Below are positions 1 to 64,000 of a DNA stretch of 64,000 bases, piece by piece. The position numbers and the translations under genes are program-made. Numbering within the stretch: position 1 is the first letter of the stretch; the number at the start of each line of letters is the position of its first letter. The DNA is from Mycobacterium sp. EPa45 (GTDB lineage: Bacteria; Actinomycetota; Actinomycetes; Mycobacteriales; Mycobacteriaceae), in contig NZ_CP011773.1 of NCBI RefSeq assembly GCF_001021385.1, forward strand, positions 558,001 to 622,000, written 5' to 3'. The notes beneath the pieces are model-generated. The model was not told the DNA's origin. It worked only from the letters and a program-made list of their open reading frames with translations, and did not search any database.

Positions 1-390
1 CTTGATGGGCGCGGGTGCTTTCGACTGTTGAATCTCATCAATGGCCGCGTTGCCGCGTGCAGCAATTTCACTTAGCTGAGTGCGGAGGTTCTGTGCTGAG
101 CGATGCGTTTGCTCGTATGCCTGCTGATTTATGGCATTTTTTTCGGAGACTGCGCGAGCGCTGGTTTCGCCCGTCTTGAAGGCACCGCGCGCATCATCGG
201 CGGTCATTCCCTCTTGCTCGCCCAGTGGACCGTTCTGAATTGATTGCAATAGGTCTGCATAGCTGTCGAATGAGGTACTAATTGCCCCCCGATTGGCCGC
301 GGCTGTTGTTAGAGTTGTCAGCGACGTGACTCCAGGCCACTGGTGCCCTACAAGCAGTGAAGACCATTCTCCCGGAGGTAGATCACTCAT
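1..390 (-). CDS. N-terminal part of probable ESX/WXG100-type secreted protein (runs off left edge)
   Basis: An open frame starts at the ATG at 388-390 and reads without a stop to base 1, giving 130 residues of a longer protein. It begins MSDLPPGEWSSLL, has HQWPG near residue 15, and is then a helical, Ala/Gln-rich stretch, as in the N-terminal halves of mycobacterial type VII substrates and polymorphic toxins. The ATG overlaps the TGA of the upstream gene (ATGA, 387-390), so the two are probably translationally coupled. I do not recognise a named family and the C-terminal domain that would define its function is outside the window. The ESX assignment is inferred from composition. Confidence 0.5.
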   Translation of the reverse strand, partial: MSDLPPGEWSSLLVGHQWPGVTSLTTLTTAAANRGAISTSFDSYADLLQSIQNGPLGEQEGMTADDARGAFKTGETSARAVSEKNAINQQAYEQTHRSAQNLRTQLSEIAARGNAAIDEIQQSKAPAPIK

Positions 391-926
391 TTGCACGCCT
401 GTTTTATCGCGGCGTCAGCAGAGTCGGCTTGCTTAAAGAAGGGATCAAGTTCCGATTGTGGTGCCTCGCCGAGTTGGTCGATCGCTACGTTCTGGAATGC
501 GCCAGCAGCCGCGCGCACGTGCTCCTGTAGATCACTAGGAGTAGCTGGATACTCTTCGAGAGTTCGCAAGAGAAAGCTGCTGCTTTCGCTTAAGGCCAAA
601 CGCACGTTCACAGCGACCGCAACGATCGCTGTCGGATCCTCGCCCCCGTTCTTCCTCCCCGTCGCGTTGATAGCGCGGTCGGCCTTGCCATAGGCGTCAC
701 ACACAGCCTTCTTCGCGTCAGCAATCTCCTGATCGCTATACGTCTTGGCGGCAGGCGCCTCAGGCTTGGGGATAGGCCGGAACCATGCACCAATGGCAAC
801 CGCGACCGCGATCACCGCAATGACGATGGCAATAATCGTCGGCAACCGCGACGGGCCACCCGAAGACGGAGTCCCCTGCCACCCTGCTGGTCCTGCTGGC
901 CCGGGTCCGTACGGCGCTTGTGACAT
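387..926 (-). CDS. Small single-pass membrane protein, hypothetical
   Basis: The 179-residue protein has a Pro/Gly-rich cytoplasmic N-terminus (residues 1-27), one strong hydrophobic helix (about 29-48, Ile/Val/Ala-rich) and a helical outer domain of about 125 residues with two cysteines (in AVCDAYG and at QACK near the C-terminus) that could form a disulfide. This layout is common in mycobacterial hypotheticals encoded next to ESX-type substrates. Its stop overlaps the start of the downstream gene, so the pair is likely one operon. A role as partner or chaperone of that protein is inference only. Confidence 0.75.
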   Translation of the reverse strand: MSQAPYGPGPAGPAGWQGTPSSGGPSRLPTIIAIVIAVIAVAVAIGAWFRPIPKPEAPAAKTYSDQEIADAKKAVCDAYGKADRAINATGRKNGGEDPTAIVAVAVNVRLALSESSSFLLRTLEEYPATPSDLQEHVRAAAGAFQNVAIDQLGEAPQSELDPFFKQADSADAAIKQACK

Positions 927-1132
927 GTCGGAATCGTATCCCCTGCGTTTGCCGGTCCGCTATTCACCAGCAATGGCAATACCCGCTCCCACCAGCCAGT
1001 ACACGCAGTTCAGGTGCTTCTGGAAGCGATGCCAGATGATCCGAGGGGTCCTCACATCGTTAGCTGGCCCAGACGCAACCGTCACCGAACCTTGACTTGA
1101 CCCATCAGGAACTTCACAGGGACCATGAACCG

Positions 1133-1795
1133 ATGCGCCAAGTCGTCGTCTCGATCTGTGCTGCCTTCAGCGCGGCACTGCTGGCGCTGTCCTCGGCCCC
1201 GCCCAGCCATGCCGAAACCCCGTGGTTCCAAGCCAACGTCGGCAATGCCAGCCAGGTGCTCTCCGTCGTCAGCACCGGCGGATCCACCGCCAAGATGGAC
1301 GTTTGGCAGCGCGGTGCCAACGGCTGGCAGCCCGTCCTGGTTGGCGTCCCCACCCACGTCGGCGCCAACGGAATGGTTCCGCAGTCCCATGACGGCGAAT
1401 CGAAAACTCCCATGGGCATCTTCACCCTCGACTTCGCCTTCGGCACTCAGCCCAACCCCGGCGGTGGCCTCGAGTACGTCCAGGTCACCCGCGACCATTG
1501 GTGGGACGGCGATATGAAGAGCCCGACCTACAACACCATGCAGGTCTGCAAGAAGGCCGACTGCCCGTTCGACACCAACCCGGCCAGCGGTACCGAGAAC
1601 CTCTACATTCCGCAGTACGCCCACGCAATCGTGATGGGCGTCAACAAAGCTCGCGTCCCCGGCAACGGCGGCGCCTTCTTCGTCCACACCACCGACGGCG
1701 GCCCCACCGCGGGATGCGTTTCGCTCGACGACGACACCCTCGTCAAGATCATGCGCTGGCTGCAGCCCGGCGCGCTGATCGCCGTCGCCAAGTAG
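1133..1795 (+). CDS. Exported L,D-transpeptidase-like (YkuD-family) protein
   Basis: I chose the ATG at 1133 (MRQVVVSICAAFSAALLALS) because it directly opens a Sec signal peptide with a likely cut after SHA; the reading frame is open further upstream. The mature protein has the conserved C-terminal motif HTTDGGPTAGCVSL, with His about 185 and Cys about 195 matching the catalytic pair of the YkuD/ErfK family, whose members form or cut L,D-linkages in peptidoglycan. The domain resembles the stand-alone COG3786 type more than mycobacterial LdtA/LdtB, because no Ig-like domains precede it. It probably acts in the cell wall; the substrate is not determined. Confidence 0.8.
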   Translation: MRQVVVSICAAFSAALLALSSAPPSHAETPWFQANVGNASQVLSVVSTGGSTAKMDVWQRGANGWQPVLVGVPTHVGANGMVPQSHDGESKTPMGIFTLDFAFGTQPNPGGGLEYVQVTRDHWWDGDMKSPTYNTMQVCKKADCPFDTNPASGTENLYIPQYAHAIVMGVNKARVPGNGGAFFVHTTDGGPTAGCVSLDDDTLVKIMRWLQPGALIAVAK

Positions 1796-1883
1796 CGCTC
1801 GTCGAGCGTGCGGGTTGTCGGTGGAATCGTCGTTGATCCTCACCGACAAGCCACACGCTCGGCGGTCGGGCCGCGGAAGAGAG

Positions 1884-2366
1884 CTAGGGATTTTTGTTGA
1901 TCGCTTCGCCCGGGGTCGCCTTGAAGTTCAATGCCTCGGTCGACATGGTGATTTCGTAAGTGCGGTCGTATCCGGTCTTGGAAATCTTCCAGCCGTCAGG
2001 GGTTTTGCGGTAGCGGTCGCGGTAGAACGCCGCGCCTTCCAATACGAAATTGAATTCCGGAACGATCACCCGATCCTGCAGGTACCAGATTGCTTCGGCC
2101 TCGTCACCGTCCACGCTGATCTCCGGATGCGTGACCCGGTGCTCGGTGAGCACCCCGGCCGGCATCGACTTACGCATGAACTCGACCAGATCCTTGCGGT
2201 TGGTGAACCGGTGTTCCTCGCCCAGGGAGGAGCCGTAGTCACCGACGATGTCCTCGGTCAGAGTGTCGGCGAAATCGTCCCAATGCTTGGTGTCCAGTGC
2301 CCGCAGATAGCGGTACTTGACCTGCTTGATCGCCTCGATTGCTTCCGCATCAGCCATGCCGGTCAT
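1884..2366 (-). CDS. SnoaL-like / NTF2-fold protein
   Basis: The 160-residue protein has the pattern of SnoaL_4-type NTF2-fold proteins: an N-terminal helix (AIKQVKYRYLRALDTKHWDDF) followed by a strand-rich cone with TEHRVTHPEISVDGDEAEAIWYLQDRV. Such folds serve as dehydratases, isomerases or ligand pockets. The catalytic-type His of TEHRVTHPE is present but the substrate cannot be read. The start is at 2366 (MTGMADAE) or 2357 (MADAE). It is transcribed away from the membrane protein at 2420 across about 50 bases. Confidence 0.75.
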   Translation of the reverse strand: MTGMADAEAIEAIKQVKYRYLRALDTKHWDDFADTLTEDIVGDYGSSLGEEHRFTNRKDLVEFMRKSMPAGVLTEHRVTHPEISVDGDEAEAIWYLQDRVIVPEFNFVLEGAAFYRDRYRKTPDGWKISKTGYDRTYEITMSTEALNFKATPGEAINKNP

Positions 2367-2419
2367 TGCAGCACACCGAATCTGTCGACGGGGGCAGTTG
2401 TCCCGGTGACAATGTCCCC

Positions 2420-3247
2420 ATGGCTGAATCGGATAAGCCCGACGCCACCGTCCCGCGGACCAAGTTCATCGACGGCTTCCTGCGCTCGCCGTTCTCCGGC
2501 ATCGCGCCGTGGATCGTCATGGCCATCATGTCGGGGCCGGGCCGCTTCGGGCAGGCCGCAGCCGCTGCGTTCGCGCTCACCCTCATCGTCATGTGGGCGG
2601 GCAGCCGACGTGGCATCAAGGTGCATTCGCTCGAAGTCTTCGGCGCGGTGGTCTTCGCTGCGTTCGTCGCACTCGGCATCTTCGGCTCCCCGACACTCGT
2701 CACCTGGCTCGAGCTGTGGGCCGGCGAAATCACCAACGGCCTTCTGGCCGCCTACGCGCTAACCACGCTCGCAATCCGCCGGCCCTTCACCATCGCCTAC
2801 GCCCGCGACACCGTTGACCCCGCACACTGGGACAGCCCGCTGTTCATTCGGGTCAACTACGTCCTGAGCGCCGTGTGGGCGGGGGCCTTCCTGATCAACA
2901 CGGCCGTCGGGACTCTCGGCGACGCGGTGCTGCACGACGGCGACAACTTCTGGACCGGGTGGATTGTTCAGCTCGCCGTGACTCTGATCGCCGTTGCGAT
3001 CACCGAGTTCTACCCCGACTACGCACGCGCCAAATTCCTGGCATCCACCGGCGAATCCGAAGACACACCACCATCATTCGGGAAACTTCTCGACTGGCTA
3101 CCCGGTTTCGTGATCGGCATCGGCATCGCCGGCTGGGTCAGCGATTCGTTCTCGGCGGGCGTGGGCATCGCGTTGATCGTCGTCGGCATCGTCGCGGGTG
3201 CCGTCGTGCGAAAACTGTTCCCCGACGAGAAAGAAGAGACGACATGA
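2420..3247 (+). CDS. Multi-pass membrane protein, hypothetical
   Basis: I chose ATG 2420 (MAESDKPDATVPR) over the open frame further upstream because it begins a hydrophilic N-terminus and is separated from the divergent gene. The 275-residue protein has about seven hydrophobic segments, with a charged loop (YARDTVDPAHWDSP) in the middle and a short Lys/Glu tail. No transporter signature is visible. The last codons overlap the next gene in an ATGA (3244-3247), so it is probably translated together with the WrbA-type oxidoreductase. A redox-linked membrane role is inference from that pairing. Confidence 0.8.
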   Translation: MAESDKPDATVPRTKFIDGFLRSPFSGIAPWIVMAIMSGPGRFGQAAAAAFALTLIVMWAGSRRGIKVHSLEVFGAVVFAAFVALGIFGSPTLVTWLELWAGEITNGLLAAYALTTLAIRRPFTIAYARDTVDPAHWDSPLFIRVNYVLSAVWAGAFLINTAVGTLGDAVLHDGDNFWTGWIVQLAVTLIAVAITEFYPDYARAKFLASTGESEDTPPSFGKLLDWLPGFVIGIGIAGWVSDSFSAGVGIALIVVGIVAGAVVRKLFPDEKEETT

Positions 3248-3846
3248 CAAAGCTCGCGGTCATCTACTACTCGGCCACCGGCCACGGCACCGCGATGGCC
3301 AGCAGAGTCGTTGCGGCCGCTGAATCAGCGGGTGCCGAGGTGCGTCTTCGGCACATCGCCGAGACCCGCGACCCGGCATCCTTCGCTCAGAACCCGGCGT
3401 GGACGGCCAACTACGAAACGACGAAGGACAAACCTGCTGCGTCCGGCGACGATATCGTCTGGGCCGACGCAGTCATTTTCGGGACTCCCACCCGATTCGG
3501 TTCTCCCGCAGCGCAATTCCGCACGTTCATCGACTCGTTGGGCGGTTTGTGGGCGCAGGGCAAGCTCGCTGACAAGGTCTACGCGGCGTTCACGTCCTCA
3601 CAAACCGCCCACGGTGGGCAAGAGACCACCCTGCTCGCCCTGTACATCACGCTGATGCACTTCGGTGGCATCCTCGTGCCGCCGGGTTACACCGATCCGG
3701 TGAAGTTCGGCGACGGCAACCCCTACGGAGTCAGTCACATCACCGGTCCGGAGAACAAGAACGAGATCAACGAGGCAACAGAGGCCGCACTCGACCATCT
3801 TGCCCGTCGCGTGGTCAGTGTCGCTGGGCGCCTGCAGGGAAGTTAG
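3244..3846 (+). CDS. wrbA: WrbA-type NAD(P)H:quinone oxidoreductase (flavodoxin-like)
   Basis: The 200-residue protein starts TKLAVIYYSATGHGTAMA, the FMN-phosphate loop of the flavodoxin-like WrbA family. It continues with FGTPTRFGSPAAQFRTFID and FTSSQTAHGGQETTLL, both strong WrbA signatures, and its length is typical of the family (about 200 aa). WrbA enzymes reduce quinones by two electrons with NAD(P)H, limiting semiquinone and ROS formation. It is coupled by an ATGA overlap to the upstream membrane protein. Its TAG overlaps the stop of the convergent 47-aa gene by three bases. Confidence 0.88.
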   Translation: MTKLAVIYYSATGHGTAMASRVVAAAESAGAEVRLRHIAETRDPASFAQNPAWTANYETTKDKPAASGDDIVWADAVIFGTPTRFGSPAAQFRTFIDSLGGLWAQGKLADKVYAAFTSSQTAHGGQETTLLALYITLMHFGGILVPPGYTDPVKFGDGNPYGVSHITGPENKNEINEATEAALDHLARRVVSVAGRLQGS

Positions 3847-3986
3847 TCGAGCCCGGCCTCGTAGCGCTGAGCGATGGCCACGAGCTCCTCGCGAACCGTC
3901 GACTGGGGCAACGCGTTGATCCGGGCATACAGACGGCGTCGCCGCATGGACCGCTTCATATCGTCGCGAAACTGGGCGATGGACAT
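3843..3986 (-). CDS. Small basic protein of 47 residues
   Basis: A short frame from ATG 3984-3986 to TAA at 3843-3845 encodes a protein beginning MSIAQFRDDMKRSMRRRRLY and ending in a helix rich in Glu/Ala (REELVAIAQRYEAGLD). A good Shine-Dalgarno (GAGGAG) lies about 10 bases upstream. The coding-like amino-acid composition, the RBS and the neat convergent stop overlap with wrbA argue that it is real. The Arg-rich stretch (residues 11-18) suggests nucleic-acid or ribosome contact, but the family is unknown to me. Confidence 0.65.
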   Translation of the reverse strand: MSIAQFRDDMKRSMRRRRLYARINALPQSTVREELVAIAQRYEAGLD

Positions 3987-4006
3987 ACTTTTTCAACTCC
4001 TCGATG

Positions 4007-4026
4007 ACCCCCGGGTCTGCGGGGGT
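4007..4026. other. GC-rich hairpin upstream of the 47-aa gene
   Basis: ACCCCCG (4007-4013) pairs with CGGGGGT (4020-4026) around a six-base loop, followed on the plus strand by GTTT. It could terminate plus-strand transcripts coming from wrbA, or act in the 5' leader of the 47-aa gene, whose RBS lies about 10 bases away. The region 3987-4196 holds no other feature that I can support. Confidence 0.35.
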
Positions 4027-4196
4027 GTTTGCTACTGACGTTCGCTATGCAGGGATCGCCTACATTTGGGGAACGCTTTGATGGTCCTTGTTAATTTCAC
4101 GTAAATCAACTTTGACCATATGAGATTGGCAACAGTGGGCGTGGGACGGTGTGGCGCCGCGCACGATGGTCGCCCAGGTGTGACGGAGTTCGCTGT

Positions 4197-4790
4197 TCAG
4201 CCCTGCAGATACCGCGTGACCATGTCGACCAGGAGCCGACGTTCCCGCTCCCACTCCAGGTGCGAGTCGACGATCATCTCGACCAGCACCATGCCGCGCA
4301 GCGACGACCAGATCACTTCGGCCACTCCCGGATCATCGGAGATCAGTCGCCCCAGTTGATTGATCGCGGTGTTGATCTCCATCAGGTGTCGTTTGGCGGC
4401 ATCGCCATGGGTGCCGCGGGTGGCCCGCAGAATCTCGAACGCCGCCAACGACGTCGGGCTGCTGTAGCAGCGGAACGCCGTCTCGACGACGACCTCGATC
4501 CGCTCCCGCAAGCCGAGGTCCGCGACGTCGGCCTCACCGAGGCTCTTCAGTAACCCGGCCACGCCTTCGTCGACCACTGCCATGAGCAGACCGTTGCGGT
4601 CGCCGAAGTGGTACTGGATCACGCCCCAGGTGACCCCTGCGCGCTCCGCGACATGCTTGGCCGTCGCAGCCTGAAATCCCTCTTCAACCACGCAGCGGAC
4701 GGTCTCGTCGATGATCAGCGCGCGGGTGTCGTTTCCGCGCTTGCGCGGCGCATGGGTCTGCCGCGTGGGAGGAGTGCCCAGCGATTTCAC
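4197..4790 (-). CDS. TetR-family transcriptional regulator
   Basis: The N-terminal HTH is typical: TRALIIDETVRCVVEEGFQAATAKHVAERAGVTWGVIQYHFGDRNGLL, with the recognition helix at GVTWGVIQYHF. The all-helical C-terminal domain is the ligand and dimerisation part. The frame can start at a TTG at 4817, but that would lie inside the promoter of the divergent gene. I prefer the GTG at 4790 (VKSLGTPPTRQ), giving 197 residues, which could be leaderless. Divergence from the 4831 gene across a very short AT-rich gap suggests it controls that unit and itself. The ligand is unknown. Confidence 0.82.
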   Translation of the reverse strand: MKSLGTPPTRQTHAPRKRGNDTRALIIDETVRCVVEEGFQAATAKHVAERAGVTWGVIQYHFGDRNGLLMAVVDEGVAGLLKSLGEADVADLGLRERIEVVVETAFRCYSSPTSLAAFEILRATRGTHGDAAKRHLMEINTAINQLGRLISDDPGVAEVIWSSLRGMVLVEMIVDSHLEWERERRLLVDMVTRYLQG

Positions 4791-4794
4791 ATTG

Positions 4795-4824
4795 TTGACT
4801 TTATAACATTGAGCCAACTATGTT
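4795..4824 (+). promoter_or_regulatory. SigA-type promoter giving a leaderless mRNA
   Basis: A -35 TTGACT at 4795-4800, an 18-base spacer and a -10 TATGTT at 4819-4824 are followed by only six bases before the ATG at 4831. Transcription would therefore start at or next to the ATG, a common arrangement in mycobacteria. The short AT-rich gap (ACATTGTTGACTTTATAACA) is the natural place for the divergent TetR protein to bind; only a weak TGTT/AACA dyad is visible. Confidence 0.6.
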
Positions 4825-4830
4825 TCGCGT

Positions 4831-6066
4831 ATGAGCCAGCCCCTCAGCCGTTATGCCCAGTTGTCCCGGGCCGAACTTGCCACCCTGGTGCCCGAGCTTC
4901 TGTTGATCGGCCAGCTGATCGACCGTTCCGGGATGGCCTGGTGCATTCAGTCGTTCGGCCGGCCCGAGATGCTGCAGATCGCCATCGAGGAGTGGGCCGG
5001 CGCCAGCCCGATCTACACCAGGCGCATGCAGAAGGCCCTGAAGTACGAGGGCACCGACATCTTCACCATCTTCAAGGGGCTCCAGCTCGACATCGGTGCC
5101 CCGCCGCAGTTCATGGACTTCCGCTACACCGTTCACGACCGCTGGCACGGCGAATTCCACCTCGACCACTGCGGAGCCCTGCTCGACGTCGAGCCGATGG
5201 GCCCCGAATACGTCAAGGGCATGTGCCACGACATCGAGGACCCCACCTTCGACGCCACCGCCGTCGCCACCAACGCCAAAGCGCAGGTGCGTCCCATCCA
5301 CCGGCCGCCGCGCACCCCCGCCGACCGCCATCCGCACTGCGCGTGGACCGTCATCATCGACGAGTCGTATCCGGAGGTATCCGGCATCCCGGCACTGGAC
5401 ATCGTGGCCAAGACCAAAGCCGCCAACTGGGAGCTTGCCCCCATCGATCCGAATGATGAAGGCCAAGCGGACTATTCGGGAGCGCTGCTATCCGACGTCG
5501 ACTTCGGCGCATTTTCGCATTCCGCGCTGGTGCGCATCGCCGACGAGGTGGTGCTGCAGATGCACCTGCTGAACCTCTCGTTCGGCATCGCCGTGCGCGC
5601 CCGCGCCAGTGACAACATCGACCTGGCCACCGACATCTGCACCAAACAACTCACCGGCATCGCCGGCGTTGCGGCGGAGCGGATTCAGCGAGCCCTCAAG
5701 CTGCCCAACGACTTTGACGGCCTGGCCAAGGTCCTCGAACTGCACCCGTTGTTCAACCCGGCCGGCTATGTCGTTGCCGAGGTGGAGGGTGGCCGGCTGC
5801 ACGTGCATCCGTCGCCGTCGCACGACGACCGGTCGTGGATCTCGTTGTGCTCCCCGGCGTCCTCGGCGCCGCTGCAGGCCATCGCCACCGCTGTAGATCC
5901 ATACATTGCGGTCCGTATCTCCGGCACCGACACCGAGTGGACCGCCGAGTTCGAGAAGACCGAGACCGCCACGAAGGATTCGCCGGAGGTTGAGGTCACC
6001 AAGTTCAGCAAGGGCGTCACCTTCGAGTTCGAAGAGCGGCGATCGCTTCCCCTGACGGTGGTGTAG
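4831..6066 (+). CDS. Conserved hypothetical protein, two-domain, TetR-controlled
   Basis: The 411-residue soluble protein has no signal or membrane segment. Its central part (about residues 85-185) contains FHLDHCGALLDVEPMGPEYVKGMCHDIEDPTFD, with a DHC and a later C-H-D that faintly recall L-2-amino-thiazoline-4-carboxylate hydrolase-like domains; this is a weak resemblance only. It is followed three bases later by a DapB-like oxidoreductase on the same strand, so the two probably work in one pathway. The start ATG sits right at the predicted transcription start. Confidence 0.7.
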   Translation: MSQPLSRYAQLSRAELATLVPELLLIGQLIDRSGMAWCIQSFGRPEMLQIAIEEWAGASPIYTRRMQKALKYEGTDIFTIFKGLQLDIGAPPQFMDFRYTVHDRWHGEFHLDHCGALLDVEPMGPEYVKGMCHDIEDPTFDATAVATNAKAQVRPIHRPPRTPADRHPHCAWTVIIDESYPEVSGIPALDIVAKTKAANWELAPIDPNDEGQADYSGALLSDVDFGAFSHSALVRIADEVVLQMHLLNLSFGIAVRARASDNIDLATDICTKQLTGIAGVAAERIQRALKLPNDFDGLAKVLELHPLFNPAGYVVAEVEGGRLHVHPSPSHDDRSWISLCSPASSAPLQAIATAVDPYIAVRISGTDTEWTAEFEKTETATKDSPEVEVTKFSKGVTFEFEERRSLPLTVV

Positions 6067-6069
6067 CGG

Positions 6070-7110
6070 GTGGCCTACCGCGTGGTGCAATGGGGCACCG
6101 GAGCGGTGGGGGTCGAAGCCATCCGCGGCATCCTGGACCATCCGGACCTGGAACTGGTTGGCGTCAAAGTCTATTCAGAGGCGAAGGCCGGGAACGACGC
6201 CGGTGTGCTGGCCGGGCGGGATCCGATCGGCGTCCCGGCGGCGCTCGACGTCGACACCGCTGACGTCGACGCGGTCGTGTACGCGCCGCGCCATCCGTCG
6301 GTCGACGACGCCGTCGCGATCCTGGCCTCCGGCGCCAATCTGGTCACCACCGCCTTCGCGTTCCACCCCGCGCGGATGGCGGCGGCCGATCGCAACCGGC
6401 TTCAGCGGGCCTGCGCGCAGGGCAACAGCTCGCTGCACGGCACCGGGCTGAACCCCGGCAACCTCGGTGTGGTCGTGCCGTTGGCCCTGACCGGGATGTC
6501 GCGGACGATCGAGCATGTCAAGGTGCAGGAGCGCGCCGACTGGTCGGTCTACGACAGCACCGAAATCACGTTCGACCAAATGCACTTCGGCAGCCCGCCC
6601 GACGAGGTCGATGCTCAGACCGAAGGTCTGCGGTTCACCAGTCAGCTTTTCCAGGAACAAGTTTGGCTTCTCGGCGATGCGCTGGGCCTGAGCGTCGACG
6701 AGGTCATCACCGAGCTGGAAGTGATTCCCGCCAGCGCTGATCGCGCCGTGTGTGGCCGAACCCTGCGCGCCGGCACCGTCGCCGGTCAGCACTGGCAGTG
6801 GACGGGCCGACGCGACGGCATCCCGGTCGTTGAGGTCGAAACCCTGTGGACGGTAGGCGAACCGCAACCGAAGCATTGGCCGACGCCGCAGCACGGGTGG
6901 ACCGTCACCATCGAAGGAACCCCGTCGATGCAGGCACATCTGATGACGCTGGCCAGCTTTCGCCGCGACGTATCGCTAGACGAGCATGTTCGGTCAGCCA
7001 GCGTGGCGACTGCGATGCAGGCTGTGAACGCCGTTGGTGCTGTGTGCGACGCTGCTGCGGGCTTCGTCACGATGGCGGACCTGCCGTTGAGTCTTTACCG
7101 CGGACGCTGA
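6070..7110 (+). CDS. DapB-like NAD(P)H-dependent oxidoreductase
   Basis: The GTG at 6070 follows the previous stop by three bases. The 346-residue product begins AYRVVQWGTGAVGVEAIRGI, a Rossmann loop GTGAVG as in dihydrodipicolinate reductase and amine-dehydrogenase-like proteins. YAPRHPSVDDAVAILASGANLVTTAF follows the DapB N-domain pattern, but the length and C-terminal half differ from true DapB (about 245 aa). It probably reduces or oxidises a small amine or acid substrate together with the 4831 product. Its 3' end is overlapped for 117 bases by a convergent gene. Confidence 0.75.
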   Translation: MAYRVVQWGTGAVGVEAIRGILDHPDLELVGVKVYSEAKAGNDAGVLAGRDPIGVPAALDVDTADVDAVVYAPRHPSVDDAVAILASGANLVTTAFAFHPARMAAADRNRLQRACAQGNSSLHGTGLNPGNLGVVVPLALTGMSRTIEHVKVQERADWSVYDSTEITFDQMHFGSPPDEVDAQTEGLRFTSQLFQEQVWLLGDALGLSVDEVITELEVIPASADRAVCGRTLRAGTVAGQHWQWTGRRDGIPVVEVETLWTVGEPQPKHWPTPQHGWTVTIEGTPSMQAHLMTLASFRRDVSLDEHVRSASVATAMQAVNAVGAVCDAAAGFVTMADLPLSLYRGR

Positions 7111-7908
7111 GACCGGTTGTCCTGCAGCGGCTCTGATATTGGTGACGGCGGTATTCACCGCTGTGGACACCTGGCCGTGTACCACGTTGAGCACCGAGCG
7201 GGCCTGGGTGATCCCAGCAGCGAGTGCGGTGCGCACGTTGCCGGTGCTCGCAAGCGTCGTCGCCGCGGCGTTGGCGGTCTGAACGATGCCTAGCAGCAGC
7301 GTCTCGCCGGCTTGGAAGGCCACCGCGGAGGCCACATTGATGCCCTCGACAATGGTCACCTGCAGAAGACCATGTGCCCCGGTCGGAACCGTCGGCTGTC
7401 CAGGCGGTTGGTTCAGCGCCTCGAGGATCTTGTCGCGCGCCGCACCGGGCGTCGTCTGGCCAGACAGCACATCCATCGTCTGCACGACAGCGACCTCCAG
7501 GGTGTCCTGTGCCTTGGGTAAAACAAGACTGAGGTCGTTGCCGATGATCTTCTCCACGGCGGTATCGGCCGGCATCGTCACCGCTGCGGCCGCCGCGCCG
7601 AGCGCCCCGGCGAAATTACCGGTCTGCAAGAGGCTTTGGACGAACACGGCCGGAGCCTCGGCAACACCGAGCGGAACTGTCACCGCGCCCTGCGCGATGA
7701 ACGGGCAGATCAGGCTGCAGAACGTCAACTGATTGCGCAGGAACGCCAGGGGTATAGCCCCGATCGGGGCGGCGGTCAGTTCGATGTCGGGCACGGCGAC
7801 GTTGGCGATACGGACTTCGACCGGCGGCGCCAGCGGGGCGATCGAGATCGCGACCATTGCGGTGGCCGCGGTGCTGCTGAGGAGACGGGTTCGCACGGAC
7901 GCAGACAT
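6994..7908 (-). CDS. Exported hypothetical protein (mycobacterial)
   Basis: The 304-residue protein opens with a signal-like segment (VRTRLLSSTAATAMVAISIAPLA) and then an Ala/Thr/Val-rich helical body of a kind common among exported mycobacterial proteins of unknown function. A short cysteine pair occurs at FCSLICPF. The last roughly 37 residues are Arg/His/Ser-rich and lie antisense to the end of the 6070 gene, so they may be a read-through extension rather than a selected domain. No catalytic motif is seen. Confidence 0.7.
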   Translation of the reverse strand: MSASVRTRLLSSTAATAMVAISIAPLAPPVEVRIANVAVPDIELTAAPIGAIPLAFLRNQLTFCSLICPFIAQGAVTVPLGVAEAPAVFVQSLLQTGNFAGALGAAAAAVTMPADTAVEKIIGNDLSLVLPKAQDTLEVAVVQTMDVLSGQTTPGAARDKILEALNQPPGQPTVPTGAHGLLQVTIVEGINVASAVAFQAGETLLLGIVQTANAAATTLASTGNVRTALAAGITQARSVLNVVHGQVSTAVNTAVTNIRAAAGQPVSASAVKTQRQVRHRDEARSSVAHSTNGVHSLHRSRHAG

Positions 7909-7983
7909 AGTCGGGACACGGTTTCGCCGTCCGCGAAGTTCACCTGGTCGACGGGACGGCGATCTGCGCGCACACTGGCAACC

Positions 7984-8385
7984 ATGGAGAACAACGGACC
8001 GTTCGGGTTCGATCCCGACGACATCGACCGCGTGGTCAGGGAGGCCGGCGAGGGCCTTCGCGACGCTTTCGGGCGATTCCTGAACAGCTCGGGGCAGGGT
8101 GCCGCGTTCGGCGGCCTGTTCGAGGAGTTCACCCGCCAGTCACGGCCCCGGTCGCAGCCGGAGACCGCGGGGGAGGCCGGCGACGGGGTGTGGGCGATCT
8201 ACATCACCGACGCCGATGGCAAGGCGCACGTCGAGCAGGTGTACCGAAACGAGCTCGACGCCTTGCGTGCCAACAAACACAACACCGACCCCACTCGCAA
8301 CGTCCGGTTCCTGCCTTACGGCATCGACGTCAGCGTCCTGGATGCGTCCGAGAATGCAGACGGTGCCGAGGACCAGCCCGAGTAG
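7984..8385 (+). CDS. Conserved hypothetical protein, 133 aa
   Basis: The ATG at 7984 begins MENNGPFGFDPDDIDRVVREAGEGLRDAF, a Gly/Phe-rich acidic head. The second half is compact (GVWAIYITDADGKAHVEQVYRNELDALRANKHN...VRFLPYGIDVSVLD), resembling a small single-domain actinobacterial protein with a likely beta-hairpin core. The upstream open frame is ignored because it overlaps the signal-peptide region of the divergent gene. Its stop is immediately adjacent to the convergent dehydrogenase stop. Function unknown. Confidence 0.75.
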   Translation: MENNGPFGFDPDDIDRVVREAGEGLRDAFGRFLNSSGQGAAFGGLFEEFTRQSRPRSQPETAGEAGDGVWAIYITDADGKAHVEQVYRNELDALRANKHNTDPTRNVRFLPYGIDVSVLDASENADGAEDQPE

Positions 8386-9399
8386 TTACATCGTCAGGAC
8401 CATGCGGTAGCGCGCACGGCCCTCGTCCATCGCTGCGTAGGCCTCGGCGGCCTCGGCCAGCGGACGCTCTTCGATGCGGGCCCGCACGCCGGATTGCAGC
8501 GCGAAATGCAGAGTGTCCTCGACGTCGGCGGATGTACCCGACGGATGCCCGACCACGCTGAAGTTGCCGAAGATCAGATCGCCGGGCGTGATCGGCAACG
8601 GGTCGAAGGTCGCGCCGACGATCACGAGCTCGCCCTGCGGCGCCAGACCTGGGACCGTGGCCGCCATGGCAGCCGAGTTGGCTGCCGTGGCCAGTACCAC
8701 CTGGGCGCCTCCGAGTGCCTGCAGCGCCTCCCCGACGTCGCTCGCCGTGGAGTCGATGTAGTGGTGGGCGCCGAGTTCTTTGGCGTCGTCGGCCTTGCCT
8801 GCGCCGCGCGCGATCGCGATGGTCTCGAACCCCATGGCACGCGCCCACTGCACACCCAGATGTCCGAGTCCGCCAATGCCGAGGACGGCCACTCGATCCC
8901 CGGCCACTGCGCGCGTGGTACGCAGCGCGTTATAGGTCGTCACCCCTGCACAACCCATCGGAGCGGCTTCTGCGAACGACAGGCCCTCGGGGATTCGTGC
9001 GAGCGCCGTGCGTGGCACGATGACCGACTCGGCGTAGCCGCCCGGATAGTTCCAGCTCGGCACCTCGAGGTTCACGCACTGCATGAACTGGCTCTTGCGG
9101 CAGGGCAGGCACCTGTTGCAGTTTCCGCCGAACCAGCCCACCGCCACCCGGTCGCCTACTGCGAAACCCTCTACACCCGAACCTAATTCGGCAATCGTCC
9201 CGGCAATCTCGTGGCCGGGAGTGATCGGCCACGACAGATTCGGGAAGGAGCCGGTGACGAAGGCGTGGTCGGTGCCGCACACCCCGCACGCGTTGACCGC
9301 GATGCGCACATGGTCCGGCGGCGGCGAGGTGGTCTCCACCTCCGTCAGCTCCAGCGGGGCATTGGCTGATTTCACGTGAACGGCGCGGTGGGTGGCCAT
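8386..9399 (-). CDS. Zinc-dependent alcohol dehydrogenase (MDR family)
   Basis: The 337-residue protein has the zinc MDR layout. Catalytic-zinc residues appear in NACGVCGTDHAF and PGHEIAG, the four structural-zinc cysteines in GGNCNRCLPCRKSQFMQC, and the NAD(P) Rossmann loop in LGIGGLGHLGVQWARAMG. It resembles the cinnamyl-alcohol/AdhA subgroup, which oxidises primary alcohols or reduces aldehydes with NAD(P). The 150 bases upstream (9400-9550) contain no other gene. Confidence 0.88.
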   Translation of the reverse strand: MATHRAVHVKSANAPLELTEVETTSPPPDHVRIAVNACGVCGTDHAFVTGSFPNLSWPITPGHEIAGTIAELGSGVEGFAVGDRVAVGWFGGNCNRCLPCRKSQFMQCVNLEVPSWNYPGGYAESVIVPRTALARIPEGLSFAEAAPMGCAGVTTYNALRTTRAVAGDRVAVLGIGGLGHLGVQWARAMGFETIAIARGAGKADDAKELGAHHYIDSTASDVGEALQALGGAQVVLATAANSAAMAATVPGLAPQGELVIVGATFDPLPITPGDLIFGNFSVVGHPSGTSADVEDTLHFALQSGVRARIEERPLAEAAEAYAAMDEGRARYRMVLTM

Positions 9400-9550
9400 G
9401 GTTACCTCGATTCGAAGCAGAGTCTGGGTTCATTAAACTCAACCCAGCGTAAGGGTGGTTATTCCGATTCTGCCTCGCGGGTCCCGGTTTGAGAATGGTT
9501 GCTCTGGCGATTGATGTGGCTCCCGGTGGGGTGCCGGCCGAGTGGGCAAC

Positions 9551-11287
9551 TCAGTCGAGGATGCGCCGAGCGACGTTGGTGCTCACCAGGTCCAGCAGTT
9601 CGTCAGCGCGGCCGGCCAGGATGGTACGAATCGCGTAGAGAGTGAAGCCTTTGGCCTGCTCGGCGGAAATCGCTGGCGGGATGGACATTTCCTGCCGGGC
9701 CACCACCACATCGACCAATGCCGGGCCGTCATGGGCCAGCGCGTCGGCGACGGCCTGTTCGAGATCGGCAGGGTATTCGACGCGTCGCCCGAACAACCCG
9801 ATCGCCTGCGCGACGGCGCCGAAGTCCGGGTTCTTCAGTTCGGTGCCGAAGTTGACCACCCCCGCCGCCTTCATCTCGAGCTCGACGAAATTCAGCGACG
9901 AGTTGTTGAAGACGATGACCTTCACCGGCAGGTTGTTCTGCACCAGGGTGAGCAGTTCGCCGAACAGCATGGCCAGTCCGCCGTCACCGGCCAGCGCGAT
10001 CACCTGTCGTCCCGGGTGAGCGGTCTGCGCGCCGATCGCGTGCGGCAACGCGCACGCCATCGACCCGTGAGTGAAGGATCCGGTGAGCCGCCGCTTGCCG
10101 TTCATCGTCAGGTACCGCGCGGCCCAAATGGTCGGTGAACCGACGTCGAAGGTGAAAACGGTGTCATCATGGGCGAACCGATTCACAACTCCGGCAACGT
10201 ATTCCGGACGGATCGGGGTGCGGTCACGGTCATTGACGGCCAGCGAGTCCAAAGATTTGCGGGTGCGACGGTAGTGGTTGAGCGAGCGGTCCAGGTGAGT
10301 GCGATCGGCCTTCTGTGACAACATCGGAAGCAGCGCATCAATGGTGTCCTTCACCGAGCCGACCAGGCCGAGGTCGACCGGTGTGCGTCGGCCGAGATGG
10401 CTACCGCGAATGTCGACCTGGATGATGCGGGCGTCGTCGGGATAGAACTGCGAGTACGGGAAGTCGGTGCCCAGCATCAGCAGCACGTCGGCTTCCTTGA
10501 TGGCCTTATAGCCGGAGGCGAAACCGAGCAGCCCCGTCATCCCGACGTCGTATGGGTTGTCGTATTCGATGTGTTCCTTGCCGCGAAACGCATGCACGAT
10601 GGGCGAATTCAGCGTTTCGGCAAGCCGGATCAGTTCGCCGTGGGCGCCGGCGGTTCCCGCGCCGCCGAGGATGGTCACTCGCGTTCCTTCGTCGAGGATG
10701 TCCGCGGCGCGGCGTAGCGACTCGTCGTCGGGCCGCAGCACTGATCGGGTCGGCAGCACGGGTTTGGTGTTCCATTCGCGGTCCGGGAGCTTGGCCAGGA
10801 AAACCTCTCCCGGGATCACCAGGACCGCGACACCGTTTTCCTCGATGGCGGTGCGCATGGCGATCTCGATCAAGCGCGGGGCCATCTCCGGGGTGCTGAC
10901 CAACTCGCAGTAGACGCTGCACTCGCGGAACAACTCCTGCGGGTGCGTCTCCTGGAAGTAACCGGTGCCCACTTCGTTGAGCGGGATGTGCGCGGCGATC
11001 GCCAACACCGGTACGCGAGTGCGTTGCGCATCGTAGAGGCCGTTGATCAGATGCAGGTTGCCCGGGCCGCAGCTGCCGGCGCACACTGCCAGGCGGCCGG
11101 TCAGCGCCGCCTCGGCTGTCGCGGCGAAGGCGGCCGTCTCCTCGTGTCGGACGTGCTCCCAGGTCATCCCCTCGGAGCGTCGGATTGAATCGGTGAAGCC
11201 GTTGAGGCTGTCGCCGGGTAGCCCGTAGACACGGTTGATGCCACTGGCGGTCAGCGCCGCGATGAGGTGCTGGGCGACGGTCGGCAC
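9551..11287 (-). CDS. Thiamine-diphosphate enzyme, pyruvate oxidase/dehydrogenase (PoxB) type
   Basis: The 578-residue protein has the three-domain TPP-enzyme structure. The N-terminal domain carries GLPGDSLNGF and the catalytic Glu in RHEETAAFAA (about 49-50). The central domain has GGAGTAGAHGELIRLAETLNSPIVHAF. The C-terminal PP domain has the TPP/Mg motif GDGGLAMLFGELLTLVQNNLPVKVIVFNN. This matches PoxB/pyruvate:quinone oxidoreductases, which decarboxylate pyruvate to acetate. Acetolactate synthase is less likely because PoxB-type FAD-loop residues (TGYFQETHPQELFRECSVYCE) are present. Substrate use is inferred from family. Confidence 0.85.
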   Translation of the reverse strand: MPTVAQHLIAALTASGINRVYGLPGDSLNGFTDSIRRSEGMTWEHVRHEETAAFAATAEAALTGRLAVCAGSCGPGNLHLINGLYDAQRTRVPVLAIAAHIPLNEVGTGYFQETHPQELFRECSVYCELVSTPEMAPRLIEIAMRTAIEENGVAVLVIPGEVFLAKLPDREWNTKPVLPTRSVLRPDDESLRRAADILDEGTRVTILGGAGTAGAHGELIRLAETLNSPIVHAFRGKEHIEYDNPYDVGMTGLLGFASGYKAIKEADVLLMLGTDFPYSQFYPDDARIIQVDIRGSHLGRRTPVDLGLVGSVKDTIDALLPMLSQKADRTHLDRSLNHYRRTRKSLDSLAVNDRDRTPIRPEYVAGVVNRFAHDDTVFTFDVGSPTIWAARYLTMNGKRRLTGSFTHGSMACALPHAIGAQTAHPGRQVIALAGDGGLAMLFGELLTLVQNNLPVKVIVFNNSSLNFVELEMKAAGVVNFGTELKNPDFGAVAQAIGLFGRRVEYPADLEQAVADALAHDGPALVDVVVARQEMSIPPAISAEQAKGFTLYAIRTILAGRADELLDLVSTNVARRILD

Positions 11288-11296
11288 AGCGGGAGT

Positions 11297-11554
11297 CTAG
11301 ACCTCAGCAGCGATGGTGACGGGCCCATGAGCGGGCCGGGAGTTCTCTTCCTCAGTCCGGTGCCGGTCGATGGCGAAGCACAGCAGGCTGGCCAGGAACG
11401 CGACGATGGTGATCCCCGCTGCCAGTGCTGAAGGGCCCGAGCCACTGGGTGACAACGTGCTCAGGAACAGCGCGAACGCCACGATTGCCGACAAATTCAG
11501 CATCAGGCCCAGCGTGCGGAGAACCTCGCCCGAAGCGTTATCCCCGTTGTTCAT
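11297..11554 (-). CDS. Small two-helix membrane protein
   Basis: An 85-residue protein with two hydrophobic helices (about 16-34 and 43-62) separated by a Ser/Gly-rich loop, and a hydrophilic tail with RHRTEEEN. It lies nine bases upstream of the PoxB-type gene on the same strand and is probably co-transcribed with it. PoxB enzymes associate with the membrane, so a docking role is conceivable, but this is inference. No family recognised. Confidence 0.65.
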   Translation of the reverse strand: MNNGDNASGEVLRTLGLMLNLSAIVAFALFLSTLSPSGSGPSALAAGITIVAFLASLLCFAIDRHRTEEENSRPAHGPVTIAAEV

Positions 11555-11641
11555 TGTTGCTCCCAGTGGTCGAGTTGTGCTGGCTTAATTTCCCCGCCAG
11601 ACGCCCGGTCGAAACCAGGTTTTTCAACCACTGGTTATCTC

Positions 11642-11667
11642 GCCGCTCTGTCGAGTCGCAGAGCGGC
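11642..11667 (-). terminator. Hairpin terminator after the duplicated exported-protein gene
   Basis: GCCGCTCTG (11642-11650) and CAGAGCGGC (11659-11667) form a perfect nine-pair stem with an eight-base loop, 15 bases beyond the stop of the minus-strand gene ending at 11682. No U-tract follows, as is usual for mycobacterial terminators. Confidence 0.55.
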
Positions 11668-11681
11668 CTCAGCGCACCGGC

Positions 11682-13124
11682 TCAGACGGTTGTCAGCCCC
11701 GACTGGCCGGGCACGTGTAGGTAGCCGTTCGGATCGACCTCATCCCAGACCGCGGCATAGATCTGCACCTTCAGCGCCTGCGCCGCCTCTTCGACGTTGA
11801 GCAGGTCTGCCAGCTCGTCGTAGCCGTAGTACAGGATCGACAACGCGGTGGTGGCCAGGAGCACGTTGTTGATCGCCGCCTGCGCGACGTCCCGGTGGCC
11901 GATGGCGGCCTGATAAAGCGCCGGTAGCAGCTGGGCGATCGGCACCGCGGCGCTCAGGCCGGGCACCATCTGGGTAATCCGCCAGCTGGCCTCGTAAAGC
12001 TCACGCACGACCGGCCGGACCTCGGCGGGAAACACTGCCATCAAACCCTTTTCGGTGTTGTACACCGCGGCAGGCATGCCGTAGGGCTGCGGGTCGTCGA
12101 CCGGGAACGGGTTCGGCACGTCGGGCAGGTTCAGGTCGGGGATCGTGACGTCATTGGCCGACGGGGTTACAGCTGCTGCGAGCTGGGCGGCCACCGGCTC
12201 CTGAACCTCGTCGTAGGGCGGCGGCGTCGTCGTCGACAACGGCAACCCGGACTCACCGCGGTTGTGCAGCAATGCAAACGGATCGAGGATGTTCCACGCC
12301 GTCGCGATGGCCCAGGTCTGCAACTGCAGGGCGGGCTCTTCCAGATTGAGGACGTCGGCGATCTCGTTGTAGCCGTAATACAGCACCGCCACCGGGTGGA
12401 TCGTGGCAATGAGATTGTTGACCACCCGCTGGGCGGCGGCCTTGTCGCCCTGGAACGCGTCGGGCAGATCGGTGATGATGTTCGTCACCGGGACGATGAT
12501 GTTGACCCACGGGATCATCTGAGTCAGGCGATAGCCGAGCTCAAAGCCCTCGCGCGCAACGGGTTTGACGAGGTCCGGGAAGACGTTCATGAACGACTCT
12601 TCGAGAGTCCAGATCGCGCCCGGCATGTCCTGTGGCCGCGGCTCAGGCGGCAACCACCGGAACGGGTTGGGGCTGTAAGGGACCGTCGCGTTCGCGGTGA
12701 CGCCGGCCGTGGGCGTCGTCGCGGCCGATGTGGTGCCGGTGATGTCGGCGGCTGCGGCCGGTTTCCGTGCGCTGCGGCCCTTGAACAGGCCCTCCAGCTT
12801 CTCGACTTGCGCCGCCTCGAAATCGGCGGCGGTCGTGGTGGTGGTGGTGGTGCTCGTGAGGGTCGACGCGACGGACTTGGAGTCGGAAGCCGCTGCGCTG
12901 CTGACCTTGTCGGCGGGCTTCGATGCCGGTTTGGTGCGCTTGGCGGCGCCGGCCGTGGACTTCTTCGGCCCGGCGTCGGGCTTGGCCGATTCCGAGGCGC
13001 TCGACGAATCCGGTTTGCCGGAATCAGCGCTTGCTACGCCCTGGCCTGCCGCGGCAATAGCCGCGCCTACCCCGACCGCAACCGCGACCCCGCCAACATA
13101 CCCAACGTATTTGTGTGACCCCAT
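11682..13124 (-). CDS. Exported protein with two tandem homologous domains
   Basis: I place the start at ATG 13124 (MGSHKYVGYVGGVAVAVGVG), which opens a signal peptide ending near GVASA. A linker rich in Ser/Ala/Lys/Thr (residues about 35-125) follows. Two related domains come next: one with MPGAIWTLEESFMNVFPDLVKPVARE...LYYGYNEIADVLNLEEPA and one with MPAAVYNTEKGLMAVFPAEVRPVVRE...LYYGYDELADLLNVEEAA. This is an internal duplication of about 140 residues. Family members are mycobacterial exported proteins of unknown role; a cell-wall location is inferred from the signal and linker. Confidence 0.8.
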   Translation of the reverse strand: MGSHKYVGYVGGVAVAVGVGAAIAAAGQGVASADSGKPDSSSASESAKPDAGPKKSTAGAAKRTKPASKPADKVSSAAASDSKSVASTLTSTTTTTTTAADFEAAQVEKLEGLFKGRSARKPAAAADITGTTSAATTPTAGVTANATVPYSPNPFRWLPPEPRPQDMPGAIWTLEESFMNVFPDLVKPVAREGFELGYRLTQMIPWVNIIVPVTNIITDLPDAFQGDKAAAQRVVNNLIATIHPVAVLYYGYNEIADVLNLEEPALQLQTWAIATAWNILDPFALLHNRGESGLPLSTTTPPPYDEVQEPVAAQLAAAVTPSANDVTIPDLNLPDVPNPFPVDDPQPYGMPAAVYNTEKGLMAVFPAEVRPVVRELYEASWRITQMVPGLSAAVPIAQLLPALYQAAIGHRDVAQAAINNVLLATTALSILYYGYDELADLLNVEEAAQALKVQIYAAVWDEVDPNGYLHVPGQSGLTTV

Positions 13125-13556
13125 TTGCTGACCCTTCGTTAGCTCTAGGGCATCGTAGAGGAGGGGGCTGGTCAGGGCCACCCCAAACGGTGAACGGCAT
13201 GGTTCTGAATGCTTGCCCTTGGCCGACATGCGGGCAGTCCAGCGCCGTTACAGGAACCCGTCATCGGCGATTGACGGAAATAGAATTCGAGGTCACCGCA
13301 TGTTTGCGCGAGCGCCCGCGCGGCGTTGGTCTTGTCGACGTCAAGCACTGTGAATTAGCGGCGGCGCAAGTAAGTCGTCGGCGTGGCGGAGGCTCATTGT
13401 GGTCCGTGCCGGCACGGCACTTACCAGAGTGTCGGCTGACCTTTACTGAGTCGTCTGCGCAGGTCAATGGGCCGTTTACCGACAGTTACGCGAGGTGCAG
13501 TAGCAGTGATGGCCCCGGTTGCAGGCCGGGGCAGTATTTCGCTCTATGGTTTAGCA
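13125..13556. other. 432-base intergenic region
   Basis: This gap separates two divergent exported-protein genes. The minus-strand side (13125-13230) is the leader of the duplicated-domain gene. No frame here has convincing coding character. I see no RNA gene or perfect repeat; the promoters of both neighbours must lie here but no clear -35/-10 pair stands out. Confidence 0.4.
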
Positions 13557-14390
13557 GTGCCAGATATTGATCGTCGAAGCCTGATGCTCATGGCGGGGTT
13601 CGGCGCGGTAGCCGCCGCGCTCCCGATGCCGGTGGCGGGAGCCACACCGACCCGCCCGCAAGCACCGCCGCAAAACACCGCCACCCCGACCTATCTGTTC
13701 CACGACGAGTTCGACGGACCGGCCGGCTCGGCTCCCGATCCCTCGAAGTGGCACATGGCGCAGGCGCGCGAGCTCATCAAGAACCCCGTGTTCTGGGATC
13801 GCCCGGAGAACATGGGCCAGTACCGCGACGATCGTCAGCACGTTTTCCTGGACGGGAACTCCAATCTGGTGATCCGCGCGACGCGCGACAACAACAAGTA
13901 CGTCAGCGGAAAAGTCATCGGAAACTGGTGGGGCGGAATCGGAACCACCTGGGAAGCCAAGATCAAATTCAACTGCCTGACCGCGGGGTGCTGGCCGGCC
14001 TGGTGGCTGATGAACGACCATCCGGAAGTTGGCGGCGAGGTCGACCTGGCCGAGTGGTACGGCAACGGTGAATGGCCCTCGGGGACAACCGTTCACGCGC
14101 GTCTGGACGGGACTTCCTTTGCCACGCAACCGACTTCGATAGACGGTAACTGGCATACCTGGCGAGTCACCTGGAGCGACTCCGGAATGTACTTCTGGAA
14201 GGACTACGTCGATGGTGCGGAGCCGTACTTCACGGTTCCGGCGAACTCCCTGGACGAGTGGCCGTTCAACTTTCCCGACTACCGGATGTTCCCGGTGTTG
14301 AACCTGGCCGTCAGCGGTTCGGGTGGCGGCGATCCGCGACCGGGCACCTACCCGGCGGACATGCTCGTCGACTACGTGCGCGTCTGGTAG
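13557..14390 (+). CDS. Tat-exported glycoside hydrolase family 16 (beta-glucanase type)
   Basis: I choose the GTG at 13557 because it starts VPDIDRRSLMLMAGFG, a twin-arginine signal (DRRSLM) followed by a hydrophobic core and an AGA cleavage site; the longer upstream frame would bury it. The mature part has HDEFDGPAGSAPDPSKW and the GH16 catalytic motif ExDxxE as GEVDLAEWYG (Glu161 nucleophile, Asp163, Glu166 acid/base). It is similar in layout to M. tuberculosis Rv0315, annotated as a beta-1,3-glucanase precursor. It would cleave beta-glucans outside the cell. Confidence 0.9.
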   Translation: MPDIDRRSLMLMAGFGAVAAALPMPVAGATPTRPQAPPQNTATPTYLFHDEFDGPAGSAPDPSKWHMAQARELIKNPVFWDRPENMGQYRDDRQHVFLDGNSNLVIRATRDNNKYVSGKVIGNWWGGIGTTWEAKIKFNCLTAGCWPAWWLMNDHPEVGGEVDLAEWYGNGEWPSGTTVHARLDGTSFATQPTSIDGNWHTWRVTWSDSGMYFWKDYVDGAEPYFTVPANSLDEWPFNFPDYRMFPVLNLAVSGSGGGDPRPGTYPADMLVDYVRVW

Positions 14391-14451
14391 GCCGCTGGCG
14401 GCAGTGCTGTTATGCCGCAACCGAATTGCGGGCGTCGTTCGTAGTCCTGCT

Positions 14452-14471
14452 GCCGCGGTGAACACCGCGGC
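14452..14471 (+). terminator. Hairpin downstream of the GH16 gene
   Basis: GCCGCGGT (14452-14459) pairs with ACCGCGGC (14464-14471) around a GAAC tetraloop. It lies about 60 bases past the GH16 stop and before the next plus-strand gene at 14578, so it probably separates the two transcripts. Confidence 0.5.
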
Positions 14472-14577
14472 CAGTCAGGACCCAAAACGGCTTCGGCGTT
14501 TTGCGAATTCAGCAGAACGAGCCACCTCAGCGCGTTAGCCTTCGCTCAGGTCAGCGTTCCACGGGAGGAACAGGACA

Positions 14578-15753
14578 ATGAGTGCTGCAACATTGGGTCG
14601 GTTCGGCGGATTGGCGTTGGCGCTCGGCGTGGGCGCCGTCGCGGCGCAGGGCGTTGCCTGGGCCGATGGTTCGAGCACCGGGTCGGCAGCGTCGGCCGGC
14701 TCACCACACGCCAATTCCAGGTCGGTGGGCCATTCCAGGGTGGCAGGCGCCGCACCGGTAGCCCTCAGCCGAAGAAGCAGTCCGGCGACAGCGCCTCGGG
14801 CGTTGGTGAAGACTGCCGTCACCAACCCGCATCTGAATGTCCAGCAGGACGTCCTGAGCCTGATCAACACACCCAGCGTGCTGTTGACCGGTCGACCGCT
14901 GATTGGCAACGGCGCCAACGGTAAACCGGGCACCGGGGCTGACGGTGAAAATGCCGGATGGTTGTTCGGCAATGGTGGCGCCGGCGGTTACGGTGCGACC
15001 GGCCAGAAGGGTGGAAATGGTGGGGCCGGCGGCTTGTTCGGCGGTTCAGGCGGGGCCGGTGGTGCGGGTGGCCTAGGCGGCGCGGCCGGCGGAAACGGTG
15101 GCGCCGGTGGATTGTTCGGTGGCGTCGGCGGAACCGGCGGAAGCGGCGGCCTCAATACCGCCGGCGTTGGGGGCAGCGGCGGTCAGGGCGGAACCAGTGG
15201 TCTTTTCGCTGCCGGTGCGGCAGGTGGCGTCGGCGGTAGCGGTACCACCGGCGGAGGGACCGGCGGTGCTGGCGCCACCGGCAATTTGTTCGGCGCCGGG
15301 GGCGTCGGTGGCGCGGGGGGCGCCGCGACGGTGAGCGGCACCGGGGGAACCGGGGGTGCCGGCGGTGCCGGCGGCGTTTTCGCAGGGGACGGTGGCGCCG
15401 GTGGAACGGGCGGCACGAGTGCCGCCACCGGAGGTAAGGGCGGTGCGGGGGGAGCAGCCGGATTCTTCACCGGGAACGGCGGCCCCGGTGGAGACGGCGG
15501 CGCCGCAAGCAACGGTGGCTTCGGTGGGGTGGGCGGAATCGCCGCGCTGATCGGCAATGGTGGCGCGGGCGGGTCCGGCGGGTTCGGCGTGGTCACCGAC
15601 GGCGGCGGCGGGAACGGCGGCAACGCCAAACTCATCGGTATCGGCGGAAACGGTGGCAATGGCTTCACCGCCGGAACCAACCCGGCCGGGACCGGCGGCC
15701 AGGGAGGACTGCTGCTCGGCGCGACGGGCAACGACGGTCTCTTGTTCGGTTGA
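14578..15753 (+). CDS. PGRS-type Gly-rich exported protein lacking a PE domain
   Basis: The 391-residue protein starts with a Sec signal ([29 protein letters not shown]) and a Ser/Ala linker, then [31 protein letters not shown]. That phrase closely recalls the segment preceding PGRS arrays in PE_PGRS proteins. From about residue 110 onward it is a long GGAGG/GGNGG array, each repeat block often ending in LFG or FAG. No PE (Pro-Glu) helix-turn-helix is present, so export is probably Sec-dependent rather than ESX-5. It is likely surface- or wall-associated with Ca-binding beta-roll potential, as inferred for PGRS repeats. Confidence 0.82.
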
Positions 15754-15781
15754 GCTGCGCCCCACGGAGCGAGCACAAGCA

Positions 15782-16882
15782 TCAGCTCATGCCGGCGGCG
15801 ATCACCTCGTCGACCTCGGTGGCCCGTGCTGCCATCTCGGCGTGCGCCTTGTCGAGCTGCTCGGCCTGATCTTCGTCAGCCTTCATCATCGACTCGATGT
15901 CGAAGTCGGCCATGTCTTGGACACCCATGTCGCGGAAGGCCCCCTGCACCTTGTCGCCCCACAGTCCGATGTCTTTGACGATCGGCACGATGCGGCTGAA
16001 CAAGTGGGACCGGAACTGGATCATCAGCGGCGAGGTGTCCACCCACTCGGCGCAGGCTTGAACGTCGAGGCCGAGGGTCTCGAAGACCTCTTCGCCCCGG
16101 AACCGGTCGCGCATCAGGTAGCAGGCGTCGACGACGAACTCTTCGCGCTCGGCGCGCTCGACCTCGGTCAGCTGGGAGTAGTAGTCCTTCAGCGAGATTC
16201 GGCCGAACGCGACGTGGCGGGCCTCGTCTTGCATGACGTAGGCGAGGACCTGTTTGGCCAGTGAGTCTGGGGCCGCCATGTCACGCAGCACGCCGAACGC
16301 CGCGAGTGCGAGTCCCTCGATGAGCACCTGCATGCCGAGATATGGCATGTCCCAGCGGGAGTCGCGAAGGGTGTCCTCCAACAGCGAGGTCAGGTTCGTG
16401 TTGATCGGGTAGACCAACTCGACCTTCTCCTGGAGAAAACGTGAGAAGGCTTCGACGTGGCGCGCTTCGTCCATCGTCTGAGTGGCCGCATAGAACTTCG
16501 CGTCGAGGTCGGGGACGACTTCGACGATCTTGGCCGCGCACACCATCGCCCCCTGCTCGCCGTGCAGAAACTGCGAGAACTGCCAGGCTTGGAAGTGCTG
16601 GCGCATCTCGGCGTGACGGGCCTCGTCGGCGGCCTCCCACATCGGGCTACCGAACAGCGGATGGAACTCATCGGGCAGCCCCACCGGGTTCATCGGGTCG
16701 ACGTCCTGGGACCAGTCGATCCGCGACTGTGCATCCCACTGCTTGTCCTTGCCCTTTTGATAGAGGGAAAGCAGGCGGGAACGACCCTCGTCGTACTCCC
16801 ACGTGAACCGGGCATCGCCGGCGCTGGGAACCTCCCATGCGTACGGCGTGGGTACTTCGGTGTACTTGTCCTTGGTGGTCAC
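15782..16882 (-). CDS. Ferritin-like diiron protein (R2/AurF-like oxygenase superfamily)
   Basis: I start at the GTG at 16882 (VTTKDKYTEVPTPY), which has AGAGAGG about 10 bases upstream; an ATG at 16918 is the alternative. The 366-residue protein shows a duplicated metal-binding pattern: Glu109 (HGEQGAM), Glu139-x-x-His142 (MDEARHVEAF), Glu189 (VLIEGLAL) and Glu220-x-x-His223 (QDEARHVAFG). This is a complete ferritin-like diiron site. It is longer than R2lox and is probably an oxidase/oxygenase of unknown substrate. A palindrome shared with another oxidoreductase promoter lies about 105 bases upstream. Confidence 0.82.
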   Translation of the reverse strand: MTTKDKYTEVPTPYAWEVPSAGDARFTWEYDEGRSRLLSLYQKGKDKQWDAQSRIDWSQDVDPMNPVGLPDEFHPLFGSPMWEAADEARHAEMRQHFQAWQFSQFLHGEQGAMVCAAKIVEVVPDLDAKFYAATQTMDEARHVEAFSRFLQEKVELVYPINTNLTSLLEDTLRDSRWDMPYLGMQVLIEGLALAAFGVLRDMAAPDSLAKQVLAYVMQDEARHVAFGRISLKDYYSQLTEVERAEREEFVVDACYLMRDRFRGEEVFETLGLDVQACAEWVDTSPLMIQFRSHLFSRIVPIVKDIGLWGDKVQGAFRDMGVQDMADFDIESMMKADEDQAEQLDKAHAEMAARATEVDEVIAAGMS

Positions 16883-16988
16883 TGCTTGCCGCCTCTCTGC
16901 CCGCTGAGCCGTTGTCATATGACTTGAATCACAGTGCGCCGAGATCGGCGGTGCCGTCAAGCAACACGGTCTGAACAGGGAAATTGAG

Positions 16989-17004
16989 GTAGTCGACTAC
17001 TTAA
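16989..17004 (-). promoter_or_regulatory. Candidate operator TTAAGTAGTCGACTAC
   Basis: Read on the minus strand this is TTAAGTAGTCGACTAC, containing the perfect 12-base palindrome GTAGTCGACTAC (16989-17000). It lies in the leader side of the diiron-protein gene. A 15-of-16 match occurs at 28569-28584. The binding protein is unknown. Confidence 0.5.
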
Positions 17005-17014
17005 TGCGAGCTCG

Positions 17015-17881
17015 CTACTTCCAGTGGTCGTCGAGCAGCGTCGACCAGGCGTGGCTTACCTGCTTCCACTCGTCGGCGCAGCCCTGTGCGCGTTCTTGGG
17101 GGAGTCCGCCTTCAGTAACCATGTCCGCATTGGCCTCCGGGTTGGAGCCGTAGATCCAGCACTGCAGGTTGTAGACGCGCTGTTGGTCCAGCGAGTGGAC
17201 GTCGGCCATGTCCGCAGCACCAAGCTCGGTCCGCGCGGATGCGGAGGCTTGGAATGCCCGCGCGAAGTTCGTGATGGCCTTCAATGACTCCGTATCGACT
17301 TTCCCGTTGTCGCCGGGCGTCAGCAGGATGTAGGCCGCCAGCTGGTCGGCGGCATCCTCCTCCTTACCGGTGATCGGCAGGTTGTAGAGGGTGATCGCCA
17401 TGTGGCCGGCCTCGTGATAGAACGTCGCGTCCTCGGAACCGATGGCCGATGCGACCGGGTCTTTGTCGCCCGCCTTGGTGAAGATCTTCTGGCCGAGGTC
17501 CGCATCCTCGTAGCAGATGGTGATGGTCTTCTTGTCGGGGCTCCAGAAGGCATTCGCCTGATCGCACTGCGACCCGTGCAGGGGAATGTCGACGGGCAGC
17601 TTCAACGATTGGTTGATGTCCTCGGCGAGGTCCTCGAGGACCTTGTTGTCCTGCAACAGCTTTTTGCCGTTCTGCGCGTCGGGACTCGCGGCGTCGTCGT
17701 AGGTCACGACCATCTTGCCGCCGCTGGCATCTGATGCAGGAGTGTCGGTGGGGCCGTTGGCTTTTGGCGTCTGGGATGCCGCCGATACGTCCGAGGATTC
17801 GGCCTTCTCCTCCCCGCCGCCACCACCGCATGCGGTCAGCATCAACCCGATTGCCAACACCGGCAGAATGCGAGTGTTCAT
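17015..17881 (-). CDS. Lipoprotein with DUF4344-type putative metallopeptidase domain
   Basis: I start at ATG 17881 (MNTRILPVLAIGLMLTACGGGG), a lipoprotein signal with lipobox LTAC. After a Ser/Pro/Ala linker the domain contains ITICYEDADL and ATFYHEAGHMAITLYNLPITGKEEDAADQLAAYILL. HEAGH is the HExxH zinc site and the downstream EEDAADQ region could supply the third ligand. This pattern matches DUF4344 putative metallopeptidases. Two late cysteines (LQCWIYG, QGCADEW) may form a disulfide. It would act as a membrane-anchored extracytoplasmic protein. No peptidase activity can be asserted from sequence. Confidence 0.82.
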   Translation of the reverse strand: MNTRILPVLAIGLMLTACGGGGGEEKAESSDVSAASQTPKANGPTDTPASDASGGKMVVTYDDAASPDAQNGKKLLQDNKVLEDLAEDINQSLKLPVDIPLHGSQCDQANAFWSPDKKTITICYEDADLGQKIFTKAGDKDPVASAIGSEDATFYHEAGHMAITLYNLPITGKEEDAADQLAAYILLTPGDNGKVDTESLKAITNFARAFQASASARTELGAADMADVHSLDQQRVYNLQCWIYGSNPEANADMVTEGGLPQERAQGCADEWKQVSHAWSTLLDDHWK

Positions 17882-18051
17882 ATCCCCGACCTCCGTTGCC
17901 GCGAACCCAGTAATTGACACGGTCGCAGATTCAACGGCCGAGCGGAGCGGGTTGGGCTAATTCGCGGAGCGCGACAGCACAAAGGTGATCGGGTTCTATT
18001 GTTATTTTGATATTTACCGACCTGAGCCTCCGAATTTTCTAAGCTGGGTCG

Positions 18052-19086
18052 ATGCCGGATCCGGTGAACAGAATTATCGATCACATCCCGCTGCCCAATG
18101 GCGCCTTCTCTTTCGAGTACTTCAACGACACCCTTTACTGCACGGGTGGGACAACACGTCGAATTAACTTGCACACCAATGCGGTAGTGCAGATCGGACC
18201 GCAGGCGACATTCTCGGGCGCAATAGCAGTCGTCGACTTTCACCGTCCGTTCCCGGTGCCACCCGACGTTCTGGGATCGGGGACGCCTGACGGTCGGATC
18301 TACATCGCGACAGTCAGCGACAGCTTCGTCGACGCTGGTGGCATGGTCTCGTTCGATGACTTCGAAGCCGCCGAAATACTTCCGCCGCTGCTGGATCGCG
18401 TCACCCAGTTCAAGCTCTCGCCTCAGGCGGCATCCACCTTCCGCCCAGCCGTCTCCGCGATGGTGGTCTCCAGCGATGGCAAGTATCTGTACTACTTCGA
18501 CCTGACCACTCGCATGCTTTGCGTGGTCGACCTCGAGGCTGGTCCGCGGATGCTGGGCGGCTACCAGCTCGACGGCTGGTCGATGAGCATGGTCATCAGC
18601 CCGGACGACCGCTTCATCTATGTCGCGCACCCTTTCGACAACTCCATCTCGGTGGTCGACACGACCGCGTGGCCGTCGGCGGTACGCAAGGTCCCGGTTG
18701 CCAACGGGCCGTTCGGTCTGGCGTTGAGTGCGGACGGCAAGCGGCTGTTCGTCGCGCAGACCGGCGACAGTAGTACTGGCGATCCCAGCGATCTGGGGGC
18801 CGGCACGCTTACCGTCCTCAGCACCGAGACCATGGAGCGCGTACAGGTACTCACCGGGGAGCGGTCCACCGGTGTGGCGGTCAACTCCGCGGGAACCCGT
18901 GCGTATGTGACGAACAATGCGACCGTCGGTACCGTATCGGTGGTTGACGTGACGGGCACTCCCGCGGTCATCGACACGATCACCGGCTTTGTGAATCCAT
19001 CGTTCCTCAAGCTCAACGCCGACGGCACCCGCCTCTACGTCTTGGACTGGGCGAGCACGCCGGGCGTCGCGGTGGCGGCGGTCTGA
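18052..19086 (+). CDS. YncE-like beta-propeller protein
   Basis: The 344-residue protein shows the repeating blade pattern of YncE/YVTN beta-propellers: GKYLYYFDLTTRMLCVVDLE, DRFIYVAHPFDNSISVVDT, GKRLFVAQTGDS and TRAYVTNNATVGTVSVVDV. There is no clear signal peptide, so it may be cytoplasmic or exported by another route. Such propellers bind proteins, DNA or cofactors; the partner is not evident. The upstream 17921-18051 gap is AT-richer than its surroundings (around 17995-18020) and probably carries the promoter. Confidence 0.8.
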   Translation: MPDPVNRIIDHIPLPNGAFSFEYFNDTLYCTGGTTRRINLHTNAVVQIGPQATFSGAIAVVDFHRPFPVPPDVLGSGTPDGRIYIATVSDSFVDAGGMVSFDDFEAAEILPPLLDRVTQFKLSPQAASTFRPAVSAMVVSSDGKYLYYFDLTTRMLCVVDLEAGPRMLGGYQLDGWSMSMVISPDDRFIYVAHPFDNSISVVDTTAWPSAVRKVPVANGPFGLALSADGKRLFVAQTGDSSTGDPSDLGAGTLTVLSTETMERVQVLTGERSTGVAVNSAGTRAYVTNNATVGTVSVVDVTGTPAVIDTITGFVNPSFLKLNADGTRLYVLDWASTPGVAVAAV

Positions 19087-19130
19087 ACTATCCCGCTGGC
19101 TGCATCCGCATTCGCCATGGGGGCCGGGCT

Positions 19131-19505
19131 TCATTGAACGTCAACGCTTTTCCCTTCGGCCAGCTTGAGCTGTCGCGCGATCAAAAACAGAGGGAACGCC
19201 ACGCTGATGGCGATCACGACTCCGGCCGCGACGTAGGCCCATACGTAGGGAACTCCGAGCCGCCGGGCCTCGGCGACCATGAGCACGGCAGCCGCCAAGG
19301 CGACGATCAGCAAGTCGTTCGTCAGCGACGAGGTCGCATAGTTGACGTAACCGGCACTGAAGAAGCCGATAAGGCCGCCATTTCCCGCACTGAGCGCGTA
19401 GGCGACCGTGTTGCCGAACGCGAAGACCAGCGCAGCTACTGCCAGCACCAGGTAGATGCCGCAGAGCAGCTTGTCCGTTCCGGATAATCGTGAAATCGAC
19501 GTCAT
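19131..19505 (-). CDS. Four-helix membrane protein, DUF2834-like
   Basis: The 124-residue protein has four predicted membrane helices: LLCGIYLVLAVAALVFAFGN, an amphipathic segment with GFFSAGYVNYATSSLTNDLL, LLIVALAAAVLMVAEARRLG, and VWAYVAAGVVIAISVAFPLFLIA. The short loop EARRLGVPYVWAYV resembles DUF2834 proteins, which are small integral membrane proteins of unknown role. It converges with the beta-propeller gene with a gap of about 45 bases. Confidence 0.72.
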   Translation of the reverse strand: MTSISRLSGTDKLLCGIYLVLAVAALVFAFGNTVAYALSAGNGGLIGFFSAGYVNYATSSLTNDLLIVALAAAVLMVAEARRLGVPYVWAYVAAGVVIAISVAFPLFLIARQLKLAEGKSVDVQ

Positions 19506-19609
19506 CGCCGGATTATGCGCCTTGTGATCCGGCTGTGGCTGTGTTTAACGCAGGCGCGAGACGCCAGGCCGAAGCCCGGCTGAACTCACCGTGGAAGGCC
19601 TAGAAGCCG

Positions 19610-20440
19610 CTATCGCAGCGATTTCCAAAACTCGCGGATGGTTTCGGCGATTAGCTCGACGTCGAGCAGGAGCGGTCCGAGGTGTCCCGCCCCGGTCACA
19701 GCCACGGCTCGCGCATGGGGCATCGTCGCGGCCGCGGTTTGGGCGTCGGCTGGTCGCCAGTGCTGGTCGGGAAGGTCACCGGCAATCAGGAGGGTGGGCA
19801 CCGTTACGTTGGGGACGTCGTCGGTGAGGGCCTGCCAGCTGTGCATGAATCGGATGGTCCGTCGTACCGATTCCCGGTCGGTTTCTCTGAACGCGGTCAT
19901 CATGGCAGCGGCCTGTTCCGGTTGTGCTGCAAGCGCTTTCGGACCCATCAGCGCATCGAACAACGCTTTGGTGATGAAGCGGTTTGGGCCTACGAGGCGG
20001 TAGATCGCCGCAAGGGGATACGTCTTGGTCCATCGTTGGCGACGGCTGACAGGAGTGAGCGGTGCGGCGATGGTTACCAGACTGCGTAACCGATGTGGCT
20101 GGCTGACCGCCGTGGTGATGCCCACGTGCCCGCCCCAGGCATTGCCGACCCAATCCACCGGCTCGTCGACTCCGAGCTGATTCAGCACCTCCCCGGCGGC
20201 GGTGGCGCAGTCGTCGAGGGTGAAGTCTCGGTGGATCGGACTGCTGCGGCCGTAGCCGGGACCGTCAATCGTCAGCACGCGCCGGTTCTCGGCGAGCATG
20301 TCCACGAGAGGGCCCCAACTGCGGGAGTCGACCCACAAGCTGTGCCAGAACACAGCTGGCGGACCCGAGCCGGCCTGTCCAACATGTAGCGGCCCAAGGC
20401 AAGTGGACACCAGACCGGAATCAGCAATGTACGCGACCAT
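19610..20440 (-). CDS. Alpha/beta hydrolase-fold protein with Ala at the nucleophile position
   Basis: I start at ATG 20440 (MVAYIADSGLVSTCLGP), preceded by AGAGG. The fold is clear: oxyanion region VFWHSLWVDSRSWGPL, RVLTIDGPGYGRSS, acid region LLIAGDLPDQHW and catalytic-type His in GAGHLGPLL. At the nucleophile elbow the sequence is VGNAWGGHVG (codon GCC), so the usual Ser of GxSxG is Ala. The protein may be a binding or regulatory homologue, or use another mechanism. It is divergent from a TetR gene whose operator lies in the 88-base gap, so it is probably induced by that regulator's ligand. Confidence 0.82.
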   Translation of the reverse strand: MVAYIADSGLVSTCLGPLHVGQAGSGPPAVFWHSLWVDSRSWGPLVDMLAENRRVLTIDGPGYGRSSPIHRDFTLDDCATAAGEVLNQLGVDEPVDWVGNAWGGHVGITTAVSQPHRLRSLVTIAAPLTPVSRRQRWTKTYPLAAIYRLVGPNRFITKALFDALMGPKALAAQPEQAAAMMTAFRETDRESVRRTIRFMHSWQALTDDVPNVTVPTLLIAGDLPDQHWRPADAQTAAATMPHARAVAVTGAGHLGPLLLDVELIAETIREFWKSLR

Positions 20441-20494
20441 GTCGACCTCTCCACCACATGAGTCGGAACCGTCAGGGTCGAAGCCTGGCAATAC

Positions 20495-20534
20495 CATACT
20501 GACTGTATGCTGATACCATACAGTTAGTATGGTA
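20495..20534. promoter_or_regulatory. Tandem TetR operator covering the regulator's start codon
   Basis: TACCATAC (20514-20521) and GTATGGTA (20527-20534) form a perfect eight-base inverted repeat with a five-base spacer. It overlaps the ATG at 20529-20531. A related copy, CATAC-5-GTATG, lies at 20495-20509, centred about 22 bases away. Position between divergent tetR and hydrolase genes indicates autorepression and control of both. Confidence 0.7.
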
Positions 20535-21128
20535 GCTGTCAAGGGTAAGCAGGACGCACGTGAACGGCTGGTCGCAGTGGCGACCGAGCTGTTCGGTGAA
20601 CGTGGGTACCACCAGACGAGCACAGAGGAGATCGTCCGTCGCAGTGGCCTTACTCGCGGCTCGCTGTACCACCACTTCGCGGACAAGGCGGCACTCTTTG
20701 AAGAGGTGTTCGATCGGGCCGACCGCACGGTGAGCACACGGGTCCGTGCGGCGGCCAAGGCGGCCACCGACCGGGACGAGGATCCATGGTCGGTGTTCCT
20801 CGCCGGATGGGACGCGGTGCTCGATACCGCCATCGACGAGTCCCTGCAGCGCATCCGCGTCGTAGACGCCCCGGCAGTCCTCGGCTGGCAGAGATGGCAG
20901 CAACGCAACGCCCGATACACCCTCGCCAACATCGAAGCCGGTCTCGTCCGCCTCCTCGAGCATGGCGCGCTCGCACCTCAGCCAGTAGCCCCGCTGGCGG
21001 TACTCCTCATGGGACTCAGCAATCAGGGAGTGGCCGCAATAGCCGGAGCGGAAGACCCGATCAAGGCTCGCGAAGACATCGGCCGAGCGGTGCGCCGCCT
21101 GCTCGAAGGGCTTCAACAGGGGGCTTAA
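20529..21128 (+). CDS. TetR-family transcriptional regulator
   Basis: The 199-residue protein has the HTH QDARERLVAVATELFGERGYHQTSTEEIVRRSGLTRGSLYHHFADKAALFEEVF; the recognition helix is GLTRGSLYHHF. The C-terminal helical domain (about 60-199) is the ligand part. The ATG lies inside its own palindromic operator, so translation start, promoter and binding site coincide. It most likely regulates the divergent alpha/beta hydrolase-fold gene. Ligand unknown. Confidence 0.88.
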   Translation: MVAVKGKQDARERLVAVATELFGERGYHQTSTEEIVRRSGLTRGSLYHHFADKAALFEEVFDRADRTVSTRVRAAAKAATDRDEDPWSVFLAGWDAVLDTAIDESLQRIRVVDAPAVLGWQRWQQRNARYTLANIEAGLVRLLEHGALAPQPVAPLAVLLMGLSNQGVAAIAGAEDPIKAREDIGRAVRRLLEGLQQGA

Positions 21129-21249
21129 AGTCGAGACCGGGACCGCGAGGTGGGACTTACGGTCGTCCGACCGCCCGGCTTTGCCAGGGAAATAGCCAGG
21201 CGTGATACCGCAGGGCGCGTTGCGTTCGACATCGTTCACGCTGCTCGGC

Positions 21250-21323
21250 TGGAGCCGATGACGGGAATCGAACCCGCGTATTCAGCTTGGGAAGCTGATG
21301 TTCTGCCATTGAACTACATCGGC
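21250..21323 (-). tRNA. tRNA-Gly (anticodon CCC)
   Basis: On the minus strand the acceptor arm GCCGATG pairs with CATCGGC. The D-arm is GTTC/GAAC, the anticodon stem TCAGC/GCTGA with loop TTCCCAA (anticodon CCC, reading GGG), the T-loop TTCGATT, and CCA is encoded (21250-21252 on the complement). All arms close. It sits just upstream of dcd on the opposite strand, a conserved mycobacterial landmark. Confidence 0.96.
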
Positions 21324-21383
21324 CTGGTGCTGACGAAGGATAGCAACCGCACCACCGCCGGTGCGCGGCTATACGCTCTTCGC

Positions 21384-21965
21384 GTGCTGCTCTCCGATCG
21401 TGATATCCGCGCCGCCATCGCCGACGGCCGGCTGGGCATCGATCCCTTCGACGACGCCCTCGTTCAGCCCTCGAGCGTGGACGTGCGACTGGACAGCCTG
21501 TTCCGGGTCTTCAACAACACCCGCTACACCCATATCGACCCCGCCAAGCAGCAGGACGAGCTCACCAGCCTGGTCGAACCCGCCGACGGCGAGCCGTTCG
21601 TCCTACATCCCGGCGAGTTCGTCCTCGGCTCGACCCTGGAGTGCTGCACCCTGCCCGACGACCTCGCCGGCCGCCTGGAGGGCAAGTCGTCGCTCGGCCG
21701 CCTGGGTCTGCTGACCCACTCCACTGCCGGCTTCATCGACCCAGGCTTCTCCGGCCACATCACCCTGGAGCTCTCCAACGTCGCGAATCTGCCGATCACG
21801 CTGTGGCCGGGCATGAAGATTGGCCAGTTGTGCCTGCTGCGGTTGACCAGCCCCGCCGAAAATCCGTACGGCAGCGCGAGCGTCGGGTCCAAATACCAGG
21901 GACAACGCGGCCCGACACCGTCGCGTTCGTATCAGAACTTCCTGCACTCCAAGCCCGGCGAGTAA
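21384..21965 (+). CDS. dcd: dCTP deaminase, dUMP-forming
   Basis: The GTG at 21384 gives [37 protein letters not shown], close to M. tuberculosis Dcd throughout. The active-site block [37 protein letters not shown] and the C-terminal [19 protein letters not shown] are intact. The 193 residues match the family (about 190). In mycobacteria Dcd is bifunctional, converting dCTP to dUMP for thymidylate synthesis while limiting dUTP. The longer upstream frame crosses the tRNA and is rejected as a start. Confidence 0.95.
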
Positions 21966-22021
21966 CCTCGAAGCTCCGGGGTCAGATGCCACCCACCAGC
22001 TAATCCGTTTGGCTGTAACAA

Positions 22022-22038
22022 CGCCGCGAGCTGCGGCG
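22022..22038 (+). terminator. Small GC hairpin after dcd
   Basis: CGCCGC (22022-22027) pairs with GCGGCG (22033-22038) around a five-base loop, 57 bases past the dcd stop and before the next gene at 22122. It is a candidate terminator, without a T-tract. Confidence 0.35.
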
Positions 22039-22121
22039 ATGAACTCTACGGTTAAGCGGCTCTAGCAAGGTGGAGCGCAGCAACGGGTCGGGGAGATCCA
22101 GCAAACAACCTTGGAGGGGTA

Positions 22122-23894
22122 GTGGACATCGCACTTGGTGTGTCCATGACGCCGACGGCGGTGCGCATGGTGCTGGTCGAAGGCGAGAAGGCCGACGGCG
22201 TGACCGTCGACCACGACGCCTTTGACATCGAGACCGGCGAAGGTGCAGCAACCGCAGCCGAACAGGTCGTCGCGGCAATTCTCGGTACCCGGGAAAGCGC
22301 CGCCGAAGGCGGGCACCGCCTGGTGTCGACCGGTATCACGTGGACCGACCATGCCGCGGCGGCCGGAGTGCGCGACGCCCTCGCCGCGCGCAAGATCGAC
22401 GACGTTGTCCTGGTGTCCGAACTCCACGCCGCCGGTGCGCTGGCGCAAGCCGTCGGGCAGAAGATCGGCTATGACCGCACCGCGCTGATGTTCCTCGAGC
22501 GCGACACCGCGACCGTCTCGGTGGTGGACACCGCCACCGGCGACATCGTCAAGGTGCAGACCGAAGACCTGCACGCCCAGGATGCGGTCGCCGAACTGCA
22601 GCGGATGATCGCCGGCCTGGAGACCATCGCCGAGCCCCCGCAGGGCGTGTTCGTCCTCGGCTCCGGCGTCGACGTGGCGGCGGTGAAATCCCAGCTCTCA
22701 CTCGGCACCGCGCTGCCCGTGCACGCTCCCGACGAAGCCGAGCTCGCGCTGGCCCGCGGCGCCGCGCTGGCCGCTGCCACAGCACCTCGCTACGACGCGT
22801 CGACCGTTGGCCTGGCCTACGCCCAAGATCCCGACGGCACCACCGCCGGCAAGGTCTACCCGGCTGCCGGAATGTACCCGGCGGGCGCGAGCACCGAAAT
22901 GTCGGAAGCCGGCACTCAGATGGCCGCCGCGGGCTACATGGCCCCGCTCGGTTACAGCGAGGTCCTCGACGAACTCGACGGCGAGCTCGGCTACGACTCC
23001 CTGCCCGAGGAGCTCGACTTCGCTCCCGACGACTCCGGCCGCAAGCCGTTCCTGCTGGTCGGCAGCGCGCTGACATCGATCTTCGTGGTCGGTGTTGTGG
23101 CGCTGGTGATTTCGCTGGCGGTCAGCATCCGCCCCACCGTCGATCAACGGCCCAGCCCGGCCGAGAGCGTCATCGTGCCCAGCAGTCAGCCGGCCGCGCC
23201 TGCCGTCCAGCAAGCCGCACCGCCGGCCCCGCCGTCGGCTCCATCGGTGCCCGACACAATCCAGGAGCCCATCCCGGTTGTGCAGCAGGCTCCGCGGACC
23301 GTCTTTGTGACCCCGGCGCCGCAAGCTCCGGTACTGGCACCTGCCCCGGCGGCGCCCGCGCCTGCTCCGGAGGCGCCCGCCCCCGCTCCGGAAGCACCGG
23401 CGCCGGCCCCGGTTCCGATCGCTCCGGTCATCCCGGCGCCGATCCTGCCGCCGCCGGTCATCGTGTTGCCGCCGCCGATCCTGCCGCCATTCCTACGGCC
23501 GCCGCGGCAGCGGGACTACCCGTCGTACCCGTCGTCGCCGAACTATCCGTCGTACCCCTCGTCGCCGCCGCAGACGCCGACCTACCCGTCGTCGCCTCCC
23601 ACGCAGCAGCCGTCGTACCCATCGCAGCCTTCGACGCCGCCGCAGCAGCAGGAGCCGTCGGCTCCCTCGGCTCCGGTGACCACGCAGCCGCCGGCCGCTA
23701 GTGGCTCGGGCGGTTACGGAGGCGGCTCAGGCTACGGAGGCGGCTCTGGCAGCGGCTCGGGCTCCGGCTCTGGCAGCGGCTCGAGCTCCAGCTCCGGGTC
23801 CGACGGCTCCCGCTCCAGCGGTGGTTCCGGTGGATCGAGCAGCGGCGGGGGATCGCAAAGTCCGCTGTGGCCGTTCCCCAGCTTCGGGCACTGA
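22122..23894 (+). CDS. DUF7159-type actin/Hsp70-fold-like protein with membrane anchor and Pro/Gly/Ser-rich tail
   Basis: GTG 22122 follows GGAGGGG. Residues 1-290 (VDIALGVSMTPTAVRMVLVEGE...FVLGSGVDVAAV...DEAELALARGAALAAAT) resemble the mycobacterial DUF7159 domain, a nucleotide-binding-domain-like fold. One membrane helix follows (KPFLLVGSALTSIFVVGVVALVISLAVSI). The outer tail is Pro/Ala-rich (APAPAPEAP repeats, many YPS units) and ends in Gly/Ser repeats. The layout resembles M. tuberculosis Rv0312. Cytosolic NBD, TM and mucin-like outside tail suggest a sensor or scaffold in the envelope; that role is inferred. Confidence 0.8.
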   Translation: MDIALGVSMTPTAVRMVLVEGEKADGVTVDHDAFDIETGEGAATAAEQVVAAILGTRESAAEGGHRLVSTGITWTDHAAAAGVRDALAARKIDDVVLVSELHAAGALAQAVGQKIGYDRTALMFLERDTATVSVVDTATGDIVKVQTEDLHAQDAVAELQRMIAGLETIAEPPQGVFVLGSGVDVAAVKSQLSLGTALPVHAPDEAELALARGAALAAATAPRYDASTVGLAYAQDPDGTTAGKVYPAAGMYPAGASTEMSEAGTQMAAAGYMAPLGYSEVLDELDGELGYDSLPEELDFAPDDSGRKPFLLVGSALTSIFVVGVVALVISLAVSIRPTVDQRPSPAESVIVPSSQPAAPAVQQAAPPAPPSAPSVPDTIQEPIPVVQQAPRTVFVTPAPQAPVLAPAPAAPAPAPEAPAPAPEAPAPAPVPIAPVIPAPILPPPVIVLPPPILPPFLRPPRQRDYPSYPSSPNYPSYPSSPPQTPTYPSSPPTQQPSYPSQPSTPPQQQEPSAPSAPVTTQPPAASGSGGYGGGSGYGGGSGSGSGSGSGSGSSSSSGSDGSRSSGGSGGSSSGGGSQSPLWPFPSFGH

Positions 23895-23914
23895 CGCCGG
23901 AGTTCACCCGGCGT
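23894..23914 (+). terminator. Hairpin at the end of the DUF7159-type gene
   Basis: ACGCCGG (23894-23900) pairs with CCGGCGT (23908-23914) around a seven-base loop, starting at the last base of the stop codon. It separates this gene from ugd, which begins 60 bases later. Confidence 0.55.
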
Positions 23915-23974
23915 TAGCCTCGCGCTCAGTGTCGCGATGCAGTCAGATCATTGTGGCTGCCTATAGATGGCAGT

Positions 23975-25303
23975 GTGCGTTGCACTGTTTTTGGTACGGG
24001 TTATCTAGGCGCGACCCACGCCGCCGGAATGGCCGAGCTCGGCCATGACGTCGTCGGGATCGACATCGACCCCGGAAAGATCGCAAAACTGTCCTCCGGC
24101 GACATCCCGTTCTATGAACCCGGGCTCGCAAAGATGTTGCAGGACAATCTCTCTGCGGGTCGCCTGCGGTTCACCACCGATTACGACCTGGCAGCCGACT
24201 TCGCCGACGTGCACTTCCTGGGCGTCGGAACGCCGCAGAAAAAGGGCGAATACGGCGCCGATCTGCGCCACGTCAATGCCGTCATCGACGAATTGGTCCC
24301 GCGGCTGACCCGGCCTTCGGTAATCGTCGGCAAGTCAACGGTTCCGGTGGGTACGGCCGCCGCCCTGAGCCTTCGCGCGCAGTCGCTGGCAGCCGACGGT
24401 GTGGACGTCGAGATCGCCTGGAATCCGGAGTTCCTCCGCGAGGGCTTCGCAGTGCAGGACACCCTGCATCCCGACCGGATCGTCGTTGGCGTTCAACCAG
24501 ATTCGCGACGTGCCGAGGCCGTGCTGCGGGATCTCTACGCACCGCTGCTCACCGAAGATGTGCCCTTCCTGCTCACCGATCTACAGACCGCCGAGCTGGT
24601 CAAAGTCTCTGCCAATGCTTTTCTGGCCACCAAGATCTCGTTCATCAACGCCATCTCCGAGGTGTGTGAGGCCGCCGGCGCCGACGTCCGCGTCCTGGCG
24701 GACGCGCTGGGTTACGACCCGCGTATCGGGCGCCGATTCCTCAACGCGGGGTTGGGTTTCGGCGGCGGTTGCCTGCCCAAGGACATTCGCGCCTTCATGG
24801 CCCGCGCCGGCGAGCTCGGCGCCAATCACGCGCTGACGTTCCTGCGCGAGGTGGACAGCATCAACATGCGCAGGCGCACCCGCATGGTCGAGCTGGCCAC
24901 CACCGCATGCGGTGGTTCGCTGCTCGGCGCCAATGTCGCGGTGCTCGGTGCCGCCTTCAAGCCCGAATCCGACGACGTACGGGATTCGCCGGCGCTCAAC
25001 GTCGCCGGCATGCTCCAGCTCAACGGCGCAACCGTGAACGTCTACGACCCGAAGGCCATGGAGAACTCGCAGCGCTTGTTCCCGACCTTGAATTACTCGA
25101 CCTCGGCACTAGAGGCCTGCGATCGCGCCGACGCGGTGCTGGTGCTCACCGAATGGCAGGAGTTCGTCGACCTCGATCCGGACGAGCTGGCCCAGACGGT
25201 TCGGGCCAGAGTTGTTGTCGACGGCCGCAATTGCCTGGATGCAGCGAGCTGGGCTGCGGCGGGATGGAAGGTTTACGCGTTGGGCCGCCCGGTCTTGACG
25301 TAG
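23975..25303 (+). CDS. ugd: UDP-glucose 6-dehydrogenase
   Basis: The GTG at 23975 gives VRCTVFGTGYLGATHAAGMAELGHDVVGIDID, the NAD Rossmann start seen in mycobacterial UdgA. GVGTPQKKGEYGADL, GKSTVPVGT, WNPEFLREG and the catalytic Cys motif GFGGGCLPKD (Cys266) are intact, as is the C-terminal substrate block FKPESDDVRDSPALNV. The enzyme makes UDP-glucuronate from UDP-glucose with two NAD. TATAGA about seven bases upstream of the GTG suggests a leaderless mRNA. Confidence 0.95.
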   Translation: MRCTVFGTGYLGATHAAGMAELGHDVVGIDIDPGKIAKLSSGDIPFYEPGLAKMLQDNLSAGRLRFTTDYDLAADFADVHFLGVGTPQKKGEYGADLRHVNAVIDELVPRLTRPSVIVGKSTVPVGTAAALSLRAQSLAADGVDVEIAWNPEFLREGFAVQDTLHPDRIVVGVQPDSRRAEAVLRDLYAPLLTEDVPFLLTDLQTAELVKVSANAFLATKISFINAISEVCEAAGADVRVLADALGYDPRIGRRFLNAGLGFGGGCLPKDIRAFMARAGELGANHALTFLREVDSINMRRRTRMVELATTACGGSLLGANVAVLGAAFKPESDDVRDSPALNVAGMLQLNGATVNVYDPKAMENSQRLFPTLNYSTSALEACDRADAVLVLTEWQEFVDLDPDELAQTVRARVVVDGRNCLDAASWAAAGWKVYALGRPVLT

Positions 25304-25313
25304 GTTTTCCTTC

Positions 25314-26078
25314 GTGGACTTCGCAACAGCCCTGATCGCCGAGAATGCCGCGTTCGCTGATCTTCTGCGCGATGCCGACCTGTCGATTCCGGTGCCGACC
25401 TGCCCGGAGTGGACACTCGAGCAGCTGATGCGCCACGTCGGGCGTGGCGATCGGTGGTGCGGCCAGATCGTCGCCGAGCAGTCAATGGACTTCATCGACC
25501 CGCGCACCGTAGAGGGCGGCAAGCCGCCGGCCGGCCGGGACAACGAGATCGCCTGGCTGCAAGCTGGTCCGCGCCAACTGATCGACGCCGTCGCCGCCAC
25601 CGGCGCCGACACCCTGGTGTGGACATTCCTGGGTCCGCGGCCTGCCGCGTGGTGGATCCGGCGGCGCCTGCACGAGATCGTCGTCCACCGAGCTGACGCC
25701 GCAATCGCGTTGGGCGTCGACTACACCGTCGACCCGGCCCTGGCCGCCGACGCCATCACCGAATGGCTGGAACGCGTCGAGATTCAGGCCGACGAAGAAG
25801 GTCCGGCCGGCGGCGACCGGCCAGTAGGGGACGGCCTGTCGATACACCTGCACGCCACCGATTCCGGTCTCGGTGGGGCCGGCGAGTGGACCATCCTCGG
25901 CCGTCCCGACGGCATCGCCGTCGAACAGGGGCACGGCAAGGCCACGGTCGCGCTGCGAGGACCGGCACGCGACCTGCTGCTGGCCGTCGTGCGTCGTCGC
26001 AGTGCCGCCGAGGAAGGCATCGAGATTTTCGGCGACGCGGGTGTCTGGGACACCTGGCTGGCACGCACACCCTTCTAG
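25314..26078 (+). CDS. Maleylpyruvate isomerase/DinB-like mycothiol-dependent family protein
   Basis: The GTG at 25314 starts 10 bases after ugd. The 254 residues begin DFATALIAENAAFADLLRDADLSIPVPTCPEWTLEQLMRHVGRGDRWCGQIV, the N-terminal helix bundle of the mycothiol-dependent maleylpyruvate isomerase family. His in RHVGRGDRW and the later RRRLHEIVVHRADA supply the usual metal-ligand pattern. The C-terminal part (about 165-254) is the small SCP2-like MDMPI_C type. The substrate is unknown; mycothiol transfer is inferred from family. Confidence 0.82.
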   Translation: MDFATALIAENAAFADLLRDADLSIPVPTCPEWTLEQLMRHVGRGDRWCGQIVAEQSMDFIDPRTVEGGKPPAGRDNEIAWLQAGPRQLIDAVAATGADTLVWTFLGPRPAAWWIRRRLHEIVVHRADAAIALGVDYTVDPALAADAITEWLERVEIQADEEGPAGGDRPVGDGLSIHLHATDSGLGGAGEWTILGRPDGIAVEQGHGKATVALRGPARDLLLAVVRRRSAAEEGIEIFGDAGVWDTWLARTPF

Positions 26079-26096
26079 ACCGGTAGTTTGAGCGAA

Positions 26097-26471
26097 ATGA
26101 GCACTTCAGAGATCGCCACCGTGCTGGCCTGGCATGACGCGCTGAGCAGTTCGGACCTGGACACCTTGATCTCGCTGTCCAGCGACGACATCGAGATCGG
26201 TGACGCCGGCGGCGCCGCGCAGGGTCATGCCGCTCTGCGGGACTGGGCCCAGCGACTCGAGGCGACCCTCGAGGTTGGCCAGATCTACTACCGCGACGGA
26301 GTCGTGGTGGTGCAGGAGCGGTTGACCCCAAAGGCCAACCCGTCAGACGTCCGCACGACGGCGGCGGCGTTCCGGGTGGTCCACGACCACGTCACCTCGG
26401 TGTTCCGCCACGACGACCTGGCCGCTGCTCTGGCGGCTACCGAGATGTCCGACGAAGACCTGCAGGTCTGA
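26097..26471 (+). CDS. SnoaL-like / NTF2-fold small protein
   Basis: The 124-residue protein (ATG 26097; a TTG three codons earlier is possible) begins [53 protein letters not shown]. This is the classic NTF2/SnoaL layout: helix, short strand, helix, then four strands ([15 protein letters not shown]...[18 protein letters not shown]). The family includes isomerases and ligand-binding proteins. It lies between the isomerase-like gene and rmlA, within 20 bases of each, so is probably co-transcribed. Confidence 0.75.
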
Positions 26472-26476
26472 TCGAC

Positions 26477-27343
26477 TTGCGCGGGATAATCCTGGCCGGC
26501 GGGTCGGGCACGCGGCTGTACCCCATCACCCAGGGGGTCAGCAAGCAGCTGCTGCCCGTCTACGACAAGCCGATGATCTACTACCCGCTGTCCACGCTCC
26601 TGATGGCCGGCATCCGCGACATCCTGGTGATCACCACCGGGCACGATGCGCCGGCGTTCCACCGGCTGCTCGGCGACGGATCCCACCTCGGCGTCAACAT
26701 CAGGTACGCGGTGCAGGACCGCCCCGACGGGCTGGCCCAGGCGTTCCTGATCGGCGCCGACCACATCGGCACTGGAACCGTCGCACTTGTCTTGGGCGAC
26801 AACATCTTTTACGGCCCCGGCGTCGGCACCAGCCTCAACCGATTCCGAGATCTTGTTGGAGCGGCCATCTTCGCCTACCGGGTGGCCGATCCGACCGCAT
26901 ACGGTGTGGTCGAGTTCGCCCCCGACGGCACGGCACTGTCGCTGGAGGAGAAGCCGGTCAATCCCAAATCCAGCTACGCCGTGCCCGGGTTGTACTTCTA
27001 CGACAACGACGTCATCGAGATCGCCCGTGGGCTGCGGCCGTCAGCCCGCGGCGAACTGGAGATCACCGAGGTCAACCAGACCTATCTGGACCAGGGCCGG
27101 CTGATGGTCGAGGTGCTTCCCCGCGGCAGCGCCTGGCTGGACACCGGAACCTTCGACTCCCTCTTGGACGCAAGCGATTTCGTGCGCACCATCGAATATC
27201 GGCAAGGGCTCAAGGTCTCCTGCCCCGAAGAGGTTGCGTGGCGGATGGGCTTCATCGACGACGAGCAGCTGGCCAAGCGCGCGGCAGCGCTGATCAAATC
27301 TGGCTACGGCGGCTATCTGATGAACCTGCTGGACCAGGGGTAG
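26477..27343 (+). CDS. rmlA: Glucose-1-phosphate thymidylyltransferase
   Basis: The TTG at 26477 gives [48 protein letters not shown] sequence, the RmlA nucleotide loop and sugar-phosphate site. LGDNIFYG, EEKPxxPKS and [14 protein letters not shown] follow. At 288 residues it is full length. RmlA makes dTDP-glucose from dTTP and glucose-1-phosphate, the first step to dTDP-rhamnose for the arabinogalactan linker; it is essential in mycobacteria. It overlaps the convergent YibE/F gene by 50 bases. Confidence 0.95.
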
Positions 27344-28538
27344 CCAGCACCGCGGCAATCGCGGTGGTCAACGGCACCGACAGGGCCAGCGCGATACCGC
27401 CCACCGCCGAGCGGGCGATCTCGATTGCCACACTTTCACTGGTCAGCACGTCCCCTAGCGACCGGTTGGCCACACTGAACAACAGCAGAAGCGGCAGCGA
27501 GCTGCCGGCATAGGCCAGCACCAGCGTGTAGACCGTGCTGGCGATGTGGTCGCTGCCGATCCGCATGGCGCTCAGGAAGATCTGCTTGCGCGACCCGTGG
27601 GCAGCGTGGGCCAGTTCGAACACGGCCGACGCTTGAGTGATCGTCACGTCATTGAGCACACCCAATGAGCCGATGATGAACCCCGCCAGCAGCAAGCCCT
27701 GAATGGACACGTGCCCCATATAGGCGGCGACCTCGTTGTTCTGGTCCTCAGAGAGACCGGTTAAGTGGGCGAGTTCGATTGCTGCCCAGGACAACCCGGC
27801 CGCCAACAACATCGCGCTCAACGTGCCCAGCAGGGCGGCACTGGTACGGAGGCTGACCCCGTGCGCCAGATAGATGACCGCGTAGAGGATCGCCGCCGAC
27901 GCGACCAGAGCCACCGGCACCGCGGGGGCGCCGTCTCGCAGTGCCGGTAGCAGGAAGGCCACCAAGACGGCGAAAGCGACGGCGATCCCGACCAGCGCAC
28001 GCAGCCCCCGCCAGCGGGCCACCGCCGCGATGACGACCGCAAACGCAGCTGCCAGTGCGATCAACGGCCAGGTGCGCTCGTAGTCATAGAACGCGTAACT
28101 GGTCGTGCCCTGCTGGTCGACCTGGCGGAAGATCCGAATCGAGTCACCCGCCAACAGGTTTGGCTGACCCGGGCCCGGAGAGAACTCCAGCATGGTGGAG
28201 GCCCCCCGATTGGGCCCGCTGTCGATGGCCACCACCGTTTGCACGCAGCTGCCACTGCCGGCGATCCCGGGGGCCGGCGTCGCGGTGAGCACCTGGCCTG
28301 CCGACGGGCTGCCACAATCCGCCAGGCCGCTGGACACCACGTGACCACCCTCGGTGGTGACCGCGCCGCCCGCGCCGTTCTGAAACGGCAGCGGAATGTC
28401 GACCTTCGAGCCGCCCGGCCACAGCAGCACCGCACCCAACACCACGGCCAGACCGATCACCGCCAGGGCGATCACGACGATGCGGGCGGCCAGCGGACTC
28501 AGCGGCGCAGGGCCGGTGTGCGAATGCGAATGCGCCAC
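27294..28538 (-). CDS. YibE/F-like multi-pass membrane protein
   Basis: The 414-residue protein starts with a His-rich cytosolic segment ([10 protein letters not shown]), a first helix (about 18-45), an extracytoplasmic domain of about 120 residues with cysteines at ADCGSP and GSGSCVQ, then about seven helices. The conserved region [37 protein letters not shown] and [29 protein letters not shown] is diagnostic of YibE/F (PF07907). Function of the family is unsettled. The C-terminus overlaps rmlA. Confidence 0.85.
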
Positions 28539-28568
28539 CCGGACAGGGTAGAGGCGTTCACTGGAAAC

Positions 28569-28584
28569 TTAAGTAGCCGACTAC
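28569..28584 (+). promoter_or_regulatory. Candidate operator TTAAGTAGCCGACTAC
   Basis: The 16-base element TTAAGTAGCCGACTAC sits between divergent genes, 31 bases from the YibE/F start and 59 bases before the FAD-oxidoreductase start. It matches the minus-strand site at 16989-17004 in 15 of 16 positions. Its inner dyad is GTAG-ccga-CTAC. Confidence 0.45.
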
Positions 28585-28642
28585 GCTAAGCGGCTCCCGT
28601 CATGGCCTGCATGCTCAGCTGACCAGGGTCAAGGAGGAGCGG

Positions 28643-30025
28643 ATGGCCGTCGTCGGGGACCATGCCATTGTTCTCGGTGCCAGCATGAGCGGCTTGCTGG
28701 CCGCGCGGGTACTGAGTGACTTCTATCGGACGGTGACGGTGGTCGAACGCGACGACCTACCCGACGAACCCGTCAACCGGCGCGGGATCCCGCAGGGTCG
28801 GCACGTCCACGCCCTGCTCGGCCGCGGCGGCCAGATCATCGACGAGCTGTTCCCGGGGTTTCTGGGTGAACTCGTCGACGCTGGGGGCGTCTCACTCAAC
28901 GACGGAGACTTCTCGAAGATCTACGTGTCGTTCGGCGGCCACACGGTGGTCCGGTCCGGCTTCTCGCGGCGGCCCGAGGCGGCGATGTACCTGTCCAGCC
29001 GGCCGTTCCTGGAGTATCACGTCCGGCGCCGGTTACGCGCCGTGCGCAACGTGACGTTGTTGGAGGGTCACGACGTCGTCGACCTGATACCGACCGCCGA
29101 TCGGACCCGCATCACCGGCGTGCAAGTGGCAAGCCACGCCGACGGGTCGAAACAACGCCTGACCGCAGATCTCGTCGTCGATGCGATGGGCCGTGGATCT
29201 CGCACACCGGTGTTACTCGAAGGGCTTGGCTACCAGCGGCCGACCGAAGACCACGTCGTCGTGCATACCACGTATTCCAGTCAGCTGCTGCGCATCCCAC
29301 CCGGACTCGTCGAGCAGGTCGTCGTCATCGGTGCCGCACCCGGCCGGCCCACCGGGCTGTTCTTGTCGAGCTACGAGGACAACCAGTGGATGTTCACCGT
29401 CTGGGGCATGCTGGGCAACGAGCCGCCGTGCGATCGTGCGGGCATGCTGGACTTCGCATACGATTTTGCGCCGCCGCATGTTTGGGCCGCCGCGCGTGCC
29501 GGCGAACCGCTGGGTGATGTGGTTCGGCACCGGATGCCATGGAGCCAGTGGCGGCGTTACGACAAGGTGCAGCGATTTCCGGATGGTTTGGTGGTGTGCG
29601 GGGACGCGCTGTGCAGCTTCAACCCCGTTTACGGTCAGGGGATGACGGTGGGGGCGCTGGATGCGCTTGCCCTGCGCGACTGCCTGAGCTCGGGCACCCA
29701 TGATCTGCCGCGACGCTACTTCCGCAAGGCATCGAAATCCATTGCTATCGCCTGGCGAATGGCGGCCGGAAGCGACCTCGCATTCCCGGAAGTCGAGGGC
29801 CGTCGGACCCTCGCGACGCGAGCGGCGAACCGGATTGCCGACTGGGTTCTGAGCGTGTGTTCCTCCGACGTCGTTGTCGCCGAGAAGTTCTTCCGGGTCA
29901 ACAACTTTCTCGACCCGCCGACTCGACTCCTGCACCCCGCGTTCATCTTTCAACTGGCGACGGCCAAGCTACGGCGCCGGCGCCGGGGTGAGCTATTGCC
30001 GATAGCCGGCCAGAAAGTTGCCTAG
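28643..30025 (+). CDS. FAD-dependent monooxygenase-like oxidoreductase
   Basis: The 460-residue protein has the FAD Rossmann start HAIVLGASMSGLLAARVLSDFYRTVTVVERD, a middle motif DLVVDAMGRGSRTPVLLEGLGY and the second FAD site LVVCGDALCSFNPVYGQGMTVG (GD motif). This is the p-hydroxybenzoate-hydroxylase/squalene-epoxidase-like group. It lacks an obvious membrane helix. AAGGAGGAG-like RBS sequence (about 28630) precedes the ATG. The last 33 bases overlap aspC. The substrate is unknown; a role in lipid or terpenoid oxidation is possible but unproven. Confidence 0.85.
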   Translation: MAVVGDHAIVLGASMSGLLAARVLSDFYRTVTVVERDDLPDEPVNRRGIPQGRHVHALLGRGGQIIDELFPGFLGELVDAGGVSLNDGDFSKIYVSFGGHTVVRSGFSRRPEAAMYLSSRPFLEYHVRRRLRAVRNVTLLEGHDVVDLIPTADRTRITGVQVASHADGSKQRLTADLVVDAMGRGSRTPVLLEGLGYQRPTEDHVVVHTTYSSQLLRIPPGLVEQVVVIGAAPGRPTGLFLSSYEDNQWMFTVWGMLGNEPPCDRAGMLDFAYDFAPPHVWAAARAGEPLGDVVRHRMPWSQWRRYDKVQRFPDGLVVCGDALCSFNPVYGQGMTVGALDALALRDCLSSGTHDLPRRYFRKASKSIAIAWRMAAGSDLAFPEVEGRRTLATRAANRIADWVLSVCSSDVVVAEKFFRVNNFLDPPTRLLHPAFIFQLATAKLRRRRRGELLPIAGQKVA

Positions 30026-31258
30026 ACGCTCGATGGCGCTGCTCAGATCCCGCGCCCAGGGCAGTGTCACGATTCGAAGGTGATCCGGTGCCGGCCAGTT
30101 GAACCCGGTGCCCTGGGTGACCAGAATCTTCTCCTGGAGAAGGAGATCCAGCACCAACTGCTCATCGTCGTGGATGTCGTGCACCTCGGGGTCGAGCCGA
30201 GGGAAGGCGTAGAGGGCGCCGGTCGGCTTGACACACGACACCCCGGGGATCTCATTGAGCTTGCTCCAGGCCACATCGCGCTGCTCGAGCAGACGCCCGC
30301 CCGGCAGGACCAGGTCGTCGATACTCTGGTGACCGCCCAGGGCGACCTGAATGGCATGTTGCGCAGGCACATTCGGACACAGTCGCATGTTGGCCAACAA
30401 GCTGATGCCTTCGATGAAGCTGCTGGCGTGTTCCTTGGGCCCGGTGATGATCAGCCAACCCGACCGGTAGCCGGCGACCCGGTAGGCCTTGGAAAGCCCG
30501 TTGAACGTCAGCGTCAGCAGGTCCGGCGCCAGCGTGGCCAGGCTGATGTGTTTCGCGTCGTCGTAAAGGATCTTGTCGTAGATCTCGTCGGCGAGTAGCA
30601 ACAGTTGGTGCTTGCGCGCCAATTCGACCATCTGCTCGAGGATTTCGCGGCTGTATACCGCGCCGGTCGGGTTGTTCGGGTTGATCACCACGAGCGCCTT
30701 GGTGCGGTCGGTGATCTTGGATTCCAGATCGGCGACGTCGGGCATCCAGCCGTTGGTTTCATCGCACAGGTAATGCACCGGGGTGCCGCCGGCCAGTGCG
30801 GTCGATGCGGTCCACAGCGGGTAGTCCGGCGCGGGGATGAGCACCTGGTCACCGTTGTCGAGCAGTGCCTGCAGCGTCATCGTGATGAGCTCGGAGACTC
30901 CGTTGCCGAGGTAGACATCGTCGATGTCGAAGCGGGGAAATCCCTCAACCAGTTCGTAGCGGGTGAACACCGCGCGGCGTGCGCTGGGAATGCCTTTGGA
31001 GTCGGAGTAGCCCTGGGCGTCGGGCAGGGCGGCGATCATGTCGCGCATGATCACGTCGGGCGCCTCGAAGCCAAACGGCGCGGGATTGCCGATATTGAGC
31101 TTGAGGATGCGGTGACCCTCGTTCTCCAGACGGGTGGCGTGCTCATGGATCGGACCGCGGATCTCGTACAGAACGTCCTGCAGCTTGGTGGACTGCGTGA
31201 ACGTACGTTGCCGGGGGTGCTGGCTGGTGCCGTGCCACGGTAACTGGTGCGTACTCAC
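29993..31258 (-). CDS. aspC: Aminotransferase class I (AspC/AlaA-like)
   Basis: The 421-residue PLP enzyme has LKLNIGNPAPFGFEAPD, YSDSKGIPSARRAV, PDYPLWTASTALAGGTPVHY, VVINPNNPTGAVYS and the Schiff-base motif NGLSKAYRVAGYRSGW. These are typical of the AlaA/AspC-like group, and the gene occupies the position of M. tuberculosis Rv0337c (aspC). It would move amino groups between glutamate/alanine/aspartate and 2-oxoacids; exact substrate preference cannot be read. The 31259-31448 gap contains its promoter region and that of the next gene. Confidence 0.88.
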   Translation of the reverse strand: MSTHQLPWHGTSQHPRQRTFTQSTKLQDVLYEIRGPIHEHATRLENEGHRILKLNIGNPAPFGFEAPDVIMRDMIAALPDAQGYSDSKGIPSARRAVFTRYELVEGFPRFDIDDVYLGNGVSELITMTLQALLDNGDQVLIPAPDYPLWTASTALAGGTPVHYLCDETNGWMPDVADLESKITDRTKALVVINPNNPTGAVYSREILEQMVELARKHQLLLLADEIYDKILYDDAKHISLATLAPDLLTLTFNGLSKAYRVAGYRSGWLIITGPKEHASSFIEGISLLANMRLCPNVPAQHAIQVALGGHQSIDDLVLPGGRLLEQRDVAWSKLNEIPGVSCVKPTGALYAFPRLDPEVHDIHDDEQLVLDLLLQEKILVTQGTGFNWPAPDHLRIVTLPWARDLSSAIERLGNFLAGYRQ

Positions 31259-31448
31259 GGGTTAAGTGTCCCATTCCAATGCAACCTGGTTTCCCACGCA
31301 CCGATTTGTGTCTTTGCTGTGACGAAAGATGTCACGGTTCGAGTTCAATTGTGGGACGCCTCGGATACAACTGTGATTCGGCTGAACGGCGGCGGTGATC
31401 GAGCGGCGAACTGACTGCTAACTTGGGGCGTCACTACGGCGCAAAGGG

Positions 31449-31877
31449 ATGAACGTGGAGATCACACGCACGCTGACGATCGCTGCTGCGGCAGCAGCGG
31501 TTACCGCGATGGGCTTTGCTGCTTCTGCGTCTGCCGATCCGGCATCGATCAATGGCACCTACGGCGTGCGAGGCGGGGACGACGGGGCCGTCGTGACTTC
31601 GTCGTCGACCTGTGTCCCGGTGGTCAACGGCTGCACCGCCAACCTCAGCAGCAGCGTGGGCTGGACGAGCGTGGCGACGTTCACCGACGGCCGGTGGAAC
31701 TTCACGGTGACCAAACCGGACGGAGTGGTCTGCGATGACGGCAGCTACGCGCCGGTCCGCATCGCCTACTCGGTCAACGCCGCGACGATGACGGGCACGC
31801 TGACCGCCGACTCCAACGGTGACTGCCCGGGCGGCCAGATCACGCAAGCGCCGTTCCAGCTGATCAAGGTCGGCTGA
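31449..31877 (+). CDS. Small secreted protein of unknown function
   Basis: The 142-residue protein starts NVEITRTLTIAAAAAAVTAMGFAASASADPASING, a clear Sec signal with cleavage after ASA. The mature domain of about 110 residues has four cysteines (STCVPVVNGCTAN, VVCDDGS, GDCPGG), enough for two disulfides, and a beta-rich pattern. It resembles small mycobacterial secreted hypotheticals. No enzyme motif is visible. Confidence 0.8.
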   Translation: MNVEITRTLTIAAAAAAVTAMGFAASASADPASINGTYGVRGGDDGAVVTSSSTCVPVVNGCTANLSSSVGWTSVATFTDGRWNFTVTKPDGVVCDDGSYAPVRIAYSVNAATMTGTLTADSNGDCPGGQITQAPFQLIKVG

Positions 31878-31998
31878 CTCGGTCCGCACTCGTCAGTTCC
31901 GCGACCCGGCAGTGACTCACACGTAAATAACAGCTCGAAACCCGGTAGATGGGCGCCGCGCCGGTGTAGCTTCCCGCTCTAATACCAACGAGCGGCAG

Positions 31999-32901
31999 GT
32001 GAACACGATGATGCAGGCGCGGACCACTGGCGGGGCATTACTGGGCGTTCTAGTGTCCGGTGCGTTGACGGCCGCGGCCTGCGGCATCGCTCCCACCGCC
32101 AACGCAACGTGTGCGTCGTTCTTCGGCATCAACAACGGCGGAGGGTGCGGCAGTAGCCCGACGAGTATCGCTATTGCGGTCGGGACCGGCGCGCAGGCCT
32201 ACGCCGAGGGGGTACTCGGCACCGCGGTTGCCATCGGCACCGACTCCATCGCCTCCATCCCCAGCGGTGGCCGGAATTTTGTTGACGTAGCAACCGCATT
32301 CGGGGATAACGCGCTCGCTGAAGCGGGGGGCCTTTTGACGGTCGCTCTCGCAGCGGGACAGAATTTGTCAGCCTTGGCCGCCACCGGCCTCTCCTCTTAT
32401 CTGCCGGTTGCGAACGTCGCCATCAACCTGGGCTTCTCTCCCACAAATAATCTGAGCGTCGCAGAGGGCGTGGGCAATGTGTCCGTCAATCTCTTCGGAA
32501 GCGGCGCCGGACAAGATGTGCGGGCGATCGGGCTTGGCAACATCGCCATCAATCTGGGTGGAACAAGCAACGCGGTTCGCGCAAGCGTTGGTACCGGCAC
32601 GCCTGCCTACTTCAGCTCGGCGTTGAATATCGGGGGCTCCGGCAACCTGGTGCAAGCAGGTTCGGGTCCCCTCGCAATCGCGGGCGCTCTCAACCAATTC
32701 GGGGCAACCGTCACCCAGTTCGCCCCCGGGATCAATCTGTTCACCAGGGTGGCGCTCGCGGCTGCGGCGCGAGTCCTCAAGGTCCATGCCGCGACCACCG
32801 CCAGTCACGTCACTGTGAAGGCAGCGCCCGCAACACTTTCGGGCTCAGCGGCACATCAGAAGCCCGTTGGTCATCCCGCTGGCGTCGGCCACGCGAGATA
32901 G
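31999..32901 (+). CDS. Exported hypothetical protein with beta-roll-like repeats
   Basis: The GTG at 31999 begins VNTMMQARTTGGALLGVLVSGALTAAACGIAPTANATC, a signal sequence (a lipoprotein-like AAAC is followed by an ANA signal-peptidase I site, so the processing is ambiguous). The body is Gly/Asn/Ala/Ser-rich with short alternating units such as GTAVAIGTDSIA, VNLFGSGAGQDVRAIGLGNIAINLGG, and SALNIGGSGNLVQAG, which recall parallel beta-helix or trimeric-adhesin head repeats. A His/Ala-rich tail ends the protein. Confidence 0.7.
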   Translation: MNTMMQARTTGGALLGVLVSGALTAAACGIAPTANATCASFFGINNGGGCGSSPTSIAIAVGTGAQAYAEGVLGTAVAIGTDSIASIPSGGRNFVDVATAFGDNALAEAGGLLTVALAAGQNLSALAATGLSSYLPVANVAINLGFSPTNNLSVAEGVGNVSVNLFGSGAGQDVRAIGLGNIAINLGGTSNAVRASVGTGTPAYFSSALNIGGSGNLVQAGSGPLAIAGALNQFGATVTQFAPGINLFTRVALAAAARVLKVHAATTASHVTVKAAPATLSGSAAHQKPVGHPAGVGHAR

Positions 32902-32937
32902 GCGATGATGGCCGGTCACGGTCGGCTGACGCCACCC

Positions 32938-32990
32938 AGGCTGTAGTTATCGGACGAAAGTTCGAGTAGCGGTGTCGCCCACTACAGCCT
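32938..32990. terminator. Long-range stem-loop between convergent genes
   Basis: AGGCTGTAGT (32938-32947) is a perfect complement of ACTACAGCCT (32981-32990), leaving a 33-base loop that itself holds CGAA/TTCG. It lies between the end of the exported-protein gene and the end of etfD, eight bases from the etfD stop. It probably acts as a bidirectional terminator. Confidence 0.5.
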
Positions 32991-32997
32991 CGTCGGC

Positions 32998-35900
32998 TTA
33001 GCGCTTGCCCGGTGGCCTCGCGCCCTTGGCGATGCCGAGACCCTTCACCGGCGGCGCGTCGGCCTTGGGTGCCTCAGCCTTCGGTTCCTCCGCCTTGACC
33101 TCTTCGGCCTTCGGTTCCTCAGCCTTGGGTGCCTCAGCCTCAGCCTCGGCCGGAGCCGGGGCCGGTGCCGGTGCGGCCGCCGGAGCGGACTTCTTGGCGC
33201 CCGGGCGACGAGCGCCCGCGGCGATGCCGAGCCCCTTGACCGCAGGCTCCTGAACGGGCTTCGCCGGCTCGGCCTCGGCCGGTGCTTCAGCGGCGGGCGC
33301 TTCGGCGGCGGGCGCTTCGGCGGCCGGTGCGGCAGCCTTCTTGGCGCCGGGTCGCTTGGCGCCCGCGGCGATACCGAGTCCCTTGACGGGCGCCTCCGCC
33401 TTGGCCGGTGCGTCGGCGGCAGGTGCCTCCGGAGCCGGAGCCGCAGCCGGTGCCTCGGCGGCCGGTGCGGCAGCCTTCTTCGCGCCGGGTCGCTTTGCGC
33501 CAGTGGCGATTCCGAGGCCCTTGACCGGTGCGGCAGGTGCCTCGGCAGCGGGAGCCTCGGCGGCAGGAGCAGCGTCGGCCGGCTTCTTGGCGCCGGCGCC
33601 GGGCCGCTTGGCCCCACCGGCGATGCCCAGACCCTTGACCGGTTGAGCCTCCTTGGCCGGTGCCGACGGCGCGGCTGCCGCGGGCTCCGGTGCCGACTCG
33701 GGCTCGGCCTCCGGCGCGGCGGGCGCCTCGGCCGGTGCCGCTGCTGCGGCGGCTTCAGCCTCGCGGGCAGCGGTGCCCTTTTCCGGCAGCGTGACCGTGC
33801 TCAGGTCCAGCGAGCCCAGCAGCAGCTGCGCGACGTCGAGCACCTCGACTTCGTCCGCCTTATCGCGGTCGCCGACACCGTCGGTGATCATCACGCGGCA
33901 GAACGGGCACCCGGTTGCGATCTTGGCCGGATCCAACGTCAGCGCCTCGTCCACGCGCTCGTGGTTCACGCGCTTGCCGATGTGCTCTTCCATCCACATC
34001 CGGGCGCCGCCCGCGCCACAGCACAGGCCGCGGTCGGCGTGCCGGGGCATCTCCTTCAGGGTCACGCCCGAGGCGTCGATCAGCTCACGCGGTGCGTCGT
34101 AGACCTTGTTGTGTCGGCCCAGGTAGCACGGGTCGTGATAGGTGACGTTGGCTCCACCATCAACGGCCTTGACCGGCACCAGCTTCTTGTCACGGACCAG
34201 GCGGTTCAGCAGCTGAGTGTGGTGCACCACGGTGTAGCTGCCGCCGACCTGCGGGTACTCGCGGCCCAGCGTGTTGAAGCAGTGCGGGCAGGTCACGACG
34301 ATCTTGCGGTCTACCCGCTCGACGCCTTCGAACAGATCGTTCAGCGTCTCGACGTTCTGCGAGGCCAGCTGCTGGAACAGGAACTCGTTGCCGGAGCGCC
34401 GAGCCGAGTCGCCGTTGCAGGTCTCGCCGTCGCCGAGCACCAGGAACTTCACGCCGGCAGCGGCCAGCAGTTCGGCAACCGCCTTCGTGGTCTTCTTGGC
34501 GCGATCCTCGTAGGCGCCCGCGCAGCCCACCCAGAACAGGTACTCGAAGCCGGCGAACGACTCGACGTCCTTGCCGTAGACCGGGATGTCGAACTCGACC
34601 TCGTCGATCCAGGTGAGGCGCTCCTTGGCATTCTGGCCCCACGGGTTGCCCTTGGACTCCAGGTTCTTGTAGAGCACACCGAGCTCACTGGGGAATTCCG
34701 ACTCCATCATCACCTGGTAGCGGCGCATGTCGACGATGTGGTCGATGTGCTCGATGTCCACCGGGCACTGCTCGACGCAGGCGCCGCAGGTTGTGCACGA
34801 CCACAGCACGTCGGGATCGATCACGCCGAGCTGTTCGGCGGTGCCGACCAGCGGACGGGTCGCCTGCGCGGGACCGGAGCCCAGCACCCGCTCGAAGCCC
34901 GACTCCGGGACGGCGTGGTGCTCGTCGTGCTTCTCGCCCCGCAGCTCTTCGCCCAAACCACCTTCGGGGGTGTTCTCCATCGGGCTTTCCTTGTCGCCGA
35001 GGATGTACGGCGCCTTGGCGAACAGGTGGTCGCGCAGGTTCATGATCACGAGCTTGGGCGACAACGGCTTTCCGGTGTTCCACGCCGGGCACTGCGACTG
35101 GCAGCGACCGCACTCGGTACAGGTGGTGAAGTCGAGGTAGCCCTTCCAGGTGAAGTCCTCGATCTTGCCGCGACCGAGCACGGCATCTTCGGCGGGATCC
35201 TCGAAATTGATCGGCTCGCCCTTGTACTCGACGGGCAGCAGCGGACCGAGGCCATTGGGCAGGCGCTTGAACGTGACGTTGATCGGGGCCAGACCGATGT
35301 GCAAGTGCTTGGAGTGCAACACGATCAGCAGGAACGCCAGCATGACGCCGATGTGAGCGAGCAGTGAGATCGTCTCGATCCACACGTTGGCGGTGGTGCC
35401 GAGCGGCGCCAGCAGGGCGGCCATCCCGTGCGAGAAGAACGCACCCCAGCCATAGGGGAACGCCTCACCGAGTGCATTGACCGAGGCGCCGCGGAAGAAG
35501 GCGAAGGTCAGGATGACCAGGAAGATCATGAACAGGATCAGCCAGGCGCCGCCGGTGTGCGAGCCGTAGAAGCGCGACGAACGGCCGTACTCCTTGGGCT
35601 CGGAGCGCAACCGGATGATCGTGAACACGATGATGCCGAGCAGCACGGCTGCGGCGAAGAAGTCCTGCAGGAAGCCGAGCGCATTCCAGCGGCCGACCAA
35701 CGGAATATGGAATTCGGGATTGAACAGAACACCGTAGGCCTCGAGGTACACCGACGCCAGAATGAAGAAGCCCCACATGGTGAAGAAATGCGCAAGGCCC
35801 GGGATGGACCACTTCAGCAGCTTCTTCTGGCCGAAGACTTCGGTGAACTGAGCCTTGATGCGAGCAGGGATGTCGTCCTTGCGACCGCTCTCGTCGCCGA

Positions 35901-36018
35901 CCGGCTGACCCGACCGGATCAACCGGTACAAGAACTGCACTCGCTTTGCGGCAAACAGCAGCACCACGGCGGTCGCCAGCAGGCCGATGATCAGCCGAGC
36001 CCAGTCGAGAGTGGTCAC
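32998..36018 (-). CDS. etfD: Membrane Fe-S oxidoreductase EtfD (ETF:menaquinone type) with repeat tail
   Basis: GTG 36018 follows GGGAGGC. The 1006-residue protein has about six N-terminal helices (about 5-255, a nitrate-reductase-gamma-like cytochrome part), two 4Fe-4S sites (CTECGRCQSQCP and CTTCGACVEQCP), and CCG domains with CPHCFNTLG, HDPCYLGRHN and GLCCGAGGARMW. The position matches Rv0338c, shown in M. tuberculosis to act with the FixAB electron-transfer flavoprotein in fatty acid oxidation, passing electrons to menaquinone. The tail (about 740-1006) is Ala/Pro/Glu-rich with five VKGLGIA-GA-RPGAKK-like repeats. Confidence 0.9.
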   Translation of the reverse strand: MTTLDWARLIIGLLATAVVLLFAAKRVQFLYRLIRSGQPVGDESGRKDDIPARIKAQFTEVFGQKKLLKWSIPGLAHFFTMWGFFILASVYLEAYGVLFNPEFHIPLVGRWNALGFLQDFFAAAVLLGIIVFTIIRLRSEPKEYGRSSRFYGSHTGGAWLILFMIFLVILTFAFFRGASVNALGEAFPYGWGAFFSHGMAALLAPLGTTANVWIETISLLAHIGVMLAFLLIVLHSKHLHIGLAPINVTFKRLPNGLGPLLPVEYKGEPINFEDPAEDAVLGRGKIEDFTWKGYLDFTTCTECGRCQSQCPAWNTGKPLSPKLVIMNLRDHLFAKAPYILGDKESPMENTPEGGLGEELRGEKHDEHHAVPESGFERVLGSGPAQATRPLVGTAEQLGVIDPDVLWSCTTCGACVEQCPVDIEHIDHIVDMRRYQVMMESEFPSELGVLYKNLESKGNPWGQNAKERLTWIDEVEFDIPVYGKDVESFAGFEYLFWVGCAGAYEDRAKKTTKAVAELLAAAGVKFLVLGDGETCNGDSARRSGNEFLFQQLASQNVETLNDLFEGVERVDRKIVVTCPHCFNTLGREYPQVGGSYTVVHHTQLLNRLVRDKKLVPVKAVDGGANVTYHDPCYLGRHNKVYDAPRELIDASGVTLKEMPRHADRGLCCGAGGARMWMEEHIGKRVNHERVDEALTLDPAKIATGCPFCRVMITDGVGDRDKADEVEVLDVAQLLLGSLDLSTVTLPEKGTAAREAEAAAAAAPAEAPAAPEAEPESAPEPAAAAPSAPAKEAQPVKGLGIAGGAKRPGAGAKKPADAAPAAEAPAAEAPAAPVKGLGIATGAKRPGAKKAAAPAAEAPAAAPAPEAPAADAPAKAEAPVKGLGIAAGAKRPGAKKAAAPAAEAPAAEAPAAEAPAEAEPAKPVQEPAVKGLGIAAGARRPGAKKSAPAAAPAPAPAPAEAEAEAPKAEEPKAEEVKAEEPKAEAPKADAPPVKGLGIAKGARPPGKR

Positions 36019-36035
36019 GGAGAGCCTCCCTGTCG

Positions 36036-36084
36036 TAAGTTACTCCATGGTAACTTAGGTTAAGTTACCGATCGGTAACTTAAC
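36036..36084 (-). promoter_or_regulatory. Two tandem palindromic operators before etfD
   Basis: A perfect 26-base palindrome spans 36059-36084, with half-site GTTAAGTTACCGA. A second dyad, TAAGTTAC-6-GTAACTTA, spans 36036-36057. Their centres are 25 bases apart and both share the half-site TAAGTTAC. They lie directly upstream of the etfD start, where the promoter must be, and look like sites for a TetR-type repressor. The regulator is not in this window as far as can be told. Confidence 0.7.
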
Positions 36085-36166
36085 TTCAATCCAGCTCATA
36101 GTTACATCCCGCTGATCAGCGCCGCTACAAAGGCTGCCCTAAGTAGCAGGCAAGGTGGCTGGGGTC

Positions 36167-38650
36167 TCAGCTCTGGGGCGACAGAATCGCCCGTAGCATC
36201 GACAGCATCTCCGATCGGGACTCCGCACCGAGACGACGACGAATCCTGGCGACGTGGTGCTCGACGGTCTTCGCCGAAATGAACAGCTGCGCGCCGATAT
36301 CTCGATATGGCATGCCCAGCAACAGCAACTCCGCCACCTCGCGCTCGCGGTCCGACAGCGGCGAGGACGTCGGCCGCGCGCCGGTCGATGCCGACGCCGA
36401 CGCCTCGGATACCGCCGGCTGAGCGTCGTCGGTCCCACTGTCACCCACGGACAGTTTCAGGTCGCGCGCGACCTGCAGCATGAGTCCCGACACCTTGGGG
36501 TCGGAGGTCTGCAGCGCGGCCTGGCCGGCCAGCCGGGTGGCGTCCGCGGTCAGCCCAAACTCGGCCAGCCCGCGCGCGGCCGCACCGACGTCGTCGGCGT
36601 CGACCTGCCCGGCGAGCACTCTCAGCCAGGTCCGGCCGGCCACCGCCAGGGCCTTGGCGAACGGACTCTGCGCTGCGGCAGCGGTCAGAGCCTGGCCGTG
36701 CGGGGCCACCGCCGCGGGATCATTGGCCAGGATCCCGGCGTGCACCCCGGCCCAGCGCAGCGGAATCGACCAGGTGGGTGGGTTGCCCAGCGAATCCAGC
36801 AGCCCGAACGCCTGCTCGAGAGCGGGGGCCAGCCGATCCTGCTGGCCGATCCGGGCGGACGCCACCCAGAGCTCGCCCAGCGGCAATAGCGAGAACAAGT
36901 CGACCGAATACTCGACCAGCACCTCCATCGCGGCATACCAATACTTCTGCAGTGCGCCGGCATCCCCGCCTCGCCGCGCCAGCGCGGTGCGCAGCCCGGC
37001 CGCCCACAACGCATCCCGGCGATGGGTGTCGTCGATTCCGGTGATGTCACCGGCGGCCGCCGTGAATTGGCCGTCCTGCATCTTGGTCCAACCGAGCAGC
37101 AGGCGGTGCCGATGCGCGTACAGCGGGTCCTCGTTATCCCGGTCGGCGCGCACCGCCCTCGAGATGACACTGCGTGCACGGACCGGATCCCCGCCGTGCA
37201 GTGCCGCCAGCGTGACCAGTGCCGCCGGACTGTCCGGCAGCACCTGGCCCGCCGAATACTCCGCGGCCATCGCTGCCCCGAGTTTGAGGGCCGCCGTCGA
37301 GTAGGGCCCCTGCAACGTCGCCAGAAGTCCCTCGGCCAGGGTGCGCGCGGCGCGGGAGGCTGCGGTCGGCGGCCCTGCGCTCTGTACTGCCAGGGCGCGT
37401 TCGGCGGCGGCGCGATCACCGGTCGCGGTCAGTACGATCGCCGCTGCGGCGCCCACCGCCGCGTCGGGGTACGGGCCGAGCCAGTCGAACAACTCAGCGG
37501 CCTGCGCGGAGTTGCCGTTGAGCATCGCGACGCTGGCCGAGACCCGGACCGCCGCAGCCCGCTCGGCGGGGTCGTCGGAGGCCAGAAGGGCGTCGGCTTC
37601 GGTTGCCGCCGCGGATGATTCGCCGGCCAGGGCCAATGCGTCGGCCAGCTGCGCCCGCAGTTCGACCGCGCCCGCGTCGACTGCGGCTCGGAACAGGGCC
37701 GCGTCGGCGCGTCCCGCACCGGCTTGTCGTCGCAAGACCCCGGCCAATTGCTCGTCCCGGACGCCGTGTTCGGCCAGTCGCAGCGCAAGGTCGAGCGAGA
37801 GTGTCGACATCGCGATCTGTGACCGCAGCAATGCCGTCTCGACGTCGTGATGGCGGGCGTTGCCCAAGATCTGAGCCACCGCGCGGTGCACGACCCGCAG
37901 GAAGTGCGGGTTGTGCGCGGGCTCGATCAGCCCGGTGGCCCGCGCCCGGTCAATCAACAGCCTCGCTTCGTCGGCCGTAACATCCAGCGCTGCAGCCAGA
38001 TCCGCAGCGCCGAGATCACGGCTGAGGGAGGCGATGAGCAATGCATCGAGCTCCGGTTCGCCGAGCCGGCGCAGCCGGTCGATGAGCGCAAACAATGCGG
38101 CCTGTGCGATCGGGGCAGCCGAGTACGGCCGAGCCGACGCCAGGGCGGCCTCGATCAGGAACGGGATGCCGGCCGTCGCGACGAAAATGTTGGTCACCAA
38201 TTCGGTGCGTGGGGGATGGCCGGACGGATCGGTCATGAGCCTGGATATGTCGGCGGAAGTCAGCGGCCCCAATGAGATTCGAGGCCGCTCCCTGTCGATC
38301 GCCGTCATCAAGGCTTGTAGGGCGTCGTCGTAGTCACGCGGCTGGGCGGCCACCACGACCGTCGACGCCGGCTCGGCGACGAGCTCGGTGAGGCGCTGCA
38401 AATCGGTGCCGGTCAGCAGATGCGCGTCGTCGACCACCACGGCGGCATCGGCGGGGTCACCGTCCGCCGGCGCTCGGGTCAGCACGGCGGTGCCGGCGTC
38501 GCGCAGGGCTTCGCGGACCGCGACGAGCAACGTGGTCTTACCCGTTCCGACGCCGCCGGTCACCAACAGCTTGACCGGCCCCGACCCCAGCGCGCTGATC
38601 GCCTCGTGGGCAACCGGCGAAAGATGCTGCACCGTAACCGAATCAGGCAC
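36167..38650 (-). CDS. iniR: Large LuxR-type STAND ATPase regulator (IniR-like)
   Basis: The 827-residue protein has an N-terminal P-loop (VTGGVGTGKTTLL, about 30-42), Walker-B-like AAVVVDDAHLL, a long helical repeat region (about 330-720) of the MalT type and a C-terminal LuxR HTH (SPLSDREREVAELLLLGMPYRDIGAQLFISAKTVEHHVARIRRRL). It occupies the position of Rv0339c. The orthologue in M. marinum has been described as IniR, a STAND ATPase activating iniBAC in response to trehalose; I use that name on synteny. CCCCTA repeats upstream of two ini genes are candidate targets. Confidence 0.82.
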   Translation of the reverse strand: MPDSVTVQHLSPVAHEAISALGSGPVKLLVTGGVGTGKTTLLVAVREALRDAGTAVLTRAPADGDPADAAVVVDDAHLLTGTDLQRLTELVAEPASTVVVAAQPRDYDDALQALMTAIDRERPRISLGPLTSADISRLMTDPSGHPPRTELVTNIFVATAGIPFLIEAALASARPYSAAPIAQAALFALIDRLRRLGEPELDALLIASLSRDLGAADLAAALDVTADEARLLIDRARATGLIEPAHNPHFLRVVHRAVAQILGNARHHDVETALLRSQIAMSTLSLDLALRLAEHGVRDEQLAGVLRRQAGAGRADAALFRAAVDAGAVELRAQLADALALAGESSAAATEADALLASDDPAERAAAVRVSASVAMLNGNSAQAAELFDWLGPYPDAAVGAAAAIVLTATGDRAAAERALAVQSAGPPTAASRAARTLAEGLLATLQGPYSTAALKLGAAMAAEYSAGQVLPDSPAALVTLAALHGGDPVRARSVISRAVRADRDNEDPLYAHRHRLLLGWTKMQDGQFTAAAGDITGIDDTHRRDALWAAGLRTALARRGGDAGALQKYWYAAMEVLVEYSVDLFSLLPLGELWVASARIGQQDRLAPALEQAFGLLDSLGNPPTWSIPLRWAGVHAGILANDPAAVAPHGQALTAAAAQSPFAKALAVAGRTWLRVLAGQVDADDVGAAARGLAEFGLTADATRLAGQAALQTSDPKVSGLMLQVARDLKLSVGDSGTDDAQPAVSEASASASTGARPTSSPLSDREREVAELLLLGMPYRDIGAQLFISAKTVEHHVARIRRRLGAESRSEMLSMLRAILSPQS

Positions 38651-38656
38651 TGTTGA

Positions 38657-40552
38657 CTAGCCCGAGGTAGGTGACGTCACGCCGGTGATGATGTCGCGCG
38701 TGGTCGGCGGCGCGGCTGTGGTGGTAACCGGTTTGACGGTGGTGGTTGGCGGGGCCTGCGTAGTCGTCGGCGGTTGGGTCGTCGTCGGCGGTTGCGTGGT
38801 CGTGGTCGGTGGCTGGGTGGTGGTCGTAGTCGTCGGCGGTGTCGTTGTGGTCGTGGTCGTCGTGGTGGTGGTTGTCGTCGTGGTGGTCGACGGTGTCGTC
38901 GTCGTGGTGGTCGTGGTGGGTGCGGTCGTCGTCGGGATGACGGTGGTGGTCGCCGGAATCGTCGACTCGGTGGGCACCCCGTCCGAGCCGGTGATCGTAA
39001 CCGTCTGCGGCGGAATGACACTCGTCGCCGGAGCTTCGGTCGGGTCGCCAGGCTTGGTCACCCGGGTGGTCGTGGTCGTCGGTGTGCTGTCCGCGCTGGT
39101 GAGGGTGATGGCCAGTCCGCCCACCGCCACCGCTGCGAGTGCGGCGGCAATGCCGAACAGCAGCGGCGGGCGCCGGTACCACGGCACCGGAGCGGGGACC
39201 AGTTCGGTCTCCTCGTCCTGCGGCTCGAACTCGACCATCGGGCGCATCCCGGTGGCACCCGCCTGTTGGGCGTAATCGAAGGTGTAGTCCTCGCCCGAAT
39301 ACGGCACCGGCTCCGCGCCGGGCGCATCGTCCTGCGACCACGCCAGCGCGCGGAACGTCGCCGACGGCGAACCATCGGTCGCCGATTCCGTTGCGGCCAC
39401 GCCCGCTGCCCCGGCGGCCCAGGCGGCCGGAGCGAGCCCGGTCGGGGCGTCGGCGGCGGCCACCGCCATGCCCGTCGGCGCATCCGGCGCGCCGCCGCGC
39501 GCGGCGATCACCGCAGAACCGATCGCCGCGTTGAGGCCAGGCAACGCCGTGGTGATGACCGGAACGCGCAGTTCCTCGGAAAGTCGTTGCGTCAGAATCG
39601 GTATCGCTGCACCACCGCCAACTGTTGCCACCGCGGCCAGATTGACCGCAGGGATCCTGTTGCGCTCCAGCACATCTCCGAGCGTGTCGAGGAAGCCCGC
39701 GAGCGGCTCGGCGAGGAGCGCCTCCAGTTCCGGTCGGGTGACCCGGATGTCGGAGCGAAAACCGGGCAGTTCGGCCGGCACCACAGTCGCGGTCTCTGAG
39801 GACAGCCGCTCCTTGGCCTGTCGGCACTCGTCGCGCAGCCGGGTCAGCGCGCCGACGGCGTTGGTGCTGGCCGGATCGATATTGGCCTCGTCGCGGATGC
39901 CCGCAAGCACCTGGGTCAGCAGTGCCTGGTCGAGCTGGTCGCCGGAGAGGTCGGTGAAGCGAACCGTCTCTCCGATCGGCTGCAGGTTCGCACCGGCGTC
40001 GGCGAGGGTGATGTTCGCTCCGCTGCCGCCGAAGTCGCACAGCGCGATCACCCCCTGTGATGGGAGGCCTGGATCGGCCTGCAAGGCGGCCAGGGCAGCC
40101 GTCGCATCCGAGATCAGCATCGGCGGAATGCCGTTGGGCGACAAGACAGGTCGGGTGCGCAGCGCACCGCGCAGGGCGCCGACCGCTCCGGCACCCCAGT
40201 ACGCGGGAACCGCGACGACCAGATTGGACGGCGGCGAGCCGTCGTCGACCGTGCGGGCCATCGCCTCGAGCGCGTCGGCGATCAGGTCCTCTCCGCGGTG
40301 CGGTGACCCGTCGGCGGCCACCAGTGGCACCGGATCGCCTGCCCGCTCGACGAAGCCGCGGAACACCTGGCCCGACGCGGTGAGGTTCGGGCTCGTCAGC
40401 TCCGGGTTCTGGGAGGGGACGCCGACCTCGGCGGGTCGGTTGTCCCACAACGTCAGCACCGATCGGCGGGTGACTGGCTGGCGGCCCGGGCGCGCAGCCG
40501 CCAGGTTGGTCGCTCCGATCGACAACCCCAGCGAGTCGCTCAATTCGCACAT
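38657..40552 (-). CDS. Hsp70-like protein with PWYR-TM anchor and Thr-rich tail
   Basis: The start is ATG 40552, or the TTG three codons later (LSDSLGLSIGATNLAAAR). The head (about 1-345) has Hsp70/actin-fold motifs: SLGLSIGATN, LVVAVPAYWGAGAV, ALCDFGGSGANITLAD (phosphate loop) and ATVGGGAAIPILTQRL (adenosine motif). The sequence then gives VPWYRRPPLLFGIAAALAAVAVGGLAITL, a PWYR motif just before a membrane helix (about 457-485). The tail is almost wholly Thr/Pro/Val. It lies between the IniR-like gene and the ini genes, and three CCCCTAA repeats lie just upstream of its start. Confidence 0.82.
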   Translation of the reverse strand: MCELSDSLGLSIGATNLAAARPGRQPVTRRSVLTLWDNRPAEVGVPSQNPELTSPNLTASGQVFRGFVERAGDPVPLVAADGSPHRGEDLIADALEAMARTVDDGSPPSNLVVAVPAYWGAGAVGALRGALRTRPVLSPNGIPPMLISDATAALAALQADPGLPSQGVIALCDFGGSGANITLADAGANLQPIGETVRFTDLSGDQLDQALLTQVLAGIRDEANIDPASTNAVGALTRLRDECRQAKERLSSETATVVPAELPGFRSDIRVTRPELEALLAEPLAGFLDTLGDVLERNRIPAVNLAAVATVGGGAAIPILTQRLSEELRVPVITTALPGLNAAIGSAVIAARGGAPDAPTGMAVAAADAPTGLAPAAWAAGAAGVAATESATDGSPSATFRALAWSQDDAPGAEPVPYSGEDYTFDYAQQAGATGMRPMVEFEPQDEETELVPAPVPWYRRPPLLFGIAAALAAVAVGGLAITLTSADSTPTTTTTRVTKPGDPTEAPATSVIPPQTVTITGSDGVPTESTIPATTTVIPTTTAPTTTTTTTTPSTTTTTTTTTTTTTTTTPPTTTTTTQPPTTTTQPPTTTQPPTTTQAPPTTTVKPVTTTAAPPTTRDIITGVTSPTSG

Positions 40553-40589
40553 CCCTTCGCCGCCTGATCGGCTGCCGTCAACACCATAT

Positions 40590-40629
40590 CCCCTAATGTC
40601 TTCAGAACCCCTAAGGCCGCACCCCCTAA
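40590..40629. promoter_or_regulatory. Three CCCCTAA direct repeats
   Basis: CCCCTAA occurs at 40590-40596, 40608-40614 and 40623-40629, spaced 18 and 15 bases apart, between the divergent Hsp70-like and IniB-domain genes. The proximal copy ends 54 bases before a TAACAT hexamer (40684-40689). On the minus strand TATGGT lies just beyond the distal copy and could be the -10 of the Hsp70-like gene. Confidence 0.6.
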
Positions 40630-40747
40630 TGGTGCCGCGCTTCGAGTGGCTTCGACACCGATCACGGCGCCCTCGTCCGCCGATAACATTCTTGGCAGCA
40701 GCTGGGATTCCACTGTGACTATCGGTGGCAGGAGAGAAGGCGTTTCC

Positions 40748-41284
40748 ATGGCAAATTCGTTGCTCGACTTCGTGATGTCGCTCGTGCGAGATCCCGACGC
40801 CGCCGCACGCTACGCCGCGGACCCGGCGGGCGCGATCGCCGATGCCCATCTGACCGATGTGACCAGCGCTGACGTCAGCAACCTGATTCCCATGGTGGCC
40901 GACTCCCTGTCGGGACCGGTCTCGGGAGGCGGCTTCGGCCCCGGCCCCGCAGCCGGCGACGGGAACGTGTGGGCGAGCGGCGCGGCGACGGCCGCATTCG
41001 ACGCCTTCGACCACTTGCCCGCGGCTGTCACCGCACCCGAGGTCCACTCGGTCATCACCGAGGTCGCGCAGCACGCGGATCAGGCCCCGTCGTTGATTAC
41101 CGATCTCGGTGTCGACCCCGGTGCGCTGGACCTGCCGGGCGCCGCGGCCCAGGTCACCGACACCGTCCTTGACCACGGAGTGTCTCCCGATGCCGGCCAC
41201 GACTGGGCGGATCCCGCGGCATGGGACCACAGCCACGCCGCCGACGACCACGGAGTCGACCACTCCGGCTTCGACCTGTTCTGA
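40748..41284 (+). CDS. IniB N-terminal-domain protein (Rv0340-like)
   Basis: ATG 40748 begins ANSLLDFVMSLVRDPDAAARYAADPAGAIADAHLTDVTSADVSNLIPMVADS, the same domain as the start of IniB (LLDWILDLFRNEDAARAFVAAPEQTMRDAGL). The second half is Ala/Asp/His-rich, ending DHSHAADDHGVDHSGFDLF. At 178 residues it matches Rv0340 in size and position. TAACAT (40684-40689) is the likely -10. A strong hairpin follows its stop. Function unknown; probably envelope-stress-induced like iniB. Confidence 0.82.
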   Translation: MANSLLDFVMSLVRDPDAAARYAADPAGAIADAHLTDVTSADVSNLIPMVADSLSGPVSGGGFGPGPAAGDGNVWASGAATAAFDAFDHLPAAVTAPEVHSVITEVAQHADQAPSLITDLGVDPGALDLPGAAAQVTDTVLDHGVSPDAGHDWADPAAWDHSHAADDHGVDHSGFDLF

Positions 41285-41294
41285 TCCCCGGGCA

Positions 41295-41324
41295 AATCCC
41301 CACGTCCACCGCGACGTGGGGATT
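41295..41324 (+). terminator. Strong hairpin after the IniB-domain gene
   Basis: AATCCCCACGTC (41295-41306) and GACGTGGGGATT (41313-41324) form a perfect 12-pair stem with a six-base loop, 10 bases past the stop codon. It should insulate iniB transcription from the upstream gene. Confidence 0.7.
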
Positions 41325-41342
41325 CGTCGCGTCTGGAGCTTT

Positions 41343-41390
41343 CCCTAGGGACCCCCTAATCCCCTACGATTCGGCCCCTAGCCGACCCTA
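41343..41390 (+). promoter_or_regulatory. Array of five CCCTA repeats upstream of iniB
   Basis: CCCTA cores lie at 41343-41347, 41354-41358, 41362-41366, 41376-41380 and 41386-41390; three of them read CCCCTA. The last core ends 56 bases before a TAACGT hexamer (41447-41452), the likely -10 of iniB, which has only a weak -35 (TTTTCG). The similar layout at 40590-40689 suggests a shared activator. Confidence 0.6.
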
Positions 41391-41501
41391 GTAGGAGCGC
41401 GCTGACGAGGGGTGGCGACCCCGTTTTCGCCCGACGGTGCCGTCCATAACGTGGTCTCCAGATCGCCGGAGTCACTGGCGAATTCACCGAAAGGTCCGAC
41501 A

Positions 41502-42491
41502 ATGCTCACTCTCCTCGACTGGATTCTCGACCTGTTCCGCAACGAGGACGCCGCACGTGCGTTCGTCGCCGCGCCGGAGCAGACCATGCGGGACGCCGGG
41601 TTGGCCGGTGTGTCGGCAGCCCAGGTCTCGACGCTGGCGGCCACCGCTGTCCCCGGCCTGGTGCTGGGCGGCGGCGACCCGGTCGTCGGCCTGCAGCGCG
41701 CGGTGTCCAACCACTACGGCTTCGCGCCGGCCTACCAGCCGGTCTACGCGCCGTCGCCGACGTTCGCCCCGCAGACCGATCTCGCCAGCCACAACGACAC
41801 CTCGCTGTTGAGCCCGGACCAGAATGCCGGTGCCAACGCCCAGCAGGGTGCGTTCAACCTCGGCTTCGGTGACATCACCTTCGGCAACAAGACCACGAAT
41901 ACCGCCACCAACGGCGGCGTGGTGGTCGACGGCCAGAACAAGGGTGACATCGTCAGCGGAGACGGCGCTGTCCTGGGCAACGGCAACGAGGTGAACAACG
42001 GTCACGTGGCGGCCGGCACCGGTTCCAACGTCGCGATCGGCCACAGCCATGTCTCTGACAACGGCACCACCGCCACCGGCGGCAGCACCGTGATCAAGGA
42101 CAACAGCGGCCCGGTCCTGCACGACGTGGACGCCAGTGGCGGCAACGGCGGCGGCGCCTCGGCGGGCGGCAGCCTGATCGGCCTCGGCGGCGGCCACGCC
42201 TCCGGTGGTAACGCCGGCGGTGGTGGCATCACCATCATCGACAGCCATCCGTCGACCAACAGCGGCAATACGGCCAGCTCGCCGGTCAACACCCAGACCG
42301 AGACCCACACCACCACCTCGGTGACCGACCACTCCGACAACTCGGTGCACCAGACGAACGACAGCTCGACGCACGACTCGTCCAGCCACTCGCTCTTCGA
42401 CGCCAGCCACGACACCACGCTGGTGAACAGCAATCTGGACAACAGCCACGACATGGCGCTGGCGTCCGGCAACCACCTGCTGGGGTTGTAG
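41502..42491 (+). CDS. iniB: IniB, isoniazid-inducible Gly/Asn/Ser-rich protein
   Basis: ATG 41502 (LTLLDWILDLFRNEDAARAFV) starts an IniB N-terminal domain of about 70 residues, followed by a long Gly/Asn/Ser/Thr/His-rich region with units such as GDGAVLGNGNEVNNG and HSHVSDNG. The body recalls beta-roll or PGRS-type low-complexity proteins. It is the first gene of the ini block (iniB-iniA), induced by cell-wall inhibitors such as isoniazid and ethambutol in M. tuberculosis. Its biochemical role is unknown. No signal peptide is evident. Confidence 0.9.
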   Translation: MLTLLDWILDLFRNEDAARAFVAAPEQTMRDAGLAGVSAAQVSTLAATAVPGLVLGGGDPVVGLQRAVSNHYGFAPAYQPVYAPSPTFAPQTDLASHNDTSLLSPDQNAGANAQQGAFNLGFGDITFGNKTTNTATNGGVVVDGQNKGDIVSGDGAVLGNGNEVNNGHVAAGTGSNVAIGHSHVSDNGTTATGGSTVIKDNSGPVLHDVDASGGNGGGASAGGSLIGLGGGHASGGNAGGGGITIIDSHPSTNSGNTASSPVNTQTETHTTTSVTDHSDNSVHQTNDSSTHDSSSHSLFDASHDTTLVNSNLDNSHDMALASGNHLLGL

Positions 42492-42507
42492 AGCAATCCG
42501 ACGGCGG

Positions 42508-42538
42508 CGGGGATCTCCAGGATGTCTGGAGGTCCCCG
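42508..42538 (+). terminator. Hairpin between iniB and iniA
   Basis: CGGGGATCTCCAG (42508-42520) pairs with CTGGAGGTCCCCG (42526-42538), with one G-U pair and a five-base loop. It lies within the 86-base iniB-iniA gap. It may attenuate read-through or mark an RNA-processing point that lowers iniA relative to iniB. Confidence 0.55.
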
Positions 42539-42577
42539 TCGCTCGTCTGCGCTTACGGTGGACCACTGGGAGGACAT

Positions 42578-44413
42578 GTGACGCAACCACAGCAGGACCC
42601 GCGCCGGGTGAGTGTGATCGTCGAGCTGATCGATCACACCAAGGCGATCGCCGACCTCAACGACCGTGGCGACCTGGTCGCCCGGCTCGCGGTCGCCAGG
42701 GAACGCATCACCGACCCGCAGATCCGGGTGGTCATCGCAGGACAGCTCAAACAGGGCAAGAGCCAGCTGCTCAACTCGCTGCTCAACATGCCGGTCGCCC
42801 GCGTCGGCGACGACGAGACCACCGCCCTGGTCACCGTCATCAGCTACGCCGAGCAGCCGTCAGCGACGTTGATCGTCTCCGTCGGCGAGGGCGTGCCGCC
42901 GCAGAGCATCGACATCCCGATCGATGACATCCGCCACGACCTTCGCCGCGCGCCTCAGGCGCAGGGCAGGGAGGTGCTGCGGGTCGAGGTCGGCGCGCCC
43001 AGCCCGCTGCTGCAGGGCGGCCTGGCGTTCATCGACACACCCGGCGTCGGCGGCCACGGCCAGCCGCACCTCTCGTCGACCCTCGGGTTGCTCCCGGACG
43101 CCGACGCGATGCTGATGATCAGCGACACCAGCCAGGAATTCACCGAACCCGAGATGCGGTTCATCCGCCAGGCCCATGAAATCTGTCCGGTCGGCGCGAT
43201 CGTCGCCACCAAGACCGACCTCTATCCGTTCTGGCGCGAGATCGTCTCTGCCAACACCGCGCACCTGCAACGCGCCGGATTGCAGATGCCGCTCATTCCG
43301 GCATCCTCGCTGTTGCGCAGCCACGCGATCCAGCTCAACGACAAGGAACTCAACGAGGAATCCAACTTTCCGGCGCTCGTCTCATGGCTCTCGGAAAAGG
43401 TGCTCTCCCGCGAGAACGATGCGGTGCGCGACCATGTTGTCACCGAAATACGCTCCGCAGCTGAACATCTCAGCCTGTCGGTAAATTCCGAACTGTCCGC
43501 CTTGAGTGACCCGGATCAGGCGCGCCGGCTCACCGAGGACCTCGAGCGCCGCAAGCAGGAAGCCCAGGAGGCCCTGCAGCAGACCGCGCTGTGGCAGCAG
43601 GTCCTCAACGACGGCATCGCGGACCTGACTGCCGACGTCGAACACGATCTGCGGGCGCGATTTCGGTCCATCACCCAGCACATCGAGAGCGTCATCGACG
43701 ACTGTGATCCCACCCAGCACTGGGCGGAAATCGGTGCGGAGGTGGAAGATTCCGTCGCCAACGCGGTCGGCGACAACTTTGTGTGGGCCTACCAGCGCGC
43801 CGAGAAGCTGGCCGAAGACGTCGCCCGGACCTTCGTCGAGGCCGGCCTGGATGCCATCAAGATGCCCGAGGTCAGCGCGGCCGAGATGAATGCCGGTCTG
43901 GGCCGGCTCAAATCGCTGGCTCGCCTGGAATCCAAGCCGATTGGCAAGGGCCACAAGGTGATCACCAGCATGAGGGGTTCGTACGGCGGTGTGCTGATGT
44001 TCGGCATGCTCACCTCGGTCGCCGGTCTGGGTATGTTCAACCCGCTGTCTTTGGGTGCGGGTCTGCTCCTCGGGCGCAAGGCATACAAGGAGGACATGGA
44101 GAACCGCATGATGCGGGTCCGCAACGAGGCCAAGACGAATCTGCGCCGGTTTGTCGACGACGTGTTGTTCGTGGTGTCCAAGGAATCCCGCGATCGGCTC
44201 AAGAACGTGCAGCGCCAGCTTCGTGACCACTACCGCGACATCGCCAATCAGACCACCCGCTCCCTGAACGAGTCGCTGCAGTCCACAATCGCCGCCGCGC
44301 GGATGGAGGAGACCGACCGCAACAACCGCATCCGCGAGCTCGAGCGGCAGGCCAACATCCTCACCCAGGTCATCGACAATGTCGAAAAGCTGGTTCCCGC
44401 AAGAACTCTCTAA
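42578..44413 (+). CDS. iniA: IniA, dynamin-like GTPase
   Basis: GTG 42578 has GGGAGG five bases upstream. The 611-residue protein carries the P-loop GQLKQGKS (55-62), a Thr in the switch region and the DTPGVGG G3 motif (about 152). TKTD (VATKTDLYPFW) is G4. A hydrophobic hairpin (GVLMFGMLTSVAGLGMFNPLSLGAGLLLG) lies at the paddle/tip and long helices flank it. IniA of M. smegmatis is a bacterial dynamin-like protein that mediates membrane fission. Its stop overlaps the convergent PWYR gene by four bases. Confidence 0.94.
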   Translation: MTQPQQDPRRVSVIVELIDHTKAIADLNDRGDLVARLAVARERITDPQIRVVIAGQLKQGKSQLLNSLLNMPVARVGDDETTALVTVISYAEQPSATLIVSVGEGVPPQSIDIPIDDIRHDLRRAPQAQGREVLRVEVGAPSPLLQGGLAFIDTPGVGGHGQPHLSSTLGLLPDADAMLMISDTSQEFTEPEMRFIRQAHEICPVGAIVATKTDLYPFWREIVSANTAHLQRAGLQMPLIPASSLLRSHAIQLNDKELNEESNFPALVSWLSEKVLSRENDAVRDHVVTEIRSAAEHLSLSVNSELSALSDPDQARRLTEDLERRKQEAQEALQQTALWQQVLNDGIADLTADVEHDLRARFRSITQHIESVIDDCDPTQHWAEIGAEVEDSVANAVGDNFVWAYQRAEKLAEDVARTFVEAGLDAIKMPEVSAAEMNAGLGRLKSLARLESKPIGKGHKVITSMRGSYGGVLMFGMLTSVAGLGMFNPLSLGAGLLLGRKAYKEDMENRMMRVRNEAKTNLRRFVDDVLFVVSKESRDRLKNVQRQLRDHYRDIANQTTRSLNESLQSTIAAARMEETDRNNRIRELERQANILTQVIDNVEKLVPARTL

Positions 44414-44841
44414 GGCGAGGACGACCGAGTCTCGTTGAGCCGCGGACCCGACCGGGTGCCGGGCGGGTGGGTGACGCGGGTCGGGAAGGTGCCCGGGAAT
44501 GTCGGAGCCACCCGCTCCGACGGTGGCACCTCCGATGTGATCGTGGTGCTCGAGGATGACGTGCTGCTGGTCGTGCTTTCACCGGGCAGCCCGATGTCGG
44601 TCGTCGACAGCCGCACGCTCGGATAGGACGCGCTCGTCGAGCCCGCGGTGGTCTTCGCGATGTGCGGGGCATCCGGCAGACGCGTGCCAGGAGGAAGCAC
44701 GGTCTCGGTGTCGGTGGTGCTCCACTTGCTCGACATCGAGACCACCGCGTAGACGAGAAGAGCGACGACCGCCAGCCCGAGCAGCCCCGCAGCCGAGGTG
44801 GCCGCCGTCGAGCGGTACCACGGAGCCTTGTGCTGGGGCAT
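44410..44841 (-). CDS. PWYR membrane protein with Ser/Thr-rich tail (between iniA and iniC)
   Basis: The 143-residue protein starts MPQHKAPWYRSTAATSAAGLLGLAVVALLVYAVVSMSSKW: a short cytosolic end with PWYR (7-10), then one helix (about 16-37). The outer tail is Ser/Thr/Pro-rich and probably glycosylated. Its stop overlaps that of iniA, and its start faces iniC across 57 bases, so it separates the two GTPase genes. On the minus strand TAGGAT lies about eight bases before the ATG and may be the -10. Function unknown. Confidence 0.78.
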   Translation of the reverse strand: MPQHKAPWYRSTAATSAAGLLGLAVVALLVYAVVSMSSKWSTTDTETVLPPGTRLPDAPHIAKTTAGSTSASYPSVRLSTTDIGLPGESTTSSTSSSSTTITSEVPPSERVAPTFPGTFPTRVTHPPGTRSGPRLNETRSSSP

Positions 44842-44883
44842 GGCGGCTGATCCTAGCCGTCATACGCGCGGGCCGCCGGACCG

Positions 44884-44889
44884 TAGACT
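44884..44889 (+). promoter_or_regulatory. Candidate -10 hexamer for iniC
   Basis: TAGACT at 44884-44889 fits the mycobacterial TANNNT -10 pattern and is nine bases before the iniC ATG, giving a leaderless or almost leaderless transcript. No consensus -35 is seen. iniC needs its own promoter because the gene before it is on the other strand. Confidence 0.4.
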
Positions 44890-44898
44890 CGTCGTTCG

Positions 44899-46395
44899 AT
44901 GAGCACCAGCGATCAGGTTCGCGCCATCCTGGGCGGCACCCGTCGCGCATACCAGGGTGAACCGGCGTACCGCGAGCGGCCCGATGTGTTCAACGAGCTG
45001 GACCGCATCGCCGGGCGGCTCAACCAGCCGATCCGCATCGCGTTGGCCGGGACACTCAAGGCCGGCAAGTCCACTCTGGTCAACGCGCTGGTGGGTGAGA
45101 ACATTGCGCCGACCGACGCCACCGAGGCCACCCGCATCGTCACCTGGTTCCGGCACGGCCCGATCCCGAAGGTGACCGCCAATCATGTCGGCGGACGGCG
45201 CTCCAACGTGCCGATCGCTCGCGGCCAAGCCGGGTGGGCCGGACTGACCTTCGACTTCGGCCGGCTCGATGCCAGCGACATCGTCGACCTCGACGTGGAA
45301 TGGCCGGCCGCCGAGTTGATCGACGCGACGATCATCGACACGCCCGGCACGTCCTCGTTGTCACGTGATGTGTCCGAGCGGACCCTGCGCCTGCTGGTCC
45401 CCGAGGACGGTGTGCCGCGAGTCGATGCCGTGGTGTTCCTGCTGCGCACCCTGAACGCCGCCGACATCGCACTGCTCAAGCAGATCGGCGAGCTGGTCGG
45501 CGGGTCCTCCGGGGCGCTCGGCGTCATCGGGGTGGCCTCCCGCGCCGACGAGATCGGCGCCGGCCGCCTGGACGCGATGATGTCGGCCAAGGACGTCGCG
45601 CAGCGGTTCACCGGCGAACTGGATCGGACCGGCATCTGTCAGGCAGTGGTTCCCGTCTCGGGCCTGTTGGCGCTCACCGCGCGGACTCTGCGTCAATCCG
45701 AGTTCGCCGCGCTGGAGAAGCTGGCGGCCGTCGACGCCAACGAATTGAACAAGGCGATGCTGTCGGTGGACCGCTTCGTTCGCGAGGACAGTGCACTGCC
45801 GGTCGACGCGCAGACCCGGGCTCAGCTGCTCGACCGGTTCGGCATGTTCGGCCTGCGGATCTCGATCGCCGTTCTGCGGGCCGGCGCCGCAACCGATTCG
45901 GTCACCCTGGCTGACGAACTGCTCGAACGCAGCGGGCTGATCGCGCTGCGCGACGTCATCGACCAGCAGTTCGCCCAGCGGTCCGAACTGCTCAAGGCGC
46001 ACACCGCGCTGGTCTCGCTCCGGCGGTTCGTCGAGATGCACCCGATCACCGCGACGCCGTACATCATCGCCGACATCGACCCGCTGCTGGCCGACACCCA
46101 TGCCTTCGAAGAACTCCGGCTGCTCAGTCAATTACGTTCTCGACCAACGACTTTGACCGAGGATGAGATGGTTTCGCTGCGGCGGATCATCGGCGGATCG
46201 GGCACTGATCCCGCAAGCCGGCTGGGGCTGACCCCGGAAACGCTCGACGACGGACCGCGCGCCGCGTTCGCCACGGCGCAACGCTGGCGCCGGCGTGCTG
46301 AACACCCGCTCAACGACCCGTTCACCAGCAGGGCGTGCCGTGCCGCCGTACGCAGCGCTGAGGCGCTCGTCGCGATGTACGCTGCCGGCGCTTAA
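44899..46395 (+). CDS. iniC: IniC, dynamin-like GTPase
   Basis: The 498-residue protein has the P-loop GTLKAGKS (51-58), ATEATRIVTW as switch I and IIDTPGTSSLS (DTPG about 147) as G3. The G4-like VASRADEIGAG follows. The C-terminal half is helical (about 255-498) without a long hydrophobic tip, unlike IniA. This matches IniC of the iniBAC operon, which acts with IniA in tolerance to isoniazid and ethambutol in M. tuberculosis. Its TAA overlaps the convergent PWYR gene by three bases. Confidence 0.93.
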   Translation: MSTSDQVRAILGGTRRAYQGEPAYRERPDVFNELDRIAGRLNQPIRIALAGTLKAGKSTLVNALVGENIAPTDATEATRIVTWFRHGPIPKVTANHVGGRRSNVPIARGQAGWAGLTFDFGRLDASDIVDLDVEWPAAELIDATIIDTPGTSSLSRDVSERTLRLLVPEDGVPRVDAVVFLLRTLNAADIALLKQIGELVGGSSGALGVIGVASRADEIGAGRLDAMMSAKDVAQRFTGELDRTGICQAVVPVSGLLALTARTLRQSEFAALEKLAAVDANELNKAMLSVDRFVREDSALPVDAQTRAQLLDRFGMFGLRISIAVLRAGAATDSVTLADELLERSGLIALRDVIDQQFAQRSELLKAHTALVSLRRFVEMHPITATPYIIADIDPLLADTHAFEELRLLSQLRSRPTTLTEDEMVSLRRIIGGSGTDPASRLGLTPETLDDGPRAAFATAQRWRRRAEHPLNDPFTSRACRAAVRSAEALVAMYAAGA

Positions 46396-46973
46396 CCGCC
46401 GCCCGGCCGCGGGAAGCCCGGGATCGTCGGCAGCACGCGCTGCGTCGTGGTCACCGTCTCGGTCACCGTACTCACCGAGGTGGACGTGCTCGTGCTGGTA
46501 CTCGTGCTGGTGCTGGTACTCGTCGACGGCGCCTCGGTGGTCGTCGTGGTGGTCGGCGTCGTCGTCGCGGGGGCCTCCGACGCGGTCGGTGACTCGGTCA
46601 CGGTCTGGGTGACACCCGGTGCCGGAGCCTCCGTCGCCGACGTCGCGGCCGTGGTCGACGTTGTCGGCGAGGTCCTCGTGGTGGTCGTCGGGCTGGAGCC
46701 GCTGCCGCTGGTGAACTGGACGATCGCGTAGATCAGCAAGGCCAGGACGAGCGCCGTCAGGACACCGAGGCCGACCAGCGCCGCAGGCTTGCGGTACCAG
46801 GGGGTCGGCTCGGGCGGCGGCGGCGGGTAGTCGCCGTAACCGGTCGGAGCTCCGTATTCGGACTGCTGGTAGTCGCTGTAGGCCTCGCCGCCGGTGCCGC
46901 CGTAGTTTGCGTACTGCGTCGGGTCACTGTCGGAGTAGTTGTTCGGGTCGTCGGGGGAACCGTCGCGCGCCAC
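46392..46973 (-). CDS. PWYR membrane protein with Tyr-rich head and Thr/Ser tail
   Basis: The 193-residue protein has a Tyr/Gly/Asp-rich cytosolic head (many DY, NY, EY units, residues 1-50), then PPPPPEPTPWYRKPAALVG (PWYR at 58-61), one helix (about 64-87) and a tail of Thr/Ser/Pro runs including an STSTST stretch. It shares this plan with its neighbour at 46992, 18 bases upstream on the same strand, with the 44410 gene and the Hsp70-like gene. Convergent with iniC. Function unknown. Confidence 0.8.
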   Translation of the reverse strand: MARDGSPDDPNNYSDSDPTQYANYGGTGGEAYSDYQQSEYGAPTGYGDYPPPPPEPTPWYRKPAALVGLGVLTALVLALLIYAIVQFTSGSGSSPTTTTRTSPTTSTTAATSATEAPAPGVTQTVTESPTASEAPATTTPTTTTTTEAPSTSTSTSTSTSTSTSTSVSTVTETVTTTQRVLPTIPGFPRPGGG

Positions 46974-46991
46974 GGGTTCCGATTCTAACCG

Positions 46992-47600
46992 TCAGCCGCT
47001 GCCCGGTTGATTGGGGAAGGCGGGGCGGTGGGTGGGACGCACGCTGATCTGCGGCGGCCGCGTCTGCGGGGTTGTCACGTTCGGGCGGTCGCCGCCGCTT
47101 TGCTGGGGGTAGCGCGGCGCCCAGGTACCCTGCGGCGGTGCCGGCGGCGGGCTGCCCGGTGGCGGCGGGGGAGGCGGCGGAGGTTCGGGCGGTTGTGAAC
47201 TGGTCAGCGCGGTGGTCGTCGCCGGGGTTGTCGACGTCGATGACGGCGTGGTCTTCGAATGTCCGGAGTCATCGGAGTCCAGCGCCACCAGCAGGACCGC
47301 TGCGACCAGGATCGCGACGACACCCGCGCCTATCGCGCCTATCGCCAGCGTGGCCTGCTTCTTGCGGTACCACGGCCGTTCAGGAAACCAGAACGCATCC
47401 GGGGCGAACGGGTCGAACCCGTCGTCGACGGTGAGCACGGGCAGGGCGGGATCCGTCGGCGGGTCGGTGTCGCCGCTGGGCGAAGTCTCGGCCGCGCGCT
47501 CCGACCCCGGATACGGCTGCTCCGGATACGGCCCGAACGGGTCACCGAACGGGACGGGCGATGCCTCGTCGACATCCCCGGCGGGGTCGTGCTTCGCCAC
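46992..47600 (-). CDS. PWYR membrane protein with Pro-rich tail
   Basis: I start at GTG 47600 (VAKHDPAGDVDEASP), although the frame is open to 47648. The cytosolic head (about 75 residues) is Asp/Pro/Phe-rich; FPERPWYRKKQATLAIGAIGAGVVAILVAAVLLVAL puts PWYR at 76-79 before a helix. The tail is Thr/Ser, then a run of prolines and a Pro/Arg/Gln-rich end. It is the middle member of the minus-strand run from lpqJ to 46392. Function unknown. Confidence 0.78.
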   Translation of the reverse strand: MAKHDPAGDVDEASPVPFGDPFGPYPEQPYPGSERAAETSPSGDTDPPTDPALPVLTVDDGFDPFAPDAFWFPERPWYRKKQATLAIGAIGAGVVAILVAAVLLVALDSDDSGHSKTTPSSTSTTPATTTALTSSQPPEPPPPPPPPPGSPPPAPPQGTWAPRYPQQSGGDRPNVTTPQTRPPQISVRPTHRPAFPNQPGSG

Positions 47601-47648
47601 GGCTATCCATGCTAAACGGCTTGCCAGGGCCGATGCAGGGTTCGGCAA

Positions 47649-48581
47649 TCAGGCGAGTTGCCGAACCACCTCGGTGGCGAACAGGTCGATGTGGTCGAGA
47701 TCGGTCATATCCAGCAGTTGCAGGTACACCCGCTGCACGCCGGCTTCGATGAACGGCCCCAGGCGGTCGACGATTTCCCCGGGCGTGCCGACCAGCGGCG
47801 TGTTGGTGCGCAGCTCGTCGACCTCGCGGGAAATGGCCTGCGCACGGCGGCTGATCTCAGCGTCGTCGCGCCCGGCGCAGACCACGAACGCCGCCGAGTA
47901 CACGATGTCGTCAGGTGCGCGGCCGGCGTCTCGCAGGGCGGCGCGCACCCGGTCGTATTGGGGTTCGACGAAGTCCAGCGCCGGGAACGCGAGGTTGTAC
48001 TCGGAGGCGAACCGGGCGACCAACGCCGGGGTGCGCTTGGGTCCGTCGCCGCCGATGATGATCGGCGGATGGGGGTTCTGAGCCGGTTTGGGTAGGGCGG
48101 GGGAGTCCTTGACCGTGTAGTGGGTGCCGTCGTAATCGAAGGTCTGGCCCGCCGGTGTGGTCCACAGCCCGGTGATGATGTCGAGCTGTTCGCGAAGCCG
48201 CTCGAACCGCTCGCCCAGCGGCGGGAACGGGATCGCGTAAGCCAGATGTTCTTTCTCGAACCACCCGGCACCGACGCCGAGGTCGACCCGGCCCGAGCTC
48301 ATCGCGTCGACCTGGGCCACCGAGATCGCCAGCGGCCCGGGATGGCGGAAGGTGGCGGAGGTGACCAGCGTGCCGAGCCGGATTGTGCTGGTCTCGCGGG
48401 CGATGCCGGCCAGCGTCACCCAGGAATCGGTCGGCCCGGGCAGACCGTCACCGCTCATCGCAAGGTAGTGGTCGGAGCGGAAAAAGGCTGAGTAGCCGAG
48501 GGATTCGGCGGCCTGCGCCACGGCGAGCTGATCGGCGTAGCTGGCACCTTGCTGGGGTTCGACGAAGACGCGGAAATCCAT
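47649..48581 (-). CDS. LLM-class F420-dependent oxidoreductase
   Basis: I start at ATG 48581 (MDFRVFVEPQQGASYADQLAVAQAAESLGYSAFFRSDHY), which matches the luciferase-like monooxygenase start; the longer frame is rejected. RIRLGTLVTSATFRHPGPLA-type sequence, SSGRVDLGVGAGWFEKEHLAYAIPFP and PPIIIGGDGPKRTPALVARFASEYN follow and are typical of F420-dependent LLM proteins. At 310 residues it is full length. It probably reduces an unknown substrate with F420H2. It starts 11 bases after the lpqJ stop. Confidence 0.86.
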   Translation of the reverse strand: MDFRVFVEPQQGASYADQLAVAQAAESLGYSAFFRSDHYLAMSGDGLPGPTDSWVTLAGIARETSTIRLGTLVTSATFRHPGPLAISVAQVDAMSSGRVDLGVGAGWFEKEHLAYAIPFPPLGERFERLREQLDIITGLWTTPAGQTFDYDGTHYTVKDSPALPKPAQNPHPPIIIGGDGPKRTPALVARFASEYNLAFPALDFVEPQYDRVRAALRDAGRAPDDIVYSAAFVVCAGRDDAEISRRAQAISREVDELRTNTPLVGTPGEIVDRLGPFIEAGVQRVYLQLLDMTDLDHIDLFATEVVRQLA

Positions 48582-48591
48582 ACCGCCCAGC

Positions 48592-49158
48592 TTAGAAAAC
48601 CTCGGCCCCCTGGGTGCCGACGAACATTCCGTGCCCGGTGCCGTCGTTGGTGAACCGGGTTCCGTCGCTGCCGGCTGCAATGGTCCAGCCGACCGCGTGG
48701 TAAGTCGCGTAGTCGAGCGTCGTGGTCGGGATGTCGCCGAGGTTGCCGACGATCCAACGCAGGCTGCCGCCCGCGGTGACCTCGACGCCGTTGGCAGGAA
48801 TTCCGTTGACGACGGGCGCGTTGGTGAAGTTCGATTCGCAGCCGACGGACTGCGAGTTGAGCTGGCAGCGGGTTTGACCGGACTTGGTTTCGATGTACAC
48901 GTAGCCGGTGTCGCTGGGCGCAAGGTTCTGCCCGCCCGGGTTGGGCACCATGGGCGACGGTGTCGGGGTGGCCGACGATGTCGTGGTCGGCGTAGACACG
49001 GTCGGCTTGCTGCTGGGGAAGCTCGGCTCTCCGCCCGGCCCGCAGCCCGGACACCGGGCCGCGCCGTCGGTGGTGGTGCTGCACCCGGCGGCGGCCGCGC
49101 CCGCGGCCACCAGCCACATCACCGCAACTCCGGCTCTCACGCCGTGGGATTTCCGCAC
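48592..49158 (-). CDS. lpqJ: Lipoprotein LpqJ-like
   Basis: I start at GTG 49158 (VRKSHGVRAGVAVMWLVAAGAAAAGCSTTTDG), which has AGGAG six bases upstream and leads to a lipobox (AAAGC). The mature domain of about 165 residues follows a Pro/Thr/Ser linker and has YVYIETKSGQTRCQLNSQSVGCESNF with three cysteines including the lipid-bearing one's neighbours. It lies after iniC as Rv0344c (lpqJ) does. Its role is unknown; membrane-anchored on the outside. Confidence 0.82.
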   Translation of the reverse strand: MRKSHGVRAGVAVMWLVAAGAAAAGCSTTTDGAARCPGCGPGGEPSFPSSKPTVSTPTTTSSATPTPSPMVPNPGGQNLAPSDTGYVYIETKSGQTRCQLNSQSVGCESNFTNAPVVNGIPANGVEVTAGGSLRWIVGNLGDIPTTTLDYATYHAVGWTIAAGSDGTRFTNDGTGHGMFVGTQGAEVF

Positions 49159-49309
49159 ACCCAACTCCTGCCGTCGAATGTCAGGGTACGCATGCAGTGA
49201 CGGAAGTGACTCGAGTGACTCGCGGGGTGAGGCTGGTCGAGCCTGACGAACCTTCGGCCGCGGCGACCGTGATCGCGTTAGATTCGACGCAGCGACGAAA
49301 GAGTGAGCC

Positions 49310-51043
49310 ATGACCGACACCGGCGGCCTGTTGTTCAACCCGAACACGTACAACCCGAGACAGTTCGATCCCGAGACCAGACGCCAACTGCAGGCGCTGA
49401 TCGGCTGGTTCGAGCAGCGCGGCAAGGCGCGGTTGCTTCAAGAAGACCATGACGCGGTGTGGGTGACCGACTTCTTGGAATTCGTCGGGAAGGAGCGGAT
49501 TTTCGCCACCTTCCTGACACCATCGGAATTCGGCCTCGGGGATGACAACAAACGCTGGGACACCTCGCGTAACGCCGCGTTGAGCGAGATCTTGGGCTTC
49601 TACGGCCTGGCGTACTGGTATGCCGAGCAGGTCACGATCCTGGGTCTGGGCCCAATCTGGCAGAGCGACAACATCAAAGCCAAGGAGCGGGCCGCTGCGC
49701 AGCTCGAAGCCGGCGCTGTGATGGCGTTCGCCCTGTCCGAGCGCGAACACGGCGCCGACATCTACGACACCGACATGATCCTCACGCCGGCCGATGACGA
49801 TGGCCTGGCCTTCCGCGCCAGCGGCGAGAAGTACTACATCGGCAACGGCAACGTGGCCGGCATGGTGTCGGTCTTCTCCCGCCGGTCCGATATCGAGGGC
49901 CCCGACGGTTACGTGTGGTTCGTCGCCGACAGTGCGCATCCGGCCTACGAACTGATCGGCAATGTCGTGCGCGGACAGATGTACGTCAGTAACTTTGCAC
50001 TGCACGACTATCCGGTGCGCGAAGAAGATATCTTGTGCACTGGGCCAGAAGCGTTTTCGGTGGCACTCAACACCGTCAATGTCGGGAAGTTCAATCTGTG
50101 CACCGCCTCGATCGGGATGTGCGAGCACGCGTTCTACGAAGCGATCAGCCACGCCAACAACCGCATCCTGTACGGCAACCCGGTCACCGACTTCCCGCAC
50201 GTGCGGGCCGGTCTGGTCGAGGCCTACGCTCGGCTGATCGCAATGAAGCTGTTCAGTGACCGGGCGATCGACTACTTCCGCAGCGCCAGCCTCGAGGACC
50301 GTCGCTACCTGCTGTTCAACCCGGCGACCAAGGCAAAGGTGACCTCCGAGGGTGAGAAGGTCGTGATCCTGCTGTGGGACATCATGGCCGCCAAGGGCTT
50401 TGAGCGCGATACGTACTTCACCCAGGTCACTCGGCTGATCGGGGCGTTGCCGCGACTGGAGGGCACAGTGCACGTCAACGTCGCTCAGATCCTCAAGTTC
50501 ATGCCCAACTATCTGCTCAACCCGGGGGACTACCCCGAGATCGCCACCCGCGACGACCGGGCCGACGACACATTCTTCTGGGCGCAGGGCCCTGCCCGCG
50601 GTGCCTCCAAAGTGCAGTTCGCCGACTGGGTGCCGGTATTCGAAAAGGCATCGTCGGTACCGAATGTCGCGCGTTTTCTCGAGCAGGCGCGCGCGCTGCA
50701 ACAGCTGCTGCTCACCGCCGCCCCCGACGCCGAGCAGCAGCGTGACCTCGACTTCATGCTCGTGATCGGGCATTTGTTCACGCTCGTGGTGTACGGCCAG
50801 CTGATCCTGGAGCAGGCGCAACTGCGTGGCATTGATCCGGATCTGGTGGATCAGATCTTCGACGTGCAGGTCCGCGATTTCTCGGCCTACGCGGTGGCGT
50901 TGCACGGCAAGACGAGTTCGACGTCGGCGCAACAGGAGTGGGCGTTGAATGCGGTGCGCAAGCCGGTGACCGATGCCGCTCGCTTCGACCGAGTGTGGGA
51001 GCAGGTCAAGGCATACGACGGCGCGTACGCCATGCGCCCGTAG
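49310..51043 (+). CDS. Acyl-CoA dehydrogenase family protein
   Basis: The 577-residue protein has the acyl-CoA dehydrogenase domains: helical N-domain, then MAFALSEREHGADIYDTDMILTP (FAD contact), a beta middle domain (GEKYYIGNGNVAGMVSVFSR) and a long C-terminal helical domain (NTVNVGKFNLCTASIGMCEHAFYEAISHANNRILYGNPVTDFPHVRAGLVEAYARLIAMKL). The last 130 residues are extra compared with standard 380-aa enzymes, as in long FadE types. A typical catalytic Glu is not obvious. EtfD in this window could accept its electrons through ETF; this is inference. Confidence 0.85.
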   Translation: MTDTGGLLFNPNTYNPRQFDPETRRQLQALIGWFEQRGKARLLQEDHDAVWVTDFLEFVGKERIFATFLTPSEFGLGDDNKRWDTSRNAALSEILGFYGLAYWYAEQVTILGLGPIWQSDNIKAKERAAAQLEAGAVMAFALSEREHGADIYDTDMILTPADDDGLAFRASGEKYYIGNGNVAGMVSVFSRRSDIEGPDGYVWFVADSAHPAYELIGNVVRGQMYVSNFALHDYPVREEDILCTGPEAFSVALNTVNVGKFNLCTASIGMCEHAFYEAISHANNRILYGNPVTDFPHVRAGLVEAYARLIAMKLFSDRAIDYFRSASLEDRRYLLFNPATKAKVTSEGEKVVILLWDIMAAKGFERDTYFTQVTRLIGALPRLEGTVHVNVAQILKFMPNYLLNPGDYPEIATRDDRADDTFFWAQGPARGASKVQFADWVPVFEKASSVPNVARFLEQARALQQLLLTAAPDAEQQRDLDFMLVIGHLFTLVVYGQLILEQAQLRGIDPDLVDQIFDVQVRDFSAYAVALHGKTSSTSAQQEWALNAVRKPVTDAARFDRVWEQVKAYDGAYAMRP

Positions 51044-51121
51044 GGCGCTCCCGAGTGAAGTGAAGCGTCGGCGTCTTCGAGATATCGTGTCCGATACAGC
51101 TGGTTCCGGGTGGGAGATGCG

Positions 51122-51442
51122 ATGAGTGACGTGTTGAAGGTCGATATCGACGGCTTGTCGGCCGGCAGTTCGAAAATGGCCGAACAGTCGACCGCGTTGT
51201 CGGCGGCTCACGGCCAGTCGGTGAGCAGTGTGGGTGCGGCACAGAGCGGCTGGGTGGGCTCCTCGGCGCAGGCGCTGTCGTCGCTGACCGAGCATTGGAA
51301 CACATTGACCGCCAAGCACACTGCCGCGTTGGACCATCAGGCGGCGGGTATGGACACCAGCGCCAAGATGTTCAGCTACATGGAAGAGCGCAATGCTGAG
51401 ACGCTGAAGGCCGTCGGCGAGCAGGCTGACAGGACTACGTAG
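51122..51442 (+). CDS. WXG100-type ESX protein
   Basis: I start at ATG 51122 (SDVLKVDIDGLSAGSSKMAEQS). The 106-residue protein is two helices with the WxG turn at SGWVGSSA (Trp44, Gly46), typical of type VII secretion substrates or their partners. The C-terminal export motif YxxxD/E is not clearly present. It faces the 52287-54530 WXG-headed gene and its lipoprotein on the other strand; it is a likely partner of the former. No ESX machinery genes occur in the window. Confidence 0.82.
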   Translation: MSDVLKVDIDGLSAGSSKMAEQSTALSAAHGQSVSSVGAAQSGWVGSSAQALSSLTEHWNTLTAKHTAALDHQAAGMDTSAKMFSYMEERNAETLKAVGEQADRTT

Positions 51443-51445
51443 CGC

Positions 51446-52285
51446 TCATTTCGTTTCGACGGGCCAGCCGGGATAGCTGGGCAGCGTCGGGAAATCCGAG
51501 CGTGGTCGTTCTGCCGATGTCAGGTATTCGCGTCGTTCGACGCTGACGGGTGCGCGGTCGGCGCAGGCGGCTTGGTCCTGGGGGAACTCCGGCCATTCTT
51601 TCCACTCTTGGGTGAAGCCCTTGGTATTGAAGGCCCACAAGCTTCCGACAATTTTCCATCCACCGAACACGTCGATCAGCGAGTACGGCGACGGTCCCTT
51701 CTGAGGTGCCAACACGTCAAGGTTGCGGTCGGCGGGCGCGAGCAGGCTGATGCGTTCTACTACCAATGCGGCCGTTGCTCCGGCGTTGGGAGTTTGGATG
51801 CGGTACATGCCGTCGCGCTGCTGCCAAGCAGCGCCGTAGGTCCAGTTGCAGAGGATCACGGTGACGTCTCGTCCGGTCTCGGCAATGCGCAGAACGTGAT
51901 TGAGTGCGGTGCCGGCCAATCGTTTGCCGTCGCCTCCCGGCTCGGGATACCGGCTCAACGTAGAATATGGGTTGCCCATGTTTGGTGGTGCATTCGGCTC
52001 GACGGCACGATTGAACCCGGGGTATAGATAATCGAGGCTGCCGCCGGAGGCCACTAGGGCCTTGGATTCGGTGTAAGCGCGTAGGGCGACAACCGGCTGG
52101 CTCAACAGGTCGATGCCGGGCTCGGCGGTCCACACAAAATGAAGATCAGACAGCGTGGGCGGCCACCGCTCCGGCTGTTTGGGTGGTGCACTCGGCGTTG
52201 CAGCGTGGCCGCAGCTGCTGACGAGGCCAGCGCCCATGGCAAGGGTAGCTGTTAGGCGGATGAGGGTGGTCAGGTGTCGACCCAT
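51446..52285 (-). CDS. Putative lipoprotein downstream of the WXG-headed protein
   Basis: ATG 52285 (GRHLTTLIRLTATLAMGAGLVSSCGHAATP) gives a lipoprotein signal with lipobox VSSC. One base separates it from the stop of the 52287 gene, so translation is coupled. The mature part of about 245 residues has a YPGFNRAVEP...YSTLSRYPEPGGDGKRLAGTALNHVLRIAETG motif and VILCNWTYGAAWQQRDGMYRI. It may serve as an immunity or surface partner of the 750-aa protein. No recognised domain. Confidence 0.75.
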   Translation of the reverse strand: MGRHLTTLIRLTATLAMGAGLVSSCGHAATPSAPPKQPERWPPTLSDLHFVWTAEPGIDLLSQPVVALRAYTESKALVASGGSLDYLYPGFNRAVEPNAPPNMGNPYSTLSRYPEPGGDGKRLAGTALNHVLRIAETGRDVTVILCNWTYGAAWQQRDGMYRIQTPNAGATAALVVERISLLAPADRNLDVLAPQKGPSPYSLIDVFGGWKIVGSLWAFNTKGFTQEWKEWPEFPQDQAACADRAPVSVERREYLTSAERPRSDFPTLPSYPGWPVETK

Positions 52286-52286
52286 C

Positions 52287-54530
52287 TCACTTCTTCTTGT
52301 TTTGCGGGTCAGCATCGTTAGTGACGGCGTTGTAGCGGTCGGTCATGTTCGTGAGTTGGCTTGCGACACCGCCGTCCACCCCGTGGTCGATGGTGTCGTT
52401 GACCGATGAGTTGACCTTCTGATCGTAAGTACCGAGCGATGAGTCCGTCCTTGGCGTAGTTGCCGCCACCCAGGCCTTGTACTCCTCATACGAACGCACA
52501 TACGGCCCGTCGGGATGACTGGCGTCGGCCGGAGCGATCATTCCGTCAGGCAACCCTTGAACCTCAACGCCGTTGTGCACCAGGGCATTCAACATCTGCT
52601 TGGTGGCCTGGCCGGATTGCATGTCCGACATGTCGTGTTGGCTCCACTGATCCGTCGGCGCAGCTCCGATCAGTGACTCCTCTAAAGCCTGGCCGGTGAC
52701 GGCTGAGCCGGGTGCCGCGATGTCCGCTGTCCCGAACGCGAGTTCGTATGCGGACTTCTTGAGGTCATACGCGGCCGCCGCCTTCGCGTCGTCGTTCATT
52801 CCCGTTGCATCGGTGGCGTTGTGGATACCGGAGTCGACCAAGCCCTGCAGTGTCATCGAGTTCTTGAGATGACCGTTGTCTCCGGAGACATCCACTCCGT
52901 TCTTGTAGTCGTTGGCCCACTGGTTCTGTTCGGCGACGGCATCGCGCCCGGCTTCGGCATTGAAGAAGTCCGATGCCTGCTTGTCGGTGCTCAGCACCGA
53001 GAAGAGACCCTTGGCGTTGGTCATCTTTCCGCTTTCGACGTCCTGCGCGGAGTCGATGTCGGCGAAGCCGTCGTGTCGCATCTCGGGGGAAGTCTGGGCG
53101 ATGTCCGGAATGTATGGAGCTAGTCCGTGTGAAAGCCCGCGCACCGCCTCGGGATTCAACTGGCCCAGTGTTTGATCGCCGTCCATGTGAAGGAAAGCTT
53201 GTTCGTGCCCTCCCACATACGCTCCGTAGGCCGACGCCGTCTCGGCCGCCATCTTGGCGTCCGGTCCGTTGGCGGCATCACCGGTCCAGCTGAACATGTC
53301 GCCGACCGCCTTCCCGTTGTCACTCCAATCGGTGCTCAGCGCGCCCTTCATGAAGTTGTCCGAGTAAGCGGTGTCGCGAGTGATGTCGTGAATGGCCAGA
53401 TGGTCCTGACCGGCAGTCGCCAGTACGTCGAGAGCGACTGGTTCGCCGTTGCCGGTGACACCCGAATAGCCACCCTTACCGCCTACAGGCGTGCCGTGGA
53501 ACGTGGGCGAGTTCATCATTTCTGTCGCCTTATTGAGCATGCCGCGGTCCAGTGCGGTGCCCTGCCGCAACACTGGAGTCCCGTCTTTGACGATGTTCGT
53601 CAGCTTGCTCATCTCGCCGAGCTGGGACATGCCCTTCGACTGCAGCGTGCTCTGGACGCTGGACGGCAGCTGGCCGACGCCGCCGGTGGCCATGTTGTTC
53701 GCGTTTTCCAGCCCGCCTGCATCGGTCTTCGGGAAGTGAATGTTCGGGTTGCTCATCAGCTGCCAGGAATCGCCCATCGCCGACTTGGCGTCGCCCATGT
53801 TCTGTTCAGCGTTGGCGAGGGCGTCGACAGACATACCAGCCTGCTGGGATTGCATCTGACTCAAAATCGATGCCTGAAGCGGCGTGAGTGGTTCGTTGCC
53901 GGCTCGCTGGTCGGCGTTGATGGAGTTCAGTACCGCCTTGACCTCTGCGGCTGCCGATTTGTCGCCCGCCAGGGCGTGCTCGACGGTCTCCTTCGCAGCC
54001 TGTGGCGAGACCTTCGGATCGTCGCCGATGCTGTCGGCGGTCTCCGAGATGGCGTTGCTCACCGCTGTGGCGAGATGCTGATCCGTGGAGTTGGCTCGTC
54101 GCAGCAGGTCCACAATCGCGTCGTGCACGATCTGCACGTGATGTTCGACCTCGGCTCGTTCTTCCGGATCGTCGGGGATTATGTAGTGCAGTTCGCCAGT
54201 CGCGGTGTCGATCGCGATGCCCCAGTGGTCGGCCATGTGTTGGATCCGCGACCACTCTGCCTTGATGGATTCGACCTCTGAAGCCGCAGCCGAGACATCA
54301 CGAGCTGCCTGGTCGCACTCGTCGGCGTGCGCGAGCATCGTGTTGCTGATGGCTACCGCCGTGCTCGCCGCGGCCTCCTGCGACATGCCTTGCCATTCCA
54401 GATTGGTGATGATCGCGTTCTGATTGTGGGCGACGTCGCGCACCTGGCCGGCGCGATTGTTCGCAGCGGTGGCCACCGCGCGTATCGACCCCGGATCCCA
54501 CGTCTCCAGATCCGTCAGCGAAATCCCCAC
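52287..54530 (-). CDS. Large WXG-headed secreted-type protein
   Basis: The frame can start at TTG 54539, but GTG 54530 (VGISLTDLETWDPGSIRAVATAANNRAGQV) is more likely. Its first 100 residues are an ESX-type helical hairpin with WQG (Trp about 46), as in LXG/WXG toxins. The rest (about 100-748) is Ala/Asp/Gly-rich, repetitive in helices, and holds SVDALANAEQNMGDAKSAMGDSWQLM, a part resembling TPR-repeat-region proteins of mycobacteria. There is a Lys-rich C-terminus. No nuclease or NADase motif is seen. Probably an ESX substrate paired with the 51122 WXG100 protein. Confidence 0.75.
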   Translation of the reverse strand: MGISLTDLETWDPGSIRAVATAANNRAGQVRDVAHNQNAIITNLEWQGMSQEAAASTAVAISNTMLAHADECDQAARDVSAAASEVESIKAEWSRIQHMADHWGIAIDTATGELHYIIPDDPEERAEVEHHVQIVHDAIVDLLRRANSTDQHLATAVSNAISETADSIGDDPKVSPQAAKETVEHALAGDKSAAAEVKAVLNSINADQRAGNEPLTPLQASILSQMQSQQAGMSVDALANAEQNMGDAKSAMGDSWQLMSNPNIHFPKTDAGGLENANNMATGGVGQLPSSVQSTLQSKGMSQLGEMSKLTNIVKDGTPVLRQGTALDRGMLNKATEMMNSPTFHGTPVGGKGGYSGVTGNGEPVALDVLATAGQDHLAIHDITRDTAYSDNFMKGALSTDWSDNGKAVGDMFSWTGDAANGPDAKMAAETASAYGAYVGGHEQAFLHMDGDQTLGQLNPEAVRGLSHGLAPYIPDIAQTSPEMRHDGFADIDSAQDVESGKMTNAKGLFSVLSTDKQASDFFNAEAGRDAVAEQNQWANDYKNGVDVSGDNGHLKNSMTLQGLVDSGIHNATDATGMNDDAKAAAAYDLKKSAYELAFGTADIAAPGSAVTGQALEESLIGAAPTDQWSQHDMSDMQSGQATKQMLNALVHNGVEVQGLPDGMIAPADASHPDGPYVRSYEEYKAWVAATTPRTDSSLGTYDQKVNSSVNDTIDHGVDGGVASQLTNMTDRYNAVTNDADPQNKKK

Positions 54531-54567
54531 AGCCAGCAAACTTACCCGAGCTGGTGGCTATGGCAAT

Positions 54568-55416
54568 TCACTTCGAGAAGCGGCGGAACTTTCGGAGATA
54601 CGGCGGCAGCCGCCAGGCCGGTACCGATCTGGGCCAGTCATCGGCGCGGAAATAGGCATCGGAGCCACCATCGACGAAAATGACGCTGCCGCAGAGGAAG
54701 TCGGCGGAGTCGGACAGCATGAACACCACCCAGTCGGCCAGGTGCCCTGGGTCGCCGAAGCCGCCGATCGGCACCGGGAAGGAATGAATGGCCTTGGCCT
54801 CCGCCGGGGTGGCCAGCTGCTTTTCCAGCAGTGGCGTCAGGATCGCGCCCGGGGCGATGGCATTGAGCCGGATCCCGGCGCCGGCCCAGTCGCGCGTCAC
54901 CGCGTGGCGGCGTACCCAGCGGCTGACGGCGATCTTCGATGCGCCGTACGCCATCGACGGCGCCGCTGGGCCGAGGATCCGAAGCGTCCGCACCGCCTTG
55001 TCGCGGTCACCGGCCAACAGCGCCCGAATGGCGCGACCGGGAATCGCCGGAATCGTGGTCGTCGAGTTGCTGGAGAAGACAACAGCTTTCGCGCGTTCAC
55101 TCGCTGCGAGTGCCGGCCGCCACGCCTGCAGAAGCTCTACGACGCCGAAGTAGTTGACCTCGACGATGCGCTTGGGCTGCTCCCGACCTGGGGTGGGCCC
55201 GAGCCCGGCCGCCAACACCGCCCCGTCGAGCCGGCCGTCGCACGCGACACGTACGGCATCGGCGGCCGCCCGTCGACCGGCCGGCGTCGAAAGGTCGGTC
55301 ACGATGTCAGCGGATTGAATGTCCACCCCGATCACGGTGTGCCCGTTGGCCCGCAGCCGCTCCACGACCGCGCTGCCCATGCCCGATGCCGAACCGGTGA
55401 CTGCAAAGGTACCCAC
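54568..55416 (-). CDS. Short-chain dehydrogenase/reductase
   Basis: I start at GTG 55416 (VGTFAVTGSASGMGSAVVERL), the TGxxxGxG NAD(P) motif. Catalytic SDR residues follow: VVFSSNSTT (Ser) and SMAYGASKIAVSRWV (YxxxK). The C-terminal GGSDAYFRADDWPR ends the fold. At 282 residues it is a classical SDR, similar to 3-alpha-hydroxysteroid dehydrogenase-like proteins with an NAD preference (GVDIQSAD). It is divergent from an F420-type oxidoreductase with a gap of about 58 bases. Confidence 0.85.
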   Translation of the reverse strand: MGTFAVTGSASGMGSAVVERLRANGHTVIGVDIQSADIVTDLSTPAGRRAAADAVRVACDGRLDGAVLAAGLGPTPGREQPKRIVEVNYFGVVELLQAWRPALAASERAKAVVFSSNSTTTIPAIPGRAIRALLAGDRDKAVRTLRILGPAAPSMAYGASKIAVSRWVRRHAVTRDWAGAGIRLNAIAPGAILTPLLEKQLATPAEAKAIHSFPVPIGGFGDPGHLADWVVFMLSDSADFLCGSVIFVDGGSDAYFRADDWPRSVPAWRLPPYLRKFRRFSK

Positions 55417-55474
55417 CGAGCGAGTATGGCCTACCGGTGACGTCGCCGGCTGCTCCCGGGCGTAACCTCCGATC

Positions 55475-56515
55475 GTGGACGTCGACGTCATGACCACCGC
55501 GCTGCCGCTGGGAGAAATCGGCAGCCTCGCGGAGCGCACTCAGAGCGCTGGATTCTCCGGGATGTTGTTCACCGAGACCGGCCGCACGCCCTACCTCAAC
55601 GCTGCGGTGGCGTCGCAGGCCGCGCCGGGCCTTGAGTTGTCGACCGGTGTAGCCGTGGCGTTCCCGCGAAGCCCGTTCATCACCGCGGCGACCGCGTGGG
55701 AGCTTCAGGAGGGGACCGGCGGACGCTTCCGGCTGGGCCTGGGCACCCAGGTCCGCACCCACGTCGTGCGGCGTTATGGCACGCAGTTCGAACGTCCGGG
55801 TCCGCGGTTGCGGGACTATGTGCTGGCCGTCAAGGCGTGCTTCGCCGCCTTCCGCACCGGTACCCTCGATCATCACGGCGAGTTCTACGACTTGGACTTC
55901 ATCACCCCGCAGTGGAGTGCCGGACCCATTGAGGCGCCGGATCCGAAGGTCGACATCGCGGCGGTGAACCCGTGGATGTTGCGGATGGCCGGCGAAGTGG
56001 CCGACGGTGTGCACGTTCACCCGATCGGCGAGCCCGGTTACATCGCGCGCCATGTGGTACCTAAAGTTGCTGAGGGAGCCGCGAAGTCGGGGCGCTCACC
56101 ATCCGACATCGCGCTGATCGTGCCGGTGATGACGATCGTCGGCGACACCGACGAGGAACGGGCAGCCGAGCGGGAGCGGGTCCGGTTCTCCATGAGCTTC
56201 TACGGGAGCACGCCCAACTACGCGTTCATCTGGGACGAGGCCGGCTTCGAAGGCACCACCGCCCGCATCCGGGAAAAGCAGAAGGCCGGCGACATCAACG
56301 GGATGGCGGCCCAGATCACCGATGACCACATCGCCACGTTCGCCACCGAGTCGACGTGGGACGGACTGGCCGCCGCCCTGGCCGACAAGTACGGCGCTAC
56401 CGCCAGCCGCATCGTGCTCTACAACGCGCTGGGCGACAGCGAGAGATTCGAGCGCTACGGCGAGGTGGCGCGACAACTCTCGCAAGGCACCGCGCTCGGG
56501 CGTCCGGCGCGGTAG
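55475..56515 (+). CDS. LLM-class F420-dependent oxidoreductase
   Basis: GTG 55475 gives VDVDVMTTALPLGEIGSLAERTQSAGFSGMLFTETGRTPYLNAAVA, the luciferase-like barrel start used by F420 enzymes. GRFRLGLGTQVRTHVVRRYGTQF and VDIAAVNPWMLRMAGEVADGVHVHPIGEPGYIARHVVP are typical of the TIGR03617-type subgroup. 346 residues. It probably transfers hydride from F420H2 to an unidentified substrate and shares a promoter region with the divergent SDR. Confidence 0.86.
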   Translation: MDVDVMTTALPLGEIGSLAERTQSAGFSGMLFTETGRTPYLNAAVASQAAPGLELSTGVAVAFPRSPFITAATAWELQEGTGGRFRLGLGTQVRTHVVRRYGTQFERPGPRLRDYVLAVKACFAAFRTGTLDHHGEFYDLDFITPQWSAGPIEAPDPKVDIAAVNPWMLRMAGEVADGVHVHPIGEPGYIARHVVPKVAEGAAKSGRSPSDIALIVPVMTIVGDTDEERAAERERVRFSMSFYGSTPNYAFIWDEAGFEGTTARIREKQKAGDINGMAAQITDDHIATFATESTWDGLAAALADKYGATASRIVLYNALGDSERFERYGEVARQLSQGTALGRPAR

Positions 56516-56532
56516 CCTGCCGCCATGCCGGC

Positions 56533-57294
56533 GTGGATGTGCCCGTGACCACACATCTCGCGGTCATCGCGACGCTTGCGCTCGCGCTGCTGTTCAGCCC
56601 CGAGACGTTGGTCCTCGGACTGGTGGTCGCCAGTGACAAGAAGGTGCCCCGGCAGGCGACCCTCGCGTTCTCCGGAGGCGCCGTCGTCGGCATCGCCTTC
56701 GCCACCGGCATCGGGGTGGGTATCGCCGCGCTGACCGGGACGCCCGCGTCTGGCGCTGACCACGCCTCATGGCCGGGCTTCATCGTCCGGATCCTGATTG
56801 CCGCCGCGCTGCTGGCCATCGGTGTGCGCCGGGCGATCGGCGCGCTTCGGCACCGGCCGATTGCCGACGTGTCCAAGCCCGAGCACCGTCCGAGCAAGCT
56901 GCGGACCCGGCTGACCCAGCGTTTCCCCGGGCTGGACCCGAAGGCGGATCTGCCTGCCCATCAACGAATCAACCGCGCCGCAATGGCCGGCTTCGCGGTG
57001 TGTGGTCTGCACCCCAAAGTCTTTCCGATTGCGATCGCCGCCGGCCACCAGATACTGCAGATCGGCGACCGTCCCGAACGTGCGCTCGGCGCTGTGGTTT
57101 TCGCGGTGATCGCCGTCGTTCCCGCTCTGACGCCGACGGTCATCGAACTCGTCCGGCCGGGTGCGGCCGACCGCATCAAGGAAAGCTACGAGCGCATCAT
57201 GAAGGTGCACGGCCGCTGGATCGTGGCCGTGCTCCTGCTGGCCGCCGCCGTATTCGTCGGCCACGGTGCGTTCGAGCACATGCCGAAGCACTGA
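56533..57294 (+). CDS. GAP-family membrane protein (sulfolipid-addressing type)
   Basis: GTG codons at 56533, 56539 and 56545 are all possible starts (VDVPVTTHLAVIATLALALLFSPETLVLGLVVAS). The protein of about 254 residues has six helices in two halves, with a cytosolic loop VSKPEHRPSKLRTRLTQRFPGLDPKADLPAHQRINRAAMAGFAVCGLHPKVFPIAIA. This resembles the GAP/Sap family (PF11139), linked in mycobacteria to export of surface glycolipids such as glycopeptidolipid or sulfolipid. The substrate here is unknown. Confidence 0.8.
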   Translation: MDVPVTTHLAVIATLALALLFSPETLVLGLVVASDKKVPRQATLAFSGGAVVGIAFATGIGVGIAALTGTPASGADHASWPGFIVRILIAAALLAIGVRRAIGALRHRPIADVSKPEHRPSKLRTRLTQRFPGLDPKADLPAHQRINRAAMAGFAVCGLHPKVFPIAIAAGHQILQIGDRPERALGAVVFAVIAVVPALTPTVIELVRPGAADRIKESYERIMKVHGRWIVAVLLLAAAVFVGHGAFEHMPKH

Positions 57295-57295
57295 T

Positions 57296-58534
57296 GTGAA
57301 TCGCGGGACCGGCGAGGCGAATTCGGTGCGCCTGGGCGGACTGCTCAGCGGCGTCTTGTTCACCCAGATCGCCAACAGCGCCGTGCATTTGGCGCAGCCA
57401 CTGCTCGTCGCAGACCTGTCCGGGTCACTGGGCAGCGCCGCATTCTTCTCGGCATTCGGCACCGCACTGCACATGGTGGGTACCTACCTCGGCGGCTGGC
57501 CGACTGAGCGCTTCGGGGCCCGCCGCATACTGGTCGCCGCCACGCTTCTGCGTGGCGTGGTCCTGGCAGGCATACCCGCTGCGATGACACTCGGCTTGGT
57601 CAACCTAACCTGGGTCATGGTGTGTTACAGCGCGGAAGCGCTGATCCGCGGATATGTCGACACCTCCGTCCACACGATTCCCCTTGAACTTGCCGGGCAC
57701 CGACCGCGGTTGCTGGATAAAATCAACTCCCGCTACGAGTTGGCCTTCGAGATCGGCGCTGTCGTGGGACCGCTCATGCTCAGCGGGTTGATGACCTGGT
57801 CGGCAGAAATCGTGTCGCACATCGTCATTCCGGTCGGCTTTGCTCTTTCGGCCGGGTGCTACCTACTGATTCCCGAGCGACCGGCCATCCCCGACGAAGA
57901 CCGCAACCACGCCCACGGCGGTGCGTGGGCAGGTGTCAAGTACATCCTCAAGCACCGGTACCTGCTGATGGTGGTCCTAGGTCTGATGTTGTTCCACCTC
58001 TACGAACTACGCAAAGACCTGAGTGCGTTCTTTGCCAAAGGGCTGCTGCACCAACCGCATATGGCTGGTCACGTCGGATCGGCCTTCGCCCTCGGCGGGG
58101 TGGCGGGCGCACTGCTTTACACGGTCACTGTGCGCCGCGGCTCCGGCCGCGGCTGGATGTTCGCGGGAGTGGGCGGGACGTTGCTGCTCGCGGTCGGCTG
58201 GATGCCGGTGAACCTGTGGATCATGGTGGTGGCGGTGTTCCTGTTCGGGGTCAGCAACGTCTGCGCCCGGTTGGTCCTCACGCGCTGGCGGCAGGAGTTG
58301 ACGCCGCTGGAGCACGCCGGTGGCGTGACCGCTGCCTCGGAGTTCGGCCGGACGGCCGCGTCGGTGGGGGTGGACAGTCTGGTCGGCGGGGCGTTCACCG
58401 CAGGAACCACCGCATATGGATCGTTCGGAATCGTCGGCGGCGCGCTGGGCATCTTCGCCCTGGCGCAGCTTGCCCTGGCGCGAGCACTGAAACGCCTGCC
58501 CGGCAACGAGATACCGGAGAGCAGCGAAAGCTAG
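57296..58534 (+). CDS. MFS transporter
   Basis: GTG 57296 (VNRGTGEANSVRLGGLLSGVLFTQIANSAVHLAQ) follows the preceding stop by one base. The 412 residues have twelve hydrophobic segments, a cytosolic loop after helix 2 (GGWPTERFGARRILVAATLLRG, the MFS A-motif region) and a middle loop rich in charged residues (PERPAIPDEDRNHAHGG). It is probably an efflux or uptake permease co-expressed with the GAP-type protein. Substrate unknown. Its TAG overlaps the convergent hydrolase stop in CTAG. Confidence 0.84.
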   Translation: MNRGTGEANSVRLGGLLSGVLFTQIANSAVHLAQPLLVADLSGSLGSAAFFSAFGTALHMVGTYLGGWPTERFGARRILVAATLLRGVVLAGIPAAMTLGLVNLTWVMVCYSAEALIRGYVDTSVHTIPLELAGHRPRLLDKINSRYELAFEIGAVVGPLMLSGLMTWSAEIVSHIVIPVGFALSAGCYLLIPERPAIPDEDRNHAHGGAWAGVKYILKHRYLLMVVLGLMLFHLYELRKDLSAFFAKGLLHQPHMAGHVGSAFALGGVAGALLYTVTVRRGSGRGWMFAGVGGTLLLAVGWMPVNLWIMVVAVFLFGVSNVCARLVLTRWRQELTPLEHAGGVTAASEFGRTAASVGVDSLVGGAFTAGTTAYGSFGIVGGALGIFALAQLALARALKRLPGNEIPESSES

Positions 58535-60636
58535 GCCGCGTTGACGGTGACGGTCGACGGGTCGACCGTCGGCAGCGACAGCGCCACGTTCGAGATGGTG
58601 ACCGAGCCGAGCGCCCCCACCGCGCGGTACGACGCCGACGACCCGAAGACCTGCAGCGTGACCGTCTGGCCGGGCTGCAGCGTCTGGGCCACCATCTCGA
58701 GGTCGACGTCGGCGATGCCCTGAGTGCCGTCGAGGGTCACCTTGATCGGGGTGACCTGGTTGCCCAGCACCTGGCCGGTTGAGCTGTCGACGAGCTGGGC
58801 GTACAGATGATCTCCCGTGCCGGTGCCCGAGTAGTTGAAGGTCAGGTGAGGCGCACCGACGACGTAGGTCGTCGTAGTGACGGCCGGCGTCGTGTAGTTC
58901 AGTGCATCGATCGCTCCAGACGACCCGATGGGCAACAGCCCGAACAGACCGCCCGCACCCAGGAGGGGCACGAGTGGCAACGTCTGGGCCGTGGTGCTGG
59001 ACAGCATCACTGAGTCGCTCGGCGTCAGATCGTAGGAGGCCGACGAAAGGTGTTGTCCCCATTGGTCAACCCACTCGAACTGCGGGCCGGTGTCCACCGC
59101 ATCGCCCTTGACGTAGCGATCAAGCCACGCGAGGGTGCGCTGTTGGACCAGTACGCCGCCGGTGTTGAACAGATCGTTCGTGCACAGGCCGTGACCGCCG
59201 CAGAACCAGATCACCTTGGTCGGGACGTTGTCCATGAGCACCTGCGCGTTGGCGTCGGCCTCAGCCAAGGTGAAGAGTGTGTCGACGGTGCCCTCGATCA
59301 ACAGCGTGGGCGCGGTGATTTGATCGAGCAGGTAGTCGGGGCCGCGATCCGCCAGCAACGCCACATCCGTCGGTGTCAGACTGCCGGTGAGGTCGCCGTA
59401 GATGGTGGCCGGAATGATGGCCGGGTTGGTGCGGGCGAGCGTGAGAACCAGCACGGCTGACAGCAGCGTGCCCCAGCCGCTCTTGAACGACTGGGCCTTG
59501 TACAGCGAGGTCGTCAGACTGTTCCACGCGATCGTCGGCACGATCGCGTCGACCCGGTGATCGGTTGCCGCCGTGACCAATTGGATGCCGCCCCCGTAGG
59601 ACGCACCCACCATGCCCATTCGAGGGTCGAGGTCCGCCGGATCGCCGTCGAGCTTCACCTCTGGCTGAGTCGCAACCCAACTGATGATCGCCGACACGTC
59701 ACGTGCCTCGTAATCCGGCGAGTCGATCTGCAACTGGCCGCCCGAGAAGTATTCGCCGCGTGGGTCCCATGTCACGACGTTGTAGCCGGCATTGCGTAGC
59801 GCGAGGATGCTGGGCATGCCCAGGGCGTTGGTGAGGACTCCGTCGAGAAAGGTGCCGTCGATGCTCGTCTGGCCGGGCATCCCCAATCCCGGACCGTAGA
59901 AGATCGTCGGCGCCTGGACGCCCTGCTGCAGCCCGGTCGCCGGCATGAAATGGACGTAGATCTGAGCGCCGTCGACAGGCGAGACCACCTTGACGTCGCG
60001 CGGCCTCGCCGCGTTCGTCGGCGCGCCCGGCTGCACCGGGTAGCCGAACAGCGGATGAAGGATGTCGCCGAGGACTGGGATCTGGTGGATGAACGCCACG
60101 ATCGGGGTGAACAGCACTGGCCCGAGCACCGGGATGTGCTGCAGGAATTCCAGCGGCGGGGTCTGCGGGATGGCAACGACCGACGTCGGGATCGCCGGAA
60201 GGTCCGCCGTACTCACCGTGGTTGCCGCGGTGGCCATGGTGCGCTGCGGTGCAGTGGTGGCCGATGATTCACGGCGGGACGCCGCTGCGAGCATCAGCGT
60301 CACCGGGGAATCGACCGGTGCCGCGGGATCGTCGGTCACGCCGCGCATCGCGGTCGCGGTCGCGGTCGCACGCGGCGCCGTCACCGACTGAACGGTCGAC
60401 CTCGACGTGGTCTTACTGCCGGTGACAGTGCCCGAATCGGTGGTGGCCTTTCGGGCGCTCTTGGCCACCCCGCTGTGTTGCGACGAAGTTCCTGAGCTGG
60501 CCACACTCGCCGACGACGAATCCGAGGAACCGACGGGTGTGGCCGAGGCCTGCCCGGCTCCGGAGACGACGGCAACCCCGATTCCCAGCGCTACCGCAAG
60601 CCCACCGATTCGACCGACGAACGCCCCTGCACCCAT
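58531..60636 (-). CDS. Exported CocE/NonD-type alpha/beta hydrolase
   Basis: I start at ATG 60636 (GAGAFVGRIGGLAVALGIGVAVVSGAGQASATP), a Sec signal with cleavage after ASA. A Ser/Thr/Ala linker (about 33-140) leads to the S15/CocE-like hydrolase: RDVKVVSPVDGAQIYVHFMPA, TWDPRGEYFSGGQ, nucleophile GASYGGG, acid LIEGTVDTLF and His WFCGGHGLC. A C-terminal beta domain (about 540-700) follows. It probably cleaves esters or peptides in the cell envelope; substrate unknown. Confidence 0.84.
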   Translation of the reverse strand: MGAGAFVGRIGGLAVALGIGVAVVSGAGQASATPVGSSDSSSASVASSGTSSQHSGVAKSARKATTDSGTVTGSKTTSRSTVQSVTAPRATATATAMRGVTDDPAAPVDSPVTLMLAAASRRESSATTAPQRTMATAATTVSTADLPAIPTSVVAIPQTPPLEFLQHIPVLGPVLFTPIVAFIHQIPVLGDILHPLFGYPVQPGAPTNAARPRDVKVVSPVDGAQIYVHFMPATGLQQGVQAPTIFYGPGLGMPGQTSIDGTFLDGVLTNALGMPSILALRNAGYNVVTWDPRGEYFSGGQLQIDSPDYEARDVSAIISWVATQPEVKLDGDPADLDPRMGMVGASYGGGIQLVTAATDHRVDAIVPTIAWNSLTTSLYKAQSFKSGWGTLLSAVLVLTLARTNPAIIPATIYGDLTGSLTPTDVALLADRGPDYLLDQITAPTLLIEGTVDTLFTLAEADANAQVLMDNVPTKVIWFCGGHGLCTNDLFNTGGVLVQQRTLAWLDRYVKGDAVDTGPQFEWVDQWGQHLSSASYDLTPSDSVMLSSTTAQTLPLVPLLGAGGLFGLLPIGSSGAIDALNYTTPAVTTTTYVVGAPHLTFNYSGTGTGDHLYAQLVDSSTGQVLGNQVTPIKVTLDGTQGIADVDLEMVAQTLQPGQTVTLQVFGSSASYRAVGALGSVTISNVALSLPTVDPSTVTVNAA

Positions 60637-60793
60637 TTGTCTATAAGTAGCGTGACGCACCGGTAATGTCTGGCGGTTGGTCCAACCTGTGACAAGTCTG
60701 ACGTACTCGTCAAAATTCGCGCATTGGCCGATGTCGGCCGAGACGGCTTGTGGCGCAGCTACGATCGGGTCTCACACGACACGAGGGAGGCCG

Positions 60794-61145
60794 ATGACGC
60801 GTCGGGTCCCCTTTTACGGATTCAACCGTCCAGGCGCGGAAGCCATCCGAGGCAGTCATCGCCAACTGGTGGCGGCAAGGCATGGCCGGCAGCGCCCAGG
60901 CTCACTACGAGACCGTGTACTCGTGGCTCGAGGACTACAGCGACGATCTGAGGAACATCACCGTCCCCGTCCTGGTGATGCACGGCGACGACGACCAGAT
61001 CGTGCCATATGCGAGCTCGGTGCCCCGCGCGGTCGACTTGCTTGCTAACGGTGCTCTGAAGACCTACCCGGGCTATCCGCACGGCATGCTGACCACGCAC
61101 GCGGACGTCTTGAATCCGGACTTGCTGGCGTTCATCAGGTCCTGA
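60794..61145 (+). pseudogene. Frameshifted remnant of a haloperoxidase-type alpha/beta hydrolase
   Basis: The final 87 codons (60882-61145) are in good shape: GSAQAHYETVYSWLEDYSDDLRNITVPVLVMHGDDDQIVPYASSVPRAVDLLANGALKTYPGYPHGMLTTHADVLNPDLLAFIRS, the C-terminus of chloroperoxidase-like enzymes. Just upstream another frame reads FYGFNRPGAEA; removing one A at 60845 joins it as GFNRPGAEASEAVIANWWRQGMAGSAQ. A second extra C in the run 60808-60811 would give SGPFYGF. The N-terminal about 180 residues with the nucleophile are missing, so this is a decayed gene. Confidence 0.8.
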
Positions 61146-61159
61146 TCGGGTTCGCGCAC

Positions 61160-61240
61160 CTGGTGAACCCCCGACGTCGGCGTCGAGATCGACGCTGGCG
61201 CGCGAAAGTGCGAGAACGAACCCCGCTGACGTCGATTCCG
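61160..61240. repeat. Possible dispersed intergenic repeat
   Basis: The gap between the pseudogene and the cyclase-type gene holds GCGTCGA-GA-TCGACGC (61180-61195), then CTGGCGCGCGAAAGTGCGAG, a sequence type I associate with short interspersed intergenic elements of fast-growing mycobacteria. Only one copy is in the window, so this is a suggestion. The inverted arms might also serve as a terminator. Confidence 0.25.
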
Positions 61241-61288
61241 GTGCGAAACAGTATCGCCGAGCGGACGAGTGGCTTTACCTCCGACAGC

Positions 61289-64000
61289 TCATCCGTCGCT
61301 GACCATTGCCTTCGCCCTGGCGATGTGTCCGTCGAAGCCCACAACTTCCACCTTCGTGCAATAACGCATCGCCAACTGCCGATACGAAATGGCATCACCC
61401 CGCCCACGCGCCAGAAGTGCATTGAGCCGAAGCAACATGATCTCCAGAATCGCCCAATCCTGATCGGCCGCGAGATGGGTTAACCAGTCGACGGCCTCTT
61501 CGGCTTCGGCGGTGTCCCCTTCGTGCCCGCGGTCCAGCAGTGCCTCGACGAGAACGCTCGCGCCCCACACGCCGTAACCGAGGCGTCCGGTCCTCCGAAG
61601 CACGTCCACCCCTTGGCGTATCAACGCGACGCCAACATCGCGGTCACCGCTTCTGGCCTCTTCCTGACCGATGAACACGTCGGCGAGTGGCACCAGGAAC
61701 AGAGTAGGGATACCCAGGAATTGTTCCCGTACCGCACGCATCATTTCCAGTCCGCGGCGACGGTCGCCCGCGTCGTCGCGGTTCAACAGCGCGATTGCCA
61801 ATGTGTACAACACCATGCAGGCGGCGACGTCGTTCGTCCCCTCGACGAGGGGCACCACCTGTTCAATCGTCCGCAAGAGCGAGTCGTCGACACGCAGCGC
61901 CCCGTATGTGATCGCGTGGCCGTACGACCAAGTGACAATGGCAGCAAGGGTTTCCGGGTCGCCGTTCTGGGCCATCAGGACGGCGCCATGAAGGTCCTCA
62001 AGCCATTGGGGACGCCCCAGCCACCATCGGGCCGCACCGCGCATTGCCAACGCGGCGGCCAACGGCGAGCCCAGTCCGAAGCCGGCACCCCTGGCCGGAT
62101 CATCGTCGGCGAGGTCGATGATGGCCTGCGTCCACTTTGAGAGCTCGCCGAATTCACCGGCGTCGAACCAGACGTTGAAGGCAACGAACGCGAGCCCCAC
62201 AGTGGGGTCGGGATCGCCGATCGACTCGAGCAGTGCCATCTGCTCGGAGGCCAGTGGTGACGCTTCGCGCGAACGCCCGGCGTAGAGGAGTTCGGTTGCC
62301 GCGCCGGTCATGCCGACCGCCAGCGAGACCTTGTCGCCGGCGGCGTTGCACAATTCCCGCAATTCCTCGAACCGGCGCAGGCTGCCCTCGCCGGCCGGGC
62401 TCCATCCGACGGTGGCGTACAGCATGGTCCGCGGCGCGATGCGCATAGACAGGTGGTCAGCGTCCTCGCCCGGCAGCTGATCGGCGATGCTGCGGGCTCG
62501 CTCCCAACTGCGGCGGGCGGCGTCGATGTCACGATTGGTCGACCACGCACCTGCACGCATGTGCCAGCCGTAGGCGCCGGGCAGTTCATCGGCCGCCTGC
62601 AGATGTTCGGCGATGAGGATCGCATTCTCCTCCAACGCATCCGCTGAATGTGCCTGGATCGCGGCGGCGACGCGTAAATGCCATTCGGCGCGATCGGACT
62701 TCAACTGCGACTCATACGCGACGGCACGAATCAACGGGTGTCGGAACGCATACCGGCCTTGCGGAGAGAACCCCACCGGGTCAATCAGCTCCGCACCGAT
62801 CAGCTCATCGAATACCGGGTCGACGCCGAGTTCGGTGACGAGTTCAGCTTCGAAACGAATGCCAATCACCGCAGCCGCGTTGAGCATTCGTTTGCCGGAG
62901 ACGCTCAACCGGTCGATCCGCGCCTCGACGGCCGCTTGTACCGTGGCCGGGACGCTCACTTCGGCGATAGCGGTCCGGCAGATGTAGCTACCGTGCTCAC
63001 CGATCAGCACTCCGCGCTGGTCGAGTTCACGCACCATTTCTTCGGCGAAGAATGGGTTGCCGGCAGCGCGGTCGGCGATGACCGCCGCTAGCTCGCCGAC
63101 CGACGGGTCTCGACCCAGCAACGCGTCGATCAACTCAGCGGTGTCCGAATCGGCCAGTGGGTCAAGGAAAATTGTTTGCGCTTCGTGGACGAGCAGCAGT
63201 GCGCCGCTGTATTCGGTGCGGGCGGTGATCAACACCATCGACGGGGTATTCGGAATGACACTGATGAAATCGGCCAACATCGATTCGCTCACGGGGTCGA
63301 CCCAGTGTGCGTCTTCAATGATGTACAGCGTCGGTGTGGTACGGCCCAGCGTCGCGTTGTTGATCAATGTCGTTAGCCGGCGCTTCCGCACACCTGGATC
63401 AATCTGTGGCAGTGACACTTCTGGATCCGCGATGCCCAGCAAATCATCGAGTAGCAACAGGTCCTCTGAATCGGCCTCGATGAATTGTGCCCGCAGCTTC
63501 TCGCGCGCTGAGGCCGCATCGAGGTCGGACACTCCGATGGACACCCGAAGAAGTTGCGTGACCACCTGAAAAGGAATGTCGCTGGCATGGGCCTCGCAGA
63601 AGCTCCAGAAGACCTCGAAGCCGCGAGAACTCGCCAGCGCCGCTGCTTCCCTTGCCGTGCGGCTCTTGCCGATACCTGGCGGCCCAACGATGTTCACGAC
63701 GCTGCCGCGACGACCGAGAGCGCGGTCCACCATCGCGTCGATAGCTGCCATCTCCCACCGCCGGCCGACCAAGTTTGCCTCGGTGCGCCGGGCGGGGATG
63801 TGACGCAGCTCTATGCCCGTGAGCCGCCGCGCGGCCACCGGTTTGTCGCTTCCTTTGATGTGGACCCATTCCAGGTCAGCCAGCACTGTCTTGTGCTCAA
63901 CCAGCCGCGCTGTCGACTCCGACAGCAGCACCCCGCCGGGCGGAGCCGCCGACTCCATTCGCTGCGCCATCCCGACGTGCTGGCCGATCGCGCTGTAGCC
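61289..64000 (-). CDS. Class III cyclase domain-AAA ATPase-TPR regulator (5' end beyond right edge)
   Basis: The frame is open through base 64000, so the start lies outside. The visible N-terminal end (GYSAIGQHVGMAQRMESAAPPGGVLLSESTARLVE) is the last part of a class III adenylyl cyclase homology domain. An ATPase follows with P-loop NIVGPPGIGKSRTAREAA, Walker B LYIIEDAHWVDP and sensor region, then a long TPR/MalT-like helical part. Unlike the Rv0386/Rv1358-type homologues it ends without a LuxR HTH (AKAMVSDG). It is probably a cytosolic signal integrator; cyclase activity cannot be judged without the catalytic half. Confidence 0.85.
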   Translation of the reverse strand, partial: GYSAIGQHVGMAQRMESAAPPGGVLLSESTARLVEHKTVLADLEWVHIKGSDKPVAARRLTGIELRHIPARRTEANLVGRRWEMAAIDAMVDRALGRRGSVVNIVGPPGIGKSRTAREAAALASSRGFEVFWSFCEAHASDIPFQVVTQLLRVSIGVSDLDAASAREKLRAQFIEADSEDLLLLDDLLGIADPEVSLPQIDPGVRKRRLTTLINNATLGRTTPTLYIIEDAHWVDPVSESMLADFISVIPNTPSMVLITARTEYSGALLLVHEAQTIFLDPLADSDTAELIDALLGRDPSVGELAAVIADRAAGNPFFAEEMVRELDQRGVLIGEHGSYICRTAIAEVSVPATVQAAVEARIDRLSVSGKRMLNAAAVIGIRFEAELVTELGVDPVFDELIGAELIDPVGFSPQGRYAFRHPLIRAVAYESQLKSDRAEWHLRVAAAIQAHSADALEENAILIAEHLQAADELPGAYGWHMRAGAWSTNRDIDAARRSWERARSIADQLPGEDADHLSMRIAPRTMLYATVGWSPAGEGSLRRFEELRELCNAAGDKVSLAVGMTGAATELLYAGRSREASPLASEQMALLESIGDPDPTVGLAFVAFNVWFDAGEFGELSKWTQAIIDLADDDPARGAGFGLGSPLAAALAMRGAARWWLGRPQWLEDLHGAVLMAQNGDPETLAAIVTWSYGHAITYGALRVDDSLLRTIEQVVPLVEGTNDVAACMVLYTLAIALLNRDDAGDRRRGLEMMRAVREQFLGIPTLFLVPLADVFIGQEEARSGDRDVGVALIRQGVDVLRRTGRLGYGVWGASVLVEALLDRGHEGDTAEAEEAVDWLTHLAADQDWAILEIMLLRLNALLARGRGDAISYRQLAMRYCTKVEVVGFDGHIARAKAMVSDG

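Follow-up and report, generated by a model that had tools for sequence, protein, structure and literature searches.

The closest described systems come from M. smegmatis, in which a dnaK-like gene lies beside iniR (PMC5760070) and MSMEG_0692/Rv0312 was cross-linked to the polar-growth protein FhaA (PMC11898655). Like the Hsp70-like protein of the locus analysed here, these are Hsp70-type, carry one helix, are proline/threonine-rich and adjoin the ini locus, and by annotation and position they are very probably the same gene as that member; the juxtamembrane box and the companion small proteins are not described in the available portions of these two reports. A literature search for PWYR together with transmembrane returned nothing, and no paper was found treating two or more of Rv0338c, Rv0339c and Rv0340. 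The other relevant system is the iniBAC/IniR isoniazid response, which shares a common locus with the box genes in Mycobacterium sp. EPa45, the Hsp70-like gene lying directly upstream of iniR; the box set is nevertheless encoded opposite to iniBAC and is kept where IniA is absent.

The window, a stretch of 64,000 nucleotides of the EPa45 genome, contains iniR, the regulator of iniBAC, at 36167..38650 on the minus strand (NF038181, 1277.5 bits; model cut-off 750). The Hsp70-like gene (38657..40552, minus strand; 631 residues; refined ATG start at 40552) stops 6 bases short of iniR on the same strand, and was identified from PF00012 (64.5 bits, scored on a slightly shorter frame), a structure model and PDB matches. 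The plus strand carries a Rv0340-family gene, iniB* (40748..41284; NF038176, 209.4 bits; start set at the beginning of the family-model match), an iniB-type gene with the IniB N-terminal domain (41502..42491; NF038175, 66.3 bits; start set close to the beginning of the match), and the dynamin-like GTPase genes iniA (42578..44413; PF00350 and relatives) and iniC (44899..46395; PF00350). Three small genes occupy the minus strand. The 44410 gene (44410..44841), encoding 143 residues with a head of 6, sits antisense between iniA and iniC, its stop overlapping the 3' end of iniA. The 46392 gene (46392..46973) overlaps iniC tail to tail and encodes 193 residues with a Tyr-rich head containing DPTQY and a T/S-rich tail, for which relatives were found; 18 bases upstream of it lies the 46992 gene (46992..47600; refined GTG start at 47600), encoding 202 residues with an Asp/Pro-rich head and a P/T-rich tail. 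Two minus-strand genes flank the site: an Fe-S reductase gene (32998..36018), which by position we take to be Rv0338c-like and which served as anchor for the site in IniA-lacking genomes, and a luciferase-like oxidoreductase gene, named by eye (47649..48581), as second anchor.

All four of the proteins that an earlier note on this DNA had grouped together are present, each with PWYR directly ahead of a single membrane helix and a T/S/P-rich tail behind it. On the minus strand, the box lies at 39173..39184 in the Hsp70-like protein (helix 39107-39163), at 44812..44823 in the 44410 protein (helix 44734-44790), at 46791..46802 in the 46392 protein (helix 46719-46775) and at 47364..47375 in the 46992 protein (helix 47280-47336). 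Spacing from box to hydrophobic 19-mer is 3-9 residues in all four (mean Kyte-Doolittle of the 19-mer, 2.43-2.91) and the tails are 54-71% T/S/P, while the heads measure 456, 6, 57 and 75 residues, respectively. Across the 6.18 Mb genome, 34 DNA sites for PWY[R/S] were all read in frame, and five precede a hydrophobic helix: four are the box genes, within 8.2 kb, and the fifth lies in a frame of 784 residues that appears by eye to be an MmpL-type multi-pass transporter. The PWYK pattern gave 0 sites in the same 6.18 Mb. A genome search with a profile of the module returned the four box proteins as the only strong matches (52.9-60.2 bits), all at the locus, bearing out the note's reading of a strongly clustered, common membrane-interface box on differing heads; the fifth match, at 26.4 bits, is an Hsp70 paralogue with AWYRR, located at 4.04 Mb.

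The box recurs through the genus on differing heads, generally as [P/A]-W-Y-[R/K] with rarer variants, and the set occurs in nearly every sampled congener for which enough sequence was available. Box genes were present in 85 of 101 ini loci of the genus, giving 188 proteins, among which phmmer labels place four small T-rich proteins under Hsp70. The conservation of alignment columns flanking the box is partly circular, the rows having been picked for the box, so we did not rely on it and used a head-only and a motif-blind scan instead. Hsp70-like proteins found by their head alone had W[YF][RKQ] before the helix in 136 of 150 cases within the genus, the remaining 14 being without the box, and in 0 of 36 outside it, where one has WWK. 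The motif-blind scan of one-helix frames with T/S/P tails found W[YFHN]x ahead of the helix in 207 of 223 from loci of the genus and in 0 of 9 from outside. The box is not absolute, as some small relatives carry PWHE, GWRK or PWYL instead. In a divergent congener (G202), all 54 sites for PWY[RKHQS/N] were read (56 readings, from overlapping stretches) and four precede a helix, three of them in the ini locus and one in an apparent multi-pass symporter. An even spread over the genome, which the earlier note had set against its own grouping, was thus not seen in either of the two genomes read completely, EPa45 and G202.

An aromatic belt combined with positive-inside charge is an established rule for anchoring a helix at the membrane interface. 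The box could accordingly be just a good anchor, kept by duplication and with no dedicated partner, since its position and residues fit such a role, variants are tolerated, the genes stand in tandem and searches that include the box connect the small families. We regard this as possible but doubtful. A generic juxtamembrane motif was rejected as a full answer, because five PWYR-helix frames in a whole genome do not make the box a common anchor. Moreover, the helices of the labelled families are no longer cross-detected once the box is removed, and the Hsp70-like helices are related across their family by head homology, yet the head-only scan finds WY[RKQ] only inside the genus. The failure of the helices to detect each other without PWYR also led us to reject homology of the whole module and to limit the claim to a shared motif; rapid divergence of the helices following gene duplication is another way in which the box could have become all that they share. 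Short signals beside a helix are familiar from sorting and processing systems such as LPXTG and PEP-CTERM. The box resembles these in being a near-invariant motif next to a helix, common to otherwise unrelated proteins, but differs in standing ahead of the helix, where it presumably faces the cytosol, in falling mostly within one gene cluster and in having no assigned enzyme.

The Hsp70-like protein consists of an Hsp70-type head, a disordered linker, the PWYR box, one helix and a T/P-rich tail. Its nucleotide-binding domain has the Hsp70 fold: PF00012 matches, model residues 5-350 match DnaK structures, and Hsp70-type structures are among the matches listed by VIA-align and Foldseek. The catalytic positions of DnaK are largely replaced, however. 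In 111 relatives aligned to EPa45 DnaK (DnaK numbering), S replaces D8 in 97, V replaces K70 in 96, D replaces E171 in 101 and S replaces D201 in 77, while all 111 keep D194; as a set, the catalytic residues are degenerate. The C-terminal substrate-binding domain of DnaK is also absent, the model being disordered past residue 350 up to the helix at 461-484, after which the T/P-rich tail follows. The M. smegmatis dnaK-like gene is placed downstream of iniR in the part of PMC5760070 available to us; in EPa45 the gene is upstream. By annotation and position, MSMEG_0692 is probably this member, and any link of the latter to FhaA depends on that identity. MSMEG_0614-0616 was rejected as the M. smegmatis locus; it belongs to the ESX-3 region.

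The earlier note had proposed that IniA and IniC, the two dynamins, are brought to the membrane or positioned there by the PWYR proteins. Physical linkage in the 85 loci would favour this, as would a second box-bearing Hsp70-like gene near iniC on the iniA strand (11 of the 188 box genes, the other 177 pointing opposite to iniA); in slow growers such as M. europaeum and M. parascrofulaceum, an AWYR Hsp70-like gene comes right after iniC on the same strand. However, 37 of 40 genomes that lack IniA and have the flanking Fe-S gene keep box genes at the same site and in the same direction, with none at the site in the other three, and outside the genus iniA and iniC were present in 55 of 55 loci examined, of which one (L048) has PWY[RK] ahead of a helix. 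In addition, according to the portion of PMC6715688 available, IniA contacts the membrane through a loop of its own. The box set is therefore not primarily a recruiter of IniA and IniC, a role we consider improbable. The Hsp70-like gene is missing from several IniA-lacking sites and hence cannot be an obligatory part of the set. The clustering claimed in the note held strongly in EPa45 and G202, but strict ini linkage is ruled out by the persistence without IniA and by copies elsewhere, namely an extra box protein away from the site in at least nine genomes and the EPa45 paralogue at 4.04 Mb. The box genes are thus linked to iniBAC/IniR where iniA is present, yet persist without it, and the proteins look like a separate, hitherto undescribed cell-envelope set. 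This persistence indicates that the set has its own function, and shifts where the sensor should be sought.

The best explanation of the whole, to which we give an even chance, is that this mycobacterial single-pass set forms one envelope-facing inner-membrane unit with the box as docking element, from which iniRBAC is separable. The unit would comprise presumed N-in/C-out proteins: one to three small ones with T/S/P-rich outer tails, joined in most of the sampled species by an Hsp70-type head that is anchored in the membrane and has degenerate catalytic residues. On the cytosolic side of the membrane, the W-Y-[R/K] box would let these proteins dock onto one common membrane partner, whether one another or an elongation component, and their tails may extend into the wall. 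The Hsp70 head may be no chaperone but a scaffold or nucleotide-binding switch, and the set may cooperate with the polar-growth machinery. iniRBAC would be a separable stress cassette, in many species interleaved with the set on the other strand. Outside the genus the Hsp70-like gene adjoins iniR, upstream, in 41 of 42 loci showing both, and this old pairing would be the likeliest contact between box set and iniRBAC. The interactions and the topology of this unit are putative. We also entertain, as rather unlikely, a fuller form of the docking explanation in which W-Y-[R/K] is an interface address for one partner and defines a mycobacterial trans-envelope tether: the threonine of DPTQY-type heads, once phosphorylated, could be read by an FHA protein such as FhaA, the tails would reach into the wall, the non-hydrolysing Hsp70 head would serve as a switch, and iniRBAC would be a plug-in repair cassette under the Hsp70-IniR contact. 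The question bears on how the iniBAC stress locus couples to the cell wall and on the organisation of envelope growth at the poles of mycobacterial cells, for which the box set, including a probably FhaA-associated Hsp70-like protein, offers a compact, testable gene set.

By composition, the four proteins have the single helix and T/S/P-rich outer region of O-mannosylated envelope proteins, the tails being presumed to lie outside; this composition allows the glycosylated-tail sensing of wall damage suggested in the note. We know of no other mannoproteins that bear the box. That the box flags clients for export or O-mannosylation of their tails is very improbable: the tails are rich in T/S/P and a mycobacterial mannosyltransferase favours proline-rich sites via a WW-like domain (PMC12331936, as far as the accessible text goes), but the box presumably faces the cytosol, and among five one-helix frames with T/S/P tails in 868 kb of other sequence it occurs in one distinct protein only. 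A short C-terminal tail motif was absent from the 44410 set (0 of 18) and the 46992 set (0 of 16) and present at 19 of 60 ends of the 46392 set, against a background of 1.5%. A type VII secretion-associated family of NCBIfam also matched the 46992 protein, weakly and below its cut-off (E 0.0058).

The window derives from a fast-growing-type Mycobacterium, whose IniA is 96–97% identical to that of its closest named relatives, Mycobacterium sp. ENV421, Mycolicibacterium rhodesiae DSM 44223 and Mycolicibacterium sp. P1-5. On the (-) strand, a presumed Fe-S reductase gene is followed by iniR and then by the Hsp70-like gene (38657..40552); next come the Rv0340-family gene, iniB and iniA on the (+) strand, the 44410 gene (-), iniC (+), the 46392 and 46992 genes (-), and lastly a presumed luciferase-like oxidoreductase gene (-). 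Both flanking-gene names were assigned by eye or by position. PWYR, a single helix and a T/S/P-rich tail are present in all four proteins pointed out earlier, namely the Hsp70-like, 44410, 46392 and 46992 proteins. The stop of the 44410 gene overlaps that of iniA, and the stop of the 46392 gene that of iniC. In the host's species group, the 44410-type gene (44410-44841; 18 such genes labelled) lies antisense within the iniBAC transcription unit, and therefore iniBAC read-through could affect it. Elsewhere, single internal stops occur in the IniA frames of genomes G150, G153, G178, G212 and G018.

Each of the 34 PWY[R/S] codon sites in the genome was read in frame; a hydrophobic helix follows five, and four of these lie inside 8.2 kb of the window. 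A module profile search of the genome returned the identical four proteins at 52.9-60.2 bits, with the next match down at 26.4. In a distant congener (IniA 65% identical), a helix follows 4 of 54 box sites, three in the ini locus and one in a multi-pass protein.

We then examined genomes in which IniA is missing, defined as having none at E 1e-50 (45 of 148 genus genomes, 25 of the 45 being named by subtraction). The flanking Fe-S gene was found in 42 of them, and 40 of these sites were scorable, two being dropped where the contig ended at the Fe-S gene. At 37 of the 40, at least one co-directional gene lies ≤8 kb upstream whose product has W[YFH]x before a helix and a tail rich in T/S/P; one of these positives (L312) is an incomplete stretch scored on an HWYK frame. 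Counting the Hsp70-like gene, positive sites hold two box genes in 25 cases, three in six and one in six. Matches above 50 bits to iniA, iniB, iniC or the Rv0340-family gene were not found within these stretches. At one such locus (L289), the genes run consecutively in a single direction, starting with the oxidoreductase, passing through three small genes and then the Hsp70-like gene, and ending with the Fe-S gene; the window keeps equivalent gene kinds, order and direction, with iniBAC interleaved on the opposite strand. Other sites have one to three small genes with the Hsp70-like gene absent (e.g. L295, L296, L297, L304, L310, L314, L321). The box is absent at 3 of the 40 sites, in genomes of 3.2-3.3 Mb; at one of these (L311; G203, 3.2 Mb, without IniA), iniR is in two separate frames, which suggests a decaying cassette.

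Among the matches listed in a genus-wide profile search, extra 46392-like copies occur off-site in at least nine genomes. In five, the copy is on iniA's contig, 20 kb to >1 Mb distant (L271, L272, L273, L277, L278), and the other four are IniA-less genomes with box genes also at the Fe-S site (L265, L267, L269, L270; cf. L303, L315, L319, L320). The host genome carries an Hsp70 paralogue at 4.04 Mb with AWYRR before its helix (L281). The off-site copies and this paralogue argue against strict ini linkage of box genes. The earlier note had proposed that the PWYR proteins recruit or position IniA and IniC; its observation is confirmed, including the clustering, and its interpretation is supported in part, whereas strict linkage does not hold, given the IniA-less sites and the copies elsewhere. 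We favour instead a separate envelope-facing set with iniRBAC as a separable neighbour, a reading we regard as evenly balanced, having lowered our confidence slightly for these copies and for partly circular column-conservation figures. Besides L281, a second further membrane-anchored Hsp70-like paralogue (L282, 2.62 Mb) is without the box.

Across the genus, we sampled 101 ini loci (the window, 80 kept out of 213 relatives, and 20 picked from more divergent ones). At least one P[WYF][YFW][RK]-helix protein is found in 85, with 188 such proteins in total (PWYR 136, PWYK 49, PWFR 3), although species overlap among loci, so that these and the following counts are not independent. Of the remaining 16 loci, six are contigs <8 kb and ten have an AWY[RK] Hsp70-like protein; M. 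europaeum and M. parascrofulaceum, both slow-growing, are among these carriers. A motif-blind scan of ini and Fe-S loci for one-helix frames with a T/S/P-rich tail yielded 223 frames in the genus, with W[YFHN]x directly before the helix in 207, another W form in 14 and no W form in 2. The same scan of 868 kb of other sequence gave five frames, the AWYRR paralogue counted twice and three without WY. Likewise, among Hsp70-like proteins collected by head alone, W[YF][RKQ] precedes the helix in 136 of 150 from the genus. In 11 cases (L119, L124, L132, L135 and others), a second box-bearing Hsp70-like gene follows iniC on iniA's strand, possibly as part of the iniBAC transcription unit. Among the tails noted under L175-L178, those of one small box protein finish in repeated IPQIP-type units and those of several others in ITLP/ITIP-type units.

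Outside the genus, the box was found in none of nine motif-blind frames, and W[YF][RKQ] before the helix was absent from all 36 Hsp70-like proteins collected by head (WWK in one, none in the other 35). All 55 out-of-genus loci examined hold iniA and iniC. In a neighbour scan permitting overlapping open frames, iniR and the Hsp70-like gene were both visible in 42, and in 41 of these the Hsp70-like gene adjoins iniR upstream on the same strand; the pairing thus extends beyond the genus, with the box nearly limited to it. One out-of-genus exception (L048) is an Hsp70-like frame with PWYR downstream of iniR.

With the box included, the 46392 profile at E <0.01 detects 18/18 proteins of 44410 type, 12/17 of 46992 type and 20/87 labelled Hsp70; once the box is taken out, none of the labelled families detects another at E <0.01 among 26,866 frames. 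Judged from sequence, this fits retention of the box through selection on a short recognition element. Fast helix drift after duplication would look similar.

A structure model of the Hsp70-like protein (34 sequences) is confident over residues ~5-350, disordered over 355-451 and helical over 461-484, and matches DnaK structures. Aligned with the host's own DnaK, four of five positions that we take to be catalytic are replaced in most of 111 relatives, one conservatively (E to D). We infer that the head binds nucleotide without normal hydrolysis. In M. smegmatis, where MSMEG_0695 is designated IniA (PMC2945938), one study places a dnaK-like gene beside iniR, termed downstream there, and names trehalose as an iniBAC activator (PMC5760070). 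Another describes MSMEG_0692, an Rv0312 orthologue, as proline/threonine-rich with one helix and ATP binding, found only in FhaA cross-linked complexes, in the same list as trehalose-monomycolate transport proteins (PMC11898655). By annotation and position rather than sequence, MSMEG_0692 is taken to be the Hsp70-like protein.

Named relatives of the 46392 protein (60 proteins) are all hypothetical or uncharacterized. In 32 of 61 46392-type heads (e.g. 46902-46973), we found [D/E]-T-[Q/E]-[Y/F], with up to two residues between, against a background of 0.65% of first-75-residue stretches in other frames. Our guess is that this acidic-x-T-[Q/E]-[Y/F] element may be a candidate kinase/FHA site, its phospho-threonine bound by an FHA domain.
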